Origin: Bergeyella sp.
GTDB taxonomy: Bacteria; Bacteroidota; Bacteroidia; Flavobacteriales; Weeksellaceae
DNA length: 64,000 bases
Reading direction: 5' to 3'
Assembly: GCA_030263285.1 (NCBI GenBank)
Contig: SZYB01000002.1
Location: 1-64,000 of the forward strand
Shown here: piece after piece, positions 1 to 64,000 of the stretch
How the letters are laid out: each line of letters begins with the position of its first letter
Numbering within the stretch: position 1 is the stretch's first letter
The notes under the pieces: generated by a model
What the model was told of the DNA's origin: nothing
Database searches by the model: none
The model's input: only the letters and a program-made list of their open reading frames with translations
Made by a program: the position numbers and the translations under genes

Positions 1-472
1 TACACGTAGATAGGTTTATCCCTGTACAAAAGAAGTTTACAAACCATAGGTCCTTCATCCTTCACGCGGGATGGCTGGATCAGGCTCTCACCCATTGTCC
101 AATATTCCTCACTGCTGCCTCCCGTAGGAGTCTGGTCCGTGTCTCAGTACCAGTGTGGGGGATCACCCTCTCAGGCCCCCTAAAGATCATCGACTTGGTG
201 AGCCGTTACCTCACCAACTATCTAATCTTGCGCGTGCCCATCTCTATCCACCGTAGTTTTCAATACCAATTGATGCCAATCTGTATATTATGGGGTATTA
301 ATCTCCCTTTCGGAAGGCTATCCCCCTGATAAAGGCAGGTTGCACACGTGTTACGCACCCGTACGCCGCTCTCATATGTCATTAGCAAGCTAATAACATA
401 ATCCCGCTCGACTTGCATGTGTTAGGCCTCCCGCTAGCGTTAATCCTGAGCCAGGATCAAACTCTCCATTGT
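1..472 (-). rRNA. rrs: 16S ribosomal RNA, 5' part (runs off the window edge)
   Basis: Read on the minus strand, the segment begins with the universal 16S start (AGAGTTTGATCCTGGCTCAG at about 465-446). It continues with AACGCTAGCGGGAGGCCTAA, the CTCCTACGGGAGGCAGCAGT site near 129-110 and the neighbouring conserved 5' domain. Only about 470 nt are present; the gene continues beyond position 1. The 5' end at about 472 is inferred from the usual distance to the AGAGTTTGAT box. Stretches such as GGCATCAATTGGTATTGAAA resemble Weeksellaceae 16S, recognised from memory. The 23S and 5S genes are not in the window. Confidence 0.97.
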
Positions 473-656
473 AAAATCTTAAAATTAAATCCGACCCCAA
501 GCCTCAAAAAAAATCTCTCCTCCCTTAATCGTCTTCAACGCCTTAGTCTCCTTTTTCTTGGTTGTATCTTTAATGTCAATGAACTCTATCGCTCCATTCG
601 CTAAAATCCCTCACCCAAAAACCCCTCGCCATCAACCATCCCAAGATTCGCGAATG

Positions 657-688
657 CAAATGTATAACCTTTTTTTAAACTATACAAA
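657..688 (-). promoter_or_regulatory. rRNA operon promoter, Bacteroidota type
   Basis: On the minus strand there is TTTG (688-685), a 20-nt spacer and TACATTTG (664-657). This is an exact match to the flavobacterial consensus TTTG-N17/23-TAnnTTTG. Transcription would start near 650, giving a leader of about 180 nt before the 16S 5' end. The -7 box and the base after it are repeated at rpsL and rplC. Confidence 0.85.
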
Positions 689-888
689 AAAAAATTAGAA
701 AAAACTAAATAAAAATAAATGCTAACACTTCGCTTTCCCAGTTTCGTAGTACATCTATCGTTTAGGGAGCACAAGTTTAAGCATTGTTTTCTAATTTACC
801 AAACAGGTAGAGGAAAGAGTCCGATTATTTTTAATAATAAAAATGATCAGCAGCAGAAAAAAATAGATAAAAACATGAAGGTCATTGA

Positions 889-912
889 GGAATTATTTTA
901 TAAAATAATTCC
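889..912. repeat. Perfect 24-bp AT-rich palindrome
   Basis: The two 12-nt arms, GGAATTATTTTA and TAAAATAATTCC, are exact reverse complements. The palindrome lies 23 nt past the stop codon of the rfbD-operon hypothetical gene, so it may act as a weak transcript end. No U-tract follows, and a protein-binding site is equally possible. Confidence 0.5.
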
Positions 913-934
913 AGAAAATTTGCATAAGACCTTT

Positions 935-1543
935 CTAACAGCACAAAATCCCCCGTTTTAAAAATAATCCCCCCCCACCCTTGTGATCTGCTTCCATTCC
1001 CGCGGATAAAACTTGAAAGTACTGAGCAGGCTGCCCCTCCTTGTAGTAAAGATGAACACTAGAGCCCAAAAACTTCCCTGTAGAAATATAACTTTCATTT
1101 TTCTGAGATATTCTTGCCCGTAAATAGCCATCCTCAGGGAGCTCAACTCTTTTTCCATCAATTACTATTTTTCGGGTTTTTCCAGAATTAAAAACATAAA
1201 ACACGTTATACTCCTCTGTAAAACCCTGCACAAAATAAAGCCGTAATACCTTCTTCAGACTCTGCGAAGACTGCCTCCCAAAAATATCTTTTGCCTCCAG
1301 GGAATAGGCATTTGCTCCAATGGATTTTGCCTTCTGGTAAAACTTTTGAAAAGCTTCCACTTCGTTTTCCAATGCACCATAAATTTCTATGCTTCCTAAA
1401 AAAACAGAAGAAGAGTCCTCCACAATTCTGTAAAGCCTCTTATCTCCATTGCTTTTCCCCCTCAACGACTGAGTAAGATGAAACTCTTGCCCAGAAAAAA
1501 AACTAACCACCACAAAAAAAAGCAACAACAAAAAAAATCTCAT
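935..1543 (-). CDS. Secreted hypothetical protein
   Basis: 202 residues with a clear N-terminal signal peptide (MRFFLLLLFFVVVSFFSGQ), so probably exported. The mature part has charged and aromatic segments but no family I recognise. Its ATG overlaps the stop of rfbD by four bases (ATGA), so it is translationally coupled as the last gene of the thioesterase-rfbD operon. Near the C-terminus the coding strand has a run of eight G (plus-strand C8 at 969-976) encoding GGG within KGGGGLF. A one-base slip would change only the last dozen residues. The short alternative ending in the other frame is also plausible, so the exact C-terminus is uncertain. Confidence 0.7.
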   Translation of the reverse strand: MRFFLLLLFFVVVSFFSGQEFHLTQSLRGKSNGDKRLYRIVEDSSSVFLGSIEIYGALENEVEAFQKFYQKAKSIGANAYSLEAKDIFGRQSSQSLKKVLRLYFVQGFTEEYNVFYVFNSGKTRKIVIDGKRVELPEDGYLRARISQKNESYISTGKFLGSSVHLYYKEGQPAQYFQVLSAGMEADHKGGGGLFLKRGILCC

Positions 1544-2421
1544 TCCCTAATATTAATGCCCAAACTCCTAACACATTCCTCCAAACTACGCTCCCAGCGT
1601 TTTATCTCAACACCATATTCCCGCTCTATTTTATCAAGTGCCAAAGTACTCCTCTTGGGTCTTTTTGCAGGGGTGGGATATGCTTCGGTAGCTATGGGAG
1701 AAAGCCTAACGCTCCTCCCACTAAGGTATAAAATTTTCTGGGCAAAATCAAACCAAGTGGTCTCCGGAGTGTTGGAGTAATGAAAAATCCCATACTTATG
1801 AATTTTTGCACCCATCATTTTAAAAATAGCTTCGGCAAGATCATTTGCATTAGTGGGCTGTCCAAATTGATCAGATACCACAGAAAGTTCTTTTTTTGTA
1901 TCAAAAAGACGAAGCATCGTCTTTACGAAGTTCTTTCCGAATTCAGAATAAAGCCAGGAAGTTCTTATCACGATCGTTTTAGGGTTTCCTCCCAGAGCAT
2001 ACTCTTCTCCTGCACACTTTGAACGACCATAAACCCCCAAAGGAGCAGTAAAATCATCCTCACCATAGGGGATGGAAGTATCTCCGTCGAAAACATAATC
2101 CGTAGAAATCTGAAAGAGAGCGGCACGTTGCTTCCTGCACTCTGTTGCAAGATTTTTTACCCCATAAGCATTGACAGCATAGGCCTTCTCTTCATTTTCT
2201 TCTGCCAAATCTACCGCCGTATAGGCAGAAGCATTGATACAAAAATGAACCCGACAAGAAGAAAAATACTCTTCCACAGCAGAAAAATTAGTAATATCCA
2301 ATTCCTTAGAAGACAAAAAATCGAAAGAAAAATACTCCTTGTATCTTTCCGAAGCCTTTTTAAGGCATTGTCCCAGTTGACCACCAGCACCCAAAACCAA
2401 AACTCTTTCTTTCTTTATCAT
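1540..2421 (-). CDS. rfbD: dTDP-4-dehydrorhamnose reductase
   Basis: 293 residues, the usual length for RmlD. It reduces dTDP-4-dehydro-L-rhamnose to dTDP-L-rhamnose, the last step in making this sugar donor for surface polysaccharide. The N-terminal Rossmann motif VLGAGGQLGQ binds NAD(P)H. STDYVFDG, the catalytic YGRSK (Tyr-x-x-x-Lys) and the RTSWLYSEFG block are all as expected. The C-terminus has the TPAKRPKRSTLAL signature of the family. It overlaps the upstream thioesterase gene and the downstream hypothetical gene by four bases each. rfbA, rfbB and rfbC are not in the window, so the rest of the pathway must be elsewhere. Confidence 0.93.
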   Translation of the reverse strand: MIKKERVLVLGAGGQLGQCLKKASERYKEYFSFDFLSSKELDITNFSAVEEYFSSCRVHFCINASAYTAVDLAEENEEKAYAVNAYGVKNLATECRKQRAALFQISTDYVFDGDTSIPYGEDDFTAPLGVYGRSKCAGEEYALGGNPKTIVIRTSWLYSEFGKNFVKTMLRLFDTKKELSVVSDQFGQPTNANDLAEAIFKMMGAKIHKYGIFHYSNTPETTWFDFAQKILYLSGRSVRLSPIATEAYPTPAKRPKRSTLALDKIEREYGVEIKRWERSLEECVRSLGINIRE

Positions 2422-2897
2422 GATTTATTCTGCTTTCGGAAATAAAGAACGCGATCGGAAAAACTTTTCTCCGAAATTTCCACTTTCGATCTTTCGAACA
2501 AAATTCTCACCTCTTGCGGATGAACAGCACTTTTACGGGTAATAACATCAAAGCAAATAACCGTAACCCAAAGGATAGCATACACAATGTTCCCCTCCAA
2601 ATTTTTCATCTGGATTTCTACTTTTGCAAGTCTATCCGTAATCTCTATAGTTTTACTGGTTATCTTCACTTTCTGGTTCACCAGCACCTCTTTTAGATAG
2701 GCAATGTTATTTTCTACCGCAATCCATGTACGCCCTGTTTTTTTCATGAACTCTTCATACGTAAACCCATAATAAGACTCCACGTGATCTTCTCTAGCAT
2801 TGAGCATATATTCTAGATACTTCACGTTATTTAAATGTCCCACAGGATCACAGTCACCAAACCGGACCTTCATTACAGAAGAAATTTCTTTTTCCAT
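2418..2897 (-). CDS. Acyl-CoA thioesterase family protein (hotdog fold)
   Basis: 159 residues. The N-terminal FGDCDPVGHLNNVKYLEYM matches the 4-hydroxybenzoyl-CoA thioesterase/YbgC-type hotdog signature, with the Asp-x-x-x-His-x-N pattern of that active site. Such proteins hydrolyse acyl-CoA or acyl-ACP thioesters; the substrate here cannot be read from sequence. It is the first gene of a tight operon with rfbD (ATGA overlap). It lies just after the terminator at 2911-2940, so it probably has its own promoter, although no convincing TAnnTTTG was seen between that terminator and the start. Confidence 0.85.
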   Translation of the reverse strand: MEKEISSVMKVRFGDCDPVGHLNNVKYLEYMLNAREDHVESYYGFTYEEFMKKTGRTWIAVENNIAYLKEVLVNQKVKITSKTIEITDRLAKVEIQMKNLEGNIVYAILWVTVICFDVITRKSAVHPQEVRILFERSKVEISEKSFSDRVLYFRKQNKS

Positions 2898-2910
2898 AGG
2901 AGCAAAAGTA

Positions 2911-2940
2911 AAAAACCTCCCTTACAGGGAAGGCTTTTTT
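2911..2940 (-). terminator. Rho-independent terminator after ompH pair
   Basis: The minus-strand transcript would read CCTTCCCT-GTA-AGGGAGG followed by five T. This is a 7-bp stem (one T-G wobble) with a 3-nt loop. It closes the uppS-bamA-ompH-ompH transcription unit. The A-run on the other side could give some activity in the opposite direction. Confidence 0.75.
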
Positions 2941-2961
2941 ATCTGGATACTTAATTTCAGC

Positions 2962-3462
2962 CTAGAGACCAAGTTCTTTTTTTACTGCTGCCGTGGCATC
3001 AGGACCGTTTTTATAGATAAGTACGGGCGAGCTTGCATCTAAAATATAATCCCATCCGTTTGCTTTTGCAGCTCTAGTTACTGCATCATTAAATTTTTTT
3101 TCGATCGGAGCGTATTCCACCTGCGTTTTTTCGGCAACATCCTTCTGAGCAGCAGAAATAAACTGCTGAATCTGCTCAGATAATTTCTGTAGTTCATTTG
3201 ACCTCTGCTCATTTACCTGTTGAGTTTGGGTGGCTGCCTCCTTCTGATATTTCTGCATAAGAGCCTCAGCTTCTTTCTTTTTTTTCTCAATTTCTGCGCC
3301 CTTTAACTTGGAAAAGGCCTCCAATTTTTCGTCAATCTTTTTCTTCTCCGGCATCATATTCAGAATAGTGTTCACATCCAGTGTCGCCACTTTCTGAGCC
3401 TTATTCATTGAAGAAAACGCAAACACCAACACCGCCCCTAATAATACACTTAAATTTTTCAT
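2962..3462 (-). CDS. OmpH/Skp family periplasmic chaperone (second copy)
   Basis: 166 residues. A signal peptide (MKNLSVLLGAVLVFAFSS) is followed by the OmpH core: KVATLDVNTILNMMPEKKKI, a long Lys/Glu/Gln-rich coiled coil at about residues 45-120, then the C-terminal VTRAAKANGWDYILDASSPV block. Skp-type proteins hold unfolded outer-membrane proteins in the periplasm and deliver them to BamA. It is last in the bamA cluster and is followed by a terminator. It pairs with the related gene just upstream; tandem ompH copies after bamA are usual in Bacteroidota. Confidence 0.92.
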   Translation of the reverse strand: MKNLSVLLGAVLVFAFSSMNKAQKVATLDVNTILNMMPEKKKIDEKLEAFSKLKGAEIEKKKKEAEALMQKYQKEAATQTQQVNEQRSNELQKLSEQIQQFISAAQKDVAEKTQVEYAPIEKKFNDAVTRAAKANGWDYILDASSPVLIYKNGPDATAAVKKELGL

Positions 3463-3542
3463 AATATATTTAAAAAGTTAATTTATTTCTCTATTTGCCT
3501 ACAAGACTCAAGGGCAAACCTTCCGCAATCTACAAAAATTAC

Positions 3543-4061
3543 CTAATCTTTTTGCACTTTTGTGAGAATATCCAGCACTTTATCTGTATAATCATACTTG
3601 CGATCCAAAAATAAAACACTAACGTTATTGCTTTTATCAAGAACTATACCCAAACCATTTTTTTGTACCATGGTCTTTACTGCGTTCCATATCCGATCCT
3701 GAAACGGCTTGGTAAGTCCAGAACGCAATTTCATTACTTCCCCAGAACTCCCAAATTTTTCGTTAATAAATTTCCTTATCTCTGCACTCATTTCGTCAAG
3801 CACGGCCTCCCTTTCTCTTATCTGATTGCCTACCAGTAATACCTTCTCCGCCTCAAAAGCGGATTTTTTGGATTCATAGGCTTCCTGCATTTCCTGTATC
3901 TTTTTTTCCCAAGCACCTATTTGTGCCGCCAGTCTTTTTTCTGCTTCTCTATACTGCGGAAGTTTTTCCAAAATATAATTGGTGTCCACCACCCCTATCT
4001 TCTGAGAAAAAAACAATGATGAGGAAACAAAAAAGAAAAAAAGAATTCGAATATTTTTCAT
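3543..4061 (-). CDS. OmpH/Skp family periplasmic chaperone (first copy)
   Basis: 172 residues from the ATG at 4061; the longer frame begins with TTG and is less likely. A signal peptide (MKNIRILFFFFVSSSLFFS) precedes KIGVVDTNYILEKLPQYREA, a coiled coil over about residues 45-115, and the C-terminal VQKNGLGIVLDKSNNVSVLF strand. It starts 12 bases after the bamA stop and is likely cotranscribed. Its role is holding outer-membrane proteins for BamA, by family membership. Confidence 0.92.
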   Translation of the reverse strand: MKNIRILFFFFVSSSLFFSQKIGVVDTNYILEKLPQYREAEKRLAAQIGAWEKKIQEMQEAYESKKSAFEAEKVLLVGNQIREREAVLDEMSAEIRKFINEKFGSSGEVMKLRSGLTKPFQDRIWNAVKTMVQKNGLGIVLDKSNNVSVLFLDRKYDYTDKVLDILTKVQKD

Positions 4062-4073
4062 AACCCACAAAAA

Positions 4074-6674
4074 TTAGAGCTGCTGATTCATCAAGAAATG
4101 AGACTTCCATCCTGAAGGCTGAGAAGAACCAAGAGGACTATCAAAACCATAGGCAAAATCGAATCCGATAAGTCCAAAGGCCCCCATATACACTCTAATG
4201 CCTATTCCCGCAGATCTTTTTAGCTGAAAAGGATTGAAGTTTCCCCAACTATTCCACACATTACCCGCCTCCAGAAAGGTTAATGCAAAAATTTTTGCTG
4301 TCTGATTCATAGAAATAGGATATCGGAGTTCCAGAGCATATCTGCTGTATATAGTCCCTCCCCCATAAGGGGTAATATCATCTCGACTATTCTGTGTATA
4401 TCCTTCTGTAGAAGCATTTTCATACCCTCTGAGAGGGATAAGTTCTCTCCCATCAAACCTCCCATTAAAAAGTCCAACCCCTCCCATATAAAACCTTTCA
4501 AAAGGAGGCGCTCCTATCGCTTTGTTGTAACCATCCATAAAACCCGCCTCCGCAAGAGCCCTTAAAACAAGTTTGCCAATTACCGAATTGTACGTTTCTG
4601 CTTTAAATTTGAGCTTGTAATACTCCATCCATTTGTATTTTTCTGTGGCACTCATCGTGGAGTAATCTCTGCCATTGAACAAAGAATAAGGCAAAGTAAA
4701 CTTTAAAGACAGATCTACATTTGACCCTTGTGTAGGAAATATAGGATCAAAACCTGCAGAACTCCTACTAAGTCCTAGAGTAAAAGAAAAATTATTCACG
4801 ACACCATTCGTTTCCGTATTGCCCCCAAATGGAAGAGCGTAGTTATTGAAATCATATCTCTGCATCTGTACCCCGGTGTAGAGGGAAAACCAGTCATCAG
4901 GCCAAGTAAGTCGCCTGGTAAGACCCAAATTGGCAGAAAAAATATTCAATCTCCCCGTGCTTCCGTCTCTGTTGTCATACCTCACCATGGAATAATTGGT
5001 GCCCGCAGAAAGTGCAGATGGTCTTTTCTTGAAAAACCAAGGCTCCACAAAGGATATTGCATAATTCTGAAAATACCGCCCTGCCTGCGCGGTAATAGAA
5101 AAGGTTTGTCCATCTCCCTGCGGAACAGGCTTAAAGTCCTTAAACCTCAAAAAATTTCTGAGAGAAAAATTATTGAACGTGAGTCCCAAAGTGCCAATAA
5201 AGGAATTTCCGCCATAACCTGCTTGAAGCTGTACTTGAGAAGAACCTTTCTCCACCAAACTCCAGTGTATATTCACCGTGTTGTCTTGCGGGTTCGGTGT
5301 GATGTTTTGCCCCACTTGCTGAGGATCAAAAAACTGCATCCCCGCAAGGGTGAAATAAGTCTTCTTTATGTCTGATTTTGAAAATAAATCCCCCGGTTTT
5401 GTATACAAAGACCTAAGAATAACATGATCGTGCGTGGTGGTATTTCCCGACCATGTGACTCTGTTCCATGTGGCCTTTTCTCCCTCACTGATTCTCACTT
5501 CTAGATTGATAGAATCTCCAGAGACAGATTTTTCTACAGAAGACACCTGAGAGAAAAGATATCCGTTATTCAGATAAAGAGACTTGATGTCGGAATCATC
5601 CTCCTTTCCGCCTTCTTCCCCTACTTTTTTATGAAACCCTACTGCATCATAAACATCTCCTTTCTTGTATCCTAAAATTTTTGCTAAAACCTCAGTGGAA
5701 AAACTGGAGTTTCCTAAAAACTGTATATCCCCTATATAGTATTTTTTACCCTCTTTTAATTCTAATGTTATCTCATAATTGTTCTTGTGATTTCTCCATA
5801 CGGAATCCGACACGATCACTGCATCCCGAAAACCCAGAGACTGATAGTAAGAAATAAGATTTTTTTTGTCCTCCTCATATTTATCTTTTATGAATCTTGA
5901 AGGTTTCAAAAGACCGCCGAGTCTTATTCCCTTTACTTTTGTGTTTTTAAATGCCCTATTTCTGAGTCTCTTTGAAGAAACATGATCATTTCCCAAAAAC
6001 TCAATAGAAGCAATTTTAATTCTTTTGCCTTTATCCACCTCAATGGTCCAGTCTACCTGGTCTGTACCGGATTTTCCTTCCGAACTTCTAATAATGACAC
6101 TGGCATCAGAAAAACCTTTCTTGATGTACTCCTGCGGAATTTTGTTTTGTAGAGTGGCAAGTAAATTATTGGTTATTTTTTTGCCCGGCTTTAAACCAAA
6201 ATCTTTTAGTATTTTTTCTCGCTTCGACTTACGCATTCCTTTCCCAATAATTTTTACCTCTCCTAATTCCTTTAGGTCGTGCAAATTAAAACTTAAAACG
6301 ATTTGATTCCCTTCCAAACTTTCTACATATACCTCCACCTCAGAAAAATTTTCTGATTCCCAAAGTTTTTTTATCGCATCGCTAATTCTCTGCCCCGGAA
6401 CCTCTATGAACTCGTTTCTCTCAAGCCCTGTAAACCTGAGAATCTGATCAGAACCATATTTTTTAACGCCCTTTACCAAAACATCTTTAAGGATATACCC
6501 CCTGTTATCATTCCCCGTAATCAACGAGTCTTTGACCGGTCCGGACGACACTTGTGCAGAAAACTGAGAAAAAAAGAAAAAAACTACGACACCAAAAAAA
6601 TTAAATCTCATTCTATACCTTATGTAATCCCTGTCTATATTAGCCTTTATCTTCCACTGTTTATACGAATTCAT
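4074..6674 (-). CDS. bamA: Outer membrane protein assembly factor BamA
   Basis: 866 residues. BamA inserts beta-barrel proteins into the outer membrane. After a signal peptide come POTRA-type repeats over about residues 55-440 (VKGVKKYGSDQILRFTGL, IEFLGNDHVSSKRLRNRAFK, IQFLGNSSFSTEVLAKILGY, VTWSGNTTTHDHVILRSLYT). A 16-strand barrel domain follows to the end, with GGVGLFNGRFDGRELIPLRGY in the conserved L6-type region. The ATG at 6674 overlaps the uppS stop (ATGA). The signal peptide begins at Met22 (6611), so that ATG is a real alternative start. The gene sits between uppS and ompH as usual in the phylum. The last residue is Leu rather than Phe. Confidence 0.95.
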   Translation of the reverse strand: MNSYKQWKIKANIDRDYIRYRMRFNFFGVVVFFFFSQFSAQVSSGPVKDSLITGNDNRGYILKDVLVKGVKKYGSDQILRFTGLERNEFIEVPGQRISDAIKKLWESENFSEVEVYVESLEGNQIVLSFNLHDLKELGEVKIIGKGMRKSKREKILKDFGLKPGKKITNNLLATLQNKIPQEYIKKGFSDASVIIRSSEGKSGTDQVDWTIEVDKGKRIKIASIEFLGNDHVSSKRLRNRAFKNTKVKGIRLGGLLKPSRFIKDKYEEDKKNLISYYQSLGFRDAVIVSDSVWRNHKNNYEITLELKEGKKYYIGDIQFLGNSSFSTEVLAKILGYKKGDVYDAVGFHKKVGEEGGKEDDSDIKSLYLNNGYLFSQVSSVEKSVSGDSINLEVRISEGEKATWNRVTWSGNTTTHDHVILRSLYTKPGDLFSKSDIKKTYFTLAGMQFFDPQQVGQNITPNPQDNTVNIHWSLVEKGSSQVQLQAGYGGNSFIGTLGLTFNNFSLRNFLRFKDFKPVPQGDGQTFSITAQAGRYFQNYAISFVEPWFFKKRPSALSAGTNYSMVRYDNRDGSTGRLNIFSANLGLTRRLTWPDDWFSLYTGVQMQRYDFNNYALPFGGNTETNGVVNNFSFTLGLSRSSAGFDPIFPTQGSNVDLSLKFTLPYSLFNGRDYSTMSATEKYKWMEYYKLKFKAETYNSVIGKLVLRALAEAGFMDGYNKAIGAPPFERFYMGGVGLFNGRFDGRELIPLRGYENASTEGYTQNSRDDITPYGGGTIYSRYALELRYPISMNQTAKIFALTFLEAGNVWNSWGNFNPFQLKRSAGIGIRVYMGAFGLIGFDFAYGFDSPLGSSQPSGWKSHFLMNQQL

Positions 6675-7414
6675 TTGAGCTGCTCGCTTGTTTTACCAAA
6701 ACGCCGCTCTTTGCCTTGGTAATTGACAATACACTTGAAAAAATCTTCTTTTGTAAAATCTGGCCACAGAACATTCAAAAACTGGAGTTCAGAATACGCC
6801 AACTGCCAAAGTAAAAAATTACTAATCCTTACCTCTCCGCTGGTGCGAATAAGTAAATCCACAGGAGGAATTTTTTTTGTATAAAGATGATCTTCAAAAA
6901 CTTTTTCGTCAATCTCTTCAATTTTTAATTCTCCGGTTTTTACCTTGTGCGAAATCTGCCTAGTTGCTTCCAAAATCTCTTTGTGAGAGCCATAATTCAG
7001 CGCCAATATGAGATTACCGTTTTTGTGATGTTCTGTCAAATCCATCATATGGATAAGTTGATCCCTAACAAAATGGGGCAACTTTTCTATTTCGCCTATT
7101 GCATGAATTCTGAGCTTTTTCCGGAATATCTCCTCTGCTTCACTGATGAGAGTTTCAGATAAGAGCCTCATCAGAGTCTCCACTTCACCTGTAGGTCTCT
7201 TCCAGTTCTCAGAAGAAAAAGTATACAGCGTGAGAAACTCCACTCCTATTTCATTGGAGGCACTAATGGCGTTACGTACCGCCCGGATAGCATTTCTGTG
7301 TCCGTAAGTACGTTCCTTCCCTTTGCTTTTTGCCCAGCGCCCATTGCCATCCATAATAATCGCCACGTGGCGAGGGAGCTTTTCCCTATCTATCTTATTT
7401 TTATAAAAATCCAT
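6671..7414 (-). CDS. uppS: Isoprenyl transferase (undecaprenyl diphosphate synthase)
   Basis: 247 residues, standard length. It condenses isopentenyl diphosphate onto farnesyl diphosphate to make the C55 lipid carrier used for peptidoglycan and for the polysaccharide genes nearby. Visible signatures are HVAIIMDGNGRWAKSKG (catalytic Asp and pyrophosphate site), TLYTFSSENWKRP, LNYGSHKEI, and the C-terminal DLLIRTSGEVRISNFLLWQ and WPDF. It overlaps bamA by four bases and follows the DUF6089 gene by 12 bases. Confidence 0.96.
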   Translation of the reverse strand: MDFYKNKIDREKLPRHVAIIMDGNGRWAKSKGKERTYGHRNAIRAVRNAISASNEIGVEFLTLYTFSSENWKRPTGEVETLMRLLSETLISEAEEIFRKKLRIHAIGEIEKLPHFVRDQLIHMMDLTEHHKNGNLILALNYGSHKEILEATRQISHKVKTGELKIEEIDEKVFEDHLYTKKIPPVDLLIRTSGEVRISNFLLWQLAYSELQFLNVLWPDFTKEDFFKCIVNYQGKERRFGKTSEQLK

Positions 7415-7426
7415 CGCATCTAGTAG

Positions 7427-8371
7427 CTAATCACAATAACAAGGAGGCCTGCCAAAGGAATACGTAAGGATAAGAGTAAAACTGTTAACCCAATCCTTGG
7501 AGTTAACATTCCCTATTTTTCTTTTCTCCAGGTATTCTTTTGCTCTTTTCTGTGCGATATTTTTGTAAGGTTCTTGATTAAGAAAAGAACGATCATTACC
7601 GGGTTGCAAAATATCTTTACTGTAGGTATGCCTCACATTCTTTTCGTCCACTACACTATAATCTACCGCATTGGAGAAAGTGGGACGAAACATAAACTCT
7701 CCGGAAAGTGCCCAATTCTGATTAAACTTGTACTTCAAGCCAATACCGAAAGGAATTGCCATGGTAAAGTTTCTGGTCTTTTTGTACACTGCCGTAGTGA
7801 GAAAGTTTTCTGGATTATCTGCAGTAGGGGCAACAGGTAAGTTGTCCGCATCCCTATAAAAATCATTATTAAAAAAAAGACTATTGGACTGAACAGAGAG
7901 TCCACTTATCCCACCAAAAATATAAGGACTAAGCATAGACTTCTGTTCGTTGTTTACCGGAAAAAAGTTGTACTCAAAAATCAAGCTCCCCTCATAGATA
8001 AAATTTGATCCCCACAGTCTCCTATTGCGTCTATAATCCTCCTTCGCAAAATTATCCTCAAACAACACATTATTTATCCCAAAATCGAACCTCAATGTTT
8101 GATAAGGATTAAAATTAAATCGGTACAAAATCCCCGCATATACGGGAATCTCCAGACGATAGAGTTTTTTTATACTGTACCGTTGAAAAATGAAATTACT
8201 GTTACCTATGTCCCCAACAAGACTACTTCCCCCCACACGTACCCCCAACTCATGTCTCTGAGCAAACAAACATACCGGGAAAACAACAAAAACCACAAGT
8301 GTCCGGACAATCTTTCCGAATACCTCTCCTATAAATCTCAATGGATCCAAATTTGTGCAAATATAAAACAT
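7427..8371 (-). CDS. DUF6089-type outer membrane beta-barrel protein
   Basis: Up to 314 residues. A hydrophobic export segment (IVRTLVVFVVFPVCLFAQ) is followed by HELGVRVGGSSLVGDIGN and alternating short strands ending in NSFTLILTYSFGRPPCYC. This is the layout of the flavobacterial DUF6089 proteins commonly found before uppS; the function is unknown. The start is doubtful. The only upstream ATG is at 8371, but a TATATTTG box lies inside the first codons (8365-8358). If that promoter is used, translation must start later, perhaps at the TTG near 8350. Confidence 0.8.
   Translation of the reverse strand: MFYICTNLDPLRFIGEVFGKIVRTLVVFVVFPVCLFAQRHELGVRVGGSSLVGDIGNSNFIFQRYSIKKLYRLEIPVYAGILYRFNFNPYQTLRFDFGINNVLFEDNFAKEDYRRNRRLWGSNFIYEGSLIFEYNFFPVNNEQKSMLSPYIFGGISGLSVQSNSLFFNNDFYRDADNLPVAPTADNPENFLTTAVYKKTRNFTMAIPFGIGLKYKFNQNWALSGEFMFRPTFSNAVDYSVVDEKNVRHTYSKDILQPGNDRSFLNQEPYKNIAQKRAKEYLEKRKIGNVNSKDWVNSFTLILTYSFGRPPCYCD
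8358..8365 (-). promoter_or_regulatory. Possible -7 box for the DUF6089-uppS-bamA unit
   Basis: TATATTTG on the minus strand fits TAnnTTTG. No TTTG was found 17-23 bases upstream. It lies within the first codons of the longest reading frame, so it bears on the start choice. Confidence 0.35.
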
Positions 8372-8424
8372 TTTTGTCTTAACCGATAGAGAGATAAACT
8401 GTTAAAAAATCCATTAGAAAAAAC

Positions 8425-10899
8425 TCATACCTTATCGTATAATTTCTTCAGCCTGTTTCTTACCCTAATCAATAAAGGTTCTTTATAGTTTTTATCTTCC
8501 TCAAAATAGCCATAACCGTAGCCGTAGCCGTAGCCATAACCATAGCCTTTATTGGATTGATAATCATTGTACACTAATCCCAAATTCTTAACCTCGCCGT
8601 TGAAGTACTTTTCTGAAACCATCTTCAGCATATACTTCTCTGTATACTCATGTCGAACTACATATATGTTGGCATCGGTATACTTCATAAGTTCAAAAGA
8701 ATCTGCCACAAGTCCTACAGGCGGGGAATCCAGAATAATAAAATCATACAACTCCCGAAGTTTATTTATAAGATCCACATTTTTCTGAGACATGAGAAGC
8801 TCTGAAGGATTGGGTGGGATAGGACCAGAGGTGATAACATTCAACGTAGGTATTTTGGTCTTATTGATAATTTCTTCCAGCCCCACCTCACCGGTAAGAT
8901 AAGTAGACACTCCATATTTGTTGTCTACCTTAAAATCTCCAAAAATTTTGGGTTTTCTCAGATCCATCCCTACAAGAATGGTCTTCTTACCACTCAAACC
9001 CAAAACAGAAGCGATGTTGATGGAAGTAAAGGTTTTTCCCTCTCCTCCCACCGAAGAATTTACCAGAATCACTTTACTCCTGCCCTCCCCCTCATTATAT
9101 AAAAATCTCAAATTGGCTCGAATTCCTCTAAACGCCTCAGAAATAGAGGATTTAGGTTGCTCCAAGACAACTAAATTATTACGATGATTGCTTTTACCGA
9201 TAACCCCCAAGAGAGGAATCTTTGTCACCTCCACCAGCTCTTTTACATTTCTTACTTTGGTATCCAAAAAAGTAAGGACAAAAATAAATAAAGCAGGGAT
9301 CATCATAAGCCCCCCTATAATGATCAACTGGTTTTTCAGAATATCGGGAGCTATGGGAGGCTGACCCAAATTCTTCGCCTTATCTATAACTACCAAATCG
9401 GACTTGCTGGTAGCAATTCTCATTTCTGTTTCGGCCTTTTTAGAAAGCAAAAGGTTATAAGTAGACTCTATGATACTATACCCTCTTTCTATCTCCAGAA
9501 GCTCTCTTCTATTTTTAGGAAGACTTTCCAGAGAAAATTCGGCTTTAGCCAGCTGATCATTGATGTTAGAAAGTTCTTTCTGGTATATTTTTAAATAAAA
9601 ATTTAAACTCCCATCTATCTCTTCTCTCATATCTCCTATGAGCCGGTTTACTTCTTTTATTGGTTCTGAGGCAGAAGTATAGATGTTTAAAAATTCTCTT
9701 TTCTTTATCAAAAGAGTTTTGAGTTCGGATATACGGGCGCCAAAAGCGGCATCCTCTATACCTGCAACTTTCAGATTGACGATTTGATCCAAACGGGAAG
9801 AAATAACAGAGCTCCGGATACTGGAAAGCGCTTTCATATTTTCTGTCAAAAGCACTTTTCTCTTTTCTAAATCCCCAATTTCATTAATAAGAGGAGATAA
9901 TCCTTCAGAAAAAGGAAACATCTGGGCTATTTTATCTTTTTTCTGCCCGACAGAATCAAGTTTTTGTTTTACAATCTCCAGATTTGCTGTAATATACTTT
10001 ACCGTATTTCTATCCACTATATTCTCGTCTTCCAGCCGTTTCTTTATAAGAGCCTCAACCGTAGTATTAAGGAATTGTACAGTTTCATCAAGGTTAAAAC
10101 CACTTTTCGATATATATATGATACTCGGCAACTCATCGTCCGAAGTCACCTTTACACTAGAAACGATGGAATTTACTGACTGATTTATCGTGGAAAGCTC
10201 TACAAAAATCTTATCTTGTTTCCCCCTGGGGTTTGAGGTATTATTCAAAAGCCTAAACCTATAATTGGGAGAAGTAAACCATTCTCCTATCCGTACAATT
10301 CTGTTTTCCGGCATGCGGTAAGGAGAAATTATTTCAAACCCTTCTGTTTTATAGTTATACAACCTGGTATTTGATGAGTTTTGAGGAAAAATAACTTCAT
10401 ATTTGTCTCCTCCCTTAAAAACTAATTCTATTGGCGTATCCACCTGTTGAAGATGGCTTTCATCTACCTCCAAAAACACAGGAGAGTCATGCTTATCCAA
10501 GTAAGTTTTTCTGATAAGACTTCTGGTAGAATAATTGACATAAAGTCCCAAATTTTTTACCAAATACTCATTATGCGAACGGGACAGTATCATTTTTTTT
10601 AAAAATACCCCATCCTTACTAGAACTCTGTCCGTAAATAAAATTAATAGATTGATTAGGAGTAAAATAACTCGCAGCATTGCTGGAAATACTCAGAGATA
10701 AACTACTGGCATAAATACGCTGTGCATAATATTTACTATAGCATATAGAAATCACGTACCCCAAGGAAAACATCGTGACAAACCAATACCAGTTTTTAAT
10801 AAGCTTTTTTAAGAAGAATTCTGGATCAAACAATACAAAATATCCTATATCTTCCTTTTTGGAGTTTTCTTCCTTTTTTTTTCGAGAGGCGGGAATCAT
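8425..10899 (-). CDS. Wzc-like polysaccharide co-polymerase / tyrosine autokinase
   Basis: 824 residues from the ATG at 10899, which lies one base after the stop of the upstream export gene; the longer frame overlaps that gene and is rejected. A Wzz-type chain length domain has a first transmembrane segment near residues 35-55 and a long coiled coil at about 330-500. A second membrane segment (LIIIGGLMMIPALFIFVL) leads into a cytoplasmic BY-kinase domain. That domain has Walker A SVGGEGKT (about residue 615), Walker A' LVGMDLRKP and Walker B IILDSPPVG. The tail has seven consecutive Gly-Tyr pairs (8506-8547) before FEEDKNYKEP, a Tyr cluster for autophosphorylation. It controls polymer length and export with the Wza-like partner encoded just upstream. 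Confidence 0.92.
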   Translation of the reverse strand: MIPASRKKKEENSKKEDIGYFVLFDPEFFLKKLIKNWYWFVTMFSLGYVISICYSKYYAQRIYASSLSLSISSNAASYFTPNQSINFIYGQSSSKDGVFLKKMILSRSHNEYLVKNLGLYVNYSTRSLIRKTYLDKHDSPVFLEVDESHLQQVDTPIELVFKGGDKYEVIFPQNSSNTRLYNYKTEGFEIISPYRMPENRIVRIGEWFTSPNYRFRLLNNTSNPRGKQDKIFVELSTINQSVNSIVSSVKVTSDDELPSIIYISKSGFNLDETVQFLNTTVEALIKKRLEDENIVDRNTVKYITANLEIVKQKLDSVGQKKDKIAQMFPFSEGLSPLINEIGDLEKRKVLLTENMKALSSIRSSVISSRLDQIVNLKVAGIEDAAFGARISELKTLLIKKREFLNIYTSASEPIKEVNRLIGDMREEIDGSLNFYLKIYQKELSNINDQLAKAEFSLESLPKNRRELLEIERGYSIIESTYNLLLSKKAETEMRIATSKSDLVVIDKAKNLGQPPIAPDILKNQLIIIGGLMMIPALFIFVLTFLDTKVRNVKELVEVTKIPLLGVIGKSNHRNNLVVLEQPKSSISEAFRGIRANLRFLYNEGEGRSKVILVNSSVGGEGKTFTSINIASVLGLSGKKTILVGMDLRKPKIFGDFKVDNKYGVSTYLTGEVGLEEIINKTKIPTLNVITSGPIPPNPSELLMSQKNVDLINKLRELYDFIILDSPPVGLVADSFELMKYTDANIYVVRHEYTEKYMLKMVSEKYFNGEVKNLGLVYNDYQSNKGYGYGYGYGYGYGYFEEDKNYKEPLLIRVRNRLKKLYDKV
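8506..8547 (-). repeat. Seven tandem Gly-Tyr codon pairs in the kinase tail
   Basis: A 6-bp unit (GGC/T TAC/T) is repeated seven times without interruption and encodes the Tyr cluster of the Wzc-like kinase. The units vary only at third positions. Because each unit is six bases, gain or loss of a unit keeps the frame. Confidence 0.85.
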
Positions 10900-10900
10900 C

Positions 10901-11749
10901 TTATCTTCTTCTAAATAGCAATAATAAAGTAACCAGAGTCGTGATTGTGGAGGAAACAGCAATAAGACTGCTTCTAGGATCCTGTCCAAATCCATAAAAA
11001 CTCTTCGGTCTGGTATTCAGATATATAATATCTCCATTCTGAATCCAGTAGTACTTGGAGTTCATCAGATCTTTTTTAGTGAGGTTCAGATATACCGTCT
11101 TTACTCCTTCGGGATACCTTCTCTGCAGCATGACTTTACTTCTGTCTACCGTTCTGTTAAGTCCTCCATTTTTTGCTATGGCTTCCATAATATTGAGAGA
11201 CTGCGTATAAGAAATCTTTTCTCCGGTAACCCCCACCGTCTCTATATCCCCTAAAAGATAGTAGTGAATCCCGTCTATATTAAGCCTTACCTCAGATTTA
11301 CCCTTTAAAAAGTTCTCGTCAACTCTGTTCTGAATTTCTGCACTTATAGCTGCAACCGTTCTTCCCTCCGCCTTTATATATCCCACACCGATAATGTAAA
11401 TATCCCCATTTTCATTTACCTTAATTCCGTCAAAATAAAAGCTAGAACTTTCAGCACCTTGTACTGTATTTCCTCTGGATATCCTACCTCCGGTTGCCAT
11501 TCTGCTTCCTGCCGATATTTGATCTCCGGGCGCATTATACCTTGAATAAAACTGTGCCGCATCCCCTTTAGAAGTAGTTATAATATTGAGATTGAACATG
11601 TCATTTTTAGTCACCTTATAATCTTCCATATTATAGGAGACCAAATTCTTGTCGTCCGGGGATATATCCTGAAAATATCTGACATCTTTAGTGGATAAAC
11701 AGGACAAAATAGAAATTGACACAAAAAACAAACAGATAAATCTTACCAT
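10901..11749 (-). CDS. Wza-like polysaccharide export outer membrane lipoprotein
   Basis: 282 residues. The start MVRFICLFFVSISILSC ends in a lipobox (ILSC), so the protein is lipid-anchored. The polysaccharide export domain follows (DYKVTKNDMFNLNIITTS), then an SLBB-like region (YYLLGDIETVGVTGEKISYT) and LMNSKYYWIQNGDIIYLNTR. A C-terminal hydrophobic stretch (LIAVSSTITTLVTLLLLF) ends in RRR. Such proteins form the outer-membrane channel for capsule or exopolysaccharide. It is next to the Wzc-like kinase (1-base gap) and 20 bases after the initiating transferase. Confidence 0.92.
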   Translation of the reverse strand: MVRFICLFFVSISILSCLSTKDVRYFQDISPDDKNLVSYNMEDYKVTKNDMFNLNIITTSKGDAAQFYSRYNAPGDQISAGSRMATGGRISRGNTVQGAESSSFYFDGIKVNENGDIYIIGVGYIKAEGRTVAAISAEIQNRVDENFLKGKSEVRLNIDGIHYYLLGDIETVGVTGEKISYTQSLNIMEAIAKNGGLNRTVDRSKVMLQRRYPEGVKTVYLNLTKKDLMNSKYYWIQNGDIIYLNTRPKSFYGFGQDPRSSLIAVSSTITTLVTLLLLFRRR

Positions 11750-11769
11750 TTTCTTTTTTTTCTTTAAAA

Positions 11770-12879
11770 CTAATTTTTTCTCATTTTCTTTATTATGTCG
11801 GGCAAATAGGCTCCAAAAAAGCCCAAAGATAAAATCACCACCAAGAGAGTCGTATTTTCCAGATGTCTTAAGAAATAAGCAACTAAAACAACAAAAACAT
11901 AATAAACCAGAATATAGAAAGTTGACATTCTATGAGAGAGTCCCAAAGTCAATAATTTATGATGAATATGACTCCTGTCGGCCTCAAAGGGCAATCTTTT
12001 TTGACGTAACCTTACAATAATAACATTGAGAGTATCTATAATGGGCAAAATAAGAATAGCCATAGAGATAATAGGAGCGGACATAAGATGGTACTTGGGG
12101 GTTTCGACGTCTTTTTTGTTTATAAAAATATCAATAAAACAAAATGCCATAAAAGCAAGCAAAAATCCCAAAATCATAGATCCTGTATCTCCCATAAAAA
12201 TCTTTATGGATCTGTAATTCGAGAGATTATAGTGTAAAAAAGCCAACACAGAGGCCACAATAATCACCGATAAAATAACCAAAGGATAATAGTAGGATCC
12301 CAATCTGAGAAAACTGATTCCAAAAAAAAAGCTGGAGAGGATTGCATAACTCCCCGCGAGGCCATCGATGCCGTCTATAAGATTAAAGGCATTGATCAAC
12401 CCGACAAACGAAAAAATAGTAAAGGCAACACTTACGTAGTAATTCAGTTCGTAAATACCGAACAAACCAAACATACTTTTTATCCTGACATCCGAGCCAA
12501 TAACAGTCAAAAAAGAGACCAACACCTGCGCCAAAAATTTTTTTCTGACTTTTATCACTATTATGTCATCCATCACCCCCACATAGAGCAGGATAAGCAG
12601 AGAAGAGAACAAAAATTTATAGATATCAAAAAGCTCATAAGCAAAAATAGAAGCACAAATACCTATTGCATAAAAAATAGTCACCCCCCCCAGATTGGGT
12701 ATTTTGTTTTGATGGACACTGCGTTCTCCGGGAAGGTCCATCAAGTTTTTCAGTTTAGAAATTCTGATAATACTGGGAGTAGAATAAAAGCATATAAGAA
12801 AAGTGAAAATAAAACTCAGGATTATTTTCACATAAAAGGCAGAAATACCAAAATCAAAAAATGCTTCCAATCTGGTCAT
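11770..12879 (-). CDS. WecA/MraY-like undecaprenyl-phosphate sugar-1-phosphate transferase
   Basis: 369 residues from the ATG at 12879 (the longer frame uses TTG). About ten hydrophobic segments span the protein. Family motifs are PGERSVHQNKIPNLGG, GVMDDIIVIK (catalytic Asp pair), NAFNLIDGIDGLAG, MGDTGSM and the His-rich loop DRSHIHHKLLTLGLSHR. It starts a repeat unit by moving a sugar-1-phosphate, probably GlcNAc-1-P, to undecaprenyl phosphate at the inner membrane; the carrier is made by the nearby UppS. A G8 run (plus-strand C8 at 12684-12691) encodes part of NLGGV. Confidence 0.92.
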   Translation of the reverse strand: MTRLEAFFDFGISAFYVKIILSFIFTFLICFYSTPSIIRISKLKNLMDLPGERSVHQNKIPNLGGVTIFYAIGICASIFAYELFDIYKFLFSSLLILLYVGVMDDIIVIKVRKKFLAQVLVSFLTVIGSDVRIKSMFGLFGIYELNYYVSVAFTIFSFVGLINAFNLIDGIDGLAGSYAILSSFFFGISFLRLGSYYYPLVILSVIIVASVLAFLHYNLSNYRSIKIFMGDTGSMILGFLLAFMAFCFIDIFINKKDVETPKYHLMSAPIISMAILILPIIDTLNVIIVRLRQKRLPFEADRSHIHHKLLTLGLSHRMSTFYILVYYVFVVLVAYFLRHLENTTLLVVILSLGFFGAYLPDIIKKMRKN

Positions 12880-12891
12880 ATAACTCAACCT

Positions 12892-14022
12892 TTAAAATAG
12901 CACGTTCTCATATTTATTCATGGTAAAACTTCCACGGTCTCCATTCCCCTTTCCAAAATAGAAAAACATCGCAGAGAAATAGGCAAAAAAACCGTAATAT
13001 AAAATTTGTTTCATTCTTATCTCCACTGCATATACAATGCTAGGCAAACAGAACATCGTTAGAAAAAACATATAAACTCCGGGCAACCGAACGGCAAAAA
13101 TGCTGTTGGTTCTCATCACATAAAAAAAGCAAAGTCCGAATACCGCTATATTCCGCATATACTCGTACCACTCCACCTTTTTGCAGGCCTGATCATCAAA
13201 ACGCATGAGAATGATAATGTAAATGATTTTTACAATATCACCAAGTCCCGTCTCCAGCTCTGTACCGTAATACTTATCATTCACATACCCCGTATAGGCG
13301 GAGGAAACTTCTTCTGGACTGAGAAACTCAAAAAGACCTCCAAAAAATTTATATGGCTCTAAGGGAGAAATGAGGATAGAAAAAAGAATTAACCAAAAAA
13401 TTCTGTTACCGTTTAGGGGAATTTTTACAAGCCAGTACGCAGGCAAAAATACAATAGCGGTTTTGTGCATTCCTAAGGCGAGATACATAAAGAGGAGATA
13501 CATAAAGAGGTTTCTGCTCTTTATAAACCTAAAAGAAAACACACACATTGCAATCCCAAGTCCCTGCCTCATTTGCCCAGAATCTTCAAAAAACATTATG
13601 GGCATGAAATAAAAAAAAACTCCCAACATGGGATAGGCTATATTCTGATATAGAGTTATCAGCTTCAAGGAAACAGAAATAAGAGCGGCAACGAGAGTGA
13701 CAAAATAGAAAGGAAGTCCCAGATCAAAAATAATTTTATTAATCAAGACAAAAATCCATTCTATTTCTTCTCTTGATTTTCTGAAAAGGGCTTTATCAAA
13801 CACATCCTGGTATCCGGTATACATAGAAAAACCAACAAAAAGTTTTCTATATACCGGATAATCCGCCCCAACATCTAGCCTCAAGCCAATCACCACAACT
13901 AAAAGAAGCCAAGCAATGCAGCTAAATACGGGATTCTTTCTTTTTAAAATGAAAATCTCATGATAACTCACATATGCAAGAAAAACGAAAATAATAATAA
14001 AAGACCAATGGAGAATTACCAT
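12892..14022 (-). CDS. EpsG-family polysaccharide polymerase-like membrane protein
   Basis: 376 residues with about ten transmembrane segments. The N-terminal VVVIGLRLDVGADYPVYRKL matches the conserved R-x-x-x-G-x-D-Y-x-x-Y region of EpsG proteins. MRQGLGIAMCVFSFRFIKSR is the second conserved block. These proteins are thought to act as Wzy-like polymerases that join repeat units at the periplasmic face. The position between a glycosyltransferase and the initiating transferase fits this. The gene ends 13 bases before the transferase ATG. It is fairly AT-rich with no sign of damage. Confidence 0.82.
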   Translation of the reverse strand: MVILHWSFIIIFVFLAYVSYHEIFILKRKNPVFSCIAWLLLVVVIGLRLDVGADYPVYRKLFVGFSMYTGYQDVFDKALFRKSREEIEWIFVLINKIIFDLGLPFYFVTLVAALISVSLKLITLYQNIAYPMLGVFFYFMPIMFFEDSGQMRQGLGIAMCVFSFRFIKSRNLFMYLLFMYLALGMHKTAIVFLPAYWLVKIPLNGNRIFWLILFSILISPLEPYKFFGGLFEFLSPEEVSSAYTGYVNDKYYGTELETGLGDIVKIIYIIILMRFDDQACKKVEWYEYMRNIAVFGLCFFYVMRTNSIFAVRLPGVYMFFLTMFCLPSIVYAVEIRMKQILYYGFFAYFSAMFFYFGKGNGDRGSFTMNKYENVLF

Positions 14023-14123
14023 AAATCAGCTAATAATTCCTACAAAACGTTATCAAAAAACTGTGAGTATACTTTTATTTTTAGACAAAAACCCCCGCCA
14101 ACACAGAAAGAGAGCAAGTATAA

Positions 14124-15113
14124 TCAATAAAAATATCTAAGCCATCTATCAATACGCAAAAAGTAAGCCAAATAAAAAAATTGCTTTTTCACGGGCATGG
14201 AAAATAAATAATTTTCACCAAACCTTTTATATAATAAAATTTCAAATAAAGAAATCCCACGTTTCCTTAAAAAGGTATGCAAAGATTTTCTCATAAGAAA
14301 GTAGATTTCCTGATCTTTTACAAAAGCCAAGTAAGCGAGAAACGTATAAAACCCTTCAAGAATTAAAAACCCTCTTAATTCCTTTTCCCGGGAACGAAAT
14401 TTTGACTTTTTATAAACCATTTCAACTTCCTCTACTGCACGCAAAATATCCAAACCTTTTTCGGAATGGATTCTTGAGATAGAACTTTCACGCTCTACGT
14501 AATTGTACAAGTATTCCTGTGTATGTGAAATAACGTTACATTTGAGCAAAAGTATGGGGATAAGCTGTATATCCTCGAAGTGCATTCCCTTCCTAAATCT
14601 GTTTTTCTCAAACAATGTATTTCTGAACAATTTATTACAGGCAAAGTAGCTAAGATCGGAGAAGACTGAAAGCTCTTTTTCCAGTAAAATTTTTTCTGGC
14701 AAATGAGGGATTTGAGGAAGTAATTTTAGGAGATTTCCGTCTCCATCCACTTTCCTCAGATTACAGATCACCAGGTCAGATTGGTGGTTTTGGGAGAGAA
14801 AATACAATGTCTCAAACATGGTTTTTTCCACATAATCATCTCCGTCCACAAATCCTATATAATCTCCTTTTGCCAGCTCCAAACCAAAATTCCGAGCATC
14901 ACTCAAACCTCCGTTGTTTTTCGAAAAGCCGAACACTATAGCCGGAAACCTCTCCTGATAGAATTCTATGATTTGTAAAGATCCATCTGTGCTACCATCG
15001 TTTATCACCAGGATCTCTATATCTTCCAGCGTTTGATTCACAAGAGAATCCAAGCATCTGTGCAGGTACTTCTCCACATTATATACCGCTACTATAACAG
15101 TGACTTTTACCAT
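14124..15113 (-). CDS. Glycosyltransferase family 2
   Basis: 329 residues. The GT-A fold starts with VTVIVAVYNVEKYLHRCLDS, then ILVINDGSTDGS (nucleotide binding), KNNGGLSDARNFGLELAKGD and GFVDGDDYVEKTMFE with the DGDD metal-binding motif. The C-terminal part (HFEDIQLIPILLLKC) resembles capsule and exopolysaccharide transferases. The sugar donor cannot be told from sequence. It is the only ordinary glycosyltransferase in this cluster. It starts 4 bases after the arginase-like gene stop and is followed by 101 bases with no gene before the EpsG-like gene. Confidence 0.92.
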   Translation of the reverse strand: MVKVTVIVAVYNVEKYLHRCLDSLVNQTLEDIEILVINDGSTDGSLQIIEFYQERFPAIVFGFSKNNGGLSDARNFGLELAKGDYIGFVDGDDYVEKTMFETLYFLSQNHQSDLVICNLRKVDGDGNLLKLLPQIPHLPEKILLEKELSVFSDLSYFACNKLFRNTLFEKNRFRKGMHFEDIQLIPILLLKCNVISHTQEYLYNYVERESSISRIHSEKGLDILRAVEEVEMVYKKSKFRSREKELRGFLILEGFYTFLAYLAFVKDQEIYFLMRKSLHTFLRKRGISLFEILLYKRFGENYLFSMPVKKQFFYLAYFLRIDRWLRYFY

Positions 15114-15117
15114 AGAA

Positions 15118-16203
15118 TTAGGAAATTTTTCTTAAAAGTCGCCTGCTGAGTATGCCCTTTTTTGCAAGATCAAAATCTTCTCTACTGCAAGGAATACAGC
15201 TGGAAATGTCCTCCTGATCCCCGAAATACCACAGATTTCTGAAGGTATCCCGCCTAAAAGCAAGATGATTTTTATCCACCGGCACAAGGTAAGTCTCATA
15301 GTCTCGCTCTTTAGGATGAGTTTTTTGTATGCTTATCCCTTCTAGTAAGTGCCATAACATCTGAGCCAACAACTGGTGATTGAGAAGAGATGAAGAAGCC
15401 GGATTAAAGTTAAACAAACCAAAACATTTGAGCTCTTCACCCAGTCCCACTTCCTTCATATAAGCACATATTTCTCTTCTGTTCAATCCATTAACCTGCG
15501 GATGGATAGAAAAAGCATCAGAAAAAGACTCTACAGCATCACAATTTAGGGTAACAAGATCTGTTTTTCTCAGGAAAGGCTCCACTCGGTCGACGCGATG
15601 CATCATTTCGGTGAGACGTATCATCTCAAATCCCATTTCTTCTATGAGATTTACAGAATCTTTCTCATTTAAAAAATTCTGATAGCCCAAAAAACAAAAA
15701 TCTTTTAAGGAAAAATTTTTGGCACTAAAAATTTTGTGCAAAAAATTATCTTCGGTAATTTCAGAACCCGAATGAGACAAAGAAAGAACATTAGAAATAT
15801 GAGTATACCGTATATTTTTCTGATGAAAATTAAGAGCACGAAACAAAGAATAGGCGAGATCCTGACTTCCCCCCACAATTATGGGGAGAGTATTTTTATA
15901 AAAACAGAAAGAGAGTATTTCCTGTAAAATGACATGGGTATCGTTGAGCGTTTTTCCGGAAACAAGCAGCCCAAGATCACATATATCTCCCTCAAAATCC
16001 AGCTTTGAAAATTGATATAACTGTTGTCTTACCCGCTCAAAACCGAAATTGTTTCCAGCAAAATTTGCACCTCTGTATTCCGAAACAAAGAGCATAACAA
16101 CCCCATTTTCTGGAATCTCCGAAGAACAAACGATACTTCCCAGCTGCCACTTTTTTGAGGCAACCACTCCGTAAGGTATCACAAGATCCTTCAGGTTCAT
16201 CAT
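15118..16203 (-). CDS. Arginase/formimidoylglutamase-fold protein with missing metal ligands
   Basis: 361 residues. Gly-Gly-Ser in LPIIVGGSQDLAYSLFRAL replaces the GGDHS of ureohydrolases. HISNVLSLSHS stands where DAHxD is expected, and LVTLNCDAVESFSDAF where SxDxDxxDP is expected. So most manganese ligands appear lost, while the fold and the NGLNRREICAYMKEVGL helix region are kept. From memory, Bacteroidota carry such arginase-like proteins next to topA. Enzyme activity is doubtful and the true role unknown. Its ATG overlaps the topA stop (ATGA), implying coupling with topA; a second ATG lies at 16200. Confidence 0.8.
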   Translation of the reverse strand: MMNLKDLVIPYGVVASKKWQLGSIVCSSEIPENGVVMLFVSEYRGANFAGNNFGFERVRQQLYQFSKLDFEGDICDLGLLVSGKTLNDTHVILQEILSFCFYKNTLPIIVGGSQDLAYSLFRALNFHQKNIRYTHISNVLSLSHSGSEITEDNFLHKIFSAKNFSLKDFCFLGYQNFLNEKDSVNLIEEMGFEMIRLTEMMHRVDRVEPFLRKTDLVTLNCDAVESFSDAFSIHPQVNGLNRREICAYMKEVGLGEELKCFGLFNFNPASSSLLNHQLLAQMLWHLLEGISIQKTHPKERDYETYLVPVDKNHLAFRRDTFRNLWYFGDQEDISSCIPCSREDFDLAKKGILSRRLLRKIS

Positions 16204-18722
16204 TTTTTCTTAGGAGAAGTTTTAGTTGCAACCGTTTTTTTCTTTCTCTTTTTAAAAATTGTAGGATCCTGCTCAGAAATCCACTGCTTCACCTCGTCTA
16301 CAGAGACGTTTTTCAGAGCCTCCGCATCATATTTTTCCCCCAATGCAGTTTTAGGGATTTTGTACATCTTCTTACCATACCTCACAAAAGGCCCCCACCT
16401 TCCATTTTCTATAGAGATTTTTTCTTTTTCCCACTGCATGATATACCGATGAGCTTCTTTTTCCAGTTTGGCTTCTATCAACCCTTCAATATCATTTGGG
16501 GTCAGATTCTCAAAATCATATTTTTTTGACACACTGATGTAGAGGTTCCTGTACTTTATAAAAGGACCAAACCTCCCTGTCCCTTTAGTCACAGGCTCAC
16601 CTTTATAAACTGCTATGGGAATGTCACTCTCAAGCTTTTCTTCTATAATATTCTCTGCTCTCCCCTGATCTACAGAAAAAGGATCCTCACCTTTGGGTAA
16701 AGGAATAAAAACATCTCCATATTTCACATAAGGACCAAATCTGCCCACACCCACGGAAATACTCTTTCCTTTATAATCCGAAAGCGAAAAAGGAATTTTG
16801 AAAAGAGCCAGGGCTTCCTCCAAGTTGATCGTACTTACATTCTGACCGGGAAGAAGTGAAGCATAACGAGGCTTTTCCTCATCATCTTGAGAACCTATCT
16901 GTATCATGGGGCCATATCTCCCTATTCTCGCGTAGACTTGCTTGCCTGTCTTGGGGTCTTTACCCAAAAATCTTTCGCCCGTTGCCCGAGAGGCATGCTC
17001 TTCTACCTCTTCTATTTTTGGATGAAATTCCGTGTAGAAATTTTTCAGAACTCCTTTCCACTTCTCGGTACCCAATGCAATATCATCAAATTCCTGTTCT
17101 ACTTTGGCCGTAAACCCGTAGTCTAGAACTTCCTGAAAATTTCGAGTCAAAAAATCATTCACTATCTCCCCTATGTCGGTAGGTACAAATTTATTTTTGT
17201 CTCCACCGTATTTTTCCACAATAATGCCTTTGTGTATCTGGGAATTTTCTAATCTCAACTCTACTATTTCTCTCTCCAGGGGAACTATCTCTCGTTTGTC
17301 TACATACGCTCTGTTTTGTATGGTCTGTATGGTAGGAGCATAAGTGGAAGGCCTTCCTATACCTAATTCTTCCAACTTTTTTACGAGTCCGGCCTCCGTA
17401 TATCGGCTGCTCGGTTTAGTGTATTTCTCGGTAGCGATAATATTTTTGTACTTTAATTCCTCTCCCTGTTTTACTTTTGGAAGCGATTTCTCATCTTTTA
17501 CCTCACCCCCGCCTTGGGTTACCCCGTACACTTTCAGAAATCCATTAAAAACTATAACTTCCCCCTGTGCCTGAAAACTATGAGCCAAATGAGGACTGCC
17601 TATCTCCACGACCGTTTTTTCAATTTTTGCATTTTCCATCTGGGAAGCCAACGTACGTTTGAGAATAAGCTGATAAAGCTTATCCATCGCAGCATCTGGA
17701 ACAAAGGATACAGAAAAATTTGTAGGGCGTATGGCCTCGTGAGCCTCTTGTGCAGAAGCAGACTTGGTGGTATAATTTCTGGGTTTAGAATAGTTTTCTC
17801 CATACGTATCCACGATGAATTTCTTCGCCGCCTCTATGGCATCCTGAGAAAGATTTACGGAATCTGTTCTCATATAAGTAATGTATCCTTCTTCATAGAG
17901 ACGTTGGGCAATTCTCATGGTATGCGTAACACTATAGCCTAGTTTACCGGAGGCTTCCTGCTGGAGCGTAGAAGTAGTAAAGGGAGCAGAAGCAGAACGA
18001 AACCCCGGTTTCTTTTCTACGTCAAGCACCAGAAACGCAATATCTTTAGCCGAAGAAAGAAATTTTTCTGCCTCCTCTTCGGTAGAAAAATCTTTCTTAA
18101 GCTTTGCATAAATCTCCTGAGAGTGACGGGTAAGAAACACACCCTCTACCTTAAAAGCCACATTAGGACGAAACGCTCGGATCTCTTGTTCTCGCTCCAC
18201 GATGAGTCTTACGGCTACGGATTGTACTCTCCCGGCAGAAAGTCCGGCCTTCACCTTTTTCCAAAGCACGGGAGATATTTCAAAACCTACAATCCTATCC
18301 AGAACCCTACGGGCCTGTTGAGCGTTCACTAAATTTTCATTTATATCCCTAGGGTGCTCCAGCGCACTGAGAATAGCACTTTTGGTAATCTCATGGAAAA
18401 CGATTCTCTTTGTATTTTCTTTTTTTAATTTAAGTTCTTGCGCCAAGTGCCAAGCAATAGCCTCCCCCTCTCGATCTTCATCGGAGGCAAGCCATACTTT
18501 ATCCGCTTTTTTTACGGCTGCCTTTAGCTCGGTTACTATTTTTTTCTTATCTGCAGAAACTTCATACTGTGGAGTAAAAGTACTGAGATCAACACCCATC
18601 CCTTTTTTTGGTAAATCCCTTATATGCCCAAAACTGGATTTTACCTCATAATCTTTTCCCAGGTACCTTTGGATCGTTTTTGCTTTTGCGGGTGACTCTA
18701 CGATAACTAAATTTTTGGGCAT
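16200..18722 (-). CDS. topA: DNA topoisomerase I
   Basis: 840 residues from the ATG at 18722 (the longer frame begins with TTG). It relaxes negative supercoils through a 5'-phosphotyrosine intermediate. The N-terminal Toprim domain has PKNLVIVESPAKAKTIQRYL and the acidic SDEDREGEAIAWHL. The active-site region is EGYITYMRTDSVNLS. The C-terminus has four Gly-Arg-x-Gly-Pro repeats (GRYGPMIQIG, GRFGPYVKYG, GRFGPFIKY, GRWGPFVRYG) instead of zinc fingers, as in other Bacteroidota, and a Lys-rich end. It is divergent from ileS. Confidence 0.97.
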   Translation of the reverse strand: MPKNLVIVESPAKAKTIQRYLGKDYEVKSSFGHIRDLPKKGMGVDLSTFTPQYEVSADKKKIVTELKAAVKKADKVWLASDEDREGEAIAWHLAQELKLKKENTKRIVFHEITKSAILSALEHPRDINENLVNAQQARRVLDRIVGFEISPVLWKKVKAGLSAGRVQSVAVRLIVEREQEIRAFRPNVAFKVEGVFLTRHSQEIYAKLKKDFSTEEEAEKFLSSAKDIAFLVLDVEKKPGFRSASAPFTTSTLQQEASGKLGYSVTHTMRIAQRLYEEGYITYMRTDSVNLSQDAIEAAKKFIVDTYGENYSKPRNYTTKSASAQEAHEAIRPTNFSVSFVPDAAMDKLYQLILKRTLASQMENAKIEKTVVEIGSPHLAHSFQAQGEVIVFNGFLKVYGVTQGGGEVKDEKSLPKVKQGEELKYKNIIATEKYTKPSSRYTEAGLVKKLEELGIGRPSTYAPTIQTIQNRAYVDKREIVPLEREIVELRLENSQIHKGIIVEKYGGDKNKFVPTDIGEIVNDFLTRNFQEVLDYGFTAKVEQEFDDIALGTEKWKGVLKNFYTEFHPKIEEVEEHASRATGERFLGKDPKTGKQVYARIGRYGPMIQIGSQDDEEKPRYASLLPGQNVSTINLEEALALFKIPFSLSDYKGKSISVGVGRFGPYVKYGDVFIPLPKGEDPFSVDQGRAENIIEEKLESDIPIAVYKGEPVTKGTGRFGPFIKYRNLYISVSKKYDFENLTPNDIEGLIEAKLEKEAHRYIMQWEKEKISIENGRWGPFVRYGKKMYKIPKTALGEKYDAEALKNVSVDEVKQWISEQDPTIFKKRKKKTVATKTSPKKK

Positions 18723-18737
18723 ACTAAAAAATTTTTC

Positions 18738-18745
18738 CAAAATTA
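18738..18745 (-). promoter_or_regulatory. Possible -7 box for topA
   Basis: TAATTTTG on the minus strand fits TAnnTTTG and lies 15 bases before the topA ATG. No TTTG occurs at the right distance upstream. It overlaps the longer TTG-initiated frame, which favours the ATG at 18722. Confidence 0.35.
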
Positions 18746-18945
18746 GAGGTTTTTTATCTAAAACACTATTCTCTCACAAAAGTTCAGTCTTTTTTCGGGG
18801 AACAAAAAAAGGATAGAGTCTTTCGCAAAAGCCTTGTCAAACAGACTTTTGATTTGGCGATAAACATCCTTAAACAAAGGAATATTAAGATATTTTTACT
18901 TATATTCGCTGACCCGGATTCATCCGACAGAATTTAACCTACACG

Positions 18946-21900
18946 ATGAAAAAATTCAATGAATATAAAAAACTGGACCTAATAAAAATATCCCGGGATA
19001 TTGCAGATTTTTGGAAAAAAAATAACACTTTCAGAAAATCTGTAGATAACAGATCCGGAGCTGCCAAATTTGTTTTTTATGAAGGCCCCCCCTCCGCCAA
19101 CGGACTACCAGGCATCCATCACGTAATGTCTCGAACCTTGAAAGACATATTTTGCCGATTTCAGACCCAAAATGGGAAACAGGTCTTCCGAAAAGCCGGT
19201 TGGGATACCCATGGACTTCCCGTAGAGTTGGGAATAGAGAAAGAACTGGGCATCACAAAAGAAGATATCGGACACAAAATTTCTGTAAAGGACTATAATG
19301 CCGCGTGCAAAAATGCCGTAATGAGATATACCGATGTCTGGAATGACCTCACAGAAAAAATAGGCTACTGGGTAGATACGGAGCATCCCTACCTTACCTA
19401 TAAACCCAAATACATGGAAACGGTATGGTGGTTGTTAAAAGAGATTTACCAAAAAAATCTTCTCTACAAAGGCTACACTGTACAACCCTACTCTCCCAAG
19501 GCGGGTACGGGGCTCTCTTCTCATGAACTCAACCAGCCGGGAACTTATAAGGACGTAACAGACATTACGATTGTCGCGCAATTCCGGGCAAAAAAAGAAA
19601 CCTCCCCCCTGCTAAAAGACTATAAAGACGAGGTATATTTCTTAGCCTGGACCACTACGCCATGGACACTTCCCTCAAATACAGCGCTTGTCGTAGGAAA
19701 GGAAATAGACTACGTCTTGGTAAAAACCTATAACCAATATACTCACAAGACGATAAGTATAATTTTTGCAAAATCTCTGCTAAAAAAGCTTTTGGGTACA
19801 AAGTATACGGAAGGCACGGAAAAGGATCTGTCCGATTATCGGCCGGAGACCAAAATAATTCCCTACCAGATAATAAAAGAATTTAAGGGAAAAGAAATTT
19901 TAAACACAGTTTATGAACAACTAATCCCTTGGTTTTTTCCGGCAGAAAATCCGGACAAGGCATTTAGGGTTATTGCGGGAGATTTTGTCACTACAGAAGA
20001 GGGAACAGGAATTGTTCATTCGGCCCCCACCTTTGGGGCAGATGACGCACGAGTAGCAAAAGAAAATGGCGTCCCTCCTATGCGCATCAGAGACAAAGAT
20101 GACAACCTCATGCCATTGGTAGATCTTCAGGGCAAATTTGTAAAAGGAGAAAATGTACCCGAAATTTTTGCGGGGAAATATGTAAAAAACGAATACTATG
20201 ATGAGGGACATGCCCCCGAGAAATCTTGGGATGTGGAAATGGCAATCCTTCTTAAGACAGAAAACAAAGCTTTTAAGGTAGAGAAATATACCCACTCCTA
20301 CCCCCACTGTTGGAGAACCGACAAACCCATCCTCTATTACCCTTTGGATTCCTGGTTTATAAAAATGTCGGCACTTAAAGATAGATTGGTTACCCTTAAT
20401 ACTCAAATTAACTGGAAACCCAAATCTACCGGAGAAGGTCGCTTTGCCGGATGGCTAGAAAATATCAATGACTGGAATCTTTCCCGCTCCAGATACTGGG
20501 GAATTCCACTCCCCATATGGAGAACTGAAGACCTCAAAGAAGAAAGAATCATAGGATCCGTAAAAGAGCTGTACAATGAAATCGAAAAATCAATTGCCGA
20601 AGGCTTTATGAAAGAAAATCCTTTTTCCGGTTTTAAGGTAGGAGACATGAGTGAAGAAAATTATGCCAAAGTAGACCTCCACAAAGATACGGTAGATGAC
20701 ATTATTTTGGTTTCAGACACCGGAAAACCAATGAAAAGAGAACCGGATCTTATTGATGTTTGGTTTGATTCCGGCTCTATGCCCTACGCACAATTCCATT
20801 ATCCCTTTGAAAACAAAGAGCTCATAGACCGGAAAAAAATGTATCCTGCAGATTTTATTGCAGAAGGGGTAGACCAGACCCGGGGTTGGTTTTATACCCT
20901 GCATGCCATAAGTACAGCCGTTTTTGATTCCGTAGCTTATGAAAATGTAGTATCAAATGGTCTGGTGTTAGACAAGAACGGACAAAAAATGTCCAAAAGA
21001 TTGGGGAATGCAGTGGATCCTTTCGAAACACTGTCCACCTATGGACCCGACGCTACCCGCTGGTATATGGTTTCTAATGCAAATCCATGGGAAAATCTGA
21101 GGTTTGATATTGAAGGTATAGATGAGGTTCGAAGAAAATTTTTTGGAACACTCTACAATACCTATTCTTTCTTTGCACTTTATGCGAATGTGGATGGATT
21201 TTCTTATAAGGAACAGGATCTGGAAGAGCGCACAGAGATGGATCGCTGGATTCTGTCGGAATTGAATATCCTTATAAACGAGGTAAAAAGTTACTATGAA
21301 AACTATGAACCTACGAAGGCAACAAGGGCAATCAGCACTTTTGTGAATGACAACCTGAGTAACTGGTATGTACGCTTGTGCAGAAGACGTTTCTGGAAAG
21401 GAAATTATTCTCAAGATAAAATTTCTGCTTATCAGACCCTGTATACCTCTCTTATTACGGTAGCCAAGCTATCGGCTCCTATTGCTCCCTTTTTTATGGA
21501 CAAACTGTACAAGGATCTCAATGACGTGACCCAGAAAGAAAAAGCAGAAAGTGTCCACCTGAGCGATTTTCCCAAAACAGACCCTACAAAAATAGAGGAA
21601 GATCTAGTAGAAAAAACCCATCTTGCGCAGCAAATCACCTCCATGGTATTTTCCTTGAGAAAAAAAGAAAGTCTTAAGGTGCGCCAGCCGCTGCAAAGAA
21701 TTATGATCCCGGTGGTCGACAAAAAACTGGAAAGTCAGATTTTAGCGATGGCAGAACTCATAAAACAAGAAGTGAATGTAAAGGAAATAGAACTGATAGA
21801 CGCAGAGAAAGCAGGAGGGGTTTTGCTAAAACAAATACGACCCAATTTCAGATCTCTGGGACCCAAATTGGGAAAAGAAATGAAACCGATAACAGAGAAA

Positions 21901-22347
21901 ATCATAAAGATGGATCGCACACAAATCTCTGCTTTGGAAAAAGAAGGAAAAATAAAAATCTTAGGTTTTGATATCTCTCGGAACGATGTGGAAATTATCA
22001 CAAGGGAAATTCCGGGTTGGAAAGTAATTAACGAAGGAAGACTCACCGTCGCATTAGATATTACCCTTACCCAAAGCCTTATAGCAGAAGGAATCGCCAG
22101 AGAATTTGTAAACAGAATACAGAATTTACGAAAAGAGAAAAACTTTGATCTTACGGACAGAATAAAAATTATTTTGGAGGAAAATAGCACTTATAAAGAG
22201 GAACTTACAAGTAATGCAGAATACATCTGCAGAGAAGTCCTAGCAGGTGGAATAGAATTTGCTAGCTCACTAGAAACTTTTGAATTGATAGAGATTAATG
22301 AAGCAGCAATAAAAGTGGAAATAATAAGAAAAAAGAAGTTAACATAA
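18946..22347 (+). CDS. ileS: Isoleucyl-tRNA synthetase
   Basis: 1133 residues, the long class with a C-terminal DUF5915-type extension. The class I signature is GLPGIHHVMSRTLKD (HIGH variant at about residues 54-60), and the second signature is GQKMSKRLGN near residue 680, with Arg in place of the last Ser. WTTTPWTLPSNTALVVG marks the editing domain, and the CP region WDTHGLPVEL follows Rossmann start. The anticodon-binding domain has FVNDNLSNWYVRLCRRRFWKG. It starts a plus-strand group with the DksA-like gene, lspA and trpS. No clear TAnnTTTG promoter was found upstream. Confidence 0.97.
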   Translation: MKKFNEYKKLDLIKISRDIADFWKKNNTFRKSVDNRSGAAKFVFYEGPPSANGLPGIHHVMSRTLKDIFCRFQTQNGKQVFRKAGWDTHGLPVELGIEKELGITKEDIGHKISVKDYNAACKNAVMRYTDVWNDLTEKIGYWVDTEHPYLTYKPKYMETVWWLLKEIYQKNLLYKGYTVQPYSPKAGTGLSSHELNQPGTYKDVTDITIVAQFRAKKETSPLLKDYKDEVYFLAWTTTPWTLPSNTALVVGKEIDYVLVKTYNQYTHKTISIIFAKSLLKKLLGTKYTEGTEKDLSDYRPETKIIPYQIIKEFKGKEILNTVYEQLIPWFFPAENPDKAFRVIAGDFVTTEEGTGIVHSAPTFGADDARVAKENGVPPMRIRDKDDNLMPLVDLQGKFVKGENVPEIFAGKYVKNEYYDEGHAPEKSWDVEMAILLKTENKAFKVEKYTHSYPHCWRTDKPILYYPLDSWFIKMSALKDRLVTLNTQINWKPKSTGEGRFAGWLENINDWNLSRSRYWGIPLPIWRTEDLKEERIIGSVKELYNEIEKSIAEGFMKENPFSGFKVGDMSEENYAKVDLHKDTVDDIILVSDTGKPMKREPDLIDVWFDSGSMPYAQFHYPFENKELIDRKKMYPADFIAEGVDQTRGWFYTLHAISTAVFDSVAYENVVSNGLVLDKNGQKMSKRLGNAVDPFETLSTYGPDATRWYMVSNANPWENLRFDIEGIDEVRRKFFGTLYNTYSFFALYANVDGFSYKEQDLEERTEMDRWILSELNILINEVKSYYENYEPTKATRAISTFVNDNLSNWYVRLCRRRFWKGNYSQDKISAYQTLYTSLITVAKLSAPIAPFFMDKLYKDLNDVTQKEKAESVHLSDFPKTDPTKIEEDLVEKTHLAQQITSMVFSLRKKESLKVRQPLQRIMIPVVDKKLESQILAMAELIKQEVNVKEIELIDAEKAGGVLLKQIRPNFRSLGPKLGKEMKPITEKIIKMDRTQISALEKEGKIKILGFDISRNDVEIITREIPGWKVINEGRLTVALDITLTQSLIAEGIAREFVNRIQNLRKEKNFDLTDRIKIILEENSTYKEELTSNAEYICREVLAGGIEFASSLETFELIEINEAAIKVEIIRKKKLT

Positions 22348-22410
22348 TAGGACGCATGTGGGGGCAAGCAGTCTTCACCCTATGCAGAGATATGGAAAAA
22401 TTGAGTAATT

Positions 22411-22791
22411 ATGACAAATGAAAGAGTAAGATACAGTGATAAAGATTTGGCTTTTTTCCAAGAATTAATTCAGTCAAAAATAGAAAAAGCAGAAAAAGAT
22501 CTTTCGCTGATAAATGAGAACTTCGTAAACAATCAAAATAACGGTACAGACGATACTTCTCCTACTTTCAAAGCTTTTGAGGAGGGAGCGGAGACCTTAA
22601 GTAAAGAGCAGAATGCCATCCTGGCAAACAGACAAGAGAAGTTTATAAGAGATCTGAAACTCGCCCTTATACGCATAGAAAATAAAACCTATGGAGTATG
22701 TAGAGTGACAGGAAAGCTTATCCCAAAAGAAAGACTTATGGCCGTTCCACACGCTACCCTAAGTATTGAGGCAAAAAATATGCAACGATAG
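22411..22791 (+). CDS. DksA/TraR-family protein with degenerate zinc finger
   Basis: 126 residues. An N-terminal coiled-coil hairpin (about residues 10-80) is followed by NKTYGVCRVTGKLIPKERLM and AVPHATLSIEA. DksA binds the RNA polymerase secondary channel and works with ppGpp. Here the usual four-Cys zinc site is reduced to one Cys, a form common in Bacteroidota. So the fold is recognisable, but zinc binding and a DksA-like role are not certain. It lies 63 bases after ileS and 35 bases before lspA, in the same direction. Confidence 0.88.
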   Translation: MTNERVRYSDKDLAFFQELIQSKIEKAEKDLSLINENFVNNQNNGTDDTSPTFKAFEEGAETLSKEQNAILANRQEKFIRDLKLALIRIENKTYGVCRVTGKLIPKERLMAVPHATLSIEAKNMQR

Positions 22792-22826
22792 ATCATTTTC
22801 CGACTTTTGATTAAGCTCCTAATCTT

Positions 22827-23465
22827 TTGAAAAAAATTATTTTCACTACCTTGATTGTTCTGTTTATAGATCAAGCCAGTAAGTTTTATGTCAAAACCCA
22901 CTTTGAGTTGGGAGAGAGTCTGGCGGTTTTCTCTTGGTTCAAAATTACTTTTGTAGAAAATCCCGGCATGGCCTACGGAATTCATTTTGGAGGCTTATTA
23001 GGAAAATATCTTTTGGTAATTCTCAGACTGTTTTTGTGTATAATGATGATCGTCTATTTCAGAAAATGGATCAGAGGGAAAGCTTCAAATTTTCTTATTA
23101 TCCCTATGTCTATGATCTTTGCCGGAGCATTAGGCAACATTATAGACGGAATGTTTTACGGACTTATCTTTGACAAAGGAACCACTTATCAGGAATCAAT
23201 TGGCAGCTGGATAGAGTACTCGGGTATTGCAAAAATATCTTCTTTTGGCCACGGATATTCCTCCTTTATGAAAGGATGTGTAGTGGATATGCTGCATTTT
23301 CCTCTAATCAATTGGGTAGTCCCGAATAACTGGCCCGTAATAGGGGGAGGGAGAATAGAATTTTTTAAATACATTTTTAATATAGCAGACTCTTCTATTA
23401 CCGTAGGTGCCATATTTTTACTTCTATTCAGAAAAAAAGCTTTCCCCAAGGGATTAGATTTCTAG
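22827..23465 (+). CDS. lspA: Lipoprotein signal peptidase (signal peptidase II)
   Basis: 212 residues, four transmembrane segments. It cuts the signal peptide of lipidated prolipoproteins, including the lipoproteins predicted in this window. Conserved blocks are FIDQASKFYVKTHFELG, VENPGMAYG, GALGNIIDGMFYG (first catalytic Asp) and FNIADSSITVG (second catalytic Asp). A loop insertion between the last two blocks (about residues 115-160) is typical of Bacteroidota. The start is taken as TTG at 22827 because MKKIIFTTLIVLF aligns with the family N-terminus and no ATG is near. Confidence 0.95.
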   Translation: MKKIIFTTLIVLFIDQASKFYVKTHFELGESLAVFSWFKITFVENPGMAYGIHFGGLLGKYLLVILRLFLCIMMIVYFRKWIRGKASNFLIIPMSMIFAGALGNIIDGMFYGLIFDKGTTYQESIGSWIEYSGIAKISSFGHGYSSFMKGCVVDMLHFPLINWVVPNNWPVIGGGRIEFFKYIFNIADSSITVGAIFLLLFRKKAFPKGLDF

Positions 23466-23530
23466 CCAAAAAATCCTAAACTACTGCAACAAGCAAGCCT
23501 TTGGAGTATCTTTTTACTCTGAAAATTCAG

Positions 23531-23538
23531 TACTTTTG
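23531..23538 (+). promoter_or_regulatory. Possible -7 box for trpS
   Basis: TACTTTTG fits TAnnTTTG, 44 bases before the trpS ATG. The nearest TTTG is at 23500-23503, a 27-base spacer that is too long, so only the -7 element is supported. Confidence 0.4.
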
Positions 23539-23582
23539 TCCCTTGAAATCGGTATGAGTAACTTCTAACAAGGATAAAAAAT

Positions 23583-24551
23583 ATGTCTCGTATTCTCACA
23601 GGTATCCAAGCTACCGGAACTCCACACCTCGGAAATATATTGGGAGCTATCCTGCCTGCAATAGAGCTGGCCAAAAAAGAAGAGAATGAATCTTTTTTAT
23701 TCATTGCCAATCTACATTCTCTCACTCAAATAAAAGACGCCCGAATACTAAAAAATCACACCTACGAAATTGCAGCCGCTTGGCTTGCTTGTGGTTTAAA
23801 TACGGATAAGACGATATTTTACAGACAAAGTGATATTCCTGAAACATGTGAACTCGCCTGGTACCTCTCTTGTTTTTTCCCTTACCAAAGACTGACACTC
23901 GCCCATTCGTTTAAGGACAAAGCAGACCGACTAAGAGATATAAATACCGGGCTTTTTACCTATCCCATGCTTATGGCTGCAGATATACTACTGTACGATG
24001 CAGAAATAGTTCCTGTGGGGAAAGACCAGCTCCAGCATCTAGAAATGACAAGAGATGTAGCCATAAAGTTCAATAATAGCATGGGAAAAACCTTTGTAGT
24101 ACCCGAAGCCAAACTACAAGAAAACACAAAATATGTCCCAGGTACAGATGGACAAAAAATGTCTAAATCCAAGGGCAACATCCTAAATATTTTTCTTCCG
24201 GAAAAAGAACTGAAAAAACAAATTTTTTCTATAGAAACCGATTCAAAAACTTTGGAAGAGCCAAAAAATCCGGAAACCGACAAAATTTTTGCACTCTACA
24301 AACTCATCGCTTCGCAAGAACAAACACAAAACCTAAAAACAAAATACCTGGCAGGCCACTATGGTTACGGTCACGCAAAAAACGAGCTTCTAGAACTCAT
24401 CCTTACTCAATTCGCAAAAGAAAGAACACTTTTTGGAGAATATATGAGCAACCTCTCTTTATTGGAGAAAAAACTCGTGGAAGGTGCTAAAAAAGCGAGA
24501 GAGATCGCACAAAGTACCTTACAGAAAGTAAAGAAAAACCTGGGAGTTTAG
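23583..24551 (+). CDS. trpS: Tryptophanyl-tRNA synthetase
   Basis: 322 residues, standard length. It charges tRNA-Trp. Class I signatures are TGTPHLGNILGAI (HIGH variant near residue 12) and GQKMSKSKGN near residue 195. FPYQRLTLAHSFKDK and LMAADILLYDAEIVPVGKDQ are typical of the bacterial enzyme. It ends nine bases from the 3' end of eno on the other strand. No terminator is evident between these convergent genes. Confidence 0.97.
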   Translation: MSRILTGIQATGTPHLGNILGAILPAIELAKKEENESFLFIANLHSLTQIKDARILKNHTYEIAAAWLACGLNTDKTIFYRQSDIPETCELAWYLSCFFPYQRLTLAHSFKDKADRLRDINTGLFTYPMLMAADILLYDAEIVPVGKDQLQHLEMTRDVAIKFNNSMGKTFVVPEAKLQENTKYVPGTDGQKMSKSKGNILNIFLPEKELKKQIFSIETDSKTLEEPKNPETDKIFALYKLIASQEQTQNLKTKYLAGHYGYGHAKNELLELILTQFAKERTLFGEYMSNLSLLEKKLVEGAKKAREIAQSTLQKVKKNLGV

Positions 24552-24559
24552 CTTAAGTT

Positions 24560-25933
<1,374 letters not shown>

Positions 25934-25967
25934 TTATTTAAAAAAATATCCTTAATTTATAATAAGC

Positions 25968-26005
25968 AAGATACCCCCTCACAACATATTGTGAGGGGGT
26001 ATCTT
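25968..26005. terminator. Strong hairpin terminator after the paralogue array
   Basis: A perfect 17-bp stem (AAGATACCCCCTCACAA with its complement) and a CATA loop. It lies 22 bases past the stop of the last array gene (minus strand) and upstream of the eno promoter, so it insulates eno from the array. The T-run after it is weak (CTTATT). Confidence 0.8.
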
Positions 26006-26026
26006 ATTTGCCTTATACAAGTATTA

Positions 26027-26788
26027 TTATGAAACTCGTTTTATAGAAAAGAACGAAGAATCTCCGGTTCCTGTACTACCAGAACTTTGGGCTTTTATAG
26101 TAGCAGTACCATTAGATATAGCTGTCCTAAAAGAATAATTAACTCCCGGCAATAATTCTACAGTAGCCATAAGAGTATAGGTTTGCATTCCGTTTGCTGT
26201 GACAGGTGCTGTATATGAATCCTTTACTCGGGCGATCCATTTACCTGCAGTATCATCCCACACTCCTAATATTGGATCGCTGGTTTTACTAGAAGCATTG
26301 ATCTGCACATTTATTTTTATGTTATAAATTCCTCTTTCAACTACTGAAAAAACTCCATTATTCAGTTTATTTTCATTATCTACCAGTTTCTTATTAACCG
26401 GATTAATTATTTCCGGGCTGTTAGTCTTATTAATTGTAAAGTCTCCCGTCATTAATGCGGCAATTTCTTGAGCAATAAGAAAGTTCTTTCCATTAGAGAT
26501 CAAACTTCCTATCATATCCAGAGAAGGAACAATATCTTCCTTCGAAGTGGCTCGCAACACTCCTTTACTATCTGTTGTTAATATATTTTCTCCATTATAG
26601 GTTACCGGTTTTACAATGGAACGGATACGCATGGTCCCATTTACATCTAAAGTATTAGTAGGATTATTGGTGTTAATCCCCACTCCAACGGGATTATTAT
26701 TTTGTGCATAGATTACAACAGCATTGGCAAGAACTAATAAAATTAACAGTTGTCGCATTATTCTCATTATATTTGATGCATTTATCAT
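26027..26788 (-). CDS. Secreted C1q/TNF-like paralogue, array copy 3
   Basis: 253 residues. A signal peptide (MRIMRQLLILLVLANAVVIY within the first 30 residues) is followed by VGVGINTNNPTNTLDVNG, a head motif common in Bacteroidota surface and fibre-like proteins. The C-terminal 140 residues look like a beta-sandwich of C1q/TNF type: GVFSVVERGIYNIKINVQI, QTYTLMATVELLPGVNYSFR and FFSIKRVS at the end. It is about as similar to the two neighbours as they are to each other. The ATG at 26788 is listed; Met8 (26767) is also possible. No T9SS C-terminal signal was seen. Function unknown. Confidence 0.8.
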   Translation of the reverse strand: MINASNIMRIMRQLLILLVLANAVVIYAQNNNPVGVGINTNNPTNTLDVNGTMRIRSIVKPVTYNGENILTTDSKGVLRATSKEDIVPSLDMIGSLISNGKNFLIAQEIAALMTGDFTINKTNSPEIINPVNKKLVDNENKLNNGVFSVVERGIYNIKINVQINASSKTSDPILGVWDDTAGKWIARVKDSYTAPVTANGMQTYTLMATVELLPGVNYSFRTAISNGTATIKAQSSGSTGTGDSSFFSIKRVS

Positions 26789-26844
26789 TTGTTCATTTTT
26801 TTACTAATGAGTTAAATAAAAGTAAACTTCATTTAATTTTCATA

Positions 26845-27576
26845 TTATTTTATTCTTTTCACAAAAAAATAAGAAACAGGATTATCTCCGTTATCATCCT
26901 TCACGTGGGACTTTACCGTAACATTACCACTTGATCCATAGGCTCTAAATGAGTAATTTTTTCGAGGGGACAACTCAACAGTGGTAATAAGCGTATAGGT
27001 CTGATAGCCTTTATTACTTTTAGGTGCCGTAAAAAAGTCATTAGTTCTAGCAATCCATTTTCCTGTGCTTTCATCCCACAGACCTATCACAGGTCTGAAA
27101 TTTTTATCATGAGTTAATTGAGCATTGATAATAATCTGATAAGTTCCTCCTTCTGATACTGAAAACACCCCATTCTTAAGTGCATTTTCATTATCTATTA
27201 TTTTATTATTTATCGTTTTGATCACAGCAGTTTGTCTACCTGCTGTTCCTGTTGTAAAATCATTATCCATTGTTGCAGCAATTTCTTGAGCTACAATCAA
27301 TTTATTTCCATCAGAGATTACACTACCCGCTTTAGTAGGTGCTGGAACAATATTTTCTCTTTTTGAGGCAGACAAAACACCTCGACTATCCATAACAATT
27401 ATTCTCTCTCCAGTATAAGGGGTAGGACTCATCAGGGAGCGAACCCTTGTGATTCCGTTAACATCTAATGTATTTGTGGGGGCATCGGTATTAATACCAA
27501 CCTTCGAAGTATTTTGTGAATGGATTTCTATACCGCACAGAAGAAACACAAAAAACAAGAACGGTTTTGTCTTCAT
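26845..27576 (-). CDS. Secreted C1q/TNF-like paralogue, array copy 2
   Basis: 243 residues. Signal peptide MKTKPFLFFVFLLCGIEIHS, then KVGINTDAPTNTLDVNG, the shared NIVPAPTKAGSVISDG and LIVAQEIAATMDNDF region, and the beta-rich tail GVFSVSEGGTYQIIINAQL, PVIGLWDESTGKWIARTND, FTAPKSNKGYQTYTLITTVE, ending YFFVKRIK. All landmarks align with copies 1 and 3 without gaps longer than a few residues. It lies between them in the same direction. Assignment to the C1q/TNF fold is inferred from the strand pattern, not from a search. Confidence 0.8.
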   Translation of the reverse strand: MKTKPFLFFVFLLCGIEIHSQNTSKVGINTDAPTNTLDVNGITRVRSLMSPTPYTGERIIVMDSRGVLSASKRENIVPAPTKAGSVISDGNKLIVAQEIAATMDNDFTTGTAGRQTAVIKTINNKIIDNENALKNGVFSVSEGGTYQIIINAQLTHDKNFRPVIGLWDESTGKWIARTNDFFTAPKSNKGYQTYTLITTVELSPRKNYSFRAYGSSGNVTVKSHVKDDNGDNPVSYFFVKRIK

Positions 27577-27659
27577 CTTTTAGTTTTTGTATGATTTATA
27601 TCTATTAAATTTGCTTATTTCAAGCTTTGAAAAGCCACACGGCTGAATAACATAACATA

Positions 27660-28394
27660 TTATTTTATTCTTTTTACAGAAACATAAGACACCGATCCAA
27701 TACCTGTGATACCTTTACTAAGCGCTTTCACTTCTACCAGCGCAGGCTTGCCTTCTAGAGCGATACGAAAGGAATAGCTATTGTTAGGCACAAGCTCTGC
27801 TACAGTTAATAAAGTATAGGTTTGAAATCTGTTCTTGTTTTTTGTAGAAGGAGCGGTATAGCTATCCGAAACTCTCGCAACCCAACCTTGGGAAGAGTCG
27901 TTCCACAAGCCAACAACCGGGTTGGTAGTTTGGGCGTCAGCATGAAGCTGTGCATTAATCAAAATTTGATACAGACCCTTTTCTCTCACCTTAAATACCC
28001 CACGATCAAGACCATTATAACTATCTACAATTTTTTTATTAATCGTATTGATCACTTTCGGAACATTAACTACTTTAATGGTAAAATCTCCATCTAACAA
28101 CGAAACCATTTCCTGAGCAACAATTAATTTTTTTCCGTCGTAAATTACACTTCCAATTTCTGACGGGGCTGGCGCGATATTCTCTCTATTCGTACTCTTT
28201 ATAACCCCCTGGTTGTCAGATATCAAAATCTTTTCTCCATTATAACTTATTCCCTTTTCTAACGCACGAACACGGACGTCTCCATTGACATCCAACGTAT
28301 GAGAGGGTTTACTCATATTAATCCCTACTCGTCCATTTTGAGCAAGCAATTGAATACAAAAAAAAATAAAAATCGGCAAAAACAGTTTTATCAT
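27660..28394 (-). CDS. Secreted C1q/TNF-like paralogue, array copy 1
   Basis: 244 residues, first gene of the array. Signal peptide MIKLFLPIFIFFCIQLLAQ, head motif RVGINMSKPSHTLDVNG, then NIAPAPSEIGSVIYDGKK and LIVAQEMVSLLDGDF. The tail has GVFKVREKGLYQILINAQL, PVVGLWNDSSQGWVARVSD, SYTAPSTKN, FQTYTLLTVAELVP and VSYVSVKRIK. Conserved Trp, Asp and Thr-Ala-Pro positions are shared by all three copies. A strong promoter lies 92 bases upstream. Its partner and role cannot be read from the context; secretion and oligomeric adhesin-like function are inference. Confidence 0.8.
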   Translation of the reverse strand: MIKLFLPIFIFFCIQLLAQNGRVGINMSKPSHTLDVNGDVRVRALEKGISYNGEKILISDNQGVIKSTNRENIAPAPSEIGSVIYDGKKLIVAQEMVSLLDGDFTIKVVNVPKVINTINKKIVDSYNGLDRGVFKVREKGLYQILINAQLHADAQTTNPVVGLWNDSSQGWVARVSDSYTAPSTKNKNRFQTYTLLTVAELVPNNSYSFRIALEGKPALVEVKALSKGITGIGSVSYVSVKRIK

Positions 28395-28759
28395 GTCTTA
28401 TTTTTTTATTATCGTGTAGAACCTTAAAGCAGAGATATAAAAAATATGTTTTTCCCTTAAAAACGTCATCAGAATTTTATGAATCCAAAAGTAACACTTA
28501 AGAACAACATAACAAAATACCTATTATCTCCCTATCAACACGAAACAAACAATTTGCGAGGTAGGCAAATCAGATTCTAGTAGAGCAACATGTTTTTTTC
28601 GGACTTATTAAGATGTATTAAGAAAACTTTCACAGAACTCTACTCCTTCCTATAATAAATATTTCCGAATAGAACAGAGAATAGAACCTATTTGAATTCT
28701 ATCTGTTTTCTCTCATTCTGCCTCTTGAACTAATTATTATAAATAAAAAAACAGATGGA
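28395..28759. other. Intergenic region between rplQ and the array
   Basis: AT-rich. It holds the array promoter (28486-28516) and the 3' arm of the ribosomal operon terminator near 28745. I see no further gene in it. Flavobacteria often have carA here, but nothing resembling it is present. Confidence 0.6.
28486..28516 (-). promoter_or_regulatory. Promoter of the C1q-like array
   Basis: On the minus strand TTTG (28516-28513), a 19-base spacer and TACTTTTG (28493-28486), an exact consensus match. Transcription would begin near 28479 and leave a leader of about 85 bases before the first array gene. Confidence 0.75.
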
Positions 28760-28776
28760 CTACTCCTCTGTTTTTT
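28745..28776 (-). terminator. Terminator of the ribosomal protein supercluster
   Basis: On the minus strand AAAAAACAGA pairs with TCTGTTTTTT, with an inner GGA/TCC extension and a GTAG loop. A T-run follows. The 5' arm lies in the last codons of rplQ. Confidence 0.65.
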
Positions 28777-29251
28777 CTTCTGTAGCTTCTGCAGCACTCT
28801 CTTTGACAACAGGAGCAGTCTTAGCTTTAGCGGCAGAAGATCTCCTACTTCTTCTTGTCGTTTTCTTCTCTTTTTGGTTCGGCAGATAAATTTCATTAAA
28901 ATCTACCAGTTCTATCATCGCAGTATCGGCTCCATCTCCAGACCTGAAACCCGTTTTTATTATTCTTGTATAACCTCCGTTTCTTTCGGAAATTTTGGGA
29001 GCGACAGACCTAAAAAGCTCGGAAACTGCCTCCTTACTCTGCAAATAAGAAAAAGCCATTCTTCTGTTATGGGTGGAATCTTCCTTTGATTTTGTAAGAA
29101 TAGGCTCCACATATACCCGAAGCGCTTTTGCTTTTGCTACCGTAGTGTTTATTCTCTTCTTTTCTATAAGAGAACAAGCCATATTAGAAAGGAGCGCCCT
29201 CCTGTGAGAAGCCGTTCTGCCCAAATGATTGTTTTTTTTCCCGTGTCTCAT
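28760..29251 (-). CDS. rplQ: 50S ribosomal protein L17
   Basis: 163 residues. The core [20 protein letters not shown] and [20 protein letters not shown] is typical. The C-terminus is longer than in E. coli and is Lys/Arg then Ala/Glu rich (residues 130-163), as seen in Bacteroidota. It follows rpoA by eight bases and is the last gene of the cluster, with a terminator overlapping its end. Confidence 0.97.
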
Positions 29252-29259
29252 TATTGTAA

Positions 29260-30255
29260 TTATTTATCCGCGTCCAACTTATATTTTGCCACATCGAATC
29301 CAAAATTCAAGCCCTTAGAATGTACTAACTCTTCTAGCTCTGTTAGAGATTTTTTACCAAAATTTCTAAATTTCATAAGATCAGATTTACTGTAAGAAAC
29401 CAACTCACCTAAAGTCTCTACCTCGGCAGCCTTCAAGCAATTAAGAGCTCTTACAGATAGATCCATATCCGCGAGTTTAGACTTTAGAAGCTGCCGAGTG
29501 TGCAAGGTCTCTTCATCATACTGGATAGAAGCCTTTACTGCCTCTGTCTCCAAGGTAATACGTTCATCGGAGAAAAGCATAAAATGATAGATCAGAATAT
29601 TCGAGGCCTCTGTAAGCGCATTTTGTGGCGTAATAGACCCATCGGTCTCTATATCCAGAATGAGCTTTTCATAATCCGTTTTTTGCTCTACCCTGTAGTT
29701 TTCTATAGAGTACTTCACTTTTTTTATGGGAGTAAAAATAGAATCTATCGCGATGGTGCCCAGCGGAGCATTACCGGATTTATTTTGTTCAGAGGGCACG
29801 TACCCCCTCCCTTTTTCTATGTTTAAGCTAATCTGGAAAACGACTCCCTTATTCAAAGTACAGATAACCAAATCTGGATTAAGTACCTCAAACCCACCCA
29901 TAGAATTACCTAAATCTCCTGCAGTAACGGTATTTTTTCCGGAAATACTAACCGATACCTGTTCCCCTGCAGAATGCTCTTCTTTCGCTTTCAATCTCAC
30001 CTGTTTAAGATTCAGAATTATTTCTGTAACATCCTCTATCACCCCGGGTATGGTAGAAAATTCGTGCTCTACACCTTCTATCTTTATAGAAGAGATCGCA
30101 TATCCCTCAAGAGAGGAAAGAAGAACCCTCCTCAGTGCATTACCTATAGTAAGCCCAAATCCCGGTTCCAAAGGCCTAAATTCAAACTGTCCTTTAAAAC
30201 TATCAGAACTTAGAAGTATTACTTTATCGGGTTTTATAAATTGTAAAATTGCCAT
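29260..30255 (-). CDS. rpoA: RNA polymerase alpha subunit
   Basis: 331 residues. The N-terminal assembly domain has [20 protein letters not shown] and [20 protein letters not shown]. The C-terminal domain has [20 protein letters not shown] and the DNA-contacting [17 protein letters not shown]. It is in the standard alpha operon order rpsM-rpsK-rpsD-rpoA-rplQ. Confidence 0.98.
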
Positions 30256-30288
30256 ATGATTGGTTGAGCAAAAAATTGAGTTATAAAT

Positions 30289-30897
30289 TTATTTAGAATA
30301 AAGTTCCACGATGAGCTGCTCCCTTATATCCTCGGGAATTTGTATTCTCTCCGGAGCTGCCATAAAAGTACCTTGCTGCTTCTCATCGTTATACTGGAGC
30401 CACTCATAATTCCCCTTCGAACTGAGCGCCTGAGCAACTACCCCCAATGATCTAGATTTTTCTCTTACCGCCACTACGTCTCCAGCCCTCAGAGTATATG
30501 AGGGAATACTCACCAACTCCCCATTTACCGTAATGTGTCTGTGAGAAACCAATTGCCTTGCCGCTGCACGGGTTCTTGCAAACCCCAACCTAAAGACCAC
30601 ATTATCAAGTCTGGATTCACATAACTGCAAAAGTACCTCACCCGTCACTCCCTTATTCCGCTGTGCTCTTTCGTAAAGATTTGCAAACTGTTTCTCTAAT
30701 ATACCATAAGTATATTTTGCTTTTTGCTTTTCAGCAAGCTGCAGAGCATATTCGGACCTCTTAGATCCTCTTCTTTTGTTAGGTCCATGCTGTCCCGGAG
30801 GTTGATTTTTCCTTTTTTCAAAACTCTTATCGTCTCCATAAATAGGCACACCAAACTTTCTTGCAATTTTTGTTTTTGGTCCAATATATCTTGCCAT
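30289..30897 (-). CDS. rpsD: 30S ribosomal protein S4
   Basis: 202 residues. N-terminal [20 protein letters not shown] without the zinc-binding Cys set, so the Cys-minus form. The S4 RNA-binding domain is [20 protein letters not shown] and [20 protein letters not shown]4 starts assembly of the 30S 5' domain and in many bacteria represses the alpha operon. Confidence 0.98.
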
Positions 30898-30916
30898 AAT
30901 AATTCTTAAAAAAAAA

Positions 30917-31306
30917 TTAAACTCTTCTCCTTTTTGGAGGTCTACATCCGTTATGAGGCATGGGGGTCACATCTACTATTTCGCTCACTTCTATCCCTGA
31001 ATTATGAATAGAACGTATGGCAGACTCTCTACCCGCACCAGGACCTTTCACAAAAACCTTCACCCTCCTGAGTCCCGCTTCGTGTGCAACTGAAGCACAA
31101 TTCTCTGCAGCCATTTGAGCAGCAAAAGGGGTATTTTTTTTGGAACCTCTAAAGCCCATTTTACCCGCAGAAGCCCAAGAAATCACCTCTCCGCTCTTAT
31201 TGGTAAGAGAGATAATGATATTATTAAAGGAAGCATGCACATGAGCCTCTCCTACCGCCTCCACTTTTACTTTTCTTTTCTTAGTTACTTTCGATTGTTT
31301 TGCCAT
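30917..31306 (-). CDS. rpsK: 30S ribosomal protein S11
   Basis: 129 residues. Conserved [38 protein letters not shown] and the C-terminal [18 protein letters not shown]. It lies on the 30S platform. It is placed 12 bases after rpsM. Confidence 0.98.
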
Positions 31307-31318
31307 AACTCTAAACGA

Positions 31319-31696
31319 TTATTTGCTTGCTTTTTTCTTGTTGGCAACTGTTTTTCTCCTCCCTTTTCGAGTACGAGAATTATTTTTCGTTCTCTGGCCT
31401 CTTAAAGGTAGCCCCAGCCTGTGACGTATTCCTCGTTGGCAGCCTATATCCATCAATCGCTTGATGCTCAACTGTACCTCAGATCTTAACTCTCCCTCTA
31501 CTTTGATATGATCAGAGATATAATTTCTGAGTAGGGTCAACTCATCATCACTCCATTCGCTGACTTTCTTGTCTTCGCTGATACCGGCATGCCTGAGAAT
31601 CTGAGATGCTGTACTTTTCCCGATTCCGTAAATGTAAGTAAGACCGATAACACCTCTCTTGTTTTTTGGTAAATCAATACCGGTAATTCTCGCCAT
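31319..31696 (-). CDS. rpsM: 30S ribosomal protein S13
   Basis: 125 residues. It begins [20 protein letters not shown] and has [13 protein letters not shown], then the Arg-rich [20 protein letters not shown] and a basic tail. It contacts the head of the 30S subunit and P-site tRNA. It is nine bases after the small rpmJ gene. Confidence 0.98.
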
Positions 31697-31705
31697 AATT
31701 AAATT

Positions 31706-31822
31706 TTAGCCTTGTCTTTGTTTAAATTTTGGTGTTTTCTTATTAATCACAAAAAGAACGCCTTTTCTCCGTACCATTTTGCAATCTGCACTTCTCTTCT
31801 TAATAGATGCTCTAACTTTCAT
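31706..31822 (-). CDS. rpmJ: 50S ribosomal protein L36
   Basis: A 38-residue frame translated by hand: [20 protein letters not shown] followed by [18 protein letters not shown]. The length and pattern match bacterial L36 between infA and rpsM. Only one Cys remains, so this is the form without the full zinc site. Confidence 0.95.
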
Positions 31823-31884
31823 TTCTCTTTTATTTATTCTCTATAATAAATACTCTCCACCAAGTATCCATAATAACACGTATT

Positions 31885-32100
31885 TTAATATCTAAACGTA
31901 ATTCTCCCCTTACTAAGATCATATGGAGAAAGCTCCAGCTTCACTTTATCACCAGGCAAAAGTTTAATATAATGCATACGCATTTTTCCGGATATATGAG
32001 CAATAAGTACGTGACCGTTCTCAAGCTCCACTCTAAACATGGCATTGGAGAGTGCTTCCACAATCACCCCATCCTGCTCAATATGTTTCTGTTTTGCCAT
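31885..32100 (-). CDS. infA: Translation initiation factor IF-1
   Basis: 71 residues, the usual size. An OB fold with [40 protein letters not shown] and [20 protein letters not shown]. It binds the 30S A site during initiation. It lies eight bases after secY; no map gene is present between them. Confidence 0.97.
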
Positions 32101-32108
32101 ATAACTCT

Positions 32109-33488
32109 TTATAACCCGCTGGTTCTGGATAATTTAGATTGCATAAGTCCATCATAATGACGGTTCAATAAATACGTATTGATTTGTTGAACCGTATCCA
32201 TAATTACCCCTACCATAATCAGCAGGGACGTCCCCCCAAAGAAAAGCGCAAACCTATCGGTCTGAACAATAGTACCATATACCACCGCTGGAAGGACGGC
32301 AAAGGTAGCTAAAAAAATTGATCCTGGCAAGGTTATCTTAGATAGTATATCATCGATATAACTAGCCGTCTCCTTTCCTGGTCTTACCTTAGGAATAAGC
32401 CCTCCATTTCTCTTCAAATCATCTGCCATTTGGTTGACAGGGATGGAAATAGCGGTATAAAAAAAGGTAAACAATATAATAAGGAAAGCGAATACCAAAT
32501 TATACTGCCAGCTGAACACGTTTTTAAACGAAGCCAGGAATACATTAGATTCATCGAAATTCGTGAGAAGCCCAGGAATAAACATAAGCGCTTGGGCAAA
32601 GATGATAGGCATTACCCCTGCGGCATTCACTTTAAGAGGAATCCATTGTCTAGCCCCCTGCATCAGATTTCTATTTATACCTCCCCTCGCCTGTGCCTTA
32701 CTCACATACTGTATAGGTATTTTCCTGACTGCAACAGAAAGTATAATAGCAAGCAAGACCACAAGCATCCAGAACAATACCTCTACTAAAATCATTACAT
32801 TGCCCAATCCTCCCTTTCCTGTTTGTGCAGAAACCTCTTGCAAAAAAGCAGCTGGCAAATCGGCTAAAATACCTACCATAATAAGAATGGATATTCCGTT
32901 CCCAATCCCTTTGTCCGTAATCTTCTCGCCCAACCACATCGCAAATACAGAACCCGCAACAAGAATCACGATACTAGGAAACCAAAACATAAACGAATCG
33001 GGGCTTACATAATAGGCTTGATGAAACTGCTCATAAGGCAAAAATATTGTACGTATCGAGGTAAGATAAGAGGGAGCCTGCACAAGACACACCGCTATAG
33101 TCAACCATCGAGTAATTTGATTAAGGGTATTTCTTCCACTCTCCCCGTCTTTCTGCAACTTTTGCAAATAAGGGATCGCCATTCCCATAAGCTGAACAAT
33201 AATGGAAGCGGAAATATAAGGCATAATTCCCAAAGCCATAACGGAAGCTCTACTAAAAGCTCCTCCCGTAAAAGAAGAAAGCAATCCCAAAAGACCTGCT
33301 CCTTGCTTACTTCCTCCTTGACTCCTGTATTGTTCTAGTAAACTTCCTACCTGAGTCATATTGATAGCAGGAAGAGAAATATAGGAAGCAAATCGATAGA
33401 CCAATATAAGACCCAAGGTAAAAAGGACTTTCTCCCTGAGCTCTTTGAGATCCCAAATACTTTTTAAAGTTCTGAAAAACTCCTTCAT
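32109..33488 (-). CDS. secY: Preprotein translocase subunit SecY
   Basis: 459 residues with ten predicted membrane segments. Landmarks are [20 protein letters not shown] near the N-terminus, [19 protein letters not shown] (TM2 region) and [18 protein letters not shown] in the cytoplasmic loop that contacts SecA and the ribosome. It forms the inner-membrane protein channel. It sits at the usual place after rplO. Confidence 0.97.
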
Positions 33489-33500
33489 CTAGTGACCAAA

Positions 33501-33950
33501 TTATAGAATAATAGACTTACCGCCGGCTTTAGAAATAAGCTCCTGAGCAGATCTGGTAAATTTGTCTGCCGAGATAGAGACTGCCGATTTTAGCTCTCCT
33601 CTTCCCATAATTTTTATCAACTCATTTTTAGAAGCAAGACCACTTTTATAGAAGAACTCCTTGGTAATCTCTCCAGATACTTTTTGGGTATCAATCAGCA
33701 TCTGAATCGTATCCAGATTTATAGCCCTATACTCTTTTCTGTTCACATTTTTGAATCCAAACTTTGGAAGCCTTCTCTGTAAAGGCATCTGTCCCCCCTC
33801 AAATCCTATTTTCTGAGAATACCCCGATCTGGACTTTTGCCCTTTATGCCCCTTGGTAGAAGTTCCTCCTTTTCCGCTTCCCTGACCTCTTCCTATTCTT
33901 TTGGAATTATGAACAGATCCCGATGCCGGTTTTATTGTATTTAATTTCAT
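33501..33950 (-). CDS. rplO: 50S ribosomal protein L15
   Basis: 149 residues. The Gly-rich N-terminus (RIGRGQGSGKGGTSTKGHKG, KSRSGYSQKIGFEGGQMPLQ) and RRLPKFGFKN are diagnostic. It ends 13 bases before secY. About 105 bases without a gene separate it from rpmD. Confidence 0.97.
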   Translation of the reverse strand: MKLNTIKPASGSVHNSKRIGRGQGSGKGGTSTKGHKGQKSRSGYSQKIGFEGGQMPLQRRLPKFGFKNVNRKEYRAINLDTIQMLIDTQKVSGEITKEFFYKSGLASKNELIKIMGRGELKSAVSISADKFTRSAQELISKAGGKSIIL

Positions 33951-34055
33951 TGTATTTTAAAAGTTTTAAACATTGAGAAATAATAAAGCAAACAAAACGC
34001 GCGAAAAATATAAACTGAAATAACGCCCTGTTGCTCTATGCTTGTCTCCCATGTT

Positions 34056-34232
34056 CTATTTTTTCACCTCTATTAAATGATTCACAGATGCCACCATTCC
34101 TGATATCGAAGGGCTATCTTCGTGCTCTACCACCTGATGGAGTTTTTTAAGTCCTAAAGCCTCAAGTGTTCTTTTCTGAGTTTTTGTCCTCCCAATTGCA
34201 CTTTTTACCTGCTTAATTCTGATTTTTGCCAT
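34056..34232 (-). CDS. rpmD: 50S ribosomal protein L30
   Basis: 58 residues, translated by hand from ATG at 34232: MAKIRIKQVKSAIGRTKTQK, RTLEALGLKKLHQVVEHED, then SPSISGMVASVNHLIEVKK. Size, sequence and position between rpsE and rplO fit bacterial L30. Confidence 0.95.
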   Translation of the reverse strand: MAKIRIKQVKSAIGRTKTQKRTLEALGLKKLHQVVEHEDSPSISGMVASVNHLIEVKK

Positions 34233-34244
34233 AGTTCTCTATAA

Positions 34245-34766
34245 TTAACCGTTAAACACCTTACTTAGTGATATCCCCCTCATTCTGGCTATTTCCTCAG
34301 GTCTCCTAATATCAAGCAACGCTTTGAAAGTAGCCTTTACAACGTTATGTGGATTGGAAGAGCCCTTAGATTTAGACAAAATATCGTGAATTCCTGCAGA
34401 TTCAAGCACCGCTCTTACTGCGCCGCCCGCTATGAGCCCTGTACCATGAGAAGCAGGCCTTAAAAAAATATCGGCTCCTCCGTACCGAGCTGAAGTTTGG
34501 TGAGGAATCGTATGATTCATAATGGGGACCCTCACCAGATTTTTCTTTGCATCTTCCACCGCTTTGGCTATGGCAGAGGCTACCTCCTTAGATTTTCCCA
34601 ATCCAAAACCAATAACCCCCTCTTCGTTTCCTACTACCACAATGGCAGAAAATCCAAACGCCCTCCCTCCTTTAGTAACTTTTGTTACTCTGTTCACCGC
34701 GACGAGACGATCGGTAAGTTCTAATCCTCCCGGCTTTATTTTCTCTATATGATCTAGTCCTAACAT
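34245..34766 (-). CDS. rpsE: 30S ribosomal protein S5
   Basis: 173 residues. It has [40 protein letters not shown] and the C-terminal [21 protein letters not shown]5 takes part in decoding accuracy and lines the mRNA entry channel. Confidence 0.98.
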
Positions 34767-34789
34767 ATTTTTCCGAAATTTTTGATTGA

Positions 34790-35149
34790 TTAGAATTTTA
34801 AACCGCCTTCTCTCGCTCCTTCTGCTAGAGCCTTCACTCTACCATGATAGACAAAACCGTTCCTGTCAAACACTACTTTCTCTATACCTGCCTCTTTTGC
34901 TTTTTTGGCAATAGCTTTTCCCACTGCAGCAGAAATATCAACCTTCGTTCCCTTACTACTCGCTATGTCTTTTTCTCTTGAAGAAGCAGAAACCCGCGTT
35001 TTTCCCTCTTTATCGTCTATGAGTTGTGCATATATCTCCTTATTGCTTCTATACACCGTAAGTCTCAAAAGCCCCTGAGAAACAGAGATCTTCCCCCTTA
35101 CTCTTCTCTTTATTCTTTTTCTGTTTTCTACTTTTTTATTTAGTGCCAT
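34790..35149 (-). CDS. rplR: 50S ribosomal protein L18
   Basis: 119 residues from ATG at 35149; the longer frame starts with TTG. It begins [20 protein letters not shown] and has [20 protein letters not shown] and [20 protein letters not shown]. It binds 5S rRNA. Confidence 0.97.
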
Positions 35150-35166
35150 CTTCCCAAACAATTTAA

Positions 35167-35712
35167 TTACGCAGATTTTCCTGCTTTTCTTCTAAGGACT
35201 TCTCCCACAAACTTAACTCCCTTTCCCTTATAAGGTTCCGGTTTCCTAAAAGATCTAATCTTCGCAGCTACCATACCCAAGAGTTGCTTGTCGTGAGAGT
35301 TAAGAATAATTATCGGATTTTTCCCTTTTTCTGTTTCTGTCTTCACTGTTACCTCTTTAGGAAGCTCAAGCACGATACTATGCGAAAAACCTAAAGCAAG
35401 CTCCAACTTTTGCCCGGTATTCGAGGCTCTGTATCCTACTCCTACCAGCTCCAGTTGTTTTTCAAAACCTTGAGAAGCCCCCATGATCATATTGTTGATG
35501 AGAGACCTGTAAAGTCCATGCAACGATTTGTGCTCTTTTGATTCGGAAGGGCGAACCAGTGTAAGCTCCCCATCTTTTTGCTCCAGAGAGATCCCCCCGG
35601 TGATTACTTGAGAAAGCTCCCCCCTGGGACCCCTCACGGTCACCAAATTTTTGTCTTGCGTAAGAGTAACTCCGTCCGGAATTTTTATAACCGCTTTACC
35701 AATTCTTGACAT
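35167..35712 (-). CDS. rplF: 50S ribosomal protein L6
   Basis: 181 residues from ATG at 35712. Two repeated domains are visible: [20 protein letters not shown] at the start and [20 protein letters not shown] in the middle. The end carries [20 protein letters not shown]. It sits near the sarcin-ricin loop and the factor-binding site. Confidence 0.97.
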
Positions 35713-35730
35713 TTTTCCCAATTTAAAAAA

Positions 35731-36129
35731 TTAATAAACATAGCAAATCACCTCACCACCCACTTTTTCCGTTCTCGCTTTTTTATCTGTCATCACTCCC
35801 TTCGAAGTGGAGATAATCGCTACCCCTAGACCATTAAGTACTCTGGGAAGTTCTCTGACGCCTTTGTACTGCCTAAGTCCAGGTCTAGAAGCCCTCTGTA
35901 TAGACTTGATTGCAGGCTTTTGAGTTTGCCTGTCATACTTTAGCGCGATTTTAATTTTACCCTGTACCTCACTCTCCTCAAACTTGTAATTTAAAATATA
36001 GCCCTGATCAAACAAAATTTTTGTAATTTCTTTCTTGATCTTGGATGCTGGAATTTCCACTACCTTGTGACCTGCGCCCTGTGCATTTCTTATCCTCGTT
36101 AAGAAATCTGAAATTGGATCTGTTACCAT
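35731..36129 (-). CDS. rpsH: 30S ribosomal protein S8
   Basis: 132 residues from ATG at 36129 (MVTDPISDFLTRIRNAQ); the longer TTG-initiated frame is rejected. The C-terminal block GLGVAIISTSKGVMTDKKAR is typical. In E. coli S8 binds its own spc mRNA; no such site was identified here. Confidence 0.97.
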   Translation of the reverse strand: MVTDPISDFLTRIRNAQGAGHKVVEIPASKIKKEITKILFDQGYILNYKFEESEVQGKIKIALKYDRQTQKPAIKSIQRASRPGLRQYKGVRELPRVLNGLGVAIISTSKGVMTDKKARTEKVGGEVICYVY

Positions 36130-36238
36130 TGTATTATTAAAATTATTGGTGAAAGACAATCCGTTTTTAAATCTTGACCTACAAAAATTATTTTGCGGTA
36201 CTGAGCAAACCTGAATGCCTTTTTCATTATTTCCTCAC

Positions 36239-36508
36239 TTACCAACTGGCTTTCTTCACCCCCGGAATAAGACCCTGATTCGCCATTTCTCTAAAAGCAA
36301 CCCTAGAAATCCCGAAAACTCTAATATACCCTCTGGGCCTACCTGTAAGTTTACATCTGTTATGAAGTCTCACGGGAGAAGCATTTTTTGGCAACTTCTG
36401 CAAGGCTGCATGATCCCCAGCCTCCTTCAAAGCCTTTCTCTTCTTTGCATATTTTGCAACCAGCGCTTCTCTTTTGCGCTCGCGCGCTTTCATTGATTCT
36501 TTAGCCAT
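36239..36508 (-). CDS. rpsN: 30S ribosomal protein S14
   Basis: 89 residues. It is the longer, zinc-free form: [20 protein letters not shown] and [20 protein letters not shown], with only one Cys. It is located between rplE and rpsH. A 109-base gap follows before rpsH. Confidence 0.97.
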
Positions 36509-36514
36509 TATCTA

Positions 36515-37063
36515 TTACTTTTTAAAAGGTAAACCAAAGAGACTCAACAATGATTTAGCCTCCTTATCTGTTTTTGCCGTTGTTACAAAGGTGATATCCA
36601 TTCCTTGTATTTTTTTTACCTTATCTATCACAATCTCAGGGAAAATAATTTGCTCTGTTATCCCTAGATTATAATTCCCCCTACCATCAAAACCATCCGC
36701 TTTGATCCCCTGAAAATCTCTGATTCTGGGTAGAGCAGAAGAGGTGAGACGATCCAAAAATTCATACATCCTATCGCCACGTAAAGTAACTTTTGCCCCT
36801 ATTGGCATTCCTTTCCTAAGCTTGAAAGAGGCTTCATCTTTTTTTGAAACGGTCCCCACAGCTTTCTGACCAGTAATTACTGTGAGTTCTTCCACAGCAT
36901 AATCTACAATTTTCTTATCTGCAGTAGCTGCGCCCAACCCTTGACTCACCACAATTTTCTCCAATTTAGGCACCTGCATTACAGACTTATATCCGTATTC
37001 TTCCTTGAGAGCCGGAAGAATAGTTTCCCTATAATATTTTTTGGGTCTTGGTATATATTCCAT
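36515..37063 (-). CDS. rplE: 50S ribosomal protein L5
   Basis: 182 residues from ATG at 37063 ([20 protein letters not shown]); the longer frame uses [43 protein letters not shown] and [20 protein letters not shown] are diagnostic. It binds 5S rRNA and contacts P-site tRNA. Confidence 0.97.
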
Positions 37064-37074
37064 TTTCTTCACAA

Positions 37075-37425
37075 TTACAGCGTTTCCCCGGTTTTCTTAT
37101 TAACTCTCACTATTATCTCTTTTTTCTTTCCATTTCTCTCGCCTTGTATTTTCTTGAACCCCACCTTGATGGCTTTCCCTTCTTTATCCACGAGAGCAAC
37201 ATTGGAAATGTGAATAGAAGCTTCCTTTTCTTCAACACCTCCCTGAGGATTCTGAGCAGAAGGTTTCCTATGCCTTTTTACAATATTAAGTCCCGCAACT
37301 ACTACTCTGGGATCTTTTCCTTCCTTGCGGATAACCTCAATAATCTCCCCCGTCTTCCCCTTGATTTCCTTTCTACCTGTGGTAATAATCACCTTATCCC
37401 CCTTTTTTATTTTTAACTTTGTCAT
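37075..37425 (-). CDS. rplX: 50S ribosomal protein L24
   Basis: 116 residues. The KOW motif region is [20 protein letters not shown] and [40 protein letters not shown] is also conserved. It is an early 50S assembly protein. Confidence 0.97.
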
Positions 37426-37447
37426 TTTCTTTAAGCTTTAATAGAAT

Positions 37448-37816
37448 TTAAAGGACCTCAGGGGCAAGCGAGATAATCTTCATATATTCTTTATCTCTAA
37501 GCTCACGAGCGACCGGACCAAAAACCCGAGTTCCTCTCATCTCCCCGGCTGCATTGAGAAGCACACAGGCATTGTCATCAAAAGAGATGTACGAACCATC
37601 CTTTCTCCTAACAGACTTCTTTGTTCTCACCACTACGGCTTTGGAAACCTGCCCCTTTTTCGCATTCCCGGAAGGCGTAGAATCTTTGATTGTTACAACA
37701 ATTTTATCACCAACGGAAGCATACCTTCTTCGGGTCCCACCCAAAACTCTGATCACAAGCACTTCTTTTGCACCTGTATTATCCGCCACTTTTAGTCTTG
37801 ACTCTGTTTGCAACAT
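37448..37816 (-). CDS. rplN: 50S ribosomal protein L14
   Basis: 122 residues. [20 protein letters not shown] opens the protein, with [20 protein letters not shown] near the end. Its ATG shares one base with the rpsQ stop (TAATG). Confidence 0.98.
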
Positions 37817-38076
37817 TATTTAGCTTTTTCTATGATTCTTACTAATCTCCATCTCTTTCTCTTACTTATGGGTCTTGTCTCTTGTATAAGAACAGTATCT
37901 CCCTCACTGCAGTCATTTTTTTCGTCATGAACAGTATATTTCTTCGTCTTCAGTACGAACTTCCCGTACAAAGGGTGCTTTACTCTTGTTGTCTCACTAA
38001 CAACAATGGTTTTTTCCATTTTATTGCTGGAAACAATACCTACCCTTTCTTTTCTTAAATTTCTCTCCATTTCCAT
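37816..38076 (-). CDS. rpsQ: 30S ribosomal protein S17
   Basis: 86 residues from ATG at 38076 ([20 protein letters not shown]); Met3 at 38070 is another possible start, and the longer TTG frame is unlikely. The OB fold shows [20 protein letters not shown] and [20 protein letters not shown]. One base overlaps rplN. Confidence 0.96.
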
Positions 38077-38086
38077 AAACAAAATA

Positions 38087-38272
38087 TTATTGTTGTTGTG
38101 CAATTACCGTTTTTATCCTTGCAATACTCCTTCGCAAATCTCTTATCTGGATAGGGTTTTCTATAGGATTAACCTTGTGGGCAAGCGATAGTTTGCTATA
38201 GCGTGCCTCAACATCAAGAAGTCTTTCTTTCAAATCTTCTCTACTTAAATTTTTCAATTCTGTAATTTTCAC
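38087..38272 (-). CDS. rpmC: 50S ribosomal protein L29
   Basis: 61 residues. [20 protein letters not shown] and [20 protein letters not shown] form the expected helical hairpin. It lies near the polypeptide exit tunnel. Confidence 0.96.
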
Positions 38273-38285
38273 GATACTTAAAAAA

Positions 38286-38711
38286 TTATTGAGGTTTCAC
38301 AAAATCATTTGCCACCATAAACTTAGTTACTACAGGAAGCTTCTGAGCAGCAAGCCTTAATGCTTCTTTGGCCACCTCGTAGGGCACCCCACCAATCTCA
38401 AACATCACTCTCCCCGGTTTCACTACAGCTACCCAATATTCAACAGCACCCTTACCTTTACCCATCCTTACCTCGGCAGGTTTCTTCGTAATAGGCTTAT
38501 CCGGAAATATTTTTATCCATAGCTGACCTTCTCTTTTCATATATCTCGTAGCGGCAATACGAGCGGCTTCAATTTGCCTAGCCGTGATCCAGGCTCCTTC
38601 TGTAGCCTTGATCCCGAAGGTACCATAAGCCAACTGAGCTCCTCTGTTCGCATTACCCTTCATCTTCATCTTGTGAACCCGACGAAACTTGGGCCTTTTT
38701 GGTTGTAACAT
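38286..38711 (-). CDS. rplP: 50S ribosomal protein L16
   Basis: 141 residues. [20 protein letters not shown] at the start, [20 protein letters not shown] and [20 protein letters not shown] are diagnostic. A 116-base gap separates it from rpsC; I see no gene in that gap. Confidence 0.98.
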
Positions 38712-38827
38712 AATTTCTAATAATTATATTGGAGGTTAAGATTGTTAGAGGACAGATACATCAAAAACAGTTCTCGTGACGGAAGATCCAGTCTATGCTT
38801 TCCTATCGCCTAACGCCTAATTTTAAA

Positions 38828-39550
38828 TTACTTTCTTTGTTTCCTGGTTTCTCTTTCGTTTCTTCCGGATCCACCACCAAAAGAAGACTTTTTCTGTATA
38901 CCCACTAGCGGAGAAAGCTCTCGTTTCCCATAGACCTCTCCCTTCATAATCCATACTTTAACTCCTAGTCTTCCATAAGTAGTGTGTGCTTCAGAAATAT
39001 GATAGTCTATATCTGCCCTAAAGGTAGAAAGCGGAATCCTCCCTTCCTTAAAAGACTCACTTCTCGCCATTTCAGCTCCATTAAGCCTTCCGGAAATCTG
39101 CACCTTAATTCCCTCCGCACCCATTCTTATAGAACTAGCAATGGCCATTTTCACTGCTCTTCTATAAGAAATCCTGTTTTCCACCTGTTTGGCGATACTA
39201 TCTGCTACCAACACAGCATCCAACTCAGGTCTCTTGATTTCAAAAATATTAATCTGTATATCCTTTCCTGTGAGTTTTTTAAGTTCTTCCTTTAGCTTGT
39301 CCACTTCCTGACCTCCTTTTCCTATAATAAGACCCGGTCGGGCTGTAGTAATAGTGATGGTAACCAGTTTAAGGGTTCTCTCTATATAAATTCTGGAAAT
39401 CCCACCTTTAGAAAGCCTCGCCTCCAGGTATCTTCTTATTTTATAGTCTTCCGCTATTCTCTCTCCATAATCACTCCCACCAAACCAGTTAGAATCCCAT
39501 CCTCTGATGATCCCTAGTCTGTTACCAATCGGATTTGTCTTCTGTCCCAT
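38828..39550 (-). CDS. rpsC: 30S ribosomal protein S3
   Basis: 240 residues. It begins [20 protein letters not shown]. The KH domain has [20 protein letters not shown], and the C-terminal domain has [21 protein letters not shown] basic tail ends it. It lines the mRNA entry. Confidence 0.98.
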
Positions 39551-39555
39551 CTTGA

Positions 39556-39954
39556 TTAAATTTCTTTATTACCTAGGATTAATGTTACGTGGTTGGATCT
39601 TTTCCTTATCCTGTGTCCCCTCCCTTGCGGTGCAGGTCTCAACCTCTTAAGCTGTCTTGCACTATCTACGAAGATTCCTTTTACAATAAGATCCGCCTCT
39701 TCTACATCTGCACCTTCATTTTTATTCTGCCAGTTTGCCATAGCAGAAAGAAGAAGTTTTTCCAATTTTCCTGAGGCTTCTTTTTTAGAATACTTAAGAA
39801 TATACAAAGCCTTGTCTACCTTTTCTCCTCTTATGATATCGGCCATCAATCTCATTTTTCTAGGAGAAGAAGGACAATTGCTAAGGGAGGCCTTTACCAC
39901 AGTTTTACCCTCTTCCTTTCTCAAAATATTACTATCTCGTTTTCTTGATCCCAT
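39556..39954 (-). CDS. rplV: 50S ribosomal protein L22
   Basis: 132 residues. [20 protein letters not shown] and the tunnel-loop end [20 protein letters not shown] identify it. The start is slightly longer than in E. coli ([20 protein letters not shown]), a usual feature in this phylum. Confidence 0.97.
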
Positions 39955-39956
39955 GA

Positions 39957-40235
39957 CTATCTACTTCCTTTATTTTTGTTACCACTATGACCTCTGAAAG
40001 ATCTTGTAGGAGAAAACTCTCCTAGCTTGTGCCCTACCATATTCTCTGTAACGTACACGGGAACAAAAGTTTTTCCGTTGTGCACTGCTATGGTCTGACC
40101 TACAAAGTCCGGAGAAATCATAGAGGCCCTGGACCATGTTTTTATTACGGTTTTCTTTCCTGATTCTATATTTGCCTGAACCTTTTTATCCAAAGAATGA
40201 TGAATGAAAGGTCCTTTTTTAAGTGATCTCGCCAC
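39957..40235 (-). CDS. rpsS: 30S ribosomal protein S19
   Basis: 92 residues. [40 protein letters not shown] and [17 protein letters not shown] are diagnostic. It is separated from rplB and rplV by two bases each. Confidence 0.98.
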
Positions 40236-40237
40236 AA

Positions 40238-41059
40238 TTATTTTCTTTTAGATACTATATACCGATTAGACACTTTGTTTTTCTTTCTTGTTTTATACCC
40301 CTTTGCGGGCTTACCATTTCTTGACCTAGGATGTCCTCCGGAAGATCTTCCTTCGCCCCCACCCATAGGGTGATCCACAGGATTCATTACCACGGGTCTC
40401 GTCCTGGGTCTCCTCCCAAGCCATCTACTCCTCCCCGCCTTTCCGGAAACCGTAAGCTGATGATCCGAATTTGATACAGACCCCACCATCGCAATACACT
40501 CGGTAAGGATCATTCTGGATTCTCCAGAAGGAAGTTTTATTATAGCATACTTTCCATCTCTGGAAGTAAGCTGAGCCGAAGATCCAGCACTCCTTGCTAA
40601 AATAGCACCTTGCCCCGGTTTCATCTCTATACAGGAAATCACGGTACCCAGAGGTATGTTCCTGAGCTTCATAGCATTCCCTATATTAGGTTCTGCACTT
40701 TCTCCAGAAACTAATTTCTGTCCTACCTTTATCCCATTGGGAGCAATAATATATCTCTTCTCTCCATCCGTATACTCCAACAGCGCAATAAAAGCAGTCC
40801 TATTTGGGTCATATTCTACAGATTTCACCGTGGCTTCTACGTCAAATTTACTTCTTTTGAAGTCGATAATTCTGTATTTCTTTTTGTGCCCGCCTCCAGT
40901 GTAACGCATCGTCATCTTACCTGTATTGTTACGTCCACCTGACTTTTTTATACCCACCACCAAAGATTTCTCCGGCTTACGGGTAGTAATTTCCTCAAAA
41001 TTATTTACAATCCTGAATCTCTGTCCTGGGGTGATAGGTTTTAATTTTCTAACAGACAT
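40238..41059 (-). CDS. rplB: 50S ribosomal protein L2
   Basis: 273 residues. [20 protein letters not shown] opens it; [20 protein letters not shown], and the C-terminal [20 protein letters not shown] with the conserved His near the peptidyl transferase centre, complete it. Confidence 0.98.
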
Positions 41060-41089
41060 TACTTTATTATGATTTTATTCTCTTAAATC

Positions 41090-41380
41090 TCAATTCACAC
41101 TAAAAATATCAATTACTTCTCCCTCTGAGAGTTTAACGATAGCCTTTTTCAGTTTGCCCGTTTTTCCTACCTGAAGCCCCTTCTTCGTATATTTCTCGGA
41201 AATTTTTGGAGCATAAATCATGGTCCTTACCTCAGCCACTTTTACTCCGTACATTTCCTCTACCGCTCTTCTAATCTCTACTTTATTTGCCCTAGTATCC
41301 ACAAAAAAAGAATACCCCCCCCTAAGGTCGGTAAGATAATTCGCTTTCTCCGATATAACGGGCTTTATAATTATTGACAT
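41090..41380 (-). CDS. rplW: 50S ribosomal protein L23
   Basis: 96 residues. IIKPVISEKANYLTDLRGGY and FFVDTRANKVEIRRAVEEMY are typical. It lies at the tunnel exit, where SRP and trigger factor dock. The Gly-Gly codons fall in a G8 run (plus-strand C8 at 41315-41322). Confidence 0.97.
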   Translation of the reverse strand: MSIIIKPVISEKANYLTDLRGGYSFFVDTRANKVEIRRAVEEMYGVKVAEVRTMIYAPKISEKYTKKGLQVGKTGKLKKAIVKLSEGEVIDIFSVN

Positions 41381-41383
41381 GAT

Positions 41384-42013
41384 TTACCTTTTTAAATTTT
41401 CTTGGAATTTCTTCACAGCACCTTCGAAAAAAAAGATTTCACCAGCATTCGCCAGATCATAAGAAGAAATTTCGTTATACTTCAGCACCTTAGTCTTCTG
41501 CAGATTCCTGGAAGAGAGATACAAATTCTCATTGGTTTCCGGCAAAACGAACAGAGACTTCTTCTCCGCTACGTTAAACGCATCTAACAACCGAACAAAA
41601 TCCTTAGTCTTTGGAACCTCTAGATTCAAGTCTTCCAGCACCTTTATGCTGTTGTCTTTCATCTTCCGAGAAAGCATAGATCTCTTTGCCAATCTCTTCA
41701 CTGCCTTGTTGAGCTTAAACCCATAATCTCTAGGTTTAGGCCCAAACACCCTACCTCCTCCTTTGAATATCGGAGACTTAATATCTCCATATCGGGCAGA
41801 TCCAGAACCTTTCTGCTTCTTCAACTTTCTCGTAGAAGCCGTAATCTCACTTCTCTCTTTAGATTTGTGTGTCCCCTGTCTCTGTGCAGCCAAGTACTGC
41901 TTTACCTCTAGGTACACCGCATGCTCATTTGGTTCTATACCGAAGACAGACTCATCTAGATTTACTTTTCTGCCAGTCTCATTTCCTGCTTTATCGTATA
42001 CTACTAGTTCCAT
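41384..42013 (-). CDS. rplD: 50S ribosomal protein L4
   Basis: 209 residues. [20 protein letters not shown] and [20 protein letters not shown] mark the tunnel loop. In E. coli L4 represses the S10 operon through its leader; here the first gene in the local unit is rplC, not rpsJ. It overlaps rplC by ten bases. Confidence 0.97.
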
Positions 42014-42630
42014 TTTCTGATAATTACATAAGAATTTTTAGCTCCTGGAACAGCACCTTTCACTATCAAAAGATTTTGTTCTTCATCCACTTTTAATACG
42101 AGAAGATTCTGTACAGTTACCTGCCCCCCCCCCATTCTACCAGCCATTCTCGTCCCCTTAAACACTCTGGAAGGATCAGAACCGGCACCTATAGAACCCG
42201 GGGCTCTAAGCCTGTTATGCTGCCCATGTGTAGCCTGCATAACACCGCCAAAGCCATGCCTCCTCACCACTCCTTGAAATCCTTTGCCTTTGGAAGTTCC
42301 GGTAATATCTACATACTCTCCCTCGGAGAAAAGACTCACCTTCACCTCGTCCCCCACTTTCACCTCGTCTACAAATTCCCTATAAAACTCTGCGAGCTTT
42401 GCTTTAGCCGGGGAACCCGCCTTCTTAAAATGCCCTAAAAGGGCTTTGCCTACATTTTTTTCACTCTTGTCATCGAAACCCAGCTGAACAGACTTATACC
42501 CGTCGTTTTCTAGAGTCCTGACCTGTAAAACCGAACACGGACCCGCCTGGATGACTGTACAGGGAATATTCTTTCCGTTCTCGTCAAACAAAGAAGTCAT
42601 ACCGATTTTCTTTCCAATAATACCTGACAT
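42004..42630 (-). CDS. rplC: 50S ribosomal protein L3
   Basis: 208 residues. [20 protein letters not shown] opens it. [40 protein letters not shown] and [17 protein letters not shown] are diagnostic. The GGG codons lie in a C10 run on the plus strand (42124-42133). It is the first ribosomal gene downstream of the inserted block and has its own TACATTTG box upstream. Confidence 0.98.
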
Positions 42631-42756
42631 TGTTTATTTTTAAAATAAAATTTATCCTCCAAAAGCTGACCCCTCCACTTCATAAACCAATGTTGGGGAA
42701 AAGAGAAGGGAATTTCTATCTTTTAAGATAGGCACACACCCTCATTAAATGGACTG

Positions 42757-42764
42757 CAAATGTA
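42757..42764 (-). promoter_or_regulatory. Probable rplC promoter (-7 box)
   Basis: TACATTTG on the minus strand, identical to the -7 box of the 16S promoter and of rpsL and with the same C after it. No exact TTTG lies 17-23 bases upstream. Transcription would start near 42750 and give a leader of about 120 bases, with a small 7-bp hairpin (CTATCTT/AAGATAG) at 42715-42730. Confidence 0.6.
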
Positions 42765-42853
42765 AAAATAAATTCTGAATCAGAAAAATAGATAAGCTTA
42801 TTTTTTCCATAAAAATCCAAAAAAACGGGGCACAAAAAAAGACCGAGATGCAT

Positions 42854-42861
42854 TATCTTTG
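42854..42861 (+). promoter_or_regulatory. Possible -7 box for the beta-lactamase-like gene
   Basis: TATCTTTG fits TAnnTTTG and lies 56 bases before the ATG at 42918. No TTTG was found at the usual spacing. Confidence 0.4.
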
Positions 42862-42917
42862 ACGGCACGCCCAAATCATCGTTGTCAGTACACCCAAAAA
42901 GATCAATACAAACCCAG

Positions 42918-43796
42918 ATGAAATCACCAAAAATCATTCTTGTTTTATTTGTTTTATCCGTTCTTAGTTGCAGAGAATCCACGAATAATACCGAATTACT
43001 CGATGATATAAAATCACTCACAAAAAATAAAAAATTAAATATTGGGCTTTCGGTCAAAGACGATAACGGGAATGAAATACTATCTATTAATGGAAATAAA
43101 AAATTTAAGCTGTACAGCGTTGGAAAATATTTTTCTGCAGTTTATCTCTTTCATTTAATTGATAGAGGAATCCTAAGTTTAGACCAAAATATAACTTTCT
43201 CTAAAGAAGATTTGAATCCTGATCTGTACAGCCCTTTACAAGACAGTATTCCTGATGGGGGCAATATTACGCTGAAACAAGCCATCAACTATTCGGTAAA
43301 ACGAAGCGATAACAATGTCTTTGACAAGCTTACAAAAGTATCCGGCGGATTTGCAGGACTAAACTCTTTTATCTGCTCTGTATCTCCCTGCAACGGGAAT
43401 TTTAGCATGAAATCCCTATATAAGAATCCCAACAATACAATGGAAAACAATATAGTCACCCCTAAATATGCCACAACTATTCTAAACAAAGTAAATAATG
43501 GCTCCGTGATTTCTGAACGTAGTAATAAACTTCTTAAACGCTTTATGATGCACTCCGTTACCGATACAAGAATTCAAGGAATAATAAAAGATAAAACCAT
43601 TTCCTTTCATAAATCCGGCACCTCCGGCAGAGTAAACGGAACGATAACCTCAGTAAACGACATAGGTATTGTAAGTCTAAAAAACGAAAAAACTTTTAGT
43701 ATCGCCGTATTTATAAGCAATTCAAAAGAAAGTGACGAGACAAACGACAGGTTGATTGCAGAAATAACGTATCTGGTGTACAAAAAACTAAATTAA
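42918..43796 (+). CDS. Class A beta-lactamase-like lipoprotein
   Basis: 292 residues from ATG at 42918 (the longer frame uses TTG). The start MKSPKIILVLFVLSVLSC ends in a lipobox, so it is likely a lipoprotein. Class A landmarks are the Ser-x-x-Lys in KLYSVGKYFSAVYLF, the SDN loop in SVKRSDNNVFDKL, and KSG in SFHKSGTSGRVNGT. In the omega loop (FSMKSLYKNPNNTMENNIVT) no Glu sits where Glu166 of PER-type enzymes would align; Lys is closest. So it may bind beta-lactams without hydrolysing them well, or have another peptidase role. It opens the block inserted between rplC and rpsJ. Confidence 0.85.
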   Translation: MKSPKIILVLFVLSVLSCRESTNNTELLDDIKSLTKNKKLNIGLSVKDDNGNEILSINGNKKFKLYSVGKYFSAVYLFHLIDRGILSLDQNITFSKEDLNPDLYSPLQDSIPDGGNITLKQAINYSVKRSDNNVFDKLTKVSGGFAGLNSFICSVSPCNGNFSMKSLYKNPNNTMENNIVTPKYATTILNKVNNGSVISERSNKLLKRFMMHSVTDTRIQGIIKDKTISFHKSGTSGRVNGTITSVNDIGIVSLKNEKTFSIAVFISNSKESDETNDRLIAEITYLVYKKLN

Positions 43797-43984
43797 TTGC
43801 GATATTGAGCCAGTATCAATCTCTACGAAAAAGTAACAAAAAACAACCACTCTGTTTAAAAACAAAGACATTAAGGAAATCGGAGATCTTATAGATTGCC
43901 CCCGTTTCTATGCCCAATTCTGAACAGAAAGTAAAAAATGCTACAGAACTTACCTCTAGTCTTCAATCAGGTTTTCAGCCCAAA

Positions 43985-44100
43985 TCGGTGGACAAATCGC
44001 CAATTCCAAACCCGAAAACTGGAAAACCGTAGGGACGCAGAGAACCATGCTGAACGGTAAGCCATTCGGATAGACGGCAGGGGAAAAATCCCCGCCGTAA
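43985..44100 (+). ncRNA. Candidate structured RNA or degenerate element
   Basis: Compact GC-rich segment. Possible helices on the plus strand are GGTG/CGCC around 43987-44001, ACCGT/ACGGT bracketing AGGGACGCAGAGAACC (44026-44058), and a strong stem ACGGC-A-GGGG / CCCC-GCCGT with an AAAAAT loop at 44074-44098. No T-run follows the last stem. It matches no RNA family I can name with confidence, and the strand is uncertain. Confidence 0.3.
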
Positions 44101-44328
44101 ATGCCGCATCATTGTACTATCACCATAATCATCTTTTCCGATTTTGTCAAAAATTAATTCGAACGAACGTAGTACAAAACTTTTTGATCTTTTTGTCTGC
44201 TATTACCTTGGAAAAAAGACATACCGTCCAATGGGCAGATTTTTAAAATCTTTTAATGTGCTCCACAAAAGCATATAATTATAATATATCTAACACATGG
44301 TTCTCTCTTCCTTTGTACATTATCTGAT

Positions 44329-44352
44329 TTTGTAAAGACCGGTCTTTACAAA
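44329..44352. repeat. Perfect 24-bp palindrome
   Basis: TTTGTAAAGACC and GGTCTTTACAAA are exact reverse complements with no spacer. It lies 163 bases past the deoR stop codon. It may be a protein-binding site or part of a transcript end; no T-run follows on either side. Confidence 0.6.
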
Positions 44353-44367
44353 TAGTCTTTGTTTTAG

Positions 44368-44421
44368 AGATATTTCTTTATGAAAGTAAACATGATGAGT
44401 CAATATAAAGACCTGCTCAAT
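44368..44421 (-). pseudogene. Remnant of an AAA-type ATPase
   Basis: The minus-strand frame reads IEQVFILTHHVYFHKEIS, which resembles the Q-V-F-I-L-T-H-N-V-Y-F-H-K-E segment of AAA_13-type ATPases (PrrC/RloC-like and related proteins), recalled from memory. The Walker motifs and the rest of the protein are absent; the open frame spans only 44320-44514. It is probably what is left of a larger accessory gene. Confidence 0.5.
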
Positions 44422-44514
44422 GCCGTCATTGTTTAATGGTTCTTTGTCTTTTTCTTTTCTTTCTATTAATATTGATGAACCAGAGTAGTAAAAATTTCTC
44501 TCGCCTAAAACCAA

Positions 44515-45288
44515 CTAAAAGCTCTTGGCTTTTATCACCTGAATCCCAAAATCTTCCAGATTTTTCTCGTCTTTTTCTGAGATCAGAGGATCGGTTACCA
44601 AAAAGTCAATTTCTTCCAAAGAGGCAATTTTCCCGAACCCTTTTCTATTAAGCTTTGATGAATCTGCTAACACCACTACCTTATCCGAGCATTCCATCAT
44701 AAGCCTATTCAGCTGTGCCTCGGCAGCATTGGAAGTACTCATCCCAAACTGAAGATCAATGCCGTCTACACCCAAAAAAAGGGTATGACAAGAAAACTGC
44801 CTGAGAATACTCTCGGAAATTGTCCCCACAATGGAGGCCGAACTTTTATGCACCTCCCCTCCCAGTTGTATAATATTTATTTCCGGGTTCAGGCAAAGCT
44901 CCAACGCAACGTGCAAAGAAGAAGTAAGCACCGTAAGGGGAGCAAAATTAATAAGCTTCCTTGCAAAATAATGCAATGTAGTTCCCGACGCCAAGATAAG
45001 ACTTTGGTTTTCTCTGACCAACGAAACTGCCGCTTCCGCAATAGAAATTTTCGCTTTGGGATTTATATTTTCTTTCTCTCTCACATTTTTTTCATAGGCA
45101 TAACACACCTGCTTACTCGCTCCACCGTGCGTTCTGTATAATAGCCCCCTATCTTCCAAAAAATTAAGATCCTTACGAATCGTTACAGGGGAGACCGAAT
45201 ATTTGTTACATAGATTCTGTACAGAGACATAACCTTCCAACTCCAGATCCTTCAGTATACTATAATGTCTGGCAAGTAATCTTTCCAT
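44515..45288 (-). CDS. DeoR/GlpR-family transcriptional regulator
   Basis: 257 residues. The N-terminal winged helix has SVQNLCNKYSVSPVTIRKDL and GLLYRTHGGA, the DeoR signature. The C-terminal sensor domain has SLILASGTTLHYFARKL, GTISESILRQFSCHTLFLGV and VVVLADSSKLNRKGFGKIA, as in sugar-phosphate-responsive members. It is divergent from glpD-glpK, which suggests control of glycerol use, possibly through glycerol 3-phosphate as in E. coli GlpR; this is inference. Confidence 0.92.
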   Translation of the reverse strand: MERLLARHYSILKDLELEGYVSVQNLCNKYSVSPVTIRKDLNFLEDRGLLYRTHGGASKQVCYAYEKNVREKENINPKAKISIAEAAVSLVRENQSLILASGTTLHYFARKLINFAPLTVLTSSLHVALELCLNPEINIIQLGGEVHKSSASIVGTISESILRQFSCHTLFLGVDGIDLQFGMSTSNAAEAQLNRLMMECSDKVVVLADSSKLNRKGFGKIASLEEIDFLVTDPLISEKDEKNLEDFGIQVIKAKSF

Positions 45289-45302
45289 CTATAAAATTTT
45301 GA

Positions 45303-45310
45303 CAAAAATA
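45303..45310 (-). promoter_or_regulatory. Possible -7 box for the DeoR-family gene
   Basis: TATTTTTG on the minus strand fits TAnnTTTG and lies 14 bases before the ATG. The -33 element is not evident. Confidence 0.35.
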
Positions 45311-45315
45311 CATAT

Positions 45316-45357
45316 TTTCACTACACAATAATTTCGTTTTATTTTTATTTAGTTTCA
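45316..45357. promoter_or_regulatory. Candidate operator between deoR-type gene and glpD
   Basis: Three TTTC-A/G words in the same orientation begin at 45316, 45332 and 45353, spaced 16 and 21 bases, within the 112-base divergent region. DeoR-family proteins often bind repeated TTTCG-like words. The match is loose and the region is T-rich, so chance is possible. Confidence 0.25.
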
Positions 45358-45400
45358 TATTTATTTATTAAAATTGCGATACGAAATAAAAAGAAACTTA

Positions 45401-46966
45401 ATGAAGAGAAAAATAGAAATTGAAAAACTGTCTTCCGAAAAAGAATGGGATTTTGTCATAATAGGAGGAGGAGCTAGCGGATTAGGTTCTGCCTTGGATG
45501 CTGCGTCCAGAGGTTTTAAAACGTTACTTCTTGAATCTTATGATTTCTCAAAAGGCACCTCCAGCAGAAGTACAAAACTCATACACGGAGGCGTGAGGTA
45601 TATGGCTCAGGGGCATTTAGACCTTGTAAAAGAAGCTCTTAAAGAGAGAGGCTTACTAGAGAAAAATGCTTCTCACATAGTGAGCCGGCAGTCTTTTATT
45701 ATTCCTAACTATACGTGGTGGGAAGGAATTTATTACAAAATAGGTCTCACTTTCTATGATCTCTTGGCCAAAAATCTTAGCCTGGGAAAAACAAAATACC
45801 TCAGCCGCGAAGAGGTTCTAAAAAGACTGCCTACCCTAAAATCAAAAAAACTTTCAAACGGAGTATCTTATATTGATGGACAATTTGACGATGCCCGTTT
45901 GTCTGTAAATCTTGCACAAACGATTATAGAGCAAGGGGGGGGGGCAATTAATTATATGGAAGTAACAAACCTTGAAAAAGAACGTAAAAAAATCACCGGT
46001 GTGACGGCAAAGGATAAATTAAGTGGAAAAAGCTATCTAATTAGAGCTAAAGTAGTAATAAATGCTACCGGCGTTTTTACGAACAAAATACTCAATATGG
46101 ACAGCAAAAATCACGGTATCTTCGTCGTTCCCAGCCAGGGAACACACCTGGTACTAGACTCGTCTTTTCTTAAAAGCAAAGATGCCATTATGATCCCTAA
46201 AACTACGGACGGAAGAGTACTTTTTATCATACCCTGGAGAAACAAGGCACTGGTAGGAACCACAGATACCCTTGTGGAACACCCCAACGATGAACCCAGA
46301 GCAAAACCGGAAGAAATAGATTTTATCTTAAATACCTCCGCCCGGTATCTTACAAAAAAACCCACAAAAGCAGATGTGCTTTCTGTTTTTGCAGGATTGA
46401 GACCGTTGGCCGCACCAAAGAATAACGCTACCAAGACAAAAGAAGTATCCAGAAGCCACAAAGTGATCGTTTCTGACTCTGGACTTATCACCATTACAGG
46501 AGGTAAGTGGACAACTTACAGAAAAATGGCGGAAGACACTGTAAACAAGGCTATTAAAATTCATAAACTTCCAAAGAAAGAATGTAAAACAGACAATCTC
46601 TCCATTCATGGGAGTATAAAAGTCCCCGAGGTACATAAAAACAATTCTTTGTACTTTTACGGTTCTGATGCGACTTTTATTCTGGAGTTAGAGAAAAATA
46701 ACCCAGGATATGCTGAAAAAATACATCCGAGATACGATTTTACCGTGGCCGAAATAATATGGTCTGTACGTAACGAAATGGCCGAAACCGTAGAAGATAT
46801 ACTGGCCAGAAGGACCAGACTGTTATTTTTGGATGCAAAAGCAGCAATAGAATGTGCCTCCAGAGTGGCAGAAATTATGGCAAAAGAAAAATCTTATGAT
46901 GAAAATTGGGTTTCCAAACAAACAGAAAACTTTATTACACTGGCAACGGGATACCTACTAACGTAA
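45401..46966 (+). CDS. glpD: Glycerol-3-phosphate dehydrogenase (FAD, aerobic type)
   Basis: 521 residues from ATG at 45401 (a longer frame uses TTG). It oxidises glycerol 3-phosphate to dihydroxyacetone phosphate and passes electrons to quinone at the inner membrane. The FAD motif is DFVIIGGGASGLGSALDAAS. KGTSSRSTKLIHGGVRYMAQ, VVINATGVFTNKIL, PWRNKALVGTTDT and ITITGGKWTTYRKMAE are family blocks. The codons for GlyGlyGly after IIEQ form a G10 run (45935-45944). In this window the frame is intact; a slip would stop the protein early. It is followed 32 bases later by glpK. Confidence 0.95.
   Translation: MKRKIEIEKLSSEKEWDFVIIGGGASGLGSALDAASRGFKTLLLESYDFSKGTSSRSTKLIHGGVRYMAQGHLDLVKEALKERGLLEKNASHIVSRQSFIIPNYTWWEGIYYKIGLTFYDLLAKNLSLGKTKYLSREEVLKRLPTLKSKKLSNGVSYIDGQFDDARLSVNLAQTIIEQGGGAINYMEVTNLEKERKKITGVTAKDKLSGKSYLIRAKVVINATGVFTNKILNMDSKNHGIFVVPSQGTHLVLDSSFLKSKDAIMIPKTTDGRVLFIIPWRNKALVGTTDTLVEHPNDEPRAKPEEIDFILNTSARYLTKKPTKADVLSVFAGLRPLAAPKNNATKTKEVSRSHKVIVSDSGLITITGGKWTTYRKMAEDTVNKAIKIHKLPKKECKTDNLSIHGSIKVPEVHKNNSLYFYGSDATFILELEKNNPGYAEKIHPRYDFTVAEIIWSVRNEMAETVEDILARRTRLLFLDAKAAIECASRVAEIMAKEKSYDENWVSKQTENFITLATGYLLT
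45935..45944 (+). repeat. G10 homopolymer inside glpD
   Basis: Ten consecutive G in the glpD coding strand, encoding three Gly, about one third into the gene. Loss or gain of one G would shift the frame. Such tracts are slippage-prone in many bacteria. Confidence 0.9.
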
Positions 46967-46998
46967 AAAATATCTAATTCAACAGAATTTAAAAATCC

Positions 46999-48495
46999 AT
47001 GAAAAAAAAACTCATTCTCGCCCTAGATCAAGGAACCACTTCTTCCAGAGCGATTTTGTTCAACCACATTGGAGAGATCAAATACCTTTCTCAGAAAGAC
47101 TTCAAACAAATCTATCCCACTCCGGGATGGGTAGAACACAGCCCAAACGAAATATGGTCTTCTCAGATTTCTGTTGCGGCAGAAGTAATTGCTAAGGCCG
47201 GAATTTCCGGCCTCGAAATTGCGGCCATAGGTATTACCAACCAGAGGGAAACTACTGTAGTGTGGGACAGAGAAACCGGCGAACCTATCTATAATGCTAT
47301 AGTATGGCAAGACAGACGTACGGCAAAATACTGTGACGAACTCAAAGCACTGGGATATACAGAAAAAATAAAGGAAAAAACAGGACTTGTCTTAGACGCT
47401 TATTTTTCTGCCACAAAACTCAAGTGGATACTGGATAACGTAAAGGGAGCCAGAGAAAAAACAAAAGCGGGAAGACTTTGCTTTGGTACCATAGACACGT
47501 GGCTCATCTGGAAGCTTACCCGGGGAAAAATGTTTATTACAGATGTAAGTAACGCCAGCAGAACCCTTTTACTCAACATCCATACCCTGAAGTGGGATCA
47601 AGAACTTCTCAATTTGTTTGATATTCCGGAAAATATTTTGCCCGAGGTAAAACAAAGCAGTGAAATTTACGGAGAAACCTCCACTACGCTTTTCTCCACA
47701 AAAATCCCTATTTCGGGCATTGCGGGTGATCAACAAGCGGCGTTATTTGGACAAATGTGTACCCAAAAAGGAATGATAAAAAATACTTATGGCACCGGAT
47801 GTTTCTTGCTTATGAACACTGGAGATAAAGCGGTTTATTCAAAAAATAATCTTCTCACCACAGTCGCCTGGAAAATAAACGGCAAAGTACAATACGCACT
47901 AGAAGGAAGCGTTTTTGTAGGAGGGGCGGCGATCCAATGGTTGAGGGACAGTCTTCAAATTATAAACTCTGCAAAAGAAGTAAATTCCTTGGCGACATCC
48001 GTTCAGGATAACGGGGGAGTATATTTTGTACCTGCTCTTACGGGACTGGGAGCACCCTATTGGGATCAATATGCCAGAGGAACCATTATAGGGATCACAA
48101 GAGGAACTACAAATGCCCATATTGCAAGAGCGACTCTTGAAGGAATTGCTTTTCAGGTATATGATATTGTAAAGTGTATGGAGGCAGATTCAGGTATTCT
48201 CAGTAGAGAATTAAGGGTAGACGGAGGTGCTTCTGCCAGTGAGATTCTTATGCAGATACAATCTGATCTGTTTGACTTTGATATAATAAGACCCAAGATA
48301 CTGGAAACCACTGCCTTAGGAGCCGCTTACCTCGCAGGGATTGCAGTAGGATATTGGGATAATATAGAGGAAATCCAGGCACAATGGATTGTAGACAAAA
48401 AATTTTCTCCCTCAAAAGAAAAAAATCGGATGAAAAATTCTATAGCACAATGGCACAAAGCGGTAGAAAGATCAAAAAATTGGACCGAAGAATAG
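46999..48495 (+). CDS. glpK: Glycerol kinase
   Basis: 498 residues, standard length. It phosphorylates glycerol with ATP to glycerol 3-phosphate, the substrate of the adjacent GlpD. FGGY-family blocks are [64 protein letters not shown] and [18 protein letters not shown]. No glycerol facilitator gene (glpF) is adjacent, so uptake must be by diffusion or a gene elsewhere. Two small perfect hairpins follow the stop. Confidence 0.97.
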
Positions 48496-48555
48496 ATGTA
48501 TCCAATACATCAGTACAACCCCTCCGCCGGTCCATATCTGTTATTATAACAGATA
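48495..48555 (+). other. Two tandem perfect hairpins after glpK
   Basis: GATGTAT-CCA-ATACATC at 48495-48511, starting at the stop codon, and TATCTGTTA-TTA-TAACAGATA at 48535-48555. Neither is followed by a T-run. They may stabilise the mRNA end or bind a protein. Confidence 0.4.
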
Positions 48556-48706
48556 GCAAGCCGAAAAGTTTGAATCAGGAAAAATATTTATATCGAAAAG
48601 TAAAAGAAAACTCCTACTCGCCCATCAAGCAAAGGCTTTTGAGTTTGAAATAACCTTCGGAAAATATTTTAGCAAAAAAATAACAAGCCCCCAAAAAACT
48701 TACAAA

Positions 48707-48738
48707 TAAAAAAGCCCACCTTATTCTCAAGGCAGACT
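48707..48738 (-). terminator. Terminator after rpsJ
   Basis: The minus-strand transcript reads AGTCTGCCTT-GAGAAT-AAGGTGGGCT followed by six T. The stem has ten pairs including three G-U. It ends the rpsL-rpsG-fusA-rpsJ unit before the inserted block. Confidence 0.7.
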
Positions 48739-48765
48739 TACAGATATATTATATGAAAAAAATCA

Positions 48766-49071
48766 TCAGACCTTTATCTCAACATCTACTCCACTGGGAA
48801 GTTCCAACTTCATGAGCGCATCTACCGTTTTGGAAGACGATGAATAAATATCCATCAGTCTTTTATGAGCCGAAAGCTGAAACTGCTCTCTGGCTTTTTT
48901 ATTCACGTGAGGCGACTTAAGTACAGTAAATATCCTTTTATGCGTAGGAAGCGGAATAGGACCATTCACTACAGCCCCTGTAGACTTTACTGTTTTTACA
49001 ATCTTCTCAGCAGATTTATCTACCAAGTTATAATCGTAAGACTTTAATTTTATTCTAATTCTTTGTGACAT
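48766..49071 (-). CDS. rpsJ: 30S ribosomal protein S10
   Basis: 101 residues. [40 protein letters not shown] and [20 protein letters not shown] are diagnostic. It is usually followed directly by rplC; here it is followed by a terminator and the glycerol block, 6.1 kb from rplC. It also serves as NusE in antitermination in E. coli. Confidence 0.98.
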
Positions 49072-49090
49072 CGTAATTTCTTTAATGATT

Positions 49091-51208
49091 TTATCCCTTA
49101 GCTTTTGCTATTACTTCTTCTGCGATATTCTGCGGAGCCGCTTCGTATCTGTCAAACTCCATAGAAGAAGTTGCTCTACCAGAAGAAAGCGTTCTGAGTG
49201 AAGTTACATAACCAAACATTTCAGACAATGGAACATTTGCTTTGATAATTTTAGCATTATTTCTATCGTCCATACCATTTACGGTTCCTCGTCTTCTGTT
49301 AAGGTCACCCACGATGTCTCCCATATATTCTTCCGGTGTTACCACCTCAAGCTTCATAATGGGTTCCATAATTACCGCTTTCGCCGCTTTTCCTGCTTCC
49401 TTGAAACCTAATTTTGCGGCCAACTCAAACGAAAGCTGATCTGAATCTACTGCGTGGAAAGACCCATCTTTGAGGGTGATTTTCATCGCTTCTACTTCAA
49501 AACCTGCTAAGGGACCATTCTTCATCGCCTCCCTAAAGCCCTTCTCCACAGATGGAATAAATTCTTTAGGAATATTACCCCCCTTAATCTCATTTACAAA
49601 CTCAAGTCCCACCTTTCCCTCGTCAGAAGGACCAATTTCGAAAATAATATCTGCAAACTTACCTCGTCCACCCGATTGTTTTTTGTAAACCTCTCTGTGA
49701 CTTGCCGTTTGGGTAAGAGCCTCCTTGTACTCAACCTGTGGCTGTCCCTGGTTTACCTCTACCTTAAACTCCCTTTTAAGACGATCTATAATGATGTCCA
49801 GATGAAGTTCCCCCATCCCAGAAATAATCGTCTGCCCGGAAGCCTCATCGGTTTTTACCTGAAAAGTAGGATCCTCCTCTGCCAACTTAGAAAGAGCATT
49901 GCCCAACCTATCTTGATCTGCTTTGGTCTTAGGTTCTACTGCAATCCCTATCACAGGATCCGGAAAAACCATGGATTCCAAAACAATCTGTTGCTTTTCA
50001 TCACAGAGCGTATCACCCGTTTTTATATCCTTAAATCCTACAGCCGCACCTATGTCTCCTGCTTCTATGTACTCTACCGGACTTTGCTTGTTGGCATGCA
50101 TCTGGTAGATTCTGGAAATCCTCTCTTTGTTACCCGATCGGGTGTTCATTACATAAGATCCCGCATCAAGCCTCCCAGAATAGGCTCTAAAAAAAGCCAA
50201 TCTCCCTACAAACGGATCTGTAGCAATCTTAAATGCCAGTGCAGAAAAAGGCTCTTTTACATCCGGCTTACGCGTAACTTCATTCTCTGTGTTGGGATCC
50301 ACCCCTCTTATGTCCTCTTTATCCAAAGGCGAAGGCAGATATTTACACACCGCGTCCAACATAAACTGAACCCCTTTGTTTTTAAAAGACGAGCCACAGG
50401 TCATCGGGATAATAGAAAGATCTATCGTTGCTTTTCTTAATGCTTCATTGATCTCATATTCTGTGATAGAACCCGGATCCTCAAAGAATTTCTCCATCAG
50501 ATTTTCATCATAATCAGCAACCGCTTCCACCAGCTTTTCCCTATAAAAAAGCACATCCTCTTTCATGTCCTCTGGGATAGGCACCACATCAAACGTGGCA
50601 CCCTGAGAATCATCATGCCAAATAATCGCTCTGTTTTTTATAAGGTCCACTACACCCTTAAAATCTTCCTCTGCCCCTATAGGCAAAACAATAGGCACTG
50701 CATTTGAACCTAACATTTCTTTTACCTGGTTTACCACATTGAGGAAGTCTGCACCCTGTCTGTCCATTTTATTGACAAATCCCATCCTCGCTACCTTGTA
50801 GTTATCAGCCAATCTCCAGTTGGTTTCGGACTGTGGTTCTACCCCATCTACTGCAGAAAATAAAAATACCAATCCGTCCAACACCCTGAGTGAACGGTTT
50901 ACCTCTACGGTAAAGTCCACGTGCCCAGGGGTATCAATGATGTTGAAATGATACTCCTTTGTATCAGGCAAATTTTTCCCTTGTTCTGTGGGAAAATTCC
51001 AGTTACAGGTAGTAGCCGCAGAGGTAATGGTAATACCTCTCTCTGCCTCTTGCTCCATCCAGTCCATGGTAGCAGCCCCTTCATGTACTTCTCCTATCTT
51101 ATGAGTCTTCCCCGTGTAAAACAATATTCTCTCGGTAGTGGTGGTTTTCCCCGCATCAATGTGCGCAGCAATACCTATATTACGTGTGTATTTAAGATCT
51201 CTTCCCAT
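49091..51208 (-). CDS. fusA: Elongation factor G
   Basis: 705 residues. It drives ribosome translocation and recycling with GTP. The G motifs are [20 protein letters not shown] (G1), [10 protein letters not shown] (G2), [13 protein letters not shown] (G3) and [10 protein letters not shown] (G4). Domains II to V follow, with [20 protein letters not shown] in domain III and [20 protein letters not shown] near the end. It is between rpsG and rpsJ; tuf is not in this cluster, as usual in Bacteroidota. Confidence 0.98.
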
Positions 51209-51216
51209 AACTCAAT

Positions 51217-51693
51217 TTAAAACCTAAAGTGCGAGAAAGCCTTATTTGCCTCTGCCATCTTGTGCGTATCCGTTTTTTTCTTATAAGCTGCACCCTCTTC
51301 TCTGGAGGCAGCAATAATCTCAGCGGCCAACTTTTGTGCCATCGATTTATCATTTCTCGCTTTAGAATACTTTATAAGCCACTTCATGGCCATAGAGATT
51401 TTTCTATCTGCACGTATAGGCATCGGAATCTGGAAGTTAGCCCCCCCTACTCTCCTGGATCTCACCTCCACATGAGGCATGACGTTGGTAAGTGCCTCTT
51501 TCCATATTTCCAAGGCACCTTTCTCGCTATCTCCTTTTTTTGTCTCCACAATGTCTAACGCACCGTAGAATATCCTAAAGGCGATCGATTTTTTACCGCT
51601 CAGCATCAGATTATTTACAAACCTTGTTACCAACTGGTCATTAAACTTTGGATCAGGTAACAAGGGTCTTTTTTTTGCTTTTGTTTTTCTCAT
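51217..51693 (-). CDS. rpsG: 30S ribosomal protein S7
   Basis: 158 residues. [40 protein letters not shown] and [20 protein letters not shown] are typical. It starts assembly of the 30S head. It ends eight bases before fusA. Confidence 0.98.
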
Positions 51694-51717
51694 TGCTTCA
51701 GTACCTAGATTTGATGA

Positions 51718-52113
51718 TTACTTTTTAGCAGCCGCCTGACCGGGTTTTGGTCTCTTGGCTCCATACTTGGATCTTCTTTGCGTCCTTCCATTAACTCCTG
51801 CAGTATCTAGCGCACCCCTCACAATGTGATAACGTACTCCCGGTAGGTCTTTCACCCTTCCGCCACGCACTAATACTATCGAGTGTTCCTGAAGATTATG
51901 TCCTTCGCCCGGGATATAAGCGTTGACTTCTTTTCCGTTAGACAACCTTACCCTTGCTACTTTTCTGAGCGCAGAATTCGGTTTCTTAGGAGTGGTAGTA
52001 TATACTCTGGTACATACCCCTCGTCTTTGTGGACAAGAATCAAGAGCAGCCGATTTACTCTTCTTAGCGAGTGTGGCTCTTCCTTTTCTTACTAATTGTT
52101 GAATAGTAGGCAT
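51718..52113 (-). CDS. rpsL: 30S ribosomal protein S12
   Basis: 131 residues. [20 protein letters not shown], then [20 protein letters not shown] and [20 protein letters not shown]. The streptomycin-related region shows PKKPN (Lys42/43 area) and [14 protein letters not shown] (Lys87 area, with wild-type lysines). It heads the str part of the ribosomal cluster. Confidence 0.98.
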
Positions 52114-52139
52114 TTAATTGCTTTAATTTTTTTAGGTCG

Positions 52140-52147
52140 CAAATGTA
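52140..52147 (-). promoter_or_regulatory. Probable rpsL promoter (-7 box)
   Basis: TACATTTG on the minus strand, followed by the same C as at rrn and rplC, 26 bases before the ATG. The -33 region shows TATG (52172-52169) at a 21-base spacer, a poor match. Confidence 0.6.
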
Positions 52148-52762
52148 CTAATATTTTTTCACATAGTACATAAATATTTTCTCCCGGAGCTTGTTCAAAT
52201 ACCTCTTGTATCACTATTATCCTTAGCACAGTTTCACTTTAACCCAAGTAGCTTTGGCAATGTCTATCTACTCATAAATTCCTGTGCACATGTCAATATG
52301 ACCAGAATGAGTTTCTGTGGCACCATTATTCCTGAAATTACTCTAAGTAAATAATACCTTGGCTCAACAATGCTATTCTATTTCTATTTTCTATTGGGTA
52401 TATTAACCCCGTTGGTCATTTTACATGTTTCAAATATTCTAGGACCAAACCACCGGTAGAATCATATGTTTGGTCTTGTAACTTGTCTCAGAGTTTTGTC
52501 CGTTTAAAGAGATAAAAAACAAATAGAAAATATTTTTTGTTTTCCTTTTTTATTTTTTTATCTCCGATCAGACTATCGTATATCATTTGAACCAAATGGT
52601 AGTGTACAGGATTCCTTAAAAATATAATATATAGATTGTTTACACTAAAACGTTCAGGGTTAATACCATTAAGAAAATACAATTTCTATCATTTGTAATA
52701 TCTATCAAAAACAGATGATAGTGGCACAGATGTTTCAGTGATGACAGTCAAAAAATAAGTTT
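52148..52762. other. AT-rich intergenic region upstream of dps and rpsL
   Basis: About 615 bases between divergent rpsL and dps. I see no convincing gene, tRNA or repeat. The short minus-strand frame at 52488-52682 has no recognisable feature. A TATGTTTG word occurs at 52465-52472 but is 290 bases from dps. Confidence 0.5.
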
Positions 52763-53239
52763 ATGAAAAATTCTAGTATCATTGGTCTCAAAGAGGAAGA
52801 CTGCAAGAAGATCTCAGAGAAACTCAATATTTTGTTGGCTAATTATTCTGTATTTTATCAAAATACAAGGGGTTCTCATTGGAATATTAAAGGAGATCAG
52901 TTTTTTACCCTTCACGCAAAATTCGAAGAACTCTACAATAATTTGTTTCTGAAAATAGACGAGATCGCAGAAAGAATTCTGACCTTGGGCGCCATGCCTC
53001 ATCACAATTATTCAGAGTATATAAAGGTCTCTTCAATAAAAGAAAGCAACGATGTAAAAGATGCAACAAAAAGCGTGGAAAATATTTTAAGTTCATTCAA
53101 AATCGTCATAGATCTTCAGCGGGATTTATTAGACATAACCGCCGCCGCAGGCGACGAGGGTACTAACTCTCTCATGAGCGATTACGTTACAGAACAAGAA
53201 AAAGAGGTCTGGATGTATAACTCTTATCTTGGCAAATAA
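52763..53239 (+). CDS. dps: Dps-family ferritin-like DNA-protection protein
   Basis: 158 residues. The four-helix ferritin-like fold begins with LNILLANYSVFYQNTRG. The dimer-interface ferroxidase residues are in RGSHWNIKGDQFFTLHAKFE (His, His) and LFLKIDEIAERILTLG (Asp, Glu). The C-terminal helix has EQEKEVWMYNSYLGK. It stores iron and protects DNA from peroxide, and is usually induced by oxidative stress or starvation. It is a single gene with a strong terminator behind it. Confidence 0.94.
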   Translation: MKNSSIIGLKEEDCKKISEKLNILLANYSVFYQNTRGSHWNIKGDQFFTLHAKFEELYNNLFLKIDEIAERILTLGAMPHHNYSEYIKVSSIKESNDVKDATKSVENILSSFKIVIDLQRDLLDITAAAGDEGTNSLMSDYVTEQEKEVWMYNSYLGK

Positions 53240-53255
53240 AGAAAATAAAGAACAG

Positions 53256-53297
53256 ACCACAAAAATTGCCCTCTCCAAGGGCAATTTTTGTGGTTTT
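53256..53297 (+). terminator. Strong dps terminator
   Basis: A perfect 17-bp stem (ACCACAAAAATTGCCCT and its complement) with a CTCCA loop, followed by four T, 17 bases after the stop codon. The A-rich side could also act for the minus strand, but no minus-strand gene ends here except ugd at 53503, about 200 bases away. Confidence 0.9.
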
Positions 53298-53502
53298 ATA
53301 TATTCTTCAGGCTTCTACCATCCTGATCAAGACAAATATCCCTCTATAAAACGCGGTAAGAAGCAAAGAAAATATGGGAAACGGAGAAACATAACCACAG
53401 AATAAACATGCTGACAAGAAAAATCTACTCTGCCACGGCAAAAGATTAAACAAACATGAAAGAAGCAGAGTATATTTTTTTAAGAGCGGTTGGTCTTCAA
53501 AA

Positions 53503-54822
53503 CTATTTTGTGTTACCCAGCGTTCTTCTCCCTATACTTTTATAGAAAAACCCATGAAGCTCTGGAACATCAAGGGGAAACATATTTCTTCCATCAAAAA
53601 TGGCTTTAGTCTTCATTTTCTTTTCCATGAGATCAAAATCGGGATTCTTGAACTCTGGCCATTCCGTTGCAATCAAAAGGCAATCTGCCTCTTCAAGACC
53701 TTCGTACATATCCCGAGTATATCGTATTGTATCGCCCAAAAGTTTTTTTACGTTTTGCTCTGCAATAGGGTCGTAAGCAATAATCTCGGCACCCTTACCA
53801 AGTAAAATACGAATGTTATCCAACGAAGAAGCCTCCCTAATATCATCGGTATTTGCTTTGAAAGCCAACCCCCAGACTGCAATTTTTTTTCCTTTAAGAG
53901 TACCCCCGAAGTACCTTTCCATCTCTGAAACAAGTATTGTTTTCTGCTCCCGATTGAGTTTTTCCGTAGCTTCGAGTATTCTGAAGTTATATTTTTCCTG
54001 TTTTCCTGAATGGATAAGGGCTTTTACGTCTTTGGGAAAACAGCTCCCTCCGTATCCTATCCCCGGAAAAAGAAAACGATGCCCTATCCTGTCGTCACTT
54101 CCCATCCCTAATCTTACAAAATCCACATCCGCCCCCACTCTCTCACAATAGTTGGCAATTTCGTTCATGAAGGAAATCTTTACCGCCAAAAAAGAATTAG
54201 CTGCATATTTGGTGAGTTCGGAAGATTTTTCATCCATAAATATAATCGGGATTCCCGTATTGGTGTATGGCCGATAAATTTTAGACATAATATCTCTTGC
54301 TCTTTGTGAATCAGAACCTATAATTATCCTTGAGGGATTCATAGAGTCTTCCAGAGCATATCCTTCTCGCAAAAATTCGGGATTGGAGACCACATCAAAA
54401 TCGACTCCCGTCTTGGAGGCAATAAGTTTTCTCACCTTTTCGGCAGTCCCCACCGGGACGGTGCTTTTATTTACAATTACCTTATAACCAGTGATGAGCT
54501 CTCCTATTTCGGCTGCCACTTTCAGCACATAGGAAAGATCCGCCGACCCATCCTCATCCGGTGGGGTAGGCAAAGCAAGAAAGATCACTTCACTTTTATC
54601 CAGAGCCTCTTTCAGGCAAGTAGTAAAGATGAGTCTTTTAGATCGAATATTCCGAATAAAGACCTCCTCCAAGTTAGGCTCGTAGATAGGTACTTTTCCT
54701 TCCTGCATCATCTTCACTTTCTTTTCATCTATATCCACACAAAAGACAGAGTTACCCATTTGCGCAAGGGTAGTACCTGTAACCAGACCTACATATCCGG
54801 CACCTACTATAGTTATGTTCAT
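53503..54822 (-). CDS. ugd: UDP-glucose/GDP-mannose dehydrogenase family, probable UDP-glucose 6-dehydrogenase
   Basis: 439 residues from ATG at 54822; the longer frame adds a start upstream of a -7 box. It oxidises UDP-glucose to UDP-glucuronate with NAD for polysaccharide synthesis. The NAD motif is MNITIVGAGYVGLVTGTTLA. VVNKSTVPVGTAEKVRKL and SNPEFLREGYALEDSMNPSR are typical, and GIGYGGSCFPKDVKAL carries the catalytic Cys. The C-terminal domain shows VWGLAFKANTDDIREASS. Substrate is assigned by similarity to UDP-glucose enzymes. It may supply the polysaccharide cluster at 8-15 kb. Confidence 0.92.
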   Translation of the reverse strand: MNITIVGAGYVGLVTGTTLAQMGNSVFCVDIDEKKVKMMQEGKVPIYEPNLEEVFIRNIRSKRLIFTTCLKEALDKSEVIFLALPTPPDEDGSADLSYVLKVAAEIGELITGYKVIVNKSTVPVGTAEKVRKLIASKTGVDFDVVSNPEFLREGYALEDSMNPSRIIIGSDSQRARDIMSKIYRPYTNTGIPIIFMDEKSSELTKYAANSFLAVKISFMNEIANYCERVGADVDFVRLGMGSDDRIGHRFLFPGIGYGGSCFPKDVKALIHSGKQEKYNFRILEATEKLNREQKTILVSEMERYFGGTLKGKKIAVWGLAFKANTDDIREASSLDNIRILLGKGAEIIAYDPIAEQNVKKLLGDTIRYTRDMYEGLEEADCLLIATEWPEFKNPDFDLMEKKMKTKAIFDGRNMFPLDVPELHGFFYKSIGRRTLGNTK

Positions 54823-54842
54823 AAGAAAAAACAAAATGATGG

Positions 54843-54850
54843 CAAAAATA
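54843..54850 (-). promoter_or_regulatory. Possible -7 box for ugd
   Basis: TATTTTTG on the minus strand fits TAnnTTTG, 20 bases before the ATG at 54822. A -33 TTTG is not seen at the normal distance. Confidence 0.4.
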
Positions 54851-54908
54851 CTAATTTTCAACCTGAGATTATTAGCCTAAATCTTATACATCCTTTTTTC
54901 TGCTAGAG

Positions 54909-54940
54909 TTTGTATGTTACATGAAAATAATTTACCTTTG
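54909..54940 (+). promoter_or_regulatory. Promoter of the rimP-nusA-infB operon
   Basis: TTTG (54909-54912), a 20-base spacer and TACCTTTG (54933-54940), an exact consensus match. Transcription would start near 54947. This rules out the GTG at 54940 as a start and favours the ATG at 55057 for rimP. Confidence 0.8.
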
Positions 54941-54961
54941 TGGGGTTTTTGAAAAATATTG

Positions 54962-54992
54962 AAAAGGCTCTCCAAAAAGAAAGCCTTTTTTT
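54962..54992 (+). terminator. Terminator-like hairpin in the rimP leader
   Basis: AAAAGGCT pairs with AGCCTTTT (8 bp, 12-base loop), followed by three more T. It lies between the promoter and the rimP ATG. It could terminate part of the transcripts and so act as an attenuator. Confidence 0.5.
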
Positions 54993-55056
54993 CGTAGACA
55001 TTGATAAAAATATAATTGTAAAAAAATTCAATAAAGAACAATATCTTTACCCCGAG

Positions 55057-55536
55057 ATGGAGAGTTTTAAAGAAAAAGTAACAGAATTGTTGAACATTTT
55101 TCTTAGGTCTAGGAAAGACCTTTTCCTCATAGACCTAAAGGTATCCACTGCAAATGAAATCACCGTCATTCTGGACGGAGATGACGGGGTGAGTCTGCAA
55201 GATTGTTTGGACACAAGTAGATCCATTGAAAATAATCTGGACAGAGACAAAGAAGATTTTTCTCTGCAGGTAATGTCTGCCGGAGCAACAGAACCACTAA
55301 AATTTCCCAGACAGTTTAAGAAGAATATAGGACGCAATCTGGAAGTAAGATTAAGATATGGAGAGAATGATAAGACCCTGAAGGGTAAACTTGTAAGTTC
55401 AGACGAACAATCTCTTACACTTTTGGTAAGGTACCTAAAGCCCAAAGAAATAGGCAAGGGAAAAACACAAGAGGAAAAACAGGTAAAAGTAGCTTTCCGG
55501 GAGATAGAAAAGGCGATAGTAGAAGTAAAATACTAA
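55057..55536 (+). CDS. rimP: Ribosome maturation factor RimP
   Basis: 159 residues from ATG at 55057, the usual family length. The frame stays open 39 codons further upstream, but the promoter overlaps that part. RimP helps mature the 30S subunit. SFKEKVTELLNIFLRSRKDL and the first domain with TVILDGDDGVSLQDCLDTSR, then LQVMSAGATEPLKFPRQFKK, fit the family. The C-terminal domain has an insert rich in Lys (about residues 115-150). It begins the operon with nusA and infB. Confidence 0.93.
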   Translation: MESFKEKVTELLNIFLRSRKDLFLIDLKVSTANEITVILDGDDGVSLQDCLDTSRSIENNLDRDKEDFSLQVMSAGATEPLKFPRQFKKNIGRNLEVRLRYGENDKTLKGKLVSSDEQSLTLLVRYLKPKEIGKGKTQEEKQVKVAFREIEKAIVEVKY

Positions 55537-55556
55537 AACGAGCATAAAAATATAAA

Positions 55557-56792
55557 ATGGATAATGTAGCACTCATAGAATCCTTTGGAGATTTTAAAGA
55601 AGAAAAAGGGATTAGTAAGATTGATTTAATGGCCATTATAGAGGATTCATTAAAAACACTTCTAAGAAAGAGATATGATTCAGACGATCATTTTGATGTC
55701 ATAGTAAATCCGGATAAAGGAGACTTTCAGATCTTTCTCAATAAAACAATTGTAGAGGACGAAATGTCCGAAGATGATGAACTGGAAATAGAAATATCGG
55801 AAGCTAAAAAAATAGATGCTACCTTTGAAATAGGAGAAGAGTACACTGTCGAGATTCCTATCACCCAACTGGGGAGGAGGAGCATTCTTACCTTAAAGCA
55901 AATTCTGTCCAGTAAACTGCAGGAATATCATAATTCCGTGCTTTACGAACAGTTCAGCGACAGAATCGGCGAGATTGTCATGGGAGAGGTTCATCACATT
56001 CGCAAACAGCACATGATTCTTCTAGATGATGACGGAAATGAGTTTATCCTTCCCCGGGAAAACCAAATCCACTCAGACTATTTTAAGAAAGGAGAAAGCA
56101 TAAGAGCCGTGGTGGAAAGCGTAGATTTTAAAAGCTCGAAACCCCAGATCATTGTCTCCAGAACTTCCCCAAAATTTCTGGAGAAATTGTTGGAGTTAGA
56201 AATTCCAGAAATTCAGGATGGCACCATTATTTTAAAGAAAGTGGTGAGAATCCCGGGAGAAAAGGCCAAAATAGCCGTAGACGCCTACGACGACCGAATA
56301 GATCCCGTAGGGGCATGTGTAGGGGTAAAAGGCTCCAGAATTCATGGGGTGGTAAGAGAATTAAAAAATGAGAACATAGATGTAATACAATGGACAAAAA
56401 ATCCGGAAATTTTGATTAGGAGAGCGCTGGGAAATGTTACGATCAACAAAATTGATCTAAATCCAGAAGAAAAATACGCCCTCGTCTACACTCCCGTGGA
56501 GGAGATTTCTAAGGTCATTGGAAAACAGGGACAAAATATAAGACTGGCGTCTTCTCTCACAGAGTTCGAAATAGATGTATACAGAGAAAAAACTGAAGAT
56601 GACGATGTAGAGCTCAACGAATTCAAAGACGAAATAGAACCTTGGATCATTGAAGAATTCAAGAAAGTGGGACTGGAAACCGCGAAAAGTGTTCTGGATA
56701 AGGATACCCATGACCTCCTAAAAATAGTAGATCTGGAAGAAGAAACCATAGTAGAAGTAAAACAAATTCTGAAAGAAGAGTTTGAAGAATAG
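55557..56792 (+). CDS. nusA: Transcription termination/antitermination protein NusA
   Basis: 411 residues. The N-terminal RNA polymerase-binding domain is at about 1-125. An S1 domain follows (IGEIVMGEVHHIRKQHMILL), then two KH domains (DPVGACVGVKGSRIHGVVRE and EEISKVIGKQGQNIRLASSL). The C-terminal acidic repeats of E. coli NusA are absent, as in most bacteria. It lies 20 bases after rimP and 47 before infB. NusA could act on the leader hairpin upstream. Confidence 0.97.
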   Translation: MDNVALIESFGDFKEEKGISKIDLMAIIEDSLKTLLRKRYDSDDHFDVIVNPDKGDFQIFLNKTIVEDEMSEDDELEIEISEAKKIDATFEIGEEYTVEIPITQLGRRSILTLKQILSSKLQEYHNSVLYEQFSDRIGEIVMGEVHHIRKQHMILLDDDGNEFILPRENQIHSDYFKKGESIRAVVESVDFKSSKPQIIVSRTSPKFLEKLLELEIPEIQDGTIILKKVVRIPGEKAKIAVDAYDDRIDPVGACVGVKGSRIHGVVRELKNENIDVIQWTKNPEILIRRALGNVTINKIDLNPEEKYALVYTPVEEISKVIGKQGQNIRLASSLTEFEIDVYREKTEDDDVELNEFKDEIEPWIIEEFKKVGLETAKSVLDKDTHDLLKIVDLEEETIVEVKQILKEEFEE

Positions 56793-56839
56793 TTTTAAAC
56801 CCTCATTTTAACTAAATTTAAATCAAGTATTCATACTAC

Positions 56840-59536
56840 ATGCCAAAGATTAGATTAAATAAAGCAGTAAAGGAGTTCAACATCTCAATGTCGAGACTTA
56901 CAGAGTTTCTTGGCTCTAAGGGCTTTGATGTAGAAAATAACCCGAACTCCCAGCTGGATGAGAAAGCTTATGCTGCACTTAAGGCGGAATTTTCTGTAGA
57001 CAGTGAACAAAAAAGGGCTTCACATGAAGTGATTATATCCAAGGTTCAGGAGGAAAAATCCGTTCTGGAAACTCAGGAGCCAGAAGTGATCAAGGCAAAA
57101 TCTAACCTAAAGGCAGAAACGAGAATTTTGGGCAAAATAGACTTGGGAGCTTCTCGAAAATTAGGAAAAACAGAAGCCAGAGAAAGCACAGACCACCTTA
57201 AACCCAAAATTTCAAAAGCAAAAACTCCTGTTGAGGCTAAGACTCATCCGGAGAAGAACATTGAGAAGAATACGGAAAATCCTTCTTCCAGAATAAGTGA
57301 AATAAAGGATAATAAGACGAAAACTTCCCCTAAATCCGGTGAAAATACAAATACGGAGATAGAAAGGATAGAAACGCAATACCAAAAATTAGACGGGCCT
57401 AAAATTTTAAATGAAACGGTAGATCTCGCTCAGTTTGCAGCAAAACCAAAACCTCCTTCCTCAAATGTGAAGAAGAAAAGAAAAAGAATAGAAAAACCGA
57501 CCCCCAACCGCGGAGGTAACGCAGGCCAAGGTACTGCTCAGCAGGGAGGAAATGCCAGGCGATTTTCTCAACAGGGGAGTGACAGAAGCGGAAAGAAAGG
57601 AGGAAGAAAAGATCGTACGGCTCCTGTGGAGCTCACCGATGAACAAGTGAAAAATCAGATTAAGGAAACTTTAGAAAAACTTACCAATAAAGGAGGCAAG
57701 TCCAAGGCTTCTAAACACAGGAAAGAAAAAAGAATTTTCCGGAGAGAGAGGGAAGAACTTCAGCAAGAACTAGATGCACAGGACAACGTCCTTAAAGTGA
57801 CGGAATTTATAACGGTAGGAGAATTAGCCAGCCTTATGAATGTAAGTCCCACGGAGGTAATTTCTGCTTGTTTTTCTCTGGGCGTAATGGTGACCATGAA
57901 CCAGCGGCTGGAAGCCGATATTTTACAGCTCGTGGCAGATGAATTTGGATACAATATAGAGTTCCAAGATGCAGATTTGGAAGAGAATACAGAAGAAGAG
58001 GAAGAGGACAAGGAAGAGGACTTACTCCCTAGAGCCCCTATTGTGACCGTAATGGGACACGTAGATCACGGAAAAACTTCATTATTGGATTATGTGAGAA
58101 AAACCAATGTGATTGCCGGAGAATCCGGAGGGATTACCCAGCATATCGGTGCCTACGGGGTGACCCTTGAAAGCGGACAGAGGATTACCTTTCTGGATAC
58201 GCCTGGCCACGAGGCCTTTACTGCGATGCGTGCCAGGGGAGCACAGTCTACGGACATTGTGATTATTGTCATTGCAGCAGATGATGAGGTAATGCCACAG
58301 ACAAAAGAAGCAATCGCCCACGCTCAAGCAGCTGGTGTCCCTATGATTATTGCTTTAAACAAAGTGGACAAACCCAATGCAAACCCAGACAAAATAAGAG
58401 AGCAACTTTCTGCGATGAATATATTGGTGGAAGAATGGGGAGGCAATATACAGTCGCAGGAAATTTCTGCAAAAGTGGGTACGAACATGGATTTGCTACT
58501 AGAGAAGGTTCTGCTGCAGGCCGAGCTTCTGAATCTTCGGGCAAAGCCAAACAAAAAAGCCAATGGGGTAGTGATTGAGGCCTCTTTGGATAAAGGAAGA
58601 GGGTACGTATCCAATCTTCTAGTGCAAGGCGGAAGTCTTAAAGTGGGAGATTATGTCTTGGCCGGCGTACACCACGGAAAAGTTAAGGCCATGCTGGATG
58701 AGCGGGGAAACCATATGCAGGAAGCAGGACCTTCTGTGCCCGTCACCATTTTAGGACTTGATGGTGCGCCCACAGCCGGTGACAAATTCAGAGTATACAG
58801 GGATGAAAAAGAGGCCAAAAATATTGCCAACAAAAGAGAACAGCTACAGAGAGAACAGAGCATTCGTACAAAAAAACACCTTACTCTGGACGAGATAGGC
58901 AGAAGGATAGCGCTGGGAGATTTCAAAGAGCTCAACATCATTCTGAAAGGAGACGTAGATGGTTCTGTAGAAGCCCTTTCGGACATGTTACAAAAACTCT
59001 CTACAGAAGAAATACAGATCAATATCTTACATAAAGGAGTGGGACAAATAACGGAAAGTGACATTTTGCTGGCTACGGCATCGGATGCTATAGTCATAGG
59101 ATTCAATGTAAGAGCAGGAGCCAATGCAAAAGATCTTGCCGATAAAGAAGAGATAGAGATCCGTACTTACTCTGTCATCTATGATGCGATAGACGATGTA
59201 AAAGAAGCAATGGAAGGTATGCTTTCTCCGGAAATAAAAGAGCAGGTAATAGGAAATGTGGAAATCCGAGAAATTTTCAAGATCTCTAAAGTGGGAACAA
59301 TTGCAGGCTGTATGGTGCTTTCCGGAAAAGTAACGAGAAACTCAAAAATAAGACTCTTGCGTGACGGAATTGTGAAACATGATGGAGAACTTGAAAGTCT
59401 TAAGAGATTCAAAGACGATGTAAAAGAAGTAACCAAAGGCTATGAATGTGGGCTGAACCTGAAAGGATACAATAACATAGAAGTAGGAGATATACTGGAG
59501 GTGTATGAAGAAGTATCAGTAAAGAAAAAACTCTGA
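56840..59536 (+). CDS. infB: Translation initiation factor IF-2
   Basis: 898 residues. An N-terminal IF2_N domain ([20 protein letters not shown]) is followed by a long Lys/Glu/Pro linker at about 60-260. A second IF2_N-like helix set comes before the GTPase domain near residue 405. G motifs are [47 protein letters not shown] and ALNKVDKP. The C-terminal domains bind fMet-tRNA. The linker is variable, as usual for the family. Confidence 0.98.
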
Positions 59537-59566
59537 TGAGGTAAGGGAATTTTTTCAGATTGGGAA

Positions 59567-61363
59567 ATGAAAAACATTAGGAATTTTTGCATTATTGCGC
59601 ATATAGACCACGGGAAATCTACTCTGGCCGATAGGCTTCTGGAGTATACGCGTACGGTTTCTCAGAGAGAACTTCAGGCGCAAACGCTGGATGATATGGA
59701 TCTGGAAAAAGAAAGAGGAATTACCATAAAATCTCACGCCATCCAGATGGACTATGAGTACAGGGGAGAAAAATATATTCTCAACCTCATTGATACTCCT
59801 GGACACGTCGATTTTTCTTATGAAGTTTCTCGGTCTATTGCAGCATGTGAAGGCGCACTCCTTATAGTTGATGCTGCGCAGAGTATACAGGCCCAGACCA
59901 TCTCCAATCTCTATCTGGCGCTGGAAAATGATTTAGAAATTATCCCTATCCTAAACAAGATAGATCTTCCGTCTGCAAATCCCGAAGAAGTAACCGATGA
60001 AATTATAGGACTATTGGGCTGTAATGCAGAAGATGTACTTCGGGTTTCCGGAAAAACGGGAGAAGGGGTACACCGGCTTTTAGAAAAAATTGTGGAAAAA
60101 ATTCCTTCCCCGAATGGAGATCCGGATGCCCCCTTACAAGCCTTGATATTCGATTCTGTTTTTAATCCTTTCAGAGGAATTGAGGCCTATTTCAAAATAG
60201 TAAACGGAAAACTGATCAAAGGGCAAAAAGTAAGATTTATGGCCACCGGAAAATCTTATAACGCAGACGAAATCGGCACATTAAAACTAAAACAAGTACC
60301 AAAAAATGTGATAAATTGCGGAGACGTAGGTTATATCATATCGGGTATTAAAGAGGCACGTGAGGTAAAGGTGGGAGACACCATCACCTCAGCAGAAAAT
60401 CCAGCTCAGTTGCCCATTGAAGGGTTCGAGGAAGTAAAACCCATGGTATTTGCGGGTATTTATCCCATAGAGTCAGAAGATTTTGAGGAGTTGAGAGCAT
60501 CTCTAGAAAAATTGAGGCTTAACGATGCCTCTCTGGTTTTTGAGACAGAGAGTTCCGCAGCCTTGGGATTTGGTTTTAGGTGCGGTTTTCTCGGAATGCT
60601 CCACATGGAAATCATACAGGAAAGATTAGATAGAGAGTTTAATATGAACGTGATTACCACTGTCCCCAATGTTTCCTATTTTGGTTATTCAAAAAAAGCC
60701 CCCAATACCCCCATTCTTATCAATAATCCCTCCGAGATGATGGATCCCGGCACTATGGACCGAGTAGAAGAACCCTACATCAAAGCCTCAATCATTACAA
60801 AGTCAGACTTTGTGGGATCTGTGATGACGCTTTGCATTGAAAAACGGGGAGAAATCGTAAATCAAAGTTACCTCACGGAAGAAAGAGTAGAGCTTGTATT
60901 TAATATGCCACTTTCTGAAGTTGTCTTCGATTTTTATGACCGACTTAAGTCTATCTCAAAAGGCTATGCATCTTTTGATTATCATCCTATAGGCTTTAGA
61001 GCATCAAAATTGGTAAAAATGGATATCCTCATCAACGGGGATATGGTAGATGCACTTTCCTCTCTTATACATCAGGACAATGCCTACTCTATCGGAAAAA
61101 AAATGTGCGAAAAACTAAGAGAACTGATCCCCAGACAACAGTTTGATATTGCGGTACAAGCTGCTTTAGGAACTAAAGTAATCGCCAGAGAAACCATAAA
61201 AGCGCTGAGAAAAGACGTAACGGCGAAGTGCTATGGGGGAGATATCTCCAGAAAAAGAAAACTCCTGGAAAAACAGAAAGAAGGAAAGAAAAAAATGAAA
61301 CAAATAGGAAGGGTAGAAGTTCCTCAAACTGCCTTTATGGCTGTCCTAAAGCTCAATGACTAA
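59567..61363 (+). CDS. lepA: Elongation factor 4 (LepA)
   Basis: 598 residues. GTPase motifs are [51 protein letters not shown] and [15 protein letters not shown]. The LepA-specific C-terminal domain has [20 protein letters not shown]. It is a ribosome-associated GTPase that back-translocates or helps initiation. It lies 30 bases after infB. Confidence 0.98.
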
Positions 61364-61452
61364 CCCCAAAACACTCTTAAATATTTTTAAAGAAAAATAC
61401 TTTCTCTTCTTATTTCGTATTTTAGCTTGTGTCCTACCATGAATCATAGAAT

Positions 61453-63213
61453 ATGTCCGACATAATTCGGTTATTACCAGAACGAGTTACCAACCAGATC
61501 GCTGCGGGCGAGGTAGTACAGCGTCCTGCATCGGTGGTGAAAGAGTTGATGGAAAATGCCATTGATGCAAAGGCCTCAAAAATAGAACTCATCATACAAG
61601 AAGCGGGAAAAAACCTGATTCAGGTGATAGATGATGGGCAGGGGATGTCTGCACAAGATGCAAAAAAAGCCTTTGAAAGACATGCTACCTCAAAAATCAC
61701 GTGTACAGAAGATATTTTTAACATACATACAAAGGGCTTTAGAGGAGAAGCTCTGGCCGCCATCGCCGCCATCGCTCAGGTGGAACTCAAAACAAAAGAA
61801 AAAGACAACAGCGTAGGGACTTGCGTAAGTATAGAGGGAGGAGAGGTAAAGGCTCAAGAGCCCGTGCAAACCTTTTTGGGATCCAGTTTCAAGGTGAAAA
61901 ACTTGTTTTTCAATGTTCCTGCAAGAAGGAAGTTTCTGAAAAGTAATCCTGTAGAGTTTCGACATATTATAGACGAATTCCAGAGGGTAGCCCTTGCGCA
62001 TGAAGAAATAGAATTTGACTTGTTTCATAACAAAGAAACTATCTTTAGACTGAGAAAAGCCAATCTCACCCAAAGAATCATAGACATTTTTGGGAGGAAG
62101 CTACAACCACTGCTTGTTCCTATAAAGGAAGAGCTGGACTGGGTGACACTACGGGGATATGTTTCCAAACCCGAGGGAGCAAAAAAAACAAGAGGGGAAC
62201 AGTTTTTTTTTGTAAACAAAAGATTTTTCAGAAGCCCCTACTTTAATAAAGCGGTTCAGGAAGCTTTTGATGGTCTTTTAATGCCTGGATATATGCCCTC
62301 CTTTTTTCTTTTTTTAGAGATTGATCCAAAAAAAATAGATATTAACATTCATCCTCAGAAAACAGAGGTAAAATTTGAAGACGAACCGCTCATTTTTGCC
62401 CTTATCCGCACCACAATCAAAAAATCTTTAGGAATCTATAATGTAAGTGCAAGTTTGGACTTCTCCAAAAATCCGAAAATGGGAGTTTTCTTACAAAACA
62501 CAAAACAAAGCATAAATTTCCAAAAAATAGAAGTCCCCAAAAGTTTTAATCCCTTTAAGGGAGATACAAGAGCAGGAACACAGGAAATCATATCTCTATC
62601 GGATATGTATGCGCAACATGTGCAGACTCAGCCGTCAAAGATTAACCTCTTTGAGCAAGAAGAAGGACTGGAAGAAGATCTCATGAGACTTCCCAATGGC
62701 TATTGGGTTTATAACAAAGGAGAAATAGTCTTAATTTTAGATCCCGGAAGAATGAATAGCGTCTTGGAAGAAAAAAACAGCGCGATAAAAAAAAATAAGA
62801 AACCAACTTGCCAAACCCTACTCTATTCCTTGGAATACCACCTTAACGAAATAGAAAAAACAAAATATAATGCTATAAAAGATTATTTGCCAGGAATGGG
62901 CTTTGATATCCAGATAATAGACAACATACTGAGAATAAATGCAATACCCGAAGGATTAAAGGAGTCTCAGGCGATACGATTACTGGAAAAATTATTCGGA
63001 ATACTGAGAGATCAATCCGAAGAAGAATTTTTAAATGATTATGGGTATCATCTTAAGAAGATAACGACAAAATCCCGATTTGACTTTATTTACAAGCACG
63101 AAATCGTCAGCTTAATAAAAGAGTTTTCAAAGATTGGATTTCCTAATTATACCTCTTCCGGAAAAAAATGCTTTATAGAACTTCCTCTGGAAGATTTAAA
63201 AAATAAATTCTAG
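61453..63213 (+). CDS. mutL: DNA mismatch repair protein MutL
   Basis: 586 residues. The GHKL ATPase part is complete: AAGEVVQRPASVVKELMENA, QVIDDGQGMS, RHATSKI and TKGFRGEALAAIAAIAQVEL. KIDINIHPQKTEVKFEDE ends the transducer domain. In the C-terminal dimerisation domain, LILDPGRMNSVLEEKNS stands where the DQHA-x2-E-x4-E endonuclease motif is expected, with most metal ligands absent. The end, YTSSGKKCFIELPLEDLKNK, is also unlike CPHGRP. So strand-nicking activity may be lost, although some Bacteroidota may share part of this; not aligned. It stands between lepA and a rhomboid gene. Confidence 0.95.
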   Translation: MSDIIRLLPERVTNQIAAGEVVQRPASVVKELMENAIDAKASKIELIIQEAGKNLIQVIDDGQGMSAQDAKKAFERHATSKITCTEDIFNIHTKGFRGEALAAIAAIAQVELKTKEKDNSVGTCVSIEGGEVKAQEPVQTFLGSSFKVKNLFFNVPARRKFLKSNPVEFRHIIDEFQRVALAHEEIEFDLFHNKETIFRLRKANLTQRIIDIFGRKLQPLLVPIKEELDWVTLRGYVSKPEGAKKTRGEQFFFVNKRFFRSPYFNKAVQEAFDGLLMPGYMPSFFLFLEIDPKKIDINIHPQKTEVKFEDEPLIFALIRTTIKKSLGIYNVSASLDFSKNPKMGVFLQNTKQSINFQKIEVPKSFNPFKGDTRAGTQEIISLSDMYAQHVQTQPSKINLFEQEEGLEEDLMRLPNGYWVYNKGEIVLILDPGRMNSVLEEKNSAIKKNKKPTCQTLLYSLEYHLNEIEKTKYNAIKDYLPGMGFDIQIIDNILRINAIPEGLKESQAIRLLEKLFGILRDQSEEEFLNDYGYHLKKITTKSRFDFIYKHEIVSLIKEFSKIGFPNYTSSGKKCFIELPLEDLKNKF

Positions 63214-63216
63214 ACT

Positions 63217-63972
63217 ATGCTGGGCACTCTCACTCCTATCACTCGTAATCTTATCATTCTCAATGTACTTTTGTATACCGTATCCAATTTTTTATTCCCC
63301 TACCTCTATACCATCTTACCTGCTTATTACCCATTTTCTCCCAATTTTAGATCATGGCAGATAGTGACCCATATGTTTATGCATGCTTCTTTTTCTTCAG
63401 GCACGGGTATTGCTCATATTTTATTTAATATGCTTACCCTATGGAGCTTCGGACCCGTACTGGAAAGCTACTTGAAAGAGAAAAGGTTTTTGATTTTATA
63501 TTTTGCCAGCGGATTGGGAGCATTTTTATTATTTAACCTATGGAATTTTTTTGAGGTCTACCAAATCACACAATCGCTAAAAAACATGGAGGTTGATCCT
63601 ACAGACATTTACACGATTTCGGACTTGGAGTACACCGGCATCCGTTCCTTAGGAAAAATAGACCCTGCAGCAAGACAGGCAAGCCAAAGTCTGCTTGAGG
63701 CTCTTACCGTCCCTATGCTGGGAGCTTCTGGTGCAATTTTTGGAGTGATCGCCGCTTTTTCTACCCTTTTCCCTAATGCTAGACTGTTCTTTATGTTTAT
63801 CCCCTTCCCCATAAAAGCAAAATACCTTTTCCCGATCATCATGGTCATTTCCTTGTACTTGGGATTAAGCAGTACCCTGAGCAATATTGCACACTTTGCC
63901 CACATAGGAGGTGCTATAGTAGGTTTTTTTCTCGCTAAGATTTGGAATAAAAACAAGTACAGAATTCAATGA
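63217..63972 (+). CDS. Rhomboid-family intramembrane serine protease
   Basis: 251 residues with six or seven membrane segments. The catalytic Ser is in MLGASGAIFGVIAA (GASG). The catalytic His is in NIAHFAHIGGAIVGFFLAKI. HMFMHASFSSGTGIAHILFN is the conserved His-rich region of TM2, with Asn. Such proteases cut transmembrane segments of other proteins; the substrate is unknown. It begins four bases after mutL and its stop overlaps the next ATG (ATGA). Confidence 0.93.
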   Translation: MLGTLTPITRNLIILNVLLYTVSNFLFPYLYTILPAYYPFSPNFRSWQIVTHMFMHASFSSGTGIAHILFNMLTLWSFGPVLESYLKEKRFLILYFASGLGAFLLFNLWNFFEVYQITQSLKNMEVDPTDIYTISDLEYTGIRSLGKIDPAARQASQSLLEALTVPMLGASGAIFGVIAAFSTLFPNARLFFMFIPFPIKAKYLFPIIMVISLYLGLSSTLSNIAHFAHIGGAIVGFFLAKIWNKNKYRIQ

Positions 63973-64000
63973 AATTAATAAGATTTGTGGTGCTTCTCGT
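63969..64000 (+). CDS. Start of next gene (partial)
   Basis: ATG overlaps the rhomboid stop codon. The visible residues MKLIRFVVLL look like the start of a membrane segment or signal peptide. The rest is outside the window, so no function is given. Confidence 0.55.
   Translation, partial: MKLIRFVVLL

Follow-up and report, generated by a model that had tools for sequence, protein, structure and literature searches.

Bacterial TNF/C1q-like domains, such as those of Bc2L-C, PLTL and the tips of mosaic adhesive trimer (MAT) fibers, bind glycans. The MAT fibers of Bdellovibrio (Bd2439, Bd2734, Bd2133) are exported proteins that range from several hundred to more than a thousand residues, in which a conserved beta-domain of ~130 residues follows the signal peptide and the motif VG-x-[NG]-T-x2-P-x3-L forms the capping loop of trimeric beta-helical fibers; two crystallized tips are TNF-like, one binds GlcNAc, and TNF-like MAT tips are trimeric (PMC10769870). 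Three genes in the window (the whole 64,000-nucleotide stretch of Bergeyella sp. DNA that was analyzed) encode proteins that share with these fibers their export and the capping-loop motif and, with Bd2439 and Bd2734, a C-terminal TNF/C1q-like tip. In contrast to MAT fibers, the window proteins lack the ~130-residue domain, have only ~245 residues and one capping motif, and are encoded in tandem triplets.

Other described systems are similar in part. The window proteins share the jelly roll with the C1q/TNF superfamily (Caprin-2, C1QL, TNF ligands), but identity is only 12-15% and they have no collagen stalk. The N-domain of Bc2L-C and PLTL are bacterial binding domains of the same fold class, although structural alignment gives ~9-12% identity. 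Among the trimeric beta-helix proteins of the MYRF/peptidase S74 type, the MYRF head (VGINTDRP...L) aligns with that of the family, but the S74 autoprotease or chaperone domain is absent from the window proteins. Literature searches on C1q in Chryseobacterium and on the C1q domain in Bacteroidetes returned no description of such a family.

The unit between rplQ and eno

Three minus-strand ORFs lie between rplQ and eno (Table 1). Their products have pairwise identities of 46-51% over the whole length, and each begins with an N-terminal hydrophobic signal, which confirms the first-pass annotation of three tandem secreted paralogs. The features it listed are also present in all three: a GIN..P..TLDVNG head, an AQE..DFT region and a tail with GVF.V, G.W....W.AR..D and YTL...EL...YSFR. 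Copy 3 could equally well start at 26767, where a later ATG lies in frame.

Table 1. Features of the three-gene unit (positions in the window).
Feature	Position	Strand	Description and basis
Copy 1	27660..28394	-	244 aa, first gene of unit; signal peptide, capping-loop head and C1q-like tip; sequence, fold model with 9 sequences
Copy 1 capping-loop motif VGINMSKPSHTL	28293..28328	-	Sequence; family-profile match to heads of Bd2133 (8ond), MYRF (7dc3) and 8ojn; PMC10769870
Copy 1 C1q/TNF-like tip domain (predicted)	27663..28154	-	AlphaFold2 model and structure matches
Copy 2	26845..27576	-	243 aa; architecture as copy 1
Copy 2 capping-loop motif VGINTDAPTNTL	27466..27501	-	Sequence; family-profile match
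Copy 2 C1q/TNF-like tip domain (predicted)	26848..27327	-	Alignments A1/A3; homologous to modeled copies 1 and 3
Copy 3	26027..26788	-	253 aa from first ATG; architecture as copy 1; fold model with 32 sequences
Copy 3 capping-loop motif VGINTNNPTNTL	26648..26683	-	Sequence; family-profile match
Copy 3 C1q/TNF-like tip domain (predicted)	26030..26509	-	AlphaFold2 model and structure matches
Candidate Bacteroidetes-type promoter TTTG-N19-TACTTTTG	28486..28516	-	No other match in intergenic DNA of the cluster; 91 bases 5' of copy 1
G+C-rich hairpin, 18 pairs	25967..26006	-	3' of copy 3; likely terminator between unit and eno

The promoter proposed for the unit fits the Bacteroidetes consensus and is indeed the only such match in its intergenic spaces. 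The 64 kb contain this pattern three times where 1.46 would be expected, and the match is therefore weak by itself; it supports, without proving, a single unit. The strong terminator claimed after copy 3 corresponds to a real hairpin, and the gaps of 83 and 56 bases between copies hold no internal promoter match and no terminator. Promoter, terminator and clean gaps are consistent with the earlier claim of one transcription unit, probably an operon of Sec-exported proteins. Copy 1 also contains a run of nine T (28358-28366); A/T runs of nine are not rare (nine in 64 kb).

In each copy the export signal ends in A/S-Q, and the Q is invariant in all 32 aligned full-length relatives. This fits the Bacteroidetes Q-rule, a Q at the junction of signal peptidase I substrates (PMC5837995). 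With A/S-Q at the junction, there is no lipobox cysteine at the cleavage site in any of the three. The C-terminus of the tip is the last jelly-roll strand in the copy 3 model, and a profile search for T9SS C-terminal signals (such as TIGR04183) gave no match in the window proteins, in line with the first reading, although the genome does encode cargo with such a tail (only two proteins found, both elsewhere).

The first-pass annotation placed the unit where related flavobacteria usually have carA. Within the same family this does not hold: rplQ adjoins eno in G001, G006, G007 and G010, and G025, G030 and G034, where carA separates the two genes, belong to other families of the order. Replacement of carA by the cluster was considered and rejected, since carA is intact at another place in the window genome and rplQ and eno adjoin without it in the same family. 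As the two genes are direct neighbors there, the unit appears to have been inserted between them in the window's lineage.

Capping motif and tip fold

A family profile matches the solved structures of Bd2133 (8ond, E = 0.0016), MYRF (7dc3, E = 0.011) and 8ojn (E = 0.031); each match is weak alone, and all align at the one motif VG-x-[NG]-T-x2-P-x3-L, which is present in the three window copies (copy 1 carries M for T). The motif begins 4-7 residues after the invariant Q, leaving no room for the N-terminal domain of the Bdellovibrio MAT fibers, and the absence of this domain makes surface display uncertain. The head (approximately residues 20-80) is poorly modeled as a single chain, with pLDDT under 50 over residues ~21-51, consistent with a head that needs the trimer to fold. 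Elsewhere in the window's genome (G000, contig C12:66656-67333; L037:4657-5334), a fourth protein with GTG as its listed start has the same GVNTNNPTSTLDVNG head and a different beta-rich tail, to which the tip profile gave no match.

Single-chain AlphaFold2 models were made for copy 1 with 9 family sequences (tip block pLDDT mostly above 86) and for copy 3 with 32 (tip pLDDT 84-98). For both models the best class of PDB match is C1q/TNF (Foldseek/VIA-align), and the predicted jelly rolls match solved domains of this class over nearly their full length, e.g., the Caprin-2 C1q domain (Z 15.8 and 15.9, rmsd 2.0 Å, 128 of 132 residues aligned). Further matches include C1QL1-3, EDA-A1, the phage phi812 spike knob and BclA, and the copy 1 model additionally matches the Bc2L-C and PLTL lectins (2wq4, 9ib7; Foldseek). 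The dominance of C1q/TNF proteins in both sets supports the fold that was first called from strand pattern; the tip is predicted with high confidence to be a C1q/TNF jelly roll. The profile search marks a further difference from the superfamily: at the gathering score, neither Pfam C1q (PF00386) nor TNF (PF00229) gives a match in the window proteins, and the few matches among the 32 family members are weak (C1q in two, best E 0.0025; TNF in three, best E 0.064). Sub-threshold Pfam/NCBIfam matches to DUF4082, choice-of-anchor R and Utp13 were set aside, being attributed to chance or to a resemblance common to jelly rolls. Sites fixed in a copy-specific way show no association with strand or loop position (5/10 and 64/108 in strands, which make up 93 of 161 positions).

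Relatives, long fibers and recurrent triplets

The search with the tip-only profile A3 covered 320 same-family genomes plus 395 from the order and 395 from the phylum. In the family, 94 of the 320 genomes (8 of 33 genera) have matches, many of them weak, while the sampled order and phylum genomes outside the family gave only two distant ones; among sampled genomes, strong relatives are found only within the window's own family. A scan of genome contigs with the window's own alignment gave mostly head-only matches. As in the MAT fibers, the tip is reused as a module on fibers of differing length: in genus g20, which we infer to be Chryseobacterium, it forms the C-terminal end of proteins encoded by open frames of 515, 707, 828, 1189 and 1603 codons with 2-14 VGxxT..P...L capping motifs (regular-expression count). 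The presence of the same tip on long, many-motif fibers indicates that the window proteins, with one cap and one tip, would be the minimal form of a mosaic trimeric-fiber architecture.

Exactly three copies stand in tandem in the window genome, G015, G010/G226, G109/G118/G170 and G144. Two-gene arrays occur in G066, G152, G130 (where the contig ends) and G123 (where the second copy is broken); no array exceeds three among the matches listed. A more distant relative, G186, has three copies on one short contig, and single copies are common among relatives. The tree unites the window copies (98/75), and likewise the copies of G015 (98/90) and of G010/G226 (84/65); those of G109/G118/G170 are position-wise orthologs. 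An ancestral set of three orthologous chains was rejected, in that position-wise clades across the three main genera fail the AU test (p = 1e-22, 1.1e-4 and 2.7e-4). Together with the grouping within genera, this suggests that triplets arose independently in several genera, or that gene conversion homogenized the copies within genera, and that they were then maintained. Each copy is under strong purifying selection where orthologs exist (dN/dS 0.059-0.082 for each orthologous copy pair with measurable dS, in G010/G226 and G118/G170).

Some start regions in G015 contain homopolymer runs. In its first copy (L036:7014-7762) the upstream ATG is not in the reading frame of the remainder and is followed directly by an A-run and a T10 run; a further T10 run lies close to the start of the third copy. 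Like the T9 run of window copy 1, these could reflect slipped-strand on/off switching or assembly error.

A cluster conserved between rplQ and eno was not recovered, as triplets in other genera sit in unrelated contexts. By sequence resemblance, their neighbors are an alpha/beta-hydrolase and an aminopeptidase in G010/G226 and the nuo operon and a peptide transporter in G015; g20 neighborhoods contain various genes. No neighbor hinting at a partner or export machine is common across genera, apart from two small families in g20/g21. These two families, which start like MNFKEIHIGTLI... and INYKTLYTDII..., adjoin each other beside several GINT-P-LDVNG fiber genes (L086, L096, L098, L099 and L101) and are possibly regulators.

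Proposed function and alternatives

The window proteins are probably Sec-exported trimeric adhesins or lectin-like binders, in which a C1q/TNF tip sits on a very short fiber base and the copies have diverged in specificity. Each chain would be exported by Sec and cleaved just ahead of the invariant glutamine. Only as a three-chain beta-structure would the head and the segment that follows it fold, capping and registering the three tips, and the tip trimer would bind a ligand, most likely a glycan by analogy with other bacterial TNF/C1q-like domains. With three diverged copies, the cell would display or secrete several binding specificities and thereby reach a wider set of targets. Trimer formation is suggested by the predicted fold and the head motif. 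Homotrimers are the default reading and mixed trimers are possible; the multi-subunit assembly proposed in the first-pass annotation, if taken as three different chains, is one option only.

In that option the three chains co-assemble into one heterotrimer, each giving one face, as in complement C1q with its A, B and C chains. The recurrence of three and the conserved order make it attractive: at least five close-family lineages have three-copy arrays, with none larger among the matches listed, the copies persist in order as 1:1 orthologs (G010/G226; G109/G118/G170) with gaps under 60 bases, and a single promoter would serve all three window genes. However, the AU tests indicate that triplets arose separately, the many single-copy relatives must work as homomers, and arrays of two exist, the numbers being too small to show a preference for three. 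Given the single-copy relatives and the small numbers, we consider a heterotrimer rather unlikely. An outright bacterial C1q, i.e., an obligate A-B-C heterotrimer invented several times from a homotrimeric ancestor and presenting a composite binding face on each mixed head, is a little more doubtful still. The proteins could instead be periplasmic or outer-membrane-associated structural or buffering proteins, as they have a Sec signal only, with no lipobox, T9SS C-terminal match or MAT N-terminal domain. We regard this as quite unlikely, since the C1q/TNF fiber tips and TNF-like lectins studied to date serve as binding domains (PMC10769870; PMC12914763) and the long fiber relatives would be hard to fit in the periplasm. 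Domesticated or degenerate phage tail-fiber genes are a very improbable source: the head does match PHROG families (phrog_9563 in 32/32 members), and viral fold matches include tail fibers and phage C1q-domain proteins, but all copies have signal peptides and evolve under purifying selection, no phage genes were seen around the unit, and searches of 50,697 phage records and of viral contigs gave no real match (the latter scanned with one window protein as query, which reaches close relatives only).

If the favored reading as trimeric adhesins or lectin-like binders holds, unannotated exported proteins of Chryseobacterium-type bacteria would be tied to a defined architecture of trimeric beta-fiber caps with C1q/TNF tips. 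This architecture would span minimal forms of ~245 residues to stalks of ~1600, and it predicts trimers, sugar binding and a surface role. An adhesive logic like that of MAT fibers would extend to bacteria that are not known to be predators. The repeated, apparently independent three-copy arrays would also offer a natural experiment in how homotrimers might turn into heterotrimers.

The window's genome (1.68 Mb, 99.99% complete) ranks with the smallest same-family genomes listed. Its small size, along with only two T9SS-tailed proteins, suggests a reduced, perhaps host-associated lifestyle.
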